Shown here: positions 1-33,402 of the stretch, piece after piece
Numbering within the stretch: the stretch's first letter is position 1
How the letters are laid out: each line of letters opens with the position of its first letter
NCBI GenBank assembly: GCA_024280335.1
Contig: JAJRQI010000026.1
Location: 1-33,402, forward strand
DNA from: Deltaproteobacteria bacterium
Lineage (GTDB): Bacteria; Desulfobacterota; Desulfuromonadia; Desulfuromonadales; Geopsychrobacteraceae
Length of the DNA stretch: 33,402 nucleotides
Direction: 5' to 3'
Program-made: the position numbers and the translations under genes
Notes under the pieces: generated by a model
Database searches by the model: none
Told to the model about the DNA's origin: nothing
Seen by the model: the letters and a program-made list of their open reading frames with translations, nothing else

Positions 1-167
1 ACTTTGTTCAGTAGAGTCTTGATCAGCATTGCTTCTCTTTCGTGGAATGGATTGGTTCTCGCAAATCCATCCTAACCCCACTGGGGGAAGCAATGCTCTA
101 TTTTTTACCGCCGCCTACCCACAGATTCTGCGGAGGAGGCAGAAATATTTCCTATTCAGACAGCCAA

Positions 168-602
168 TCACTTCAAGCACTTATGGCAGGTTCCATAAAC
201 AACAACATTCTTTCTCTCAATCCGTCCCCAGCTATGCACCTCTTCCGGGAGCGCGGCCTCATCCATAAACTGCCAGTGAAAGTCGATGATCTCCTTACAG
301 TCACGGCAGATCAGGTGATGATGCAACAGCTGCGCGACCTCAAAGCGCGCCTGACTTTCCACCGTTTGAACTTTGTGGATCAAGCCATGGCTGGCAAAAG
401 TACCGAGGGTCCGATAGACCGTATCGAGCGAGAGGGTCGGCATCCCCTTGACCAGGCGCTGATGAAGGGTTTCAGCCGAGGGGTGATCAGTCGCTTTGGC
501 CAGCTCACGAAAAATCTCCAACCGCTGGGGAGTCAAGCGCAGCTCTGCCTTGCGACAGGCGTGCTCAAAAGCGGTTAATTGTTGTTTGAACGTATGTTCC
601 AT
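168..602 (-). CDS. Fur-family regulator, PerR-like
   Basis: A Fur-superfamily metal- or peroxide-sensing repressor of 144 residues. The N-terminal winged helix contains LRLTPQRLEIFREL and LSLDTVYRTLGTFASHGLI, typical of the family DNA-recognition region. The C-terminal dimerisation half has two CxxC pairs (C99/C102 and C139/C142), the structural zinc site. After the first pair comes KEIIDF: an Asp at this place is found in PerR, where Fur usually has Glu, so a peroxide sensor is the better guess. A GTG 15 bases upstream (617) is an alternative start. I prefer the ATG at 602 because it lies about 35 bases after the predicted transcription start. The family is certain; the sensed signal and the targets are inferred. 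No peroxide-defence gene is in the window. Confidence 0.9.
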   Translation of the reverse strand: MEHTFKQQLTAFEHACRKAELRLTPQRLEIFRELAKATDHPSAETLHQRLVKGMPTLSLDTVYRTLGTFASHGLIHKVQTVESQARFEVAQLLHHHLICRDCKEIIDFHWQFMDEAALPEEVHSWGRIERKNVVVYGTCHKCLK

Positions 603-621
603 GAAGTATCGCCGCACACTA

Positions 622-636
622 TAAGAATTATTCCTA
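622..636. promoter_or_regulatory. Fur/PerR-type 7-1-7 box, probable autoregulation
   Basis: TAAGAAT-T-ATTCCTA is a 7-1-7 inverted repeat with six of seven arm positions matching, the layout of Fur and PerR boxes. It covers the predicted transcription start just downstream of the -10 element, so a bound repressor would block initiation. Binding by the adjacent gene product is inferred. Confidence 0.55.
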
Positions 637-644
637 GGTACAAG

Positions 645-672
645 ATTATATCGACCAGCCCTGAGATGTCAA
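645..672 (-). promoter_or_regulatory. Sigma70 promoter of the Fur-like gene
   Basis: Read on the minus strand, a perfect TTGACA (667-672) and a perfect TATAAT (645-650) are separated by 16 bases. Transcription should start near 637, about 35 bases before the ATG at 602. Both hexamers are exact consensus matches, so the gene is probably strongly expressed unless repressed. Confidence 0.8.
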
Positions 673-715
673 GACTGAGGGGACAAATATGACTTGCCTA
701 GTTGCTATTCAGCTG

Positions 716-822
716 GATGGCCTCGGGGTGTCCACTCCAAGGGTGTCTGTCGCCCGGATGGCGACAGTCAAGCCCCATGGATGGGTGCATGCGACCCTTG
801 GAGTGGGCAGCGCGAGGTCATC
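716..822 (+). promoter_or_regulatory. Structured leader RNA upstream of molybdoenzyme gene
   Basis: Several nested helices fold here. Helix 1 pairs 716-725 with 813-822 (10 bp, one G-U). Helix 2 pairs 730-744 with 794-808 (15 bp, one G-U). Inside is a perfect 8-bp hairpin, 747-754 with 760-767, and a short one near 774-785. The fold resembles a multi-helix junction and ends about 98 bases before the ATG at 920. It lies upstream of the predicted minus-strand promoter, so it is not part of the Fur-like transcript. Position before a molybdopterin enzyme suggests a Moco-type riboswitch or attenuator. That is inference; it could also be a small repeat element. Confidence 0.5.
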
Positions 823-919
823 CTTCCGGGTGCTGAACAGTTACCTTGCCTAAAAACAGATTTGTAGTATTCTGCGAACCTGTCCTGACCATGAAGCCAC
901 TATCGCTGAGGAGCCTGAC

Positions 920-2926
920 ATGCCCGCTGAAATCAAACGCTCGGTTTGTCCCTACGATTGCCCCGACGCTTGCGGCCTGCTGGTCGAGGTGGAAGATGAT
1001 CGCGCCGTCAGCGTCAGCGGCGATCCGGAGCATCCCTACACCCGCGGCTTTCTTTGCGCAAAGATGAATCGCTACCAGCAGACCGTCCACTCGCCGCGCC
1101 GGCTGACCGAACCGCTGCTGCGGACCGGCGCCAAGGGGTCAGGAGAATTCCGGCCGATCTCCTGGGACGAGGCGATTGCGCGGATCGCCGCACGCTGGCG
1201 GAAAATCATCGATCAGCACGGCGCCGAAGCGATCCTCCCCTACTCCTACGCCGGAACCATGGGGACCGTGCAACGCAACGCCGGGCACCCCTTCTTCCAC
1301 CGCTTGGGGGCCTCACTGTTGGAACGAACCATCTGCGCCTCGGCCAAAGGGGTCGGCTGGGAAGCAGTAATGGGTGACAGCCCGGCACCCCATCCGGACC
1401 AGGTCTATCAGAGCGATCTGGTGATCCTCTGGGGCAGTAATGCAGCTGCCACCAATATCCATACCCTGCCCGGAATAAAGGCAGCGCAAAAAAAAGGGGC
1501 CGAGGTCTGGTTGATCGAGACCTACGAAACGCCGACCGCAGCGGTTGCCGATCAGACCTTCCTAGTCAAACCGGGCAGTGACGGCGCGCTGGCGTTGGGA
1601 CTGATGCATCTGCTGGTGCGCGAAAATTTGCTTGACGACAATTTTCTTGCACAACAGGTGCAGGGTTTTGCCGAACTGCAGCAGCAGATTCTGCCAGGCT
1701 ACCCACCGGAGGAAGTCAGTCGGATAACCGGGCTGCCGGTTGCGCTGCTGGAGCAGATGGCCGCTGATTACGGACGGGCAGCCGCCCCCTACATCATCCT
1801 CGGCAGCGGCCTGTCGCGCTACACCAACGGGGCGATGACGGTCCGCAGCATCGTTGCTCTGCCGGCGCTGATCGGTGCCTACGGCAAACCGGGGGCCGGC
1901 TGTTTCTGCAGTATCAGCACCGGAGCCGCCTTCAATATGGAGACGTTGCTGCGCGAAGATTTCCTCACCAGTAAGCCGCGCAGCATCAACATGAACCAGC
2001 TGGGTAACGCCCTGAACCAGCTCAATGATCCGCCAGTCGCCGGACTTTACGTCTATCACGCCAACCCGGCGGCGGTCACCCCGGATCAGAATCTGGTATT
2101 GGCAGGTCTGGCCCGCGAGGATCTGTTCACCGTGGTCCATGAACGCTTCATGACCGACAGCGCCCGTTATGCCGATATTGTCCTGCCAGCCTGTTCGTCG
2201 CTGGAGACCAGCGACATCTACCGTTCCTACGGCCACTACTGCATGCAACGAACCTGGCCAGTCATCCCGGCCGTCGGCCAGAGCAAATCGAACTGGCAGG
2301 TCTTTGCGCTGCTGGCAGAGGCAATGGGTTTTGACGAGCCATTCTTTAAGCAAAGCGCCGAAGAGCTGATCGAACAGCTGCTGGCCACACCCAGTCCGCT
2401 GCGCAAGGGGATCGACAGGGCAGCACTGGCGGCCGGTAAAGCGGTGGAATTCAGCCTGCCGGAAAACAACCCGCGCTTCGCCACACCGAGCGGCAAGATA
2501 GAAATCCTCAATCCGCAGCTCGCTGAGCCCCTGCCCCGCTACCTGCCGCCGCACCAGGGCAACTACCCGCTGCGGCTGATGACCGCCCCCTCGCTGCACG
2601 CGCTCAACTCTACCTTCTACGAGCGGGATGAACTGCGCGAAAAACAGGGTGCAATGTCTCTGCAAATGAGCCCGCAAGACGCCCGGCAGCGTGGGCTGTC
2701 AGCGGGGCAGTCGATTTACGCCTTCAATGAGTTGGGAGAAGTCACCTTCATTCTGCAGATCACCAAGAAGGTGCCAAGCGGTGTGGTGGTTGCTGAAGGA
2801 GTCTGGTGGCTGGAGTTCGCCCCCGGCAAACGATCGGTCAACGCCCTGACCTCGCAACGACTGACCGACCGGGGTAACGGCAGTACCTTTTACGACAATT
2901 GCGTCGATGTCCGGGCAAGGGAATAG
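920..2926 (+). CDS. Molybdopterin oxidoreductase (COG0243 type)
   Basis: A 668-residue catalytic subunit of the DMSO reductase superfamily, using a bis-molybdopterin guanine dinucleotide (Mo or W) centre. The N terminus has four cysteines for a [4Fe-4S] cluster: C10, C14, C18 and C46 (CPYDCPDACG ... GFLCAKM). The catalytic domain follows, with LVILWGSNAAATNIHT as a pterin-binding stretch. The last ~120 residues form the dinucleotide-binding beta domain (NSTFYERDEL ... EGVWW). C139 in RTICASAKG is in the right area for the metal ligand, but this is unproven. There is no Tat signal, so the enzyme should be cytoplasmic. No FeS or membrane partner is next to it, so it resembles stand-alone members of the family. 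A GAGG ribosome site precedes the ATG. The substrate is unknown. Confidence 0.9.
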   Translation: MPAEIKRSVCPYDCPDACGLLVEVEDDRAVSVSGDPEHPYTRGFLCAKMNRYQQTVHSPRRLTEPLLRTGAKGSGEFRPISWDEAIARIAARWRKIIDQHGAEAILPYSYAGTMGTVQRNAGHPFFHRLGASLLERTICASAKGVGWEAVMGDSPAPHPDQVYQSDLVILWGSNAAATNIHTLPGIKAAQKKGAEVWLIETYETPTAAVADQTFLVKPGSDGALALGLMHLLVRENLLDDNFLAQQVQGFAELQQQILPGYPPEEVSRITGLPVALLEQMAADYGRAAAPYIILGSGLSRYTNGAMTVRSIVALPALIGAYGKPGAGCFCSISTGAAFNMETLLREDFLTSKPRSINMNQLGNALNQLNDPPVAGLYVYHANPAAVTPDQNLVLAGLAREDLFTVVHERFMTDSARYADIVLPACSSLETSDIYRSYGHYCMQRTWPVIPAVGQSKSNWQVFALLAEAMGFDEPFFKQSAEELIEQLLATPSPLRKGIDRAALAAGKAVEFSLPENNPRFATPSGKIEILNPQLAEPLPRYLPPHQGNYPLRLMTAPSLHALNSTFYERDELREKQGAMSLQMSPQDARQRGLSAGQSIYAFNELGEVTFILQITKKVPSGVVVAEGVWWLEFAPGKRSVNALTSQRLTDRGNGSTFYDNCVDVRARE

Positions 2927-2935
2927 ATAACAGGA

Positions 2936-3889
2936 GTGGTCGAGGTAAAAACTGAAAAAACCGCCGCCGCCGATAAAGCCCGACAGGGCGTCTGGTTCGG
3001 TCTGGCCGCCTACACGATCTGGGGTTCCTTCCCGCTGTTCTTCAAGGCTCTGCACGGAGCGGCGCCGCTGGAGATCGTCTCTCACCGGATCTTCTGGTCA
3101 GTGGTGTTCCTGCTTGCGCTGCTCGGCGTCCGACGGCAGCTCGGCAGTATCGGGGAGACATTCAAGGATCGCAGCACCCTGCTGACGCTGTGTGGATCGA
3201 CTCTGTTGATCGCCACCAACTGGCTGGTTTTCATCTATGCCGTGCAACGCGGTGAGGTGCTGCAATCGAGCCTCGGCTACTTCATCACCCCGCTGCTCAG
3301 CGTTCTGCTCGGCTTTCTGTTCTTGCGCGAACGCTTGACCCGCTGGCAACAACTGAGTGTGCTGCTGGCGCTGCTCGGGGTACTGAACCTGAGCTTGCGC
3401 CACGGCCAGTTCCCCTGGATCGCTTTGGTGCTGGCCGCATCGTTCGGCCTCTACGGCCTGTTGCGCAAGCTGGCGAAAGTGGAAGCAATGGTCGGCCTGA
3501 CAGTGGAAACCTTACTGTTGGCCCCCTTTGCCCTCGGCTACATCCTCTATCTGGGCAAGCTGCAGCAGGGCAGTTTTCTGGTCGGTTCGCTGCGGCTCGA
3601 CCTGTTGCTGCCGCTCTCCGGGGTGGTGACCGCCATCCCGCTGCTGCTGTTTGTCGGTGCGGCCCGGCGGCTGCAACTGGCCACCGTCGGCTTTCTCCAG
3701 TACATTACGCCGAGCCTGCACTTTCTCCTGGCGGTGGTTCTCTACCGTGAACCCTTTTCGCAGGGGCACCTGGTCAGCTTTCTGTTTATCTGGTTCGGGC
3801 TGGCCATCTACTCGGCCGATGCGCTCTGGAAAAACCGGACAAGCTTCAACGTTCGGCCAGGTTCTAATAACCGCTACTCTGTCGATTGA
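2936..3889 (+). CDS. rarD: EamA-family permease, RarD type
   Basis: A 317-residue inner-membrane protein with about ten hydrophobic segments and the two tandem EamA repeats of the drug/metabolite transporter superfamily. The opening RQGVWFGLAAYTIWGSFPLFFK matches the RarD subgroup, originally linked to chloramphenicol resistance in other bacteria. The natural substrate is not known. The only usable start is a GTG nine bases after the stop of the upstream enzyme and in the same frame. The AGGAG sequence overlaps this GTG, so initiation probably depends on translation arriving from upstream. The 3' end overlaps the convergent TIR gene by 26 bases. Confidence 0.88.
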   Translation: MVEVKTEKTAAADKARQGVWFGLAAYTIWGSFPLFFKALHGAAPLEIVSHRIFWSVVFLLALLGVRRQLGSIGETFKDRSTLLTLCGSTLLIATNWLVFIYAVQRGEVLQSSLGYFITPLLSVLLGFLFLRERLTRWQQLSVLLALLGVLNLSLRHGQFPWIALVLAASFGLYGLLRKLAKVEAMVGLTVETLLLAPFALGYILYLGKLQQGSFLVGSLRLDLLLPLSGVVTAIPLLLFVGAARRLQLATVGFLQYITPSLHFLLAVVLYREPFSQGHLVSFLFIWFGLAIYSADALWKNRTSFNVRPGSNNRYSVD

Positions 3890-5072
3890 GTAAAATCCTG
3901 CCGAACAGGCCGGTACTGTGATTGGTAAAGACCGCATTCATCGTCTTGCCTTCAGCAACCATCTCCAGCGAGAAGATGCCGCTGGTGCCATCGGCCAGAG
4001 AGTAGTTGAAACTTAGCGGCCGGGAACCGTCGAGCAGCCCCTGACCGGTCATCATCTGCACGCCGAACTGATTCAATCCGGATACCTGTACGGTATTTCC
4101 ATACTGTGCAAACAGGTAGGTCATGCCGTCGCTGCCCTGCCAACGACCGGCGATACTGTCGGCTTGAGGCGCGCGCCTGCTGGCGGTTTCGCGCGTCTGC
4201 ATCGTATCAAGCCGGCTGGAAACAGCCTTGCCCCATGATCCCTGGGTCGGTTTCTCCGCCGAAGGTGCCGGGGAGCTCGGAACCAGTGCAGCCGGGTACT
4301 GCCCGATCAGCATCAACATCAACAGCACCGCAGAGGCAATGCTGCCGATCGCCAGCCCCCGCCCGCCGGACTTTTTCATTTTAACATCATACCAGCCGGC
4401 CACGCCGAAGATCAGTGCAATCACTGCCATAACCAGCGCCCCGATGATCGACTCAGAATCACTGAACCCTTCGGCAAACAAGGTAAACATCAGCAGCAGC
4501 GAGAGCACCAGAGCGACAATCGCCTTGACGTTTTTCTTGCTGCCGGGTGCCTTGTTTTTTTCGTCGTCTGCTTTTCGCTGTCCTTGGTCGGGAGGGCCGA
4601 CCACTTTTTCCAGTACGGCCATCAGTTTATTGCAATCGAATTGCCAGCGTTGATCGCTCAGTTCATGGGCGTTGCGCCGTGCCAGCTTGACCATCTCTTC
4701 GGGAAGATCCTTGGATGAGGGCATCACCGCCCCCTTGACCAGAATCGGAAAGACCCGCACGTCCCTTCTGAGCGCGGCACTGGTTTCGATACGGATAAAA
4801 TCGTCCGGATCATCCAGCCGCCGGTTGCCGCCGGCATCCCGGCAGTCAAGCCAGTCCTTGCCGATCAAGACCAGAAAGGTATCGCAGCTGTTGAGCGCCT
4901 TTTCGATAGAGTCGACAAAATCGACTCCCGGTTCGATACTGGAGATATCCATAAAGACCCGGTCTTTGCCGAAATGATCCTTGATGTGATCGAACAGCCG
5001 ACCGGCATAACCGGAACTATCCTCACGCCGGTAGCTGATAAAGATTCGTCCCTTGGGCGTCTGCTTTCTCAT
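3864..5072 (-). CDS. TIR-domain membrane protein with DUF4190-like segment
   Basis: A 402-residue protein in three parts. Residues 8-160 are a bacterial TIR domain: RIFISYRREDSSGYAGRL, then VFMDISSIEPGVDF, then DDFIRIETSAAL, where E96 is in the place of the catalytic Glu of NAD-cleaving TIRs. Residues 183-260 contain about three membrane helices arranged like DUF4190. Residues 305-402 are a beta-rich tail beginning IAGRWQGSDGMTYLF, possibly lipocalin-like. Its side of the membrane is uncertain. The ATG is 15 bases after the SLATT gene with GGAGGG in between, so the two are co-transcribed. Known TIR enzymes cleave NAD+ or make cyclic ADP-ribose signals. An anti-phage or stress role is inferred from the family and the neighbours. 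Confidence 0.88.
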   Translation of the reverse strand: MRKQTPKGRIFISYRREDSSGYAGRLFDHIKDHFGKDRVFMDISSIEPGVDFVDSIEKALNSCDTFLVLIGKDWLDCRDAGGNRRLDDPDDFIRIETSAALRRDVRVFPILVKGAVMPSSKDLPEEMVKLARRNAHELSDQRWQFDCNKLMAVLEKVVGPPDQGQRKADDEKNKAPGSKKNVKAIVALVLSLLLMFTLFAEGFSDSESIIGALVMAVIALIFGVAGWYDVKMKKSGGRGLAIGSIASAVLLMLMLIGQYPAALVPSSPAPSAEKPTQGSWGKAVSSRLDTMQTRETASRRAPQADSIAGRWQGSDGMTYLFAQYGNTVQVSGLNQFGVQMMTGQGLLDGSRPLSFNYSLADGTSGIFSLEMVAEGKTMNAVFTNHSTGLFGRILLNRQSSGY

Positions 5073-5087
5073 GGCCGTACCCTCCCG

Positions 5088-5525
5088 TCAGCTCTTCTTT
5101 GTCTTGTCCTTCTGTTGTTTAACGTACTGAGTCCACTTGGAGTTTTCCTGCGAAATCAACCCTTCCACGGTCTCGACCAAAACCTGAAAAGCATCCCCGC
5201 CGTCGTAGGGGCTGGTCTGGGTCAAGAAGAGATACTTCTGATGCTTGAGGGTTTCAGCAGTGGTGCGATACTCGATCCAGTTCTCCTGAAACTTGAACAG
5301 GGCAAAGGCCCCGGAAATCACCGCGATCGCCACCCCGACCACAGCCACCACATGGCTCATAAAGGCAAAATCGGCAATAAACCCAGTCAGTAGAGGAATA
5401 CTGGCGGCAGCAATTACCTCCAGCAAACGCAGCCGTTTGTACAAACGCTGATTCCAGCCGCTCTTGCGATCATACCAGTCGATCTGATCCTCCAACCGCT
5501 CCTGCAGATACCGTTCGAGATCCAT
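5088..5525 (-). CDS. SLATT/DUF4231 two-helix membrane protein
   Basis: A 145-residue protein of the SLATT superfamily (DUF4231). It opens with MDLERYLQERLEDQIDWYDR, has two membrane helices (about LLEVIAAASIPLLTG and VVGVAIAVISGAFALF), then a helical tail including ENWIEYRTTAETLKHQKYLF. SLATT proteins are proposed membrane effectors or pores in nucleotide-signalling conflict systems. The frame stays open to an ATG at 5660, but I prefer the ATG at 5525 because a GAGGG site lies seven bases before it and family members begin this way. It is the first gene of a two-gene unit with the TIR protein. Confidence 0.82.
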   Translation of the reverse strand: MDLERYLQERLEDQIDWYDRKSGWNQRLYKRLRLLEVIAAASIPLLTGFIADFAFMSHVVAVVGVAIAVISGAFALFKFQENWIEYRTTAETLKHQKYLFLTQTSPYDGGDAFQVLVETVEGLISQENSKWTQYVKQQKDKTKKS

Positions 5526-5668
5526 AAACAAACCCTCACTGCCGGCAAGCATACCCTTCCGGGCGTCGCTACTCATTAACAGTTTAACAGGGACCAACGA
5601 AGTTGCTTTCAACCTGAGACTTCCGATTGACTCATCTGCCGAATTAAGGTAAACATTCAAACCTCTTC

Positions 5669-5744
5669 GCCGCTGTAGCTCATTTGGTAGAGCAGTTCAC
5701 TCGTAATGATCAGGTAGCTGGTTCAACTCCAGTCAGCGGCTCCA
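5669..5744 (+). tRNA. tRNA-Thr (anticodon CGU)
   Basis: A complete 76-base cloverleaf. The acceptor stem GCCGCTG/CAGCGGC is perfect, the D arm is GCTC/GAGC, the anticodon loop CTCGTAA gives anticodon CGU for ACG codons, and the T arm has TTCAACT. CCA is encoded. The anticodon stem has one T-T mismatch at the second pair (28-42), which is unusual but tolerated. It has its own terminator. tRNA genes are common integration sites, and defence-type genes lie on both sides here. Confidence 0.95.
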
Positions 5745-5750
5745 GTAAAA

Positions 5751-5797
5751 AAAACAGGCACTCGCAAGTTATTTGCGAGTGCCTGTTTTTTTATTTT
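5751..5797 (+). terminator. Rho-independent terminator after tRNA-Thr
   Basis: A perfect 17-bp stem pairs 5751-5767 with 5773-5789 around a GTTAT loop, followed by a T-rich tract. It begins six bases after the tRNA CCA end. Confidence 0.93.
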
Positions 5798-5850
5798 CCC
5801 GGTGCGGGAATTACCGTTGTAACCGGTCACACATCTGATATGCTCCAGCA

Positions 5851-7140
5851 TCAATTGATCCGACTGTACAAACTCTCCCCCCGCCCCCAATAGGCATCAT
5901 AGACATGCTGGTAGACATGCTCGCAGCGCAGGTCATAATATCACTTCGAGTACACCTCGGGCAGTTCATCAAGGACGATCTCGATAGTCTGTCGCACGGC
6001 AGCGCGGGTCATCTCCTTCTTGCGCCAGTCTAGAACCAGCTTCTCCTGCTTTAACTTTTCCAGCAGCTGACTTGCCACCCCCTTCACCTGTCGCCGCTCT
6101 TTGTCGGTTAATTCCGGCGGTGGCCTGAATAGCAGATCGAAAACGGCCAGCTCTTCTTCGGAGATTTCTTCCCGGACGTGACGACGCTCTTCTTCTTTAA
6201 GGTCTTGCGCAAACTTGATTAGCTCGGCAAAGCTCTCCTCTATGTTTCGCGCCCCACTGTTGTACTCATCGATCAACCGCTGGAACCGCTCCAGATAGTC
6301 CATGCGAGAACGGTTCAGAGATAGCAGCAATTTCAGTTTTTGCGCCAGGGCGGCCTTCAGCTTTTCAATCTCGGTACGCTTCTTCCCCTTGTCGAATTGC
6401 TTCTTCAGGGTCTCGAAGTCGATCTGCGAGATATCTACCGAGCCGTACCCGGTCTCTGAGGGATCACGGATGATATAGCCTTCAGCAGCAATCGATTCGT
6501 CGAGCAGCCCTTCGACCTGCTCCATCACTGCGGAGATATCGACCTCGGGATCGAGTGACTTGATCGCCTCGGCGATATTGATGATCACCGCCCGTTTGGG
6601 TCCGAACTCATTGGCTGCCGGATCGGGCAGGATTGCCCTGTAGATCCGTTTCACCCAGTTGGCAAGGCCCATGTAGGCTTTCCTTGAATCTTCGCTGTAC
6701 AGGATCGCCTCGACCGCTTCATCACGCTGCGCAATGTAGTCAAAATCTTTGGCAGACAACAAAGAGCTCAGATCAACTCCGCGTTGTTTGAGAAAGTTTT
6801 CCGTTTCCGTCAGCTTCTCACGCAATCGATCCACCAGGAACGACTTAACCTTGACCGGGCATTCCCCTTCCTTAATGTCGTCACCGGACACCGAACCGTA
6901 AATGCCACGGGTCAGTTCTTCAATAGCGAGGTCGAGAGCCTGCTGAGGCAGGGAGGGGTTGAGCTTTTTCAGGGCAGCGAGCAGTTTGGGGCGCAGCACA
7001 ATTTCGGCAGTCGTTTCGCGGCCCAGAGTGCCCTCTGATCCCAGAACCTCCTCGTAACAATCGAGCGAGGTCCAGCCCTGCGATTCAAACAGGCCGACAA
7101 CGGCTTTTTCAAGTGAACCTTCGGAGAATGGTCCCGCCAC
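5851..7140 (-). pseudogene. hsdR: Type I restriction HsdR remnant, internal deletion and stop
   Basis: Residues 1-79 match the N terminus of HsdR (LEKAVVGLFESQGW, RPKLLAALKKLNP, AIEELTR). From about residue 87 (SGDDIKEGECPVK) the protein continues as the C-terminal helical region of HsdR (RAILPDPAANEF, SIAAEGYIIRDP, ERFQRLIDEYNSGARN, KEKLVLDWRKK-like end). The nuclease and helicase middle of about 600 residues is missing, but the frame is kept across the junction near 6900. An in-frame TGA at 5941-5943 then cuts off the conserved tail. The same frame continues after it as CEHVYQHVYDAYWG to a stop at 5851. The 399-residue open frame has no motor or nuclease and cannot restrict. It might still be expressed, but two lesions point to decay. 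Confidence 0.85.
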
Positions 7141-7150
7141 TGGTGCCCCC

Positions 7151-7597
7151 CTATGAATTCAACTGCAGATCAGAGCGATGTTTACCCAGCCAGGTGTCAA
7201 CATCTTTGAGCAGAGTTTGCGCTTCGGCAATGCAGGCATCGGTTGCCGCCTGATCGACATAGCTGCCCATGTAGTCCGCCGCGTTGCTCTTGCGCCGCAG
7301 CGCATCCAGAACCACGACCCGTTTTCGATCCAGACCGAGCGATTTCGGCAGGGTCTGGATCATCGTCATGTGATGCCCGGCTCCGCTGCCGGGGCGAAAG
7401 CCGTTGGCCAGCAGGGCAATCATGGAAAGCTGCATGATCGCCTTGTAAGCTGCATCGAAACGGGTTTTCAGGCTGATCGCCTCAACCTGCGCGTCGGCCA
7501 GGTTGCGCCGTACAGCCGTCAGCAGCGCCCGTATCTCATCCGCCGTGGCTTCATGTTCTTTGAGCTGTCCGGTCGCCAACAAGTTTTGCAAAGTCAT
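7151..7597 (-). CDS. HEPN-domain protein, probable toxin of MNT/HEPN pair
   Basis: A 148-residue, mostly helical HEPN-like protein. The likely active motif is FRPGSGAGHH, an R-X6-H arrangement found in HEPN ribonucleases, with a following helix. The gene overlaps the end of the nucleotidyltransferase gene by 47 bases when started at the ATG at 7597 (MTLQNLLATG). An ATG at 7615 is possible but lacks a good ribosome site. In known pairs HEPN is an RNA-cleaving toxin silenced by AMP transfer from the MNT partner. That role is inferred here. Confidence 0.72.
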   Translation of the reverse strand: MTLQNLLATGQLKEHEATADEIRALLTAVRRNLADAQVEAISLKTRFDAAYKAIMQLSMIALLANGFRPGSGAGHHMTMIQTLPKSLGLDRKRVVVLDALRRKSNAADYMGSYVDQAATDACIAEAQTLLKDVDTWLGKHRSDLQLNS

Positions 7598-8171
7598 CAG
7601 CCCCCCCCATGACATAGATTTTGGTTTCTTTTACGACCCGCTGTAAAAAGGGATCGGAAGTGCATTTTTCGCTGAACTCAGCAGACCGCATGATCACCGG
7701 ATTGATTTCGCGACCCAACCGTTCGTGCAGATCGGCCAGCGCCTCGACAATCACGGGGAAAGAGGTCTCGCCCAACACAAACAGATCGATATCGCTGGCG
7801 CTGCGTTCTGTGCCCTGAGCGACCGAGCCGAACACAAAGGCCAGCTCGACCTGATCTGCCAACGGCAGCAGGGCGGCGCGAAGCACATCGGCCAGCCCGG
7901 AGGTTTTACGGAAGATGCCCGCCAGTTCGTTAAAGATCGGGCTCTGGCGGTTGGCCTGATAATAGACCTGACGGCCCTCTTTGGTCCGCAGCAGCAGTTC
8001 GGCCCGCGCCAGCAGGGTCAGCTCGCGATGCAGCGAACCGGCCGGAACGCCGGTGAGCCGTGCGATACCCCGCACATGAAAGCGCTCGTCCGGGCGCAGC
8101 AGCAGTAAAGCGAGCACCTGGCGGCGGTAGGCACCGAAGAGTAATTCTGCTGGTTGTGGTTGGTTGAGCAT
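7551..8171 (-). CDS. HTH-fused minimal nucleotidyltransferase antitoxin
   Basis: A 206-residue fusion. Residues 10-75 are an ArsR-like winged helix (ERFHVRGIARLTGVPAGSLHREL). Residues 105-190 are a minimal nucleotidyltransferase with G115-S116-X10-D127-I-D129, the GSX10DXD signature of MntA-type antitoxins, which add AMP to the HEPN toxin. The gene has an AGGAGA site five bases before the ATG. The HTH suggests autoregulation through the inverted repeat just upstream. The last codons cross a run of eight G (7601-7608 on the plus strand as C), a place prone to slippage. Confidence 0.82.
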   Translation of the reverse strand: MLNQPQPAELLFGAYRRQVLALLLLRPDERFHVRGIARLTGVPAGSLHRELTLLARAELLLRTKEGRQVYYQANRQSPIFNELAGIFRKTSGLADVLRAALLPLADQVELAFVFGSVAQGTERSASDIDLFVLGETSFPVIVEALADLHERLGREINPVIMRSAEFSEKCTSDPFLQRVVKETKIYVMGGADDFAKLVGDRTAQRT

Positions 8172-8188
8172 GTAAATCTCCTGCTTAC

Positions 8189-8226
8189 GTTCTCAACATT
8201 GAAACAATTGTAGTTCTTTTGAGAAC
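8189..8226. promoter_or_regulatory. Inverted-repeat operator before the MNT/HEPN genes
   Basis: Arms GTTCTCAA (8189-8196) and TTGAGAAC (8219-8226) are perfect complements with 22 bases between. A TACAAT -10 candidate lies inside, with a TTGTTT 16 bases before it, so a bound protein would cover the promoter. The HTH domain of the downstream antitoxin is the obvious candidate binder. Confidence 0.5.
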
Positions 8227-8246
8227 AAAAACAAGGGAAAATGTTA

Positions 8247-8408
8247 CCTGATTAGAACGAATCTTCAGCCTACCCTTCTCCCTGAGGGAGAAGGTGGCCG
8301 AAGGCCGGATGAGGGGGGCGTTTTCGGCCTTTTCCCCCTCATCCTAGCCCTCTCCCTCAGGGAGAGGGGACACTTTTAGTGTATAGCTGAAGATTGATAC
8401 TAATCAGG
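8247..8408. mobile_element. MITE-like repeat, copy 1 (162 bp)
   Basis: The ends are 23-bp imperfect inverted repeats: CCTGATTAG-N5-ATCTTCAGC on the left and its complement on the right, 18 of 23 positions exact. Inside are further hairpin arms (CCCTCTCCCTCAGGGAGAGGG type and GGCCGAAGGCC). The flanks AAATGTTA (8239-8246) and AAATGCTA (8409-8416) match at seven of eight positions and may be a target duplication. It has no coding capacity. A second copy lies at 31489-31649 in the same orientation. Similar CCCTCTCCC-rich repeats are widespread in proteobacteria. Confidence 0.75.
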
Positions 8409-8504
8409 AAATGCTATGCGTCAATTTCCTGCCCCTTCATCACAACAAACACCACAGTGGCAGCTTTCATCGCAAAAAAGTGGCTCAGCTTTATTGAAAA
8501 CGCA

Positions 8505-9056
8505 TCAAACCTTCAATCGTCGTAACGCTCGGTTCACCGCCAGCAAGTCGAAGGCCGTCGGATCAAACGCACCGCGCCAGGCGAAATATTCTTCATGCTG
8601 TTCGTGGTTCGGATCAAGCACCGCTTCGCGGTATTCGTCATAGCCATGATGGCTGCCGCAATCCTCGGGCGGGCAGGCGTTGGCACCATCGAGACAGAGA
8701 GCGTGTTTCATTTCGGGTTTATCGGGAAGTATCCGTTGTAACGTCACCCGGTGCTGCCAGTAGTCGCCGAAATCATAGATGTAAGTGAGCTGGTCACCTT
8801 CCTGTTTGAGCAGGCAGTAGAGCGAAACACCATGATCGTTCACGGTAGGGCTGAAAAATTCGGGATCAGGTCGACAAAAAACAATTCCGCCCTTTTCAAA
8901 GGAACGCAGGTGATAATCTTCCCAGCCCATGATCCGCTGAATAACTTTGTGAAGTTTACGCAGGGAGATTGAGGCCGGCACTTGGAAAACCCGCCAGATT
9001 TCAGGTTTATTTTCGGCCAGGGCGATGCGGAGTTCATAGATATCTGGGTCCATCAT
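8505..9056 (-). CDS. pRiA4b ORF-3-like (PF07929) protein
   Basis: A 183-residue protein of the plasmid pRiA4b ORF-3 family. Typical pieces are IYELRIALAENKPEIWRVFQVP, LHKVIQRIMGWEDYHLRSF, YIYDFGDYWQHRV and CLDGANACPPEDCG. The biochemical role is unknown. The family travels on plasmids and near transposons and is often found in accessory regions. A GGAGA site lies seven bases before the ATG. It sits between hsdM/ORF6N and the MNT/HEPN genes, so it is probably cargo of the same island. Confidence 0.85.
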   Translation of the reverse strand: MMDPDIYELRIALAENKPEIWRVFQVPASISLRKLHKVIQRIMGWEDYHLRSFEKGGIVFCRPDPEFFSPTVNDHGVSLYCLLKQEGDQLTYIYDFGDYWQHRVTLQRILPDKPEMKHALCLDGANACPPEDCGSHHGYDEYREAVLDPNHEQHEEYFAWRGAFDPTAFDLLAVNRALRRLKV

Positions 9057-9113
9057 GCGGCGGTCTCCTTGGTTTCTATTTTCAAATTGGACACATCAAT
9101 CGCGCCGTAAGCG

Positions 9114-9641
9114 TCAACCTTCATCCTCCTGCCCAAACCCAATCCGACGCCGCTTCTTTTCAACCGGCACCATCATCTGCCGGATCGCATCAAACACGGC
9201 TACGAACTGCTCATCATGGCGGGCGTGTTTTTTCTCCAGCATATCGATTTTACGCGCCAGTTCACGGTTGCTGGCGGCCAGCTCGCGCATCTGCACGAAG
9301 GCCCGCATGATGGCAATATTCACCTGCACAGCGCGTTCGCTTCTGAGCACACTGGAGAGCATGGCCACGCCCTGCTCGGTGAATGCGTAAGGAGCCGACC
9401 TTCGACCACCAGAACCGGATTTTGATGTTCCAGACTGGAATAGCAAACTGCCCATTTCGGCTTTGTCTAGCTGAAACATAAAATCCCCGGGAAAGCGCTC
9501 AATATTCCGTTTAACCGCTTTGTTGAGATTTGCGGTTGTCACCCCGTAAAGAACAGCCAGATCGGCATCCAGAAACACCTTCTGCCCACGAATAAGATAA
9601 ATCTTACCTTTAACCACTTCCAGCGGAACTGCAACATCCAT
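9114..9641 (-). CDS. ORF6N-domain protein
   Basis: A 175-residue protein with an N-terminal ORF6N (KilA-N-related) domain: [23 protein letters not shown], then [21 protein letters not shown] and [14 protein letters not shown] coiled-coil-like helical stretch follows ([22 protein letters not shown]). ORF6N domains are DNA-binding modules from phages and are common beside type I restriction genes. The ATG at 9641 has GGAGGGGG five bases upstream and is preferred to the ATG at 9668. It lies 35 bases downstream of hsdM, at the place where hsdS is often found. Confidence 0.85.
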
Positions 9642-9676
9642 GGTTCCCCCTCCTGGTGAAATCGTCAAAATTGCAT

Positions 9677-11224
9677 TTACGTTTCCAGCAACTTAGCAAC
9701 ATTTTCAGCTATCTTCCCTTCCAGTTCCCGCGCCTCAGAGTTCAGTACCTCCAACTCCTCGTTCAACTCCTCCAGCCGCTCGGCAAAATCAAAATCCTCT
9801 TCCTCCCGCTCCGCCACGCCGACATAACGCCCCGGATTCAGGCTCCAGCCCTGCACTTCAATCTCTTCAAGGGTCGCCACCTTGCACAGGCCGGGGACAT
9901 CGACATAGTTGCCATCGAGGAAAGTCTCTTCAATCTGCTTGCCACTGCCGTGGGTCGTTTCAACCCCTTCACCACGATAGAGCCGGGCGATGTTAGCGAG
10001 AAATTCGATCTGTTCGGGGGTGAAGTCACGGTGGGCGCGATCAAGCTGGCGGAAGGTGTGCCGGGCGTCGATGAAGAGCACCTGGTCCTCACGCGCGCTG
10101 CCCTTTTTGTCTTTGTCGAGAAACCAGAGAGTACAGGGGAGCGTGACGGTGTAGAAGAAGTTGCTGCCGATGGCAACCAACACGTCAACCGCCTTCTCCT
10201 GTATCAACTGCTTGCGGATCTCCAGTTCGGAAGCGCGGGCGTCGCTGGCCGAGTTGGCCATGACGAACCCGGCGCGGCCTTTTTCGTTGAGCGAGCCGTA
10301 AAAGAGTTGCAGCCAGACGGTGTTGCCGTTGTCGGTCTTCGGCATGCCGAAGGGAAAGCGGCCGTCATCCTTGATCCGCTCTTTATCGATGCCGTTGACA
10401 TTGAAGGGCGGATTGGCCATGACAAAGTCGAACTTGCCGAGGCTTTTGTGAATGTCATCGTAGTAGCTGTTGCCCTGGCGCACGTCACCGGAGAGGCCGT
10501 GAACGGCGAGGTTCATCTTGCACAGGCGCACGGTTTCGGCGACCCGCTCCTCACCGTAGACGCTGATCTCGCTGCCGGGATTCTTCTTATGCTGTGCGAC
10601 AAAGGCCGCGCTCTGCACGAACATACCGCCCGAACCGCAGGCCGGGTCGAAGATGCGTCCCGAGAAGGGTTCGATGATCTCGACGATCAGTTTGACCAGC
10701 GCGGTGGGGGTGAAGAACTCGCCGCCTTTCTGCCCTTCGGACATGGCGAAGGCGCCGAGAAAGTATTCATAAATCCGACCGAAAGCGTCCCCTTCGATAT
10801 CGAGTGGGATCGAGGCGAAGGCTTTGAGCAGGGTGAAGAGCGGCGCGTTGCCGACCTGCTGGTAGGTCTTGGGCAGCACCCCCTTAAGATCTTCGTTCTG
10901 CTGCTCGACCAGGCGCATCGCCTCGTTGATCTTCGCCCCGACATCCTCCCCCTCGGGAACCTTGAGCAGTTCGGCGTAACGCGCCCCCTCGGGCAGGTAG
11001 ATCACCCCTTTGGCCTTGTAATCGGTCGGGCCGATGGTGCGACGACCGCTGCCTTTACCGGCGAGCTCCTGCTGCGCGGCGGCAAACTTGACATCGGCAT
11101 AGCGCAGAAAGATCAGCCCCAGCACCGGCACTGAATATTCGGAGGATTTCAACTCCGAATTGGCCCGCAGATCATCGGCGGCGGACCAGAGTTTCTTTTC
11201 GAGTTGAACGAGATTGACGTGCAT
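9677..11224 (-). CDS. hsdM: Type I restriction-modification methyltransferase HsdM
   Basis: A 515-residue N6-adenine methyltransferase subunit of normal length. The N-terminal helical domain ([13 protein letters not shown]) is followed by [17 protein letters not shown], the S-adenosylmethionine motif [10 protein letters not shown] (193-202) and the catalytic NPPF (271-274). The C-terminal coiled coil ([20 protein letters not shown]) normally contacts HsdS. No hsdS gene is in the window and the only hsdR is broken, so target recognition would need an HsdS encoded elsewhere. The ribosome site (CAGGAG) is rather far from the ATG, about 12 bases. Confidence 0.95.
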
Positions 11225-11245
11225 CTAAAGTATGGCTCCTGAAAT

Positions 11246-11281
11246 ATAAAAAAACCACTCTCAGGAAAAGCGAGAATGGTT
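11246..11281 (-). terminator. Terminator of the cytochrome biogenesis operon
   Basis: On the minus strand, AACCATTCTC (11272-11281) pairs with GAGAGTGGTT (11253-11262), one G-U included, and a run of T follows. It lies 128 bases after the last gene of the operon and just before hsdM. A second hairpin, GGCCG/CGGCC at 11289-11303 inside GAGTGA/TCACTC arms (11282-11314), sits next to it. A weak promoter candidate for hsdM (TTGACA at 11365-11370) lies further upstream. Confidence 0.7.
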
Positions 11282-11408
11282 GAGTGAAGGCCGTCTTTCG
11301 GCCGCGTGTCACTCCCCCCAAGCAGAAAATTGAATTTCTCCAAGCTAGGAGATCAGGGCAGATCTGTCAATCTTCTGAATAGCCAAGCACTGTCGAAGGA
11401 GAATCACC

Positions 11409-12194
11409 TCAAACAATATCCGGACGATCGCCTCGGGCCCGCTTTCGGTAGAAAGAGAACAGGGTCAGCAACACCCCGCAGCCCATGGCAATCGACCCGG
11501 CAAAGGCGAGGTTGGCACCGGGATCGTAGTTGATGGTCAGGATGCTGTAGGGCAGGTAGCGACCGCCGCGCATGGTTTGTCCGTATGAGGCGGGAATGAC
11601 CACCAGCCCGTTCCAGGTCAAAGGATGATTACTGCGGGTCTGCACCCGTTTGATGAGCTGCCCCCCCTTATACAGCGCCAGGGTATTGAGCATCTCCATC
11701 GGCCGCCCGCTCGGGGCCAGCACCGGTTTAAAGGCTTCCAGTTTCAGTGTGACTCCCAGTTGCGGCAGCGGCTTGCTCTGACCGATCAGCAGACCGTTAT
11801 TCTCACTGCGGAAGCCCGCCTGACTGCCCCACAGAAACGCAGTCACGATCAGAACAAAACCAATGTGGATCAGATACTCGCCGCTCTTGCGCCAGCGAGC
11901 GCGAAAATGGCATAGCCAGTCGATAAAACAGCAGAGGGTGTTGAGGGCAAGCAGCGAGACCAGAATCCCGCCGAGCGGAATCCACCAGGTCATCCCCGGC
12001 GACTGTGCCGCAACCCTTTCCAGCCAAAGACCGAGAGGCATAGTGTCCAGGCCGCCGAAAATCCGTGGATTGAACGGCAACAGCAACGAACCGCCGATCG
12101 AGAGGATGGTCGCGGCTGAAGCGAGCACAATCGCCAGTTTCAAGGAGCAGAGCAGCTTCCAGGTTTTACTGTCGAGCAGGGATAATTTCATCAT
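11409..12194 (-). CDS. ResB/Ccs1-like cytochrome c biogenesis protein, short form
   Basis: A 261-residue membrane protein resembling ResB, the partner of CcsA in System II cytochrome c assembly. It has helices near 15-40, 70-90, 105-122 and 230-250, and a periplasmic-type beta region (LGVTLKLEAFKPVLAPSGRPMEMLNTLALYKGG, split over 130-215) of ResB type. It is clearly shorter than usual ResB proteins (over 400 residues). It starts 13 bases after the ccsA-like gene, so the two should act together in heme delivery or reduction. The short size and the System I genes upstream make it unusual. Confidence 0.75.
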   Translation of the reverse strand: MMKLSLLDSKTWKLLCSLKLAIVLASAATILSIGGSLLLPFNPRIFGGLDTMPLGLWLERVAAQSPGMTWWIPLGGILVSLLALNTLCCFIDWLCHFRARWRKSGEYLIHIGFVLIVTAFLWGSQAGFRSENNGLLIGQSKPLPQLGVTLKLEAFKPVLAPSGRPMEMLNTLALYKGGQLIKRVQTRSNHPLTWNGLVVIPASYGQTMRGGRYLPYSILTINYDPGANLAFAGSIAMGCGVLLTLFSFYRKRARGDRPDIV

Positions 12195-12207
12195 ATTTGT
12201 CTGCCCC

Positions 12208-13008
12208 TCAGTTCAGCGGATGGTTGCTGCTCATCAGCAGGCCGATGCCGAGATAAGTGAACAGGACCACGCCGAAGCCGACGATCGACAGTACGGCATA
12301 GCCGGAGCCCTGCCAGCGGCGGATAAATTTAGCGTGGCACATTCCGGCATAAAACAGCCAGACCAGCGCCGACCAGACTCCTTTGATATTCCAGGAGAAA
12401 TAATGGCCCCAGGCAACATAGGCCCAGATACTGCCGAAGATCATGCACAGTGTAAAGAGGCTGAAGCCGAGAAAAACCGCCTCTTCATTGAGCTTGCGCA
12501 GCAGCAGCAGGTCGGGCAGCAGACCGGTCTGCAAGCGTTTTTGCAGCAGGTAGAGCACCCCCAGGGAGAAGGCCATGGCGAAAAAAGCGTAGCCGGCAAA
12601 AGAGAGTGAAACGTGCAGCGTGAACAGCGGTGTATCGAGTGCCGGGATCAACGGCGGGGTTTTGGGACTGCTCGGCAGCACGCTGCCGAGCAGCAGCAGG
12701 GTGCAGAAGATCACAAACAAGCCAGCGGCGTGAATCCGGTAGCGCAGCTCAAAATAGAGATAGGTTGCCGCCAACGCCCAGCTGAAAAAGAACTGGGTGG
12801 CAAACAGGTTGGTCACCGGCAGATAACCGGCTGCATACCAGCGCAATCCCAGACAGAGGCTTTGCAGGGCAAAGCCGATCAGCACCAGCACAAAAGCGCT
12901 GCGCCACACCCAGCTGCGCCGCAGCAGCAGATGAAAAAGATAGAGGATCACCGCCAGCAAGTAAGCACCGAAGGCGGCATACAGCAGCGGCATCTGTGGA
13001 ATATTCAC
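12208..13008 (-). CDS. CcsA/ResC-like heme-handling membrane protein, divergent WWD motif
   Basis: A 266-residue polytopic protein of the CcmC/CcsA heme-handling family with about eight helices. The WWD region reads AWGHYFSWNIKGVWSALVW. Canonical members have WDPKETW here, so Asp, Pro and Glu are all replaced. Flanking histidines remain (LFTLHVSLSFAG and near the C terminus SSNHPLN). It starts with GTG at 13008 with AGGA upstream and is followed directly by the resB-like gene. It may be a specialised heme exporter or assembly factor. The family is clear; the exact role is not. Confidence 0.78.
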   Translation of the reverse strand: MNIPQMPLLYAAFGAYLLAVILYLFHLLLRRSWVWRSAFVLVLIGFALQSLCLGLRWYAAGYLPVTNLFATQFFFSWALAATYLYFELRYRIHAAGLFVIFCTLLLLGSVLPSSPKTPPLIPALDTPLFTLHVSLSFAGYAFFAMAFSLGVLYLLQKRLQTGLLPDLLLLRKLNEEAVFLGFSLFTLCMIFGSIWAYVAWGHYFSWNIKGVWSALVWLFYAGMCHAKFIRRWQGSGYAVLSIVGFGVVLFTYLGIGLLMSSNHPLN

Positions 13009-13082
13009 AAAAGGGGTCCTGATTCGCTGGAGAAGCGCTCAACTGTGATAGCGGCGCAAAAAAATTTTAGCTGGCTAAGCCA

Positions 13083-13640
13083 TCAGCCGTGGCCGTTTTC
13101 CATATGGTCGATCATGGTCCGCACCTTATCGGCCCCCTGCCCCGAAGGGGTGATCTCCAGGTAACGGGTCCAGGCCTCCTTGGCCTTCACTTTGTCGCCC
13201 AGATCCTGGTTGTAGACAATCCCCATATTGAACAGCGCGTTTACATGGCGCGGGTTCAGTTCATTGGCTTTTTTGAAATTGGCAATCGACTTGTCAAACC
13301 AACCGATGCGGCGATACATGACCCCTTGGTCGGTCAGAACGTCGGGATCATTACCGTCCAGGGCCAAGGCTTTATCGTAGGCTTCAATCGCCTTCATCGG
13401 ATTGCCTGAATCAAAAAAGTTGTGCCCCAACTGGACCCAGGCCTGACGATTGTTCGGCTCTCTGGAGACCAGCGCTTCCAGGGTCTGGATCTTCTGCTGA
13501 TAATCGGCGGCAGGCGCGCTGGCAGGATTGAATGCCTGCCCGCCGGTGGCCTGATCCTTCTTGGCGTTGGTAAAAATGACGCCGCCGAGCACACCGGCCA
13601 CCAGAGCGACAACAACCAGCAAGATGGTTTCTTTTTTCAT
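13083..13640 (-). CDS. TPR protein, CcmI/NrfG-like apocytochrome chaperone
   Basis: A 185-residue protein with one N-terminal membrane helix (ILLVVVALVAGVLGGVIF) and a periplasmic part of about three tetratricopeptide repeats (NRQAWVQLGHNFFDSGNPMKAIEAYDKAL and following units). CcmI and NrfG use such repeats to hold apocytochrome c for heme attachment. The start at 13640 has AAGGAAG just upstream; a start at 13655 is less likely. It begins the downstream part of the operon with the ccsA-like and resB-like genes, after a repeat-filled gap. Confidence 0.8.
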   Translation of the reverse strand: MKKETILLVVVALVAGVLGGVIFTNAKKDQATGGQAFNPASAPAADYQQKIQTLEALVSREPNNRQAWVQLGHNFFDSGNPMKAIEAYDKALALDGNDPDVLTDQGVMYRRIGWFDKSIANFKKANELNPRHVNALFNMGIVYNQDLGDKVKAKEAWTRYLEITPSGQGADKVRTMIDHMENGHG

Positions 13641-13701
13641 GGTTTCTTCCTTCAATCTGTCGTTACTTTTGGATCGATCGGCGGTCCGACCGATCAGTTA
13701 T

Positions 13702-13842
13702 TTATTGTTCCATTACGCTAGTGAAAACTATGGACTTTAGTCCAAGCCTTTCAGGTGCTACTCATTTTTTGTCATTCCCGCGCAGGCGGGAATCCAGTGG
13801 TTTTATGAGGCGTGGATCCCCGCATTCGCGAGGATGACGATC
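13702..13842. repeat. Dispersed repeat block inside the ccm operon
   Basis: Bases 13702-13797 match 33126-33221 in inverted orientation with about nine differences in 96 positions by eye. The unit contains TGGACTTTAGTCCA and ends in a hairpin of the GTCATTCCCG/CGGGAATCCAG type (13771-13798). A related hairpin in opposite orientation follows at 13813-13842. This fills most of the 250-base gap between the two TPR genes. A GATCGG/CCGATC inverted repeat is at 13676-13695. I see no gene in the gap. Confidence 0.8.
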
Positions 13843-13859
13843 TTTTCCTTTGATTTTAA

Positions 13860-13918
13860 GGGACTTTCAGTCCCCTCCGAACCTATGCACTTTCAGTGCA
13901 TAGTTGTTCAGTTCGGAG
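13860..13918 (-). other. Hairpin cluster at the 3' end of the upstream TPR gene
   Basis: Three perfect stems lie together: CTCCGAAC/GTTCGGAG (13875-13882 with 13911-13918), inside it TATGCACT/AGTGCATA (13884-13891 with 13895-13902), and GGGACT/AGTCCC (13860-13865 with 13869-13874). The TPR stop codon (13908-13910) lies within the outer hairpin. There is no proper T-run, so this is more likely an mRNA-stabilising or attenuating structure than a full terminator. Confidence 0.5.
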
Positions 13919-14501
13919 CGTCGCCCGAAGGCCGGCCGCCCTGCAGCGCTTGCTTGATCCGGGCAATTTCCTGTTGGGCGGTCGCAACCGACTGCGGCTC
14001 TGGATTACCGGCCAAAAACTTTTGCAACAGGACCAGCGCCTTATCATTATCACCTTTATTACGGCTGTAAATCAACGCCATATTCAACAATGAACTGCCG
14101 TGTCCGGGATCGCTCTGATAGGCACGCTGATAGCTGTTCAACGCCTGGTCGTAACGGCCGATCTGCTGATAAATACTGCCCAGGTCGTTGAGCACATGGG
14201 AATCCTTGGGGGCGACCTTTTCTGCCCGCAGAAATATCCGATAGGCTTCGCGAATGTTGCTCGCGTTCAGGTAGCTGTCACCAAGGGAGACCAGCGTGCG
14301 CAGATCGTTCGGCTTTTCCTTCAGCGCCGCCTGCAACAGGCTGATCTGCTGCTGCACATCAGCCGGTTTCGGCTGGACCGCCTGACGCTTGTCCGGTCCG
14401 CCGGTAAGCAGAAAGTATAAGGTCAGCAGCGAGACAGAGACCAGCAGTGCCCAGAAAAAACCACGGACGATAATCTCGCGACGGGTTGCAATCATTTCCA
14501 C
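13908..14501 (-). CDS. TPR protein, CcmI C-part/NrfG-like
   Basis: A 197-residue protein with one N-terminal membrane helix (GFFWALLVSVSLLTLYFLL) and three to four tetratricopeptide repeats (NDLRTLVSLGDSYLNASNIREAYRIFLRA, SHVLNDLGSIYQQIGRYDQALNSYQRAY, GSSLLNMALIYSRNKGDNDKALVLL). It follows ccmD by four bases and starts with GTG at 14501 or ATG at 14495. It probably presents apocytochrome to the CcmF/CcmH complex, as the periplasmic half of CcmI does. Confidence 0.8.
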   Translation of the reverse strand: MEMIATRREIIVRGFFWALLVSVSLLTLYFLLTGGPDKRQAVQPKPADVQQQISLLQAALKEKPNDLRTLVSLGDSYLNASNIREAYRIFLRAEKVAPKDSHVLNDLGSIYQQIGRYDQALNSYQRAYQSDPGHGSSLLNMALIYSRNKGDNDKALVLLQKFLAGNPEPQSVATAQQEIARIKQALQGGRPSGDAPN

Positions 14502-14505
14502 GCTT

Positions 14506-14649
14506 TTAGTCCTCCTCGATCTTGAGTCGTCTGTCCAGCACCTCGATCTTCAGCGACAATTTGCGCTGTCGCTGGGCCAGAGCGGCAACATAGCCGCTCA
14601 GGCCGATCCAGATGGCCATATATGCGATTACCAAATAAGTCTCTTTCAT
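14506..14649 (-). CDS. ccmD: CcmD, small heme-exporter protein
   Basis: A 47-residue protein with a single N-terminal helix (YLVIAYMAIWIGLSGYVAAL) followed by a basic, coiled stretch (QRQRKLSLKIEVLDRRLKIEED), the typical CcmD layout. CcmD helps release heme-loaded CcmE from CcmABC. Its ATG shares one base with the ccmC stop (TGATG), so translation is coupled. The identification rests on size, topology and position between ccmC and the TPR gene. Confidence 0.85.
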   Translation of the reverse strand: MKETYLVIAYMAIWIGLSGYVAALAQRQRKLSLKIEVLDRRLKIEED

Positions 14650-15326
14650 CAGCTTGTCCCATCTATTTGCAGATCGTTTACTTTGGCTTCCTGAAGATAC
14701 AGGGAAACGCGGAATTTATAGAGTCCGGCCCAGAAGATCAGCATGGCGGCCATGCAGACCAGCAGGGTCAAAAGCATTGAGGATTCGAGCCCGACCGAAT
14801 CGGCGCGGATCACCGTCGGATGGATACTGCGGAACAGCCGCGCCGAGAGAAAGACGATCGGCACATCGAGAAAGCCGACAATCGCCAGCACTGCCGAAAA
14901 GGTGGCGCGTTTCCCCTCCTCGTCGATCGCCGAACGCAGGATCAGACAGGAGGCAAAGATAAACCAGAGGATCAGCGAGGTAGTCAGGCGCGGATCCCAG
15001 GTCCACCAGGTATTCCAGATCGGTCGACCCCACAGTGAACCGGTAATCAGTACCAGCGTGGTCAGCACCACACCGATTTCAACGCTGGCAGCCAGCCGCG
15101 CATCCCAGATCCGTTGCCGTCGCCGCAGGTACATAATCCCGGAGATACAGGCGACAAAGAACGACAGAAAAGCGGTCAAGGCCAGCGGCAGGTGAAAATA
15201 AAAAATCTTCTGCACGCTGCCCATGGTTTTTTCCAGCGGGGCGTAAAAAAAGACCATGCCGATCGCCGCCGGAATCATCACCGCGGCAAAGCCGGAAAAA
15301 AGTGTGGATCGATTCAGAGCTAACAC
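14649..15326 (-). CDS. ccmC: CcmC, heme handling protein
   Basis: A 225-residue inner-membrane protein with six helices and the tryptophan-rich heme motif WNTWWTWDPRLTTS (about 104-117). Conserved histidines occur in FYFHLPLA and RSIHPTVI. CcmC loads heme onto CcmE. The GTG at 15326 is chosen because AGAGGA lies six bases upstream, overlapping the end of ccmB. Longer upstream starts would run into ccmB. Confidence 0.93.
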   Translation of the reverse strand: MLALNRSTLFSGFAAVMIPAAIGMVFFYAPLEKTMGSVQKIFYFHLPLALTAFLSFFVACISGIMYLRRRQRIWDARLAASVEIGVVLTTLVLITGSLWGRPIWNTWWTWDPRLTTSLILWFIFASCLILRSAIDEEGKRATFSAVLAIVGFLDVPIVFLSARLFRSIHPTVIRADSVGLESSMLLTLLVCMAAMLIFWAGLYKFRVSLYLQEAKVNDLQIDGTS

Positions 15327-15328
15327 AT

Positions 15329-16009
15329 TCAGTCCTCTCTGATGGCAAAGGGAAAGAGAAGATAGCCGGCCGTAGTGAAAATTATGCAAAAGGCGGCCAT
15401 CGGTTCAAGTTGCTCAAGCACGATCGCAAACGGCTTTGCCGCCAGCGCTGCGGTGGTCGCTTTGACTGCCAGAACGGTCAGCGGCAGAATCAGCGGGAAG
15501 AGCAGGATCGGCAGCAGCACTTCGTTTCTACGCGTCCCGGCGGAGATCGCCGAGATCAGGGTGCCGGTAGTAGAAAAACCAAGATTGACCAACAACAGAA
15601 TCGGCAGCAGGCTCAATGGAGCAAAGCTCAGCTGAGCCCCGAACAGCACGTAGAAGACCGGCACCAGAACCAACTCCGAAAGGCACATCAGGGTAAAATT
15701 GACCAGTGCCTTGGCAGCGTAGATCTCCCCGGCACTGATCGGACTGATCAGCAGGGCGGCAACACAGCCGTTCTCCTTCTCGCGAGCGAAAACCCGGCCG
15801 AGGCCGAGCACCGAGGAGAAGATGATCGCCACCCAGAGAATCCCCGCGCCGTTTTCGGCAGCGACCTGTTTGCCGATACCGCTGGCGATATTCAGCATCA
15901 CCAGAATCAGCGCGCCGAAAAATGCCATCGAGACCAGCGATTCCTTCTTGCGCAGCTCGATCCGCAGATCCTTGCCGAGCAGAAACTGGACCTGCCGCAG
16001 GCTGCTCAT
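15329..16009 (-). CDS. ccmB: CcmB, heme export ABC permease
   Basis: A 226-residue permease with six membrane helices, close to the usual length of about 220. The start VQFLLGKDLRIELRKKE and the stretch FAREKENGCVAALLISPISAGEIYAAK are characteristic. With CcmA it drives release of holo-CcmE from CcmC. Its ATG overlaps the ccmA stop (ATGA). Confidence 0.93.
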   Translation of the reverse strand: MSSLRQVQFLLGKDLRIELRKKESLVSMAFFGALILVMLNIASGIGKQVAAENGAGILWVAIIFSSVLGLGRVFAREKENGCVAALLISPISAGEIYAAKALVNFTLMCLSELVLVPVFYVLFGAQLSFAPLSLLPILLLVNLGFSTTGTLISAISAGTRRNEVLLPILLFPLILPLTVLAVKATTAALAAKPFAIVLEQLEPMAAFCIIFTTAGYLLFPFAIRED

Positions 16010-16725
16010 AGCGCCTCCAGATGGCGAAAATAGAGCTGTTCAAAAGTGCTTGGATCAACAGCTTCTTTCTGCTGCAGATAGACCAGCTTGCCGCGGGCCA
16101 GGATTCCCAGTCGAGTGGCCGATTCCATCCCCCGGCGCAGGTTGTGGGTGACCATAATGATGGTCCGCTTGCGATCGTGCAGGATCTGCAGTTGCTCACG
16201 CAACACGCTGGCGGCATGCTCATCCAGACCGGTGTAGGGTTCGTCAAGTAGCAGCAGCGCCGGGTCGTTGACCAGGGCGCGGGCGATCGTCAGGCGCTGC
16301 TGCATCCCGCGCGAAAGGTTGGCCGCCGGCATATCGTAACGGTCGGCCAGATTGACCTGCTCAAGCAGTTGCAGGGCGCGCTGCCGGGGTTGCTCGACGC
16401 CGTAAAGAGCGGCGTAAAATTCCAGATTTTCCAGCACCGTCAGATCCTGGTAGACAAACGACTGGTGCGAGACCATACCGAGCCGACTGCGGTACTGTTC
16501 CGGTTGTTCTTTCAGATCATACCCCTGCACCCTGACCTGTCCGGCGTTCGGTCGCAGCAGGGTGGCGATAATTTTCAGCAGGGTCGACTTGCCGGCACCG
16601 TTGGGACCGAACAGGCAGAGAAATTCGCCGCGCTGCAGGTCAAGGTCGATCCCGCGCAGCGCCACACGACTGCCGTACGATTTGCACAGCCCACTGATGC
16701 TGAGAAAGGGAGAGTTTTCGCTCAC
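16006..16725 (-). CDS. ccmA: CcmA, heme export ABC ATPase
   Basis: A 239-residue ATPase with Walker A GPNGAGKST, signature LSRGMQQRL and Walker B LLLLDEPYTGLD, plus the late switch His in IMVTHNLRRG. CcmA powers the CcmABCD complex. The frame is open further upstream, but that part lies over the preceding gene. The GTG at 16725 (VSENSPFLSISGL) is the likely start, seven bases after the preceding stop, with GAGGAGGG upstream. Confidence 0.92.
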   Translation of the reverse strand: MSENSPFLSISGLCKSYGSRVALRGIDLDLQRGEFLCLFGPNGAGKSTLLKIIATLLRPNAGQVRVQGYDLKEQPEQYRSRLGMVSHQSFVYQDLTVLENLEFYAALYGVEQPRQRALQLLEQVNLADRYDMPAANLSRGMQQRLTIARALVNDPALLLLDEPYTGLDEHAASVLREQLQILHDRKRTIIMVTHNLRRGMESATRLGILARGKLVYLQQKEAVDPSTFEQLYFRHLEAL

Positions 16726-16732
16726 GACAGAA

Positions 16733-17026
16733 TCAACCCTCTTCTTCCTCGCGCAGACGCTTTTCGGCCTCAATCGCCTCGGCGACCTTGAGGCTGTAAA
16801 GGGTTCGCAACTCCTCATGATCATCGGCGCTGATCTTGTCGGTGGCCAGATCAAAATCGATATCCTTGATCGCTTTGAGATTGTGTTTTTTCTCCTGCTG
16901 CAGAACATCGATGCGCACCTGATGGAGATCCACCCGCTGACTCAAGAGAGCAGCCGGACGAAACATCGGCCGCAGGGTGTAAGCCAGCAGCAGCGCACTG
17001 ACGACCAATATAATGACTATTTCCAT
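16733..17026 (-). CDS. CcmI N-terminal-like membrane protein
   Basis: A 97-residue protein with one membrane helix (IVIILVVSALLLAYTL) and a charged helical tail (LQQEKKHNLKAIKDIDFD ... DDHEELRTLYSLKVAEA). This helix plus short coiled coil is the layout of the N-terminal part of CcmI, which elsewhere is fused to a periplasmic TPR domain. The TPR parts here are separate genes further down the operon, so CcmI seems to be split. The homology is judged by pattern only. It lies between ccmH and ccmA. Confidence 0.65.
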   Translation of the reverse strand: MEIVIILVVSALLLAYTLRPMFRPAALLSQRVDLHQVRIDVLQQEKKHNLKAIKDIDFDLATDKISADDHEELRTLYSLKVAEAIEAEKRLREEEEG

Positions 17027-17033
17027 CACCTCT

Positions 17034-17519
17034 TCAACCCTCCTCGTCCAGGTCAGCCAACTCTTTCTCGATCTTCAAGCGGGTCTGCTCATCCAACGTC
17101 ACTGTGGGTTCCGTTGCCCCGCGCTCAACAGCCTGTCTGCGCCCGGCAGAACCCCAGCGGCGGATAATCAGCAGCGCCAGCGGAATACCGACCAGCAGAG
17201 CGATAAAGGGTCCGGTGTAGGCGACCAGATTGAAGCCCTTCTTCGGTACCGTGGTCAAGATACTGTCACCGAACTGGGCGACAAAATAATCGAGGATTTC
17301 CGGTTTACTTTTACCCTGATTGAGCAGCCGGGTGATGTCGGCGCGCATCCGGTCGCCGCCGCCGCAACGATCAATATTCAGCGGCTCACCCGGACAGGCA
17401 TAACAGATCAGACTTTCGGAGACCTCGGTCTGGGTCAACTCGGCACAGCTACAGATCGGCATCAACAGAATTGCCACGAGTAGCAACGGCGGGACAAACC
17501 AGAAAGTTATTCGCTGCAT
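17034..17519 (-). CDS. ccmH: CcmH/CycL thiol-disulfide protein
   Basis: A 161-residue protein with an N-terminal signal (FWFVPPLLLVAILLMPICSC), the redox pair C39-Y-A-C42 in ESLICYACPGEPLNIDRCGGG, and a C-terminal membrane helix (TGPFIALLVGIPLALLIIRRW). CcmH reduces the CxxCH cysteines of apocytochrome before heme attachment. The usual LRCxxCQ is replaced by LICYACP, and another Cys follows in DRCGGG. The ATG at 17519 has GGAGG eight bases before it and overlaps the end of ccmF. Confidence 0.85.
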   Translation of the reverse strand: MQRITFWFVPPLLLVAILLMPICSCAELTQTEVSESLICYACPGEPLNIDRCGGGDRMRADITRLLNQGKSKPEILDYFVAQFGDSILTTVPKKGFNLVAYTGPFIALLVGIPLALLIIRRWGSAGRRQAVERGATEPTVTLDEQTRLKIEKELADLDEEG

Positions 17520-19462
17520 GCTGCTTTCCTCCGTGCGGGGATAATCGCCAGAATCCCGCCGATGACCATCAAAGTACTGCCCAGCCAAACCCAGATCAGC
17601 AGCGGGTTGACTGCCACCTTAAGGGTGATCTCATTGCCCCTGCCGATCCCCGGCATGGTCACGTAGAGGTCTTCGATCAGCGTTGAGCGCAGTGCCACTT
17701 CGGTGGTCGGCTGCTTGGCGTTGATGTAATAGCGACGTTCCGCTTCCATCTCATCGATCCGCTTGCCGTCGACAAAGACACCGAGTTGCGCGGCGTAGAT
17801 GGTGCGGTTGAATTTATCGTATTTGCGGAATTTTTCGTACTTCAGTTCATATTTGCCGATGCTCAGCGACTCGCCCTGCCGCAGGGTGCCCTGACTTTCC
17901 AGCTTATAGGCCGAAGATGCCGCAATCCCGATGACCATTATCGCCAGACCGAAATGGACGATATGTCCGCCGTAGCGCCGGCGCATTTTCCAGAGCAGCT
18001 TGACTGCAGCGGCGGCCGAGGCCTCGCCGGTCAGTTTTTTACGGGAACGAATCGCGGTGATATATTCCTGCACAATGGTCGCACCGACAAAGGCGGAGAG
18101 CGTAAAGGCAAGCAGCGGATAAAGCTCGCGAATGCCGGAAATCGCCATAATGACCCCGGCCAGCAAGGCGGTTAGCGCCGGGCGCAGAAAGTTGCGCCGC
18201 AGGTTACTCACCGAGGCCTTGCGCCAGCCGATCAGTGGGCAGATGCCGGTCAGCAGCACCAGCAGCAGAAACAGCGGCGTGTTGACCTGGTTGAAAAACG
18301 GCTGACCGACGGTCAGTTTGTTGCCGGTCACCGCTTCGGAGATGATCGGAAAAACGGTGCCGAGCAGGGTGGCAAAGGCCAGCGCCAGCAGGATCACATT
18401 GTTGAACAGAAAGGTGCTCTCTCGCGACAGGTAAGATTCGACGCTGCCCGGAGTTTTAAACTCGTTGTAACTCTCCGCCAGCAGGTAGATCCCGCCGATC
18501 AGGGCGACGATCATGAAGACCAGAAAATAGCCACCCAGCCCGGTCGCGCCGAAATCGTGCACCGACTGCAGTATGCCGCTGCGGACCAGGTAGGTCCCGA
18601 AGATACAGAGCAGAAAGGTCAACTGGATCAGCACCATGTTCCAGACCTTCATCACCCCGCGCCGCTCCTGAATGATAGCGGTATGGATGAACGCCGTCGA
18701 CACCAACCAGGGGATGAAAGAGGCATTCTCCACCGGATCCCAGGCCCAGTAGCCGCCCCAGCCCAATTCCACATAGGCCCACTGGCCGCCGAGGATGATG
18801 CCGATCGACAGAAAAATCCAGGGAAGCACGTTCCAGACGCGGGTCTTGCGAATCCAGTCGGCACCGGTGTTGCCGGTGATCATCGCAGCGACGGCATAAG
18901 CAAAGGGGATGGTGAAACCGATGTAGCCGAAAAACAGGATCGGCGGATGAAAAACCATGCCGGGATTCTGCAGCATCGGGTTGAGTCCCTGACCGTCGCG
19001 CGGCATGAAACCGAGGGTTTCAAACGGACTGCTGATCGCGCAGAGCAGGAACAGAAAAAACGCCAGAGTTCCCGCCAGGACCAGATAGATGTAAGGGGTG
19101 TTGCGATCGTCCGCCTCTCTTCGATTGTTGAAAATCACCAGCGCGATAAAGACGCTCAACACCCAGGCCCAGAACAGCAGCGAACCCTTCTGTCCGGCCC
19201 AGAACGCGGTAATTTTGTAGAACAACGGCAGCGCCCGGTCAGAGTAGGATGCGACATACTCAACCGAGAAGTTGTCGGTTAAAAACAGCCAGGCCAGAGC
19301 GACCGACGCCAGGGTGGTGGCGATCGCCGCACTGAGCAGACCGCGCTTGCCTGCCTGCACCAGCCGAACATTGTTGCGGGCCAGGCCGGACAAAAACAGC
19401 CCCATCGACAACAGTGTAAAAAACAGCGCGGCAATCAGGGAATAGGTACCGAAACTGATCAC
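17507..19462 (-). CDS. ccmF: CcmF, heme lyase core subunit
   Basis: A 651-residue protein of normal length with some 14-15 membrane helices and the WWD motif GWGGYWAWDPVENASFIPW (234-252). Other family landmarks are FWAGQKGSLLFWAWVLS (88-104) and NPMLQNPGMVFHPPILFFGY (161-180). CcmF attaches heme from CcmE to apocytochrome c with CcmH and CcmI. The start is GTG, overlapping the ccmE stop by four bases (GTGA). Confidence 0.96.
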   Translation of the reverse strand: MISFGTYSLIAALFFTLLSMGLFLSGLARNNVRLVQAGKRGLLSAAIATTLASVALAWLFLTDNFSVEYVASYSDRALPLFYKITAFWAGQKGSLLFWAWVLSVFIALVIFNNRREADDRNTPYIYLVLAGTLAFFLFLLCAISSPFETLGFMPRDGQGLNPMLQNPGMVFHPPILFFGYIGFTIPFAYAVAAMITGNTGADWIRKTRVWNVLPWIFLSIGIILGGQWAYVELGWGGYWAWDPVENASFIPWLVSTAFIHTAIIQERRGVMKVWNMVLIQLTFLLCIFGTYLVRSGILQSVHDFGATGLGGYFLVFMIVALIGGIYLLAESYNEFKTPGSVESYLSRESTFLFNNVILLALAFATLLGTVFPIISEAVTGNKLTVGQPFFNQVNTPLFLLLVLLTGICPLIGWRKASVSNLRRNFLRPALTALLAGVIMAISGIRELYPLLAFTLSAFVGATIVQEYITAIRSRKKLTGEASAAAAVKLLWKMRRRYGGHIVHFGLAIMVIGIAASSAYKLESQGTLRQGESLSIGKYELKYEKFRKYDKFNRTIYAAQLGVFVDGKRIDEMEAERRYYINAKQPTTEVALRSTLIEDLYVTMPGIGRGNEITLKVAVNPLLIWVWLGSTLMVIGGILAIIPARRKAACSE

Positions 19463-19896
19463 TTATCTGCCTCCTGCGGGTTTTCCTGTTCAGATTCATA
19501 TTTTGAAGGGCACTTCACCAGCAGCGTCTCTGCCCGAAAGAGATTCTTTTCTCGGTCATAGATCCCTTCAAGCAGCGCTTCGATTTCCGGCTCAAAGGCG
19601 TCCGGTTTGGCACCGTTGTAGTGCACATTGATGGTCTGTTGCGGATTATTTTCATCCTTGATCGAGAAGCGCAGCGTCAGATCACGCTGGTTGTAGTCGA
19701 TGCTGCCGTCGACCACCAGGCCACCGACCCGCACCGCCTGGTCCGCGCCGAGCTGCAACCCCAAAGGCGAGGTTTTCAATTCACCGACCGTCAGGTAATA
19801 GACACTGGTTTCAGCGAGGCCGCGATAGATCAGAAAACCGACACTGGACAACAGCACCAGGATGGCGATCAACACTTTACGGTTCGATTTTTTCAT
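19459..19896 (-). CDS. ccmE: CcmE heme chaperone, Cys (CxxxY) variant
   Basis: A 145-residue periplasmic heme chaperone with one N-terminal anchor (VLIAILVLLSSVGFLIY) and the OB-fold landmarks YYLTVGEL, VRVGGLVVDGSI and INVHYNGAKPDAF. The heme-binding site reads VKCPSKYE: C129-P-S-K-Y133. Most CcmE proteins have HxxxY with a covalent heme bond at His. The CxxxY form is known from archaea and some sulfate reducers. The ATG at 19896 is preferred (GGAG just upstream). It is the first gene of the operon, after a sigma54 promoter. Confidence 0.93.
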   Translation of the reverse strand: MKKSNRKVLIAILVLLSSVGFLIYRGLAETSVYYLTVGELKTSPLGLQLGADQAVRVGGLVVDGSIDYNQRDLTLRFSIKDENNPQQTINVHYNGAKPDAFEPEIEALLEGIYDREKNLFRAETLLVKCPSKYESEQENPQEADK

Positions 19897-19962
19897 CCGT
19901 CTCCACTCTCTTTCAGGGGAATGAGCGACACCCCCGGCGGGGCGTATCAAGGGGAGACAATG

Positions 19963-19978
19963 AGCACGGGCCGTGCCA
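19963..19978 (-). promoter_or_regulatory. Sigma54 (-24/-12) promoter of the ccm operon
   Basis: The minus strand reads TGGCACGGCCCGTGCT. It matches TGGCACG-N4-TTGCW except for one base, with the invariant GG and GC correctly spaced. Transcription should start near 19952, about 55 bases before the ccmE ATG. The GAFTGA-type activator gene immediately upstream supports it. Confidence 0.75.
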
Positions 19979-20075
19979 GAAGTTACAAAACGGTTGATAA
20001 CTTTCTGTAAGTGATTTAAATCAGGGGATAATCGAGATCACGCAGAGATAGAGCGGGGACTCAAGGAGGGGGTTT

Positions 20076-20116
20076 AGCTGCGACAATAACTGCCAACGGG
20101 ACAATTTGTCGCAGCT
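20076..20116. promoter_or_regulatory. Probable upstream activator site for the NtrC-type regulator
   Basis: AGCTGCGACAA (20076-20086) and TTGTCGCAGCT (20106-20116) form a perfect 11-bp inverted repeat with 19 bases between. It lies about 100-140 bases upstream of the -24 element, the normal distance for an enhancer. No T-run follows, so it is a poor terminator for the regulator gene that ends at 20126. Binding by that regulator is inferred. Confidence 0.6.
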
Positions 20117-20125
20117 GCCAAGCAG

Positions 20126-21472
20126 TTAATCGTTCAATTTGCGCTGGATGGTTTTACGGTTAATGGCAAGGATCTCGGCAGCCCGAACCCGGTTGCCTTG
20201 GCAGCGGTCAAGAATATGCCGGATGTAATCCAGCTCGACCTCGGCCAGGGTTTTATCTTCCGGCAGAGCATAGCGGTTGACCGGACAGATCTGCTGACGC
20301 AGCGCTTCCGGTAAATCATCCAGTTGCACGGTTTCGCCGGCACTGATGTAAGCACAGCGTTCCACCAGACTGCGCAGTTCGCGAACATTGCCGGGCCAGG
20401 AGTAATCGACCAGCGCGCGCAGGACTTCCGGCGGAAAAAAAATATCCCGACCTTCTGCCGCATGTTGGGCAACAAAAGTTTCGATCAACAGCGGAATATC
20501 TTCGCGCCGCTGCCGCAGCGGCGGGACGTCGATCTGAAAGGTCGCCAGACGGTAAAAGATATCCTCGCGAAACTCACCTGACTTCGCTGCGCTGCGCAGA
20601 TCGCGGTTGGTCGCCGAAACGATCCGCACATCGAAGCCGACATCGCGAGTGCTGCCGACCGGCCGGACCCGCCGCTCCTGAATCGCCCGCAACAGTTTGG
20701 CCTGCAGCGCCGGAGGCATTTCACCGATCTCGTCCAGAAACAGGGTGCCGCCGTCAGCCGCGACAAACAGCCCCTGCTTCTTCTCCTGCGCTCCGGTAAA
20801 GGCGCCGCGGGCGTGACCGAACAGCTCACTTTCGAGCAATGAGTCGGGAATCGAAGCACAGTTGATCGGCACAAAGGGACCTGCGTTGCGCGGCGATTCA
20901 CGATGGATCGCCTGGGCGATCAGCTCCTTACCGGTGCCGGTCTCCCCTTCGATCAGCACGCTCCCTTCGGCCGGAGCTACTTTTTCGATCAGGTGGAAAA
21001 CCTGTTGCATGGCGCTGCTCTTGCCGAGCAACTGTTGAAAACGGTGCGGCCGGGTGACCCGCTCTTCCAGCTCTTTGACCCGCCGGCGCATCCGCAGTTC
21101 CCGTTCGGCCCGTTTGACCGCGATCAGGATCTGCTCCATTTTGAACGGCTTGATGATGTAATCGTAGGCGCCTTTGTCGATGAAACCGATGGTATCGTTG
21201 ATGTCGCCGAAGGCGGTAATCAGGATGACAAAGGGAGAAAATCCGCTGCCGGTTTTGATCTGTTCAAGCAAGCCGACGCCATCCATACCCGGCATCTTGA
21301 TGTCGCTGATGACCAGATGGAACTCGCGGCTTGCCAGCCGCTCAAGGGCCTCATCGGCAGAAGCGGCGGTTGCCGTCCGGTAGCCTTGCTCTGAGAGAAT
21401 ATCCTGCAGGAAATCACGCATATCGGCATGGTCATCGACGACCAGAATGTCCAGCTCGGCTCGCTGACTCAT
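20126..21472 (-). CDS. NtrC-family sigma54-dependent response regulator
   Basis: A 448-residue regulator with three domains. The receiver (1-125) has phospho-acceptor D57 in [12 protein letters not shown] and the Lys in IIKPF. The AAA+ domain (145-375) has Walker A GETGTGKE and the sigma54-contacting GAFTGA (223-228). The Fis-type HTH lies at the C terminus ([20 protein letters not shown]). It activates sigma54 promoters when phosphorylated. Its ATG overlaps the kinase stop. The next gene downstream is ccmE, with a sigma54 promoter and an inverted repeat between, so the ccm operon is the likely target. Confidence 0.95.
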
Positions 21473-22932
21473 GACTGCTCCTCAAACTTCTGCGGCAGAC
21501 AGATAACGAAGCGGACACCGCCGTCCGCCGCGCTTTCAACGCTGATCTCGCCATCATGCTCTGCGACGATATTGGCGACGATGAACAGGCCCAGTCCGGT
21601 CCCCTCGCCGACCTGTTTGGTGGTGAAAAAGGGATCGAAAATTCGCGAACGCTGCGCTACGGGAATTCCCGGGCCGCTGTCTTCATAAACAATCTGCAGC
21701 CGGTTCTGCGCAGGCACACTGACCGCGATGCGGATCGTCCCAGCCCCGGTGATCGCCTGAAAGGAGTTGAGCATCAGGTTGACGAACAGTTGCTGCAGGG
21801 CATCGGCATCAGCGACCAGCCGTTCTTCGGCAAGATCGAGGCTCAGGCGGATCTCGTCGCGGCTGCGCTTGGAACGGAGCAAACAGAGGGAAAAAGCTTC
21901 GCTGATCGGCTGTTGCAGGGAAAGCTCGATAAAGGGCTGTTCATCCTTGCGGGAAAAGGCCAGCAGCCGTTCGATCAGCGCGGTGATATTCTCGCTCTGC
22001 TGGACGATGGTCACCAGCGATTTCCGAGAGGGGTCCGCTTTATCCAGCTTGGCGAGCAAATATTCGGCGCGACCGCTGATGACATTGAGCGGAGTGCCGA
22101 TTTCATGGGCGAGGCCGGAGCTGAGTTGGCCGATGGAGGCAAGCTTTTCTGCATGGCGCAGACTTTTTTCCAGTTGCAGCTTCTCCTGGTAGAAGCGATC
22201 TCGCCTGCGGTTCTGCACTTCCAGCTGTTCCGCCATCCGGTTCAGTTCATCGGTCAGGCGGTCGAGCTCAATTGCACCGCTCGGTTCAACCCGGAAACTG
22301 AAATCGCCGGCCCCCAACTGGCGGGCCGCTTCGATCAACCGCTGCATCGGCTGGGTGATATTCCAACGGGTAATCATGATGATCAGCGCGCCGAGGCCGA
22401 CCGCCAGAGCCACGGTGAACAGCAGAAAGCGGCGCGTGGTTCCGGCCAGGGTCTGGTTAACCTGCTGCAACGGAAGAACCACTTCCAGGGCGCCCTGCAA
22501 CGAGTGGCCGCTGCCACGCACCGGAACGATAATGGAAAAATACTGCTCCATCCCTTTGGCAAAGAACTCTTCCTGAGTGCCGCCGTCCAGGCGGGCCAGA
22601 TCAATCTGTTGCTGCTCTAACGGCAGCGGGTTGCAGTGGGCACAGGCGACCCCGACCGGGGCGCCGTCCCGATCGTAGAAGCGCAGCATCGGCGGCGGTG
22701 ACCATTCGCTCGGAGCGATGTCGGCCAGCAGGGCATCCAGATCGACCGCCGGATCCCCCGGATGATAAAAACGCAACACCGCCGCCAGCGCCCGGGCCGT
22801 CAGCCGCGCTTCCGAACGGATCCCGGCCAGCAGATGGTCCCGCTCATCCTGAATGGAGACGTAGCCGAGCAGTGCAGAAGCGACGGCAATCAGGGTAAAG
22901 AGATAGAGAAATGTTCGGGTCGCGATGCGCAT
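21469..22932 (-). CDS. Membrane sensor histidine kinase with periplasmic CxxC
   Basis: A 487-residue kinase. Helix 1 (about 5-25) and helix 2 (about 168-187) enclose a periplasmic sensor of about 140 residues. That sensor carries C97-A-H-C100-N, a CxxC pair that is one residue away from a heme site (CxxCH). HAMP (188-240) is followed by the H box GLAHEIGTPLNV (H276), the N box NLMLNSFQAI, and DSGPGIP and GTGLGLFIV of the ATPase domain. It is paired by overlap with the NtrC-type regulator. A thiol, heme or metal signal in the periplasm would fit control of cytochrome maturation, but this is inferred. Confidence 0.93.
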   Translation of the reverse strand: MRIATRTFLYLFTLIAVASALLGYVSIQDERDHLLAGIRSEARLTARALAAVLRFYHPGDPAVDLDALLADIAPSEWSPPPMLRFYDRDGAPVGVACAHCNPLPLEQQQIDLARLDGGTQEEFFAKGMEQYFSIIVPVRGSGHSLQGALEVVLPLQQVNQTLAGTTRRFLLFTVALAVGLGALIIMITRWNITQPMQRLIEAARQLGAGDFSFRVEPSGAIELDRLTDELNRMAEQLEVQNRRRDRFYQEKLQLEKSLRHAEKLASIGQLSSGLAHEIGTPLNVISGRAEYLLAKLDKADPSRKSLVTIVQQSENITALIERLLAFSRKDEQPFIELSLQQPISEAFSLCLLRSKRSRDEIRLSLDLAEERLVADADALQQLFVNLMLNSFQAITGAGTIRIAVSVPAQNRLQIVYEDSGPGIPVAQRSRIFDPFFTTKQVGEGTGLGLFIVANIVAEHDGEISVESAADGGVRFVICLPQKFEEQS

Positions 22933-23099
22933 CCAGGCTCCTCTTCTCTGTCGACTATATTCAGATCTGCTTACGCCGGCGCCGCATTCTGATTCCCCTG
23001 CCGGACAATCCCGATCATCGAATCAGGATCTGTCGATATTTTGCGCTTTTCCCGACATCTCTGCAAAATAGGTCAATCCTCTCCAGACTGTTCGTCAAT

Positions 23100-24242
23100 T
23101 CAAATCCCGGACCCCTCACTCAACAGCTGAAGATAAGCGCTGTATTGATAGCGCTTGCCCCGTTGTTTGCCGGAAACTTCCTTGAGAATGCCGATGGTTT
23201 CAAGTTGACCGACGATCTTCGCGGCCGTTGGATAGGACATGGAAAAGTGCCCGGCGACCTCATTGACCGAGACGTAGGGGGTATAAAAAAGCCGTTCCAG
23301 GACCCCGACAGCATGAGGAGAGGATATTTTTTTCTGCCAGAGCAGATCTCGGTGTTTGTTCTGTAATTCCAGTATATTCTTGGCCATTGCCACAGCCGCA
23401 TCCGCGGTGGTCAGCACGCCTTGCAGAAAGAACTTGATCCACTGTTCATAGTCGCCACTCTCTCTGGCCAGACTTAAACGGTCATAATATTCCTGCCGGT
23501 TCTTTTTGAAGTAGTAGCTCAGGTACAATAACGGCTTCTCCATCACTCTCTGCCAATGCAGGTAAAAGGTAATCAGCAGCCGCCCCAAACGACCATTACC
23601 ATCAAGAAACGGATGGATCGTTTCAAACTGGTAATGGATCAAGGCGCAATTAATCAGTACCGGCAAGGTCTGCGGACGATGAAGATAGAGTTCCAGCTCA
23701 CCAAGGGTCTTTCCCAACTCATGCGGCGGCGGCGGAACAAAGGTTGCGTTTTTCAGGGTACTGCCTGCCGGGCCGATCCAGTTCTGCGATTTTCGAAACT
23801 CTCCCGGAGTTTTGTTGCCACCACGCACCCCCGCCAGCAACAGCTCATGAATTTCACGGATCAGACGCAGGCTCATGGGGAATTCACGCAGCCGCTCCAG
23901 CCCATAGTTCAGTGCCTTGATATAGTTGACAACCTCTTCGACATCGTTAATGTTTTCCGGTGTGTCGCCCAACTCTGCGGCAAACAGATTTTCGAGTGAA
24001 GCCTGAGTGCCTTCAATCTGCGAGCTGAGCAGAGCTTCCTTTTTTACGTACATGGCAATAAACAGGTTGGCATTCGGCAGAACATGGCCAAGGCCATCAA
24101 GCCGGGCCAAGGCCATATCGGCCCGTGAGAGGAGGGTTTGCAGCTCTCCCTCAAGAGCAATCGGGGGGGCGGGCGGCAAAGGGGCCGGAATAAAAGCTTG
24201 ATAGTCACTTGCCTGTGAGATATAGGTTCCGCTTCTACTCAT
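23100..24242 (-). CDS. Fic-domain protein with inhibitory motif and C-terminal winged helix
   Basis: A 380-residue protein. The active motif HPFLDGNGRLGR (210-221) is the complete FIC signature, which transfers AMP or another nucleotide to protein hydroxyls. The N-terminal SSQIEG (73-78) fits the class II inhibitory motif [S/T]xxxE[G/N], whose Glu blocks ATP binding. The last ~80 residues form a winged helix (GHFSMSYPTAAKIVGQLETIGIL). The ATG at 24242 has AAGG upstream. Three operator-like repeats precede the gene, and the winged helix may bind them. Targets are unknown. Confidence 0.9.
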   Translation of the reverse strand: MSRSGTYISQASDYQAFIPAPLPPAPPIALEGELQTLLSRADMALARLDGLGHVLPNANLFIAMYVKKEALLSSQIEGTQASLENLFAAELGDTPENINDVEEVVNYIKALNYGLERLREFPMSLRLIREIHELLLAGVRGGNKTPGEFRKSQNWIGPAGSTLKNATFVPPPPHELGKTLGELELYLHRPQTLPVLINCALIHYQFETIHPFLDGNGRLGRLLITFYLHWQRVMEKPLLYLSYYFKKNRQEYYDRLSLARESGDYEQWIKFFLQGVLTTADAAVAMAKNILELQNKHRDLLWQKKISSPHAVGVLERLFYTPYVSVNEVAGHFSMSYPTAAKIVGQLETIGILKEVSGKQRGKRYQYSAYLQLLSEGSGI

Positions 24243-24252
24243 AATATGTACC

Positions 24253-24357
24253 TTATTCAAAGAATTTTTAATAAGGTACTCTTTTTTCGCGAGTTATTCA
24301 ACAAACCTTTAATAACACGCATTCTGCACTGCCCTTTATTCAAGGAAACTTTAACAA
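24253..24357. promoter_or_regulatory. Three phased operator-like repeats upstream of fic
   Basis: TTATTCAA-N7-TTAAYAA occurs three times: 24253-24274, 24294-24315 and 24336-24357. Starts are 41 and 42 bases apart, about four DNA turns, so all sites face the same side. Each copy is itself a near-palindrome (TTATT...AATAA), and copy 1 is flanked by CC/GG to give CCTTATT...AATAAGG. Copy 1 covers the ribosome site of the Fic gene. This looks like a cooperative repressor array. Confidence 0.65.
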
Positions 24358-24643
24358 CGGCGCAGCACGAGAGTTCTAAATGCGGGTGATGTTCATTCAT
24401 TTCTCAGATTGATAGTTGCCGAGGCCGCTCCGCGACCGAGTTGTTTCATGCGATATTTCGCAGTATTCGCGGCTGCAATCACCGATAGGTTATTTATTCA
24501 TAGAAATATCTACATACCCACACATTGTTGGTGCTTTTACTTTCATTCCCGATATTTTTTTTGCTATAGTGTGTACCGCTTGCATTTCGCCACAAGTATG
24601 CTTTTCTATCTAAATCAACCAGAGGAAAAGGAGGATGGGCTTG

Positions 24644-24883
24644 ATGATTCAGGTGATCTATAGGGACGGAAAAGAGGATCTGGTCACACAGAAGTTTCTG
24701 GATATTCTGCTGCATGTCGATGAAGTACAGATGTTCCAAAGAAACAGTGACTGGGCAATCGTCGGCGTAGACCCGGTTCGGACTGACAGCCGAGCCAATT
24801 CCCGAGGGGATGAGCGTCGTCTGCATCAGCAGACGAACCTGCCGCCGCTGCAGGTTCAGCAGCTGCTGCGAGCTTGCTGCTGA
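24644..24883 (+). CDS. Small conserved protein of unknown function
   Basis: A 79-residue protein starting MIQVIYRDGKEDLVTQKFLDILLHVDEVQMF and containing DWAIVGVDPVRT (given here in part). The fold looks like a small beta-alpha-beta module, with a Gln-rich polar tail ending ACC. I associate this pattern with short proteins of Geobacter-type bacteria but cannot name a function. The ATG at 24644 is chosen because AAGGAGG lies nine bases before it; the ATG at 24635 touches that site. A terminator follows at once, so it is a single-gene unit. In the 285 bases before it I see nothing further. Confidence 0.65.
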   Translation: MIQVIYRDGKEDLVTQKFLDILLHVDEVQMFQRNSDWAIVGVDPVRTDSRANSRGDERRLHQQTNLPPLQVQQLLRACC

Positions 24884-24905
24884 CTAGCGGCTTTACACTT
24901 GAGTT

Positions 24906-24944
24906 AAAGACCCTAAGTTGCTCACAGCTTAGGGTCTTTTTTTA
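24906..24944 (+). terminator. Rho-independent terminator
   Basis: AGACCCTAAG and CTTAGGGTCT pair around a nine-base loop, and a run of seven T follows. It lies 23 bases after the small gene. It may also serve the convergent DUF4126 gene from the other side. Confidence 0.9.
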
Positions 24945-24955
24945 TGCTGATTCGA

Positions 24956-25651
24956 TCAATTCACCTTGCCGCCATCCCCTGAATCGTTCGGCAGCTCCGT
25001 CAGATTCGGCGGCAGTTTGAAGCCAGTTGCTCCCGGAGGCTTGCGACCACCGGTAAAAAAACTGATCAGCGCGGTGAAGACCAGTTTTACCCCGCGCCAG
25101 AGCTTCGGCAACAACCAGACCATCAGCAGAATGAACAGCAGCAGCAGAACGATGAAAACCAGAGGATAGTGCAACGCCGTCCAGAGTCCGGCAACGACCA
25201 GCACATCCTCGGTCAGCGAAGCCATCCAGTTGGAGAAGGGTTCGGGTGAGGTATTGATCAGCACCCGCGAACCAGCTTTGGTGGCGTGGGTTCCGGCCGC
25301 CAGTCCGCCACCGACAATCGCCACCGCCAGCGAAACGACCGGATCGACTTCCCCGACGGCCCCGGCGGCCAGCGCCGCACCAGCCGGGATGCGGATAAAG
25401 GTGTGCAAGGTATCCCAGGAATTATCCACCCCCGGCACCTTGTCGGCAACAAACTCGACCAGGTACATGCCCCCGGCGGCAAACAGCACCAGCGGATTGC
25501 TGAGAATCTGCAGGTCGGGCGGCAGAACCAGATTCCCGGAACTGCCGAGCAGACCGAGCACCAGAATCGCCGCATACAGATTGATCCCGCTGGCCCAGGC
25601 CACCCCCATACTCAGCGCGATAACCGTTGCGATCTGATCAAGCTGTTCCAT
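24956..25651 (-). CDS. DUF4126 membrane protein
   Basis: A 231-residue polytopic protein of the DUF4126 family. It starts with ATVIALSMGVAWASGINLYAA, has GMYLVEFVADKVPGVDNSWDTLHTF in part (VADKVPGVDNSWD is a conserved patch), GGGLAAGTHATKAGSRVLINTSPEP-type sequence in the middle, and a long hydrophobic helix near 163-185. The C-terminal 30 residues are Gly/Pro-rich. The function is unknown. It is monocistronic and divergent from the GGDEF/EAL gene. Confidence 0.85.
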   Translation of the reverse strand: MEQLDQIATVIALSMGVAWASGINLYAAILVLGLLGSSGNLVLPPDLQILSNPLVLFAAGGMYLVEFVADKVPGVDNSWDTLHTFIRIPAGAALAAGAVGEVDPVVSLAVAIVGGGLAAGTHATKAGSRVLINTSPEPFSNWMASLTEDVLVVAGLWTALHYPLVFIVLLLLFILLMVWLLPKLWRGVKLVFTALISFFTGGRKPPGATGFKLPPNLTELPNDSGDGGKVN

Positions 25652-25945
25652 TCGTCATCCCTTCCTGCCCAAAACAAGAGAGCCGTTTTGTTTGCGCTAA
25701 CAGTTTTATGATACCCGGATCAGCGGATAAATCGACAGATTGGGCCGATTTTCTTGCACAACACAAGTAAAACCAAGTAATTCACAGTAGTTATCACAAA
25801 AGATGGTGCTGAAGGAGGCATAAAATCAGCTAGTAAATTAACATTAATTAAGGTATAGTTCTGTACGCTGGTACTTCCCATGAGAAGCGCAAAACTCCTC
25901 ATCGGAAAGCCGACAGATGTGGTCACATCGAACAAAGGCTGCTGC

Positions 25946-28411
25946 ATGCGGAAGAAGATCGTCCTATCTCTGCTGGTTCTGTTTGCATTTTTTGCTTTCG
26001 GCGCGTTCGTCTCGGCGCTGAATATCAGAAGCAATACGGCGCACTTCAACCGGCTCATCAAACTTCATCAGATCGAAAACCTTCGCCACGATTTGATTGA
26101 AAGAACCCTCAAGGTTCTCTCGAACCTCTATACCTATCGCACCCCGCTAGAGCAGGAACTGGACGCTATTGTTGAAAACGTTGCGGGTTTAGGCGGTGTC
26201 GCGAGCCAATGCACAACCTGTCACCATGCCCCCAAGGTCGCAGCGGACCTGGACGAGGTACAGGTGCTTATTCACGAGTTCCAGAATGCATTGAGTTTCT
26301 ACATAACCGCATCGGCAAACATCGAAAAGATTGACGCCTTAAGAAAGGATGCTGCTGTACTCGGCAATAAACTTTTATTTGAAGTTGAACATATGTCTTT
26401 CACGGCCAGCCGGAATATTGACAAAATAACCGGTGCAGCCCTGGTCACAATCGAAAAATCGAAGACGCTACTTTGGGTAACCCTGCTGCTCTCTGTTATC
26501 TTTGCCGGGCTGGTTGCTGAAAATCTGGTCAGGTCGATTACGCGCCCTACTCGTGATCTGGTCGATGCTACCAGAAGGATTGCAGCAGGCGAACTTGGCT
26601 ATACCATCGTCCATGAGTACAAGGCAGAATTCGGCGAGATCGCCAGCAATTTCAACGCAATGAGTCTCTCCCTGAAGGAGGGACTGGACGCCCTGCAGGA
26701 AAGCCAACAGCGCTATGCATTGGCAGCTCGCGGTGCCAACGATGGATTGTGGGACTGGAACCTGACAACCGACAACGTCTACTATTCCCCCCGCTGGAAA
26801 GCGATGCTGGGTTATGCTGAAAAAGATATCGGCACCAGCCCGCAGGACTGGTTGCAGCGGGTCCACCCAGATGACTTGGCGCAAGTTGAGGCCCGGATAA
26901 AGGATCATCTTGCCGGCCAGACATCACACCTGGAAGTGGAACATCGCATGCTGCACAGCGATGGCCATTACCGCTGGATACTCAATCGGGGGATTGCGGT
27001 ACGCAAGTCTTCCGGGAAACCTGACCGGATGGCAGGCTCGCAAACCGATATCACCGAAAGAAAGCTGGCGGAAGAGCGGTTGGCGCATGATGCCTTGCAT
27101 GATCCCCTGACCGGCTTGCCGAATCGCGCTCTGTTCAAAAATCTGCTGCAACATGCCTTCAATGCCGGTCAACGGCGGCAGGATTCGCTCTATGCGGTTC
27201 TATTTATCGACCTTGATCGGTTCAAGCTGGTCAATGACAGTCTCGGCCACTTAATCGGCGATCAACTGCTGATTGCCGTAGGGAAAAGGCTGTCTGACTT
27301 GATTCGCCCCGGGGATACATTTGCCCGCCTTGGTGGGGATGAGTTCGCCATTCTCCTTGAAGATATGAACGATATCGACGATGCGATACAGATTGCGCAG
27401 CGGATCCAGCAAGAGTTACCGGCACCCTTCACGATTGATGAACACGAACTGTTTTCGACTGCCAGCATCGGCATTTCACTCAGTTCTACCGGCTATGAAC
27501 GACCAGAAGATCTGTTACGTGACGCGGATCTCGCCATGTATCATGCCAAGAGCAAAGGCAATGCACGTTATGAAATATTTGATGCGCAGATGCATGCCGG
27601 CACCATGGCGCATTTACGTTTGGAAACCGACCTGAGGCGAGCGCTAGAGCGCAATGAGTTTCAGCTTCACTACCAACCGATCCTCTCTTTACATTCCAAC
27701 AAGGTTTCCGGTTTTGAAGCCCTGATCCGCTGGCAACACCCCGGTCGCGGACTGATCCCGCCCGCAGATTTCATCCCGATTGCCGAAGAAACCGGACAGA
27801 TCACAGCCATCGGCCAGTGGGTTCTCCGTGAAGCCTGTCTCATGGCCGGTTTGTGGCAGCAGCGGTTCCCCACAGACCCCCCGCTGACGATGAGTGTTAA
27901 CCTGTCAGCCCAGGAATTCACGCCGCTACTGGTCAAGCAATTAAAACAGATCCAGCAAGAGATCAAGCTTGAGCCCTTCTCTTTGAAGCTCGAAATCACC
28001 GAAAGGGTGCTGATGGACAATCCCCATTCGGCATCCTCATTGCTCTCCGAATTACAAAAAATGGGGATCGGATTGCATATCGACGACTTCGGGACCGGCT
28101 ACTCATCCTTGAGCTATCTTCACGATTTCCCGATCGACGCCTTAAAAATAGACCGATCCTTTATCCAGAGGATGAACGTAGAAAGAAAAAATCTGGAAAT
28201 TGTTAAAACGATCATCAACCTGGCCAAAAATCTGAATATGGAAATAATCGCCGAAGGGGTTGAAACTGAAGACGAGCTGCAGCAATTGCAGTTGCTTCAG
28301 TGTGAGAACATTCAGGGTTTTTTGATTTCCCGACCCGTTGTGCCGGAAACCGTGGATGAAAAGTTCGTTGCGCAACTGAACCGCAGAACTCAAGCCCAGA
28401 AATCAACCTGA
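25946..28411 (+). CDS. Heme-c sensor GGDEF/EAL cyclic-di-GMP protein
   Basis: An 821-residue membrane signalling protein. Helix 1 (about 4-25) is followed by a periplasmic helical sensor with one CxxCH heme-c site, C89-T-T-C92-H93. After helix 2 (about 182-202) come HAMP, a PAS domain (SQQRYALAARGANDGLWDW ... GSQTDITERK), a GGDEF domain with intact RLGGDEFA, and an EAL domain with intact GFEALIRW, DDFGTGYS and IIAEGVET. It can therefore make and degrade cyclic-di-GMP. A redox or gas signal at the heme is inferred. The ATG at 25946 is preferred since it places the basic residues directly before helix 1; an ATG at 25880 is possible. The next gene, 16 bases on, is its likely partner. Confidence 0.9.
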   Translation: MRKKIVLSLLVLFAFFAFGAFVSALNIRSNTAHFNRLIKLHQIENLRHDLIERTLKVLSNLYTYRTPLEQELDAIVENVAGLGGVASQCTTCHHAPKVAADLDEVQVLIHEFQNALSFYITASANIEKIDALRKDAAVLGNKLLFEVEHMSFTASRNIDKITGAALVTIEKSKTLLWVTLLLSVIFAGLVAENLVRSITRPTRDLVDATRRIAAGELGYTIVHEYKAEFGEIASNFNAMSLSLKEGLDALQESQQRYALAARGANDGLWDWNLTTDNVYYSPRWKAMLGYAEKDIGTSPQDWLQRVHPDDLAQVEARIKDHLAGQTSHLEVEHRMLHSDGHYRWILNRGIAVRKSSGKPDRMAGSQTDITERKLAEERLAHDALHDPLTGLPNRALFKNLLQHAFNAGQRRQDSLYAVLFIDLDRFKLVNDSLGHLIGDQLLIAVGKRLSDLIRPGDTFARLGGDEFAILLEDMNDIDDAIQIAQRIQQELPAPFTIDEHELFSTASIGISLSSTGYERPEDLLRDADLAMYHAKSKGNARYEIFDAQMHAGTMAHLRLETDLRRALERNEFQLHYQPILSLHSNKVSGFEALIRWQHPGRGLIPPADFIPIAEETGQITAIGQWVLREACLMAGLWQQRFPTDPPLTMSVNLSAQEFTPLLVKQLKQIQQEIKLEPFSLKLEITERVLMDNPHSASSLLSELQKMGIGLHIDDFGTGYSSLSYLHDFPIDALKIDRSFIQRMNVERKNLEIVKTIINLAKNLNMEIIAEGVETEDELQQLQLLQCENIQGFLISRPVVPETVDEKFVAQLNRRTQAQKST

Positions 28412-28427
28412 ACCGCAGGGCATTCTG

Positions 28428-29321
28428 ATGAAAAAATTAACGAGACAAATCATCCTGGCCCTCCTTCTGTCCGTAGCCCCGATCATGGTTTCAGCACAAG
28501 CCCCACAAGAGGAGATCCTGATTGGGCTTATTCCGGAAATGAATGTTTTCAAACAGATGGGAAGATTTAAGCCGCTAGCCGACTATCTGTCTGAGAAGAC
28601 CGGTCATAAGGTAAAATTCACCATTCTCAGCAGGTATGGAAATATCATCGATAGTTTTGCCGGTAAGGAGTTGGATGGAGCCTTTTTCGGATCATTCACC
28701 GGAGCTCTGGCCATCCGGAAAATCGGTGTTATTCCTCTGGCAAGGCCCGTCAATCTTGACGGAAAGTCAACCTATCACGGTTATATATACACCAGGAAAG
28801 ATTCCGGGATAAAAACCGCTGCCGATATGCAGGGGAAAAAGTTTGCTTTTGTTGAAAAAGCAACGACGGCAGGCTACGTCTTCCCCTTAGCCTATTTGAA
28901 AGAACATGGCGTGACGGACCTGGACAGTTTTTTCAGCGGCTATTTCTACGCGGGAAGTCATGACGCCTCGTTATTTGCAGTCCTGAATAAAAAAGCAGAT
29001 GTCGGCGCTTCTAAAAATACCGTTTACGAATGGGTCAGAAAAGCAGATCCGAGGATAGACCAGGAGATCGTCATCCTGGCCGAATCTTCCAAGGTTCCTT
29101 CCAATGGACTCTGCGTCAGAAAAGATCTGGATATAACCATCCGTCAGAAGTTAAAAGATGTGCTTTTGAATCTGGATGGCAGCCCTGCAGGCAGAGTTGT
29201 CCTGCAAAAAATGAAAGCCGTCAAATTTATCGAGACAACGGTCGCTGACTACAAACCGGTTCTCGCTTTGGCAGAAAAAGCCGGAATAGATCTGGGCCGG
29301 TATGAATATCGGAATGAGTGA
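28428..29321 (+). CDS. PhnD/SsuA-like periplasmic binding protein
   Basis: A 297-residue protein with a cleavable signal (IILALLLSVAPIMVSAQA) and the phosphonate-type binding fold: ILIGLIPEMNVFKQMGRFKPLADYL, then FFGSFTGALAIRKIG and GKKFAFVEKATTAGYVFP-type sequence. No ABC permease or ATPase is near, and it follows the GGDEF/EAL gene by 16 bases. It is therefore probably a periplasmic ligand-binding input subunit for that protein, as seen for other orphan binding proteins next to cyclic-di-GMP enzymes. The ligand is unknown. Confidence 0.85.
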   Translation: MKKLTRQIILALLLSVAPIMVSAQAPQEEILIGLIPEMNVFKQMGRFKPLADYLSEKTGHKVKFTILSRYGNIIDSFAGKELDGAFFGSFTGALAIRKIGVIPLARPVNLDGKSTYHGYIYTRKDSGIKTAADMQGKKFAFVEKATTAGYVFPLAYLKEHGVTDLDSFFSGYFYAGSHDASLFAVLNKKADVGASKNTVYEWVRKADPRIDQEIVILAESSKVPSNGLCVRKDLDITIRQKLKDVLLNLDGSPAGRVVLQKMKAVKFIETTVADYKPVLALAEKAGIDLGRYEYRNE

Positions 29322-29449
29322 ATCAATCAGAATCCCTGAGAATAGGTCCATGTCCCCAGGGCGGATAAATTAGTTTCTTGTCTAAATTTCGTGTAACTTC
29401 AGCATAGATGAATGACGCTAGTTTATTCCCTTTTTGCAGGAGTAACGCA

Positions 29450-29535
29450 GTAAACTCGGGACTGTCCCCAGGGTCATCGGGGGCTGTCCCGGATGTTTAC
29501 GGGCCATGAAACTCTGGTGCATCGCGCCGCAGTTT
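29450..29535 (+). promoter_or_regulatory. Hairpin-rich leader of the aldehyde oxidoreductase gene
   Basis: Hairpin 1 (29450-29500) stacks three helices with small internal loops: GTAAAC/GTTTAC, CGGGAC/GTCCCG and TCCCC/GGGGG. Hairpin 2 (29509-29535) has AAACT/AGTTT outside and GGTGC/GCGCC inside. It ends 68 bases before the ATG. The gap 29322-29603 has no gene. A metal-cofactor riboswitch is possible because the gene codes for a tungsten or molybdenum enzyme, but no promoter or consensus proves it. Confidence 0.45.
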
Positions 29536-29603
29536 GACCTTATTATCTCTGCTGGATGGCGGCTAGCCAGTCCGCAATCTCAGCAACGGCAAGGAGTGGA
29601 TAG

Positions 29604-31442
29604 ATGAAAATCAAGACGACTGACCCCGTTACTCACCCGGAAGCAATCTTTTACCGGCGCTCTGTTGTCGATCTGCAAACCGGCGCAATAGAAATTGCGG
29701 ATCTCCCCTGTCGCAACCTTGAAGATGTGCTCGGCGGCTTCGGCCGCTCGTTTCAGGATCTGGCCAAACGGAAAATTGAAACCGCCTACTGCGCTGAGAA
29801 CCCGTTGATTGTTAACACCGGCTTGCTCACCGGCAGCAGTGCCATGACCGGCATGCGTACTTATTTCTCCGGATACAGCCCGATCAAGGGGTCGAAAAAG
29901 GGCCTGCCCTCCGCCATCTGGTCGACCGGCAGCGGCAAATTCGGCGCCAAGTTCAAGTGGGCCGGGCTGGATGAACTGATCTTTGAAAACCGTTCCGCCA
30001 CGCCGGTCTATGTGCTGATTCAAGAGACCGCGGACGGCCCGTCGGTGGAAATCAAGCCGGCCGATCACCTGCTCGGCCTCTCCACCCACGACAAGATCAT
30101 GGCCCTGCAGAAAAAGTACGACAATGCCCACTTCGCCGCCATCGGTCAGGCCGGAGAGAACTGGCAGAATGTCTACATGGGCGCCGTGGCGCTCTCGACC
30201 GAGAATCAGCTTAAATCAAAGGAAGATAAATGTCGCTTTGCCGGACGCGGCGGCATGGGCAGCTTGATGGGCTACAAGAACATCCTCGCTCTGGTCGCTC
30301 AGAGTAGCGACAAACTCAAACCGCTGACACCCGAAGTCAAGCAGGTTAACCGCAACGTCATCAAGGGGGGCGGTTCTGCCCGGATTCAACCGATCAGCCG
30401 GGGCGGCGGTGGTGGCACTTGGGCCGCCTACGATGTGCTGCAGGCCTTCCATGCGGTGCCGGTGAACAACTCTCGTCCGCAGGGCAACGATCTGCCGGAA
30501 AAGCTGTTCCGCGAGAATGTCGAGCCGAACTACGCGATCAAATCGGAAGCCTGTTTTCGCTGCGGGATCACCTGCCACAACAACATTTCCGAAAAGAACG
30601 CCGACGGCAGCAAGGGTGAGTTTCTCGCCAAGTTCGACTACGAGCCGCTCAATTTGCTCGGCACCAACCTCGGCATCCATGATGCCGGTCAGGCCGCCCG
30701 TCTGATTCAACTTGCAGACAACTACGGCATGGACGCCATCTCGCTCGGCGTCACCCTCTCTTACGCCCTCTCCTACAACGAGCGGCATCCGGACCAGCCA
30801 ATCCTGAACGCTGCAACCTTCGGCGATTACCGGAAAATCAGCGAACTGGTCATCAGCGCCGGGGAAGGAAACCTGCCGGAGATCGGCAAAGGCTCGATGC
30901 GTCTGTCCGAAAACGTCGGAGAACCCTCCTACGCCTATCATGTTAAAGGGCTGGAGCTGCCCGCCTATCTACCGGAGACCAACCCCGGCTACGCCTGGGC
31001 GATCGCCGGGGGGCATATGTCGATGGCGACCTACGGTCTACTCACCCGTGAAGGAAAATCGGATCTCGACTCCTGGGTTAAGGGGATTACCGAAGACAAA
31101 CTGCATATTGTCGGTTTCGACATGATCGGGCTGTGCAAGTTCTTCGATATCGCCAAAGGAATCGGCACCGAGCTGGTGACCAGCTGCCTGAAAAGTGAGT
31201 TCGGCCTGGAGATTACAATCGAAGCGATCCGTGCCGCCGTCCGCAGGGCATTCCTGCGCGGCCTGGCGCTGGAGTTGCGGCAGGGTTACAGCAAAGCAGA
31301 GTTCTGCCTGCCCGCTGAAGTCTTCGAGAAGCCGAATCCGAACATCCAGTTGCCTTGCATCACCGCCCCTGAATTTATCGCCGAGCTGGAGCGACGTGTC
31401 TGGGCGATTTTCGAGCCGGAGCTGGAAGAATTTATGGATTAA
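29604..31442 (+). CDS. aor: Aldehyde:ferredoxin oxidoreductase (tungsten type)
   Basis: A 612-residue cytoplasmic enzyme of the AOR family, which oxidises aldehydes to acids (or the reverse) with ferredoxin, using a tungsten bis-pterin and one [4Fe-4S] cluster. Cluster cysteines are C317, C320 and C324 (ACFRCGITC) and C511 (IGLCKFF). The N-terminal pterin-binding domain contains NPLIVNTGLLTGSSAMTG and FAGRGGMGSLMGYKN. The length is typical. AAGGAG lies before the ATG. No ferredoxin-like partner is adjacent. The particular aldehyde cannot be told from sequence. Confidence 0.93.
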   Translation: MKIKTTDPVTHPEAIFYRRSVVDLQTGAIEIADLPCRNLEDVLGGFGRSFQDLAKRKIETAYCAENPLIVNTGLLTGSSAMTGMRTYFSGYSPIKGSKKGLPSAIWSTGSGKFGAKFKWAGLDELIFENRSATPVYVLIQETADGPSVEIKPADHLLGLSTHDKIMALQKKYDNAHFAAIGQAGENWQNVYMGAVALSTENQLKSKEDKCRFAGRGGMGSLMGYKNILALVAQSSDKLKPLTPEVKQVNRNVIKGGGSARIQPISRGGGGGTWAAYDVLQAFHAVPVNNSRPQGNDLPEKLFRENVEPNYAIKSEACFRCGITCHNNISEKNADGSKGEFLAKFDYEPLNLLGTNLGIHDAGQAARLIQLADNYGMDAISLGVTLSYALSYNERHPDQPILNAATFGDYRKISELVISAGEGNLPEIGKGSMRLSENVGEPSYAYHVKGLELPAYLPETNPGYAWAIAGGHMSMATYGLLTREGKSDLDSWVKGITEDKLHIVGFDMIGLCKFFDIAKGIGTELVTSCLKSEFGLEITIEAIRAAVRRAFLRGLALELRQGYSKAEFCLPAEVFEKPNPNIQLPCITAPEFIAELERRVWAIFEPELEEFMD

Positions 31443-31488
31443 TGGGCACCGCTACTTTGACCGGCTGGCCATTTACACAAGCGGTTTT

Positions 31489-31649
31489 CTGAGTAGAACG
31501 AATCTTCAGCCCAACCCTTCTCCATGAGGGAGAAGGTGGCCGAAGGCCGGATGAGGGGGCGTTTTACGACCTTCCCCCCTCACCCTAGCCCTCTCCCACA
31601 GGGAGAGGGGACGATTTCAGCGCGTAGTTCCTGATTGGTACCAATCAGG
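31489..31649. mobile_element. MITE-like repeat, copy 2
   Basis: The second copy of the element at 8247-8408, same orientation, sharing AGAACGAATCTTCAGCC at the left, the GGCCGAAGGCCGGATGAGGG core and CCCTAGCCCTCTCCC at the right. The right end has changed to a perfect 20-bp palindrome (31630-31649), so the left and right ends no longer match as in copy 1. It separates the aldehyde oxidoreductase gene from the convergent glycosyltransferase gene. Confidence 0.75.
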
Positions 31650-31678
31650 AGCTGTTTTGTAACTTCAGCCGGATGGTC

Positions 31679-32722
31679 TCAACCGATATCTAGCAATTCC
31701 TCGAAACTGATGCGGTGCTGTTTTAGAAGACGGGAAAACTCACGCCAGGACAAACACCTTGTTCTCATCACTCGATGGCGTTTGGAAAGAACCTGCGGCA
31801 CACCGATGAGACTATCAAACAACGCTCTTAGCATGGCCTTGACGATTGCACCCTGCGAGCCGCCAGAGCGGAATTCGCCACCGGTTCCTGCCCCGGCAGC
31901 AACGACCTTCAACTGCGCCAGATAACGCAACAGGGTAAAATATGGCAGCGCCAGCAACAGGCGTGGAGGGAAGTTTTTCAAGGCCGCCCAGTAATGATTA
32001 CGCTCGACATAATAGACTTTTAAGGGAGACAGGCTGGCGCTGCTCTGGGAGTATTTATGGTAAACCACCGCGCCGGTGGCGAGGATCGCCTGCCAACCGG
32101 CCAGTCGCCCTCGTAGCCCGAGGTCTGAGTCCTCCGCATAGGCAAAGAAATCATCGTCAAAAAAACCGATCTGCTCGATCATCGTCCGTCGATACAACGC
32201 AGCGCAGGCACTGGGGAAGAGAATCTGCATGGTCTCGGGCATAGACAGTTCAGACCAGCGACGATTGCGATACATCCCCCGCGACATGCCGTCGGCGCAG
32301 ATTCCCATGCCGAGCGAGTCGATGAGATCCGGCTCGAAAAACGAGCAGATCCGGCTCCCCACCATCCCCGCGCGCGGGTTGGACTCGGCAACCTTCACCA
32401 GCTCTTCCAGCCAGTCCGCCGCGACCTTGGTGTCATTATTCAGCGTCACGATATAATCACCTGCTGCCTGCTCGAAACCACGGTTGTTGCCGGTGGCAAA
32501 ACCGGTGTTTTCCGTCAACAGAACCAGCCTGACCCAAGGGTACTCAGCCCGAACAAAGGCAACCGAATCGTCGACCGAGCCGTTGTCAACCAAGACAACT
32601 TCAAAACCTCGAAAGCTCTGCGCCTCCAGACTATCGAGGCAGTCGCTCAGGTGGGCGCGGCCGTTCCAGTTGACGATGATGATCGAGGCTGCTGGCTTCA
32701 AAGGGTTCCCATCGGCAGGCAT
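31679..32722 (-). CDS. Family 2 glycosyltransferase
   Basis: A 347-residue GT-A fold transferase of the rhamnosyltransferase-like type. Landmarks are ASIIIVNWNGRAHLSDCL, VVLVDNGSVDDS, NTGFATGNNRGFEQA, the metal-binding LNNDTKV and the late FFAYAEDSDLGLRGR. A C-terminal hydrophobic patch (LLLALPYFTLLRYL) may touch the membrane. It probably adds a sugar to a surface polysaccharide. No other polysaccharide gene is in the window. No strong ribosome site precedes the ATG, but no other start exists before the conserved domain. Confidence 0.9.
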   Translation of the reverse strand: MPADGNPLKPAASIIIVNWNGRAHLSDCLDSLEAQSFRGFEVVLVDNGSVDDSVAFVRAEYPWVRLVLLTENTGFATGNNRGFEQAAGDYIVTLNNDTKVAADWLEELVKVAESNPRAGMVGSRICSFFEPDLIDSLGMGICADGMSRGMYRNRRWSELSMPETMQILFPSACAALYRRTMIEQIGFFDDDFFAYAEDSDLGLRGRLAGWQAILATGAVVYHKYSQSSASLSPLKVYYVERNHYWAALKNFPPRLLLALPYFTLLRYLAQLKVVAAGAGTGGEFRSGGSQGAIVKAMLRALFDSLIGVPQVLSKRHRVMRTRCLSWREFSRLLKQHRISFEELLDIG

Positions 32723-32834
32723 TAGAATAGGTCTTTACTGCAAACCTATGTTACTGGAATTTCAAGCCAGAAGAAACAAAATCATCGTAAGTGCAACAGT
32801 CCCCTTACAAGCAAAGTCAAAACCCGCGTCAACC

Positions 32835-33111
32835 GTCATCCTCGCGCATGCGGGGATTCAGATAAAAATCACCAGTCTGAACACGTTTGATCTCCGTCAT
32901 CCTCGCGCATGCGGGGATCCAGTGACTTGGCCTCTGATTTATGTGGAGACTGGTGCGTCATCCTCGCGCATGCGGGGATCCAGTGTTCTCTCCGACCCGC
33001 GTTGCAGCGTACGTGGCCGTGCGTCATCCTCGCGCATGCGGGGATCCAGTGACTTGGCCTCTGATTTATGTGGAGACTGGTGCGTCATCGTCGCGCATGC
33101 GGGGATCAAGT
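32835..33111. repeat. Five-unit palindromic repeat array, 61-bp period
   Basis: A 27-28-base hairpin unit starting GTCATCCTCGCGCATGCGGGG and ending ATCCAG begins at 32835, 32896, 32957, 33023 and 33084, that is steps of 61, 61, 66 and 61. The first and last units carry point changes. The stretch after units 2 and 4 is identical, so 61-bp blocks were duplicated. The same hairpin family occurs singly at 13771-13842 and at 33126-33152. No cas gene is in the window. I therefore call this a REP-type array rather than a CRISPR. The region 32723-32834 holds nothing visible. Confidence 0.75.
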
Positions 33112-33125
33112 TCCGGCGACAATCT

Positions 33126-33221
33126 CTGGATTCCCGCTTTCTCGGGAATGACAAAATATGAGTAGCACCCAAAAGGCCTGGACTAAAGTCCATAGTTTTT
33201 ACTAGCGTGATGGAACAATAA
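33126..33221. repeat. Inverted copy of the ccm-operon repeat
   Basis: The reverse complement of 13702-13797 with about nine differences by eye. It includes the GGACTAAAGTCC palindrome and the TTATTGTTCC end. It joins directly to the 61-bp array and to the hairpin at 33224. Confidence 0.8.
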
Positions 33222-33223
33222 CA

Positions 33224-33256
33224 AGAAAGGCCCGTCCTTTACGAACGGGCCTTTCT
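33224..33256 (-). terminator. Strong hairpin, probable terminator
   Basis: AGAAAGGCCCGT (33224-33235) and ACGGGCCTTTCT (33245-33256) form a perfect 12-bp stem with a nine-base loop. T-rich sequence follows on the minus strand (TTGTTATTGTT), so termination from the right is more likely. The remaining 146 bases to the window end show no gene. Confidence 0.6.
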
Positions 33257-33402
33257 GCTACTTAGTGCTTGGGCGAAAACATGATTACCCAATAAAAACA
33301 AATAGATATAGGTTTTCTGCTGAATAAAGATTATAATATGTCGGTGCAGCAGCAAGTCGAACCAATGCCGTAAGTGCCTGATTTTGCATTGAACCATTTG
33401 CC

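Follow-up and report, generated by a model that had tools for sequence, protein, structure and literature searches.

The closest described relatives of the locus studied here are Fic proteins that bind DNA or defend against phage. CccR of Yersinia pseudotuberculosis acts on palindromic sites to repress its own promoter, and a dimer is required; the available text of the paper describes a single pair of 10-bp arms that are 26 bp apart within a 46-nt footprint, and DNA-reading helices that are 70 angstrom apart (PMC9755527). With CccR, autorepression of a Fic protein is already published. In CbFic2 of Coxiella burnetii, a C-terminal winged helix binds DNA and both AMPylation and deAMPylation are altered thereby, and the same authors noted in 2023 that SoFic had yet to be shown to bind DNA (PMC10628234, available text). 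The C-terminal domain of E. coli SoFic (EcSofic) is required for toxicity and is placed differently in apo EcSofic and in ATP-bound SoFic, and the silencing of SoFic before infection and its activation are named as questions in the available text of this 2025 paper (PMC12249575). Leaky expression of E. coli SoFic has been reported to be toxic. Toxin-antitoxin operons with several operators offer a further comparison, as a toxic module there controls its own promoter via repeated sites.

Probable operator array upstream of the fic gene

We analysed a stretch of 33,402 nucleotides as a whole (the window), in which three operators precede a fic gene (Table 1). The pattern TTATTCAA-N7-TTAAYAA was found in three exact copies upstream of fic at steps of 41 and 42 bp, as the original prediction had claimed, and these three operators were the sole zero-mismatch matches in the 3.59-Mb genome of the organism. 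Each operator is an imperfect palindrome, with 16, 14 and 14 of the 22 positions self-complementary, respectively. The half-sites on the fic strand alternate in direction, TTATTAAA being followed after 6 bp by TTGAATAA and then, after 19-20 bp, by the same pair again. When the identities of the two best further copies to a 22-mer were added up over the 250-bp region around the array, the score was 36/44, a value reached by none of 1000 dinucleotide shuffles of this region (mean 26.4, maximum 31). A scan of the window in 250-bp stretches at 125-bp steps gave a higher score (44/44) only at a 61-bp tandem repeat near 32.9 kb. The first copy had also been said to cover the ribosome site of fic, and this held in so far as the copy overlaps the AAGG, but only with its outer edge.

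Table 1 Features of the fic locus in the window
Feature	Position	Strand	Remark
Operator 1	24253..24274	.	Imperfect palindrome; outer edge overlaps fic ribosome site
Operator 2	24294..24315	.	41 bp from operator 1
Operator 3	24336..24357	.	42 bp from operator 2
AAGG, likely ribosome site of fic	24251..24254	-	Read from sequence
fic gene, 380 aa, class II Fic with C-terminal winged helix	23100..24242	-	Start ATG 24242
Inhibitory motif SSQIEG, residues 73-78	24009..24026	-	Position computed from start codon
Catalytic motif HPFLDGNGRLGR, residues 210-221	23580..23615	-	Position computed from start codon
Winged helix, residues 309-375	23118..23318	-	AlphaFold model
Recognition helix, residues 337-349	23196..23234	-	AlphaFold; residues 337 and 338 co-vary best with operator sequence

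A wider regulon was not indicated by the genome search, since 15 matches on both strands were found at up to two mismatches, a total that counts the three operators and the reverse readings of two of them, against 19 for the reversed pattern. Two one-mismatch matches were rejected as regulon members: on contig 51 the match falls within the coding sequence of a ribosomal protein, and on contig 12 within an unrelated open frame.

Elsewhere in the window, positions 24635-24883 beyond the array encode a small protein of unknown function of the GSU3473 family, and this gene, the nearest one on that side, is directed away from the array and starts about 277 bp from it. The 61-bp tandem repeat (32895-33111) has 3.5 copies with 74% matches. 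Positions 16006-16908 encode a 300-aa protein with partial PADLOC matches to mad3, mad8 and AriA (best 5.7e-26), which may be an ordinary ATPase.

The Fic protein is SoFic-like

The Pfam Fic match of the protein scored 73.5 bits and its catalytic motif agrees with the class II Fic motif HxFx(D/E)GNGR, so it is a predicted AMP transferase. Its N-terminal domain is Fic_N (PF13784), and the DUF4172 N-terminal domain (PF13776) was not found in it. The inhibitory motif is present, with S73 and E77 invariant across 54 sequences. The AlphaFold model built on these 54 sequences had a mean pLDDT of 90.6, with values above 90 in most blocks of the winged helix, and it places this fold at the C terminus, where it had been predicted. 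The closest solved folds found by Foldseek were 7cb8 (a Mycobacterium marinum Fic) and the SoFic structures 3eqx, 3zec and 3zcn.

The PADLOC SoFic profile was matched over its full length (positions 5-360 of 361, E = 1.8e-120), and 54 of the 54 aligned relatives matched it at 1e-20. The NCBIfam SoFic equivalog NF046030 gave 168.3 bits against a curated cut-off of 550, so we call the protein SoFic-like. Downstream of fic no AS1-like gene was recognised, the same-strand ORFs there having only 31 and 34 aa.

Full-turn spacing across homologues

Homologues were collected from the same order, from the phylum and from one-per-species genomes of many phyla (best 80 of 421). From the resulting 199 loci (L008-L206), 4 without match or start and 5 with too little upstream DNA or a doubtful start were removed, and the 190 usable loci were reduced to 113 representatives with less than 75% identity to each other, of which 180 bp upstream was taken. 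A locus was counted at a given offset when a 9-mer was repeated there with at least 8/9 identity. This analysis gave peaks at 40 bp (24 loci), 41 bp (33), 30 bp (12), 50 bp (9) and 51 bp (11), and 20 shuffles of the same set gave about 2 loci per offset and never more than 8. An earlier autocorrelation of 106 loci (69 representatives) had the same peaks.

Repeats at the in-phase offsets (30, 31, 40, 41, 50 and 51 bp) were present in 69 of the 113 homologues against a shuffle expectation of 10.5, and those at out-of-phase offsets (35, 36, 45, 46, 55 and 56 bp) in 8 of the 113. The in-phase offsets were picked from this first set, so the viral set described below is their only true test; the out-of-phase offsets were picked afterwards. 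By identity to the window protein, in-phase repeats were found in 25/38 homologues at 50% or more, 27/42 at 45-50%, 10/19 at 40-45% and 7/14 below 40%. At this threshold they were absent in 44 of the 113, some of which have visible arrays (L043, L061) and others none. The 8-mer motif search, which misses weak arrays, gave z > 2 in 60 of the 113 representatives. Where arrays had three or more sites and z > 2 (53 arrays), the last site ended a median of 16 bp before the start codon.

The viral set was made from the best 80 of 171 homologues on viral contigs, of which 79 were usable and 37 independent, with less than 75% identity to the earlier homologues and to each other, and the in-phase offsets were fixed beforehand. 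In-phase repeats were found in 25 of these 37 loci, with peaks at 31, 41 and 51 bp (200 shuffle runs: mean 3.3, maximum 9), and out-of-phase repeats in 1 of the 37. The intergenic upstream regions of neighbouring ORFs from both sets had 10/151 in phase and 16/151 out of phase. No in-phase peaks appeared in the stretch 380-560 bp upstream (73 loci) or in the coding stretch (113 loci), which had its own peaks at 18 and 21 bp, as would be expected from conserved protein sequence. Fic genes without a winged helix (mob_myst_B), a control of 9 loci only, had no offset common to two or more. The counts in phase at the homologues, in the viral set and at the neighbours strongly support full-turn spacing as a rule of the family, and from this spacing we infer cooperative binding.

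The peak means of both sets (30.6, 40.6, 51.1, 61.8, 71.3, 81.4 and 91.9 bp) correspond to 10.15-10.29 bp per turn. A zero-phase period of 10.19 bp fitted best, with a bootstrap interval over loci of 10.14-10.24 that is somewhat too narrow because the loci share ancestry, and this excludes 10.5, the approximate number of bp per turn in free DNA.

Conservation of the repeat itself upstream of related fic genes, which had been named as a check, was found in part. L118, at 69% identity the nearest homologue found, retains both the TTGAAT core and the 41-bp step, but most of the others keep the geometry only, and no array was visible at L041, a 61% homologue.

Half-site letters follow the recognition helix

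The half-sites vary widely, from TTGAATAA at the window locus to CTTGAATA in L118 and GAATAACG, TAAGCAAC, TTGACTTA, CGATAATA, TATCTACG or GAAATAAG among other homologues. For a co-variation test, the motif of one locus was scored in the upstream region of another for 52 loci (1326 pairs), the window locus being kept despite its z = 1.8, below the z > 2 rule. The standardised slope for the motif cross-score was 0.47 for seven recognition-helix positions, 0.06 for the Fic core and 0.14 for the remaining winged helix, and the partial Mantel r was 0.362 (p = 0.0005; maximum of 2000 permutations 0.127). Pairs with more than 65% helix identity (16 pairs) scored above z = 3 in 75% of cases, and pairs with zero helix identity (310 pairs) in 0%. 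When all protein columns were scanned, 338 (r = 0.301) and 337 (0.266) came first (maximum of 300 permutations 0.246), followed by column 89 (0.244), which lies outside the winged helix and is a sign of leftover shared ancestry, and by column 341 (0.182), just below the 95% level of 0.184.

Individual helices and sites could be paired: YPN, YGN or YAN with CGATAATA, NPNALAL with TATCTACG, YNT(V/I)S with GAAATAAG, and FQ or YQ with TTGAATA- or GTGAATA-like sites. Nine genomes had two or three paralogues, several of them without a clear array. Where distant paralogues of one genome both had arrays, their sites differed (CTAATTAA vs TATTTTAG in G306, CCATATTA vs TTAAATTA in G128), and the near-identical paralogues of G045 had near-identical sites. 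A single host factor would not give different sites to paralogues within one genome, and since the half-site letters track the Fic recognition helix, Fic itself is likely the ligand. The predicted role of the C-terminal winged helix in reading these sites is thus strongly supported by co-variation and paralogues.

Plasmid loci, canonical SoFic genes and other Fic types

Six plasmid loci were analysed, of which three (L337, L339, L340) had an in-phase step and three (L338, L341, L342) had none. On pSymA of Sinorhizobium meliloti 1021, CTAATTAA occurs twice at 41 bp, a weak case, as the motif of L339 reaches only z = 0.5 and hinges on which start codon is chosen. In Microvirga ossetica CTTRTTATC occurs at 82 and 41 bp, and in Picosynechococcus PCC 7002 the TAACGAAA sites are 51 bp apart; the plasmid loci of Synechocystis PCC 6803, Phyllobacterium and Agrobacterium had no in-phase step. 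L338 (pSYSX of Synechocystis PCC 6803) and L337 (pAQ6 of Picosynechococcus PCC 7002) lie amid type I restriction and toxin-antitoxin genes, surroundings that are in keeping with a defence role. The four canonical SoFic-type genes (L207, L343, L344, L345), which are few, have CGACAT-like arrays with steps of 10, 30, 40 and 51 bp among others.

The genome of the window holds at least three Fic genes with C-terminal extensions, the window gene included, on contigs 32, 36 and 71. The one on contig 36 is a 36-38% homologue of the window protein and has G-rich inverted repeats upstream without an in-phase step, and the one on contig 71 is of the separate DUF4172 type. Genes of this type (L210-L227, L319-L336; contig 71 is L219) also have repeated half-sites, for example TGCGGAGA or GAAGCGAT, which were spaced at 34 bp in 10 of 27 representatives (shuffles 0.2) and at 55 bp in 4 of 27. 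As 34 bp does not amount to full turns of 10.2 bp, this other Fic architecture apparently follows a spacing of its own.

Proposed mechanism and alternatives

Judged from the array, its geometry and the co-variation, it is very probable that the palindromes are cis-operators of the winged helix of Fic, whose dimers would fill the array and repress fic, so Fic is most likely its own repressor. Fic subunits, probably as dimers, would sit on half-sites that alternate in orientation along one face of the DNA, one unit following the next at four turns (about 41 bp) as far as the ribosome site. The alternation of 14 and 27 bp would allow two arrangements: one dimer per palindrome with neighbours touching (A), or a dimer that bridges the outer pair, adjacent dimers then meeting on the palindrome (B). 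Steps of three, four and five turns were all found, which requires the winged helix to be tethered with some give. In this reading, array and winged helix evolve together as one module in this SoFic-like family linked to phage defence. Enzyme activity is possibly coupled to DNA binding, by analogy with EcSofic and CbFic2; binding, repression rather than activation, cooperativity and a feedback between DNA and AMPylation are predicted.

A bolder proposal, which we consider rather unlikely, is that SoFic-like enzymes form a regular assembly along one face of their own promoter, a DNA-held store of silenced toxin from which both DNA and enzyme would be freed when the nucleotide state changes during phage infection. 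The operator letters would then drift on a fixed 10.2-bp lattice, slightly overwound as if the DNA were wrapped or twisted by protein. The change of nucleotide state would move the C-terminal domain, and release would raise activity and synthesis in one step.

Against autorepression it could be held that the array activates fic, with Fic as its own activator, which we consider improbable. In 24180-24700 no sigma-70 promoter was found (shuffles give 1.4), nor any terminator (shuffles give 0.5), and as no sigma-70-like promoter was recognised, repression and activation are not separable from promoter position, which leaves room for an activator. However, the sites reach the ribosome site, where activator action is unlikely, and the known relative CccR is a repressor (PMC9755527, available text). 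Slightly less probable still is another host regulator that owns the sites and controls fic: unlinked regulators do control many genes, and binding by Fic is itself a prediction, but the site letters follow the linked Fic recognition helix across phyla, distant fic paralogues within one genome differ in their sites, and elsewhere in the genome the motif is not enriched.

RNA hairpins in the leader are a very remote explanation. Every copy is an inverted repeat shortly before the start codon, and the search for RNA families returned one sub-threshold Rfam match only (24150-24245; 24 bits, with the cut-off at 36; E = 0.0099); but this match covers the start of the fic coding region and not the operators, hairpins have no need of 10.2-bp phasing between copies, and they would not track the recognition helix of a protein. 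Chance repetition is scarcely credible, for although the locus is AT-rich and a generic 8-mer motif statistic gives only z = 1.8 there, what makes the repeats significant is the fixed step together with the longer, gapped palindrome. None of the shuffles equalled the observed repeat, and the same geometry was met again in the majority of the relatives examined, as well as in the separate viral set.

If autorepression through the array is true, it would give a testable answer to how SoFic stays silent before infection, and the C-terminal domain that is essential for toxicity (PMC12249575, available text) would additionally serve the family as its own repressor domain. The target sites of this SoFic-like repressor domain could then be read from many genomes, and the paired recognition helices and half-sites would be a data set for how a winged helix selects DNA letters.

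Comparison with known systems

The window Fic shares with CccR a C-terminal winged helix and palindromic sites in its own promoter region, and arrangement B recalls the arm spacing of CccR. In the available text of PMC9755527, however, no multi-copy phased array is described for CccR, and relatives of CccR are grouped with the DUF4172 Fic proteins by the authors of PMC10628234 (available text), whereas the window protein has Fic_N. CbFic2 differs in its DUF4172 N terminus, its proposed target, which is host histones, and its DNA, since random DNA was used and no specific site is known according to the available text (PMC10628234).

The anti-phage Fic protein SoFic of E. coli H397 has the same two-domain layout as the window protein, but in the available text of PMC12249575 the terms "winged" and "HTH" are absent and the C-terminal domain is given no DNA-binding role. 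The window locus differs from SoFic in that its protein misses the NF046030 cut-off and no AS1-like gene was recognised downstream. No report of phased operator arrays or of DNA binding by SoFic was found in the open-licence literature, nor one of a phased, co-evolving array in SoFic-like proteins. Compared with autoregulated toxin-antitoxin operons, the DNA-binding domain and the enzyme of the window locus are one polypeptide.
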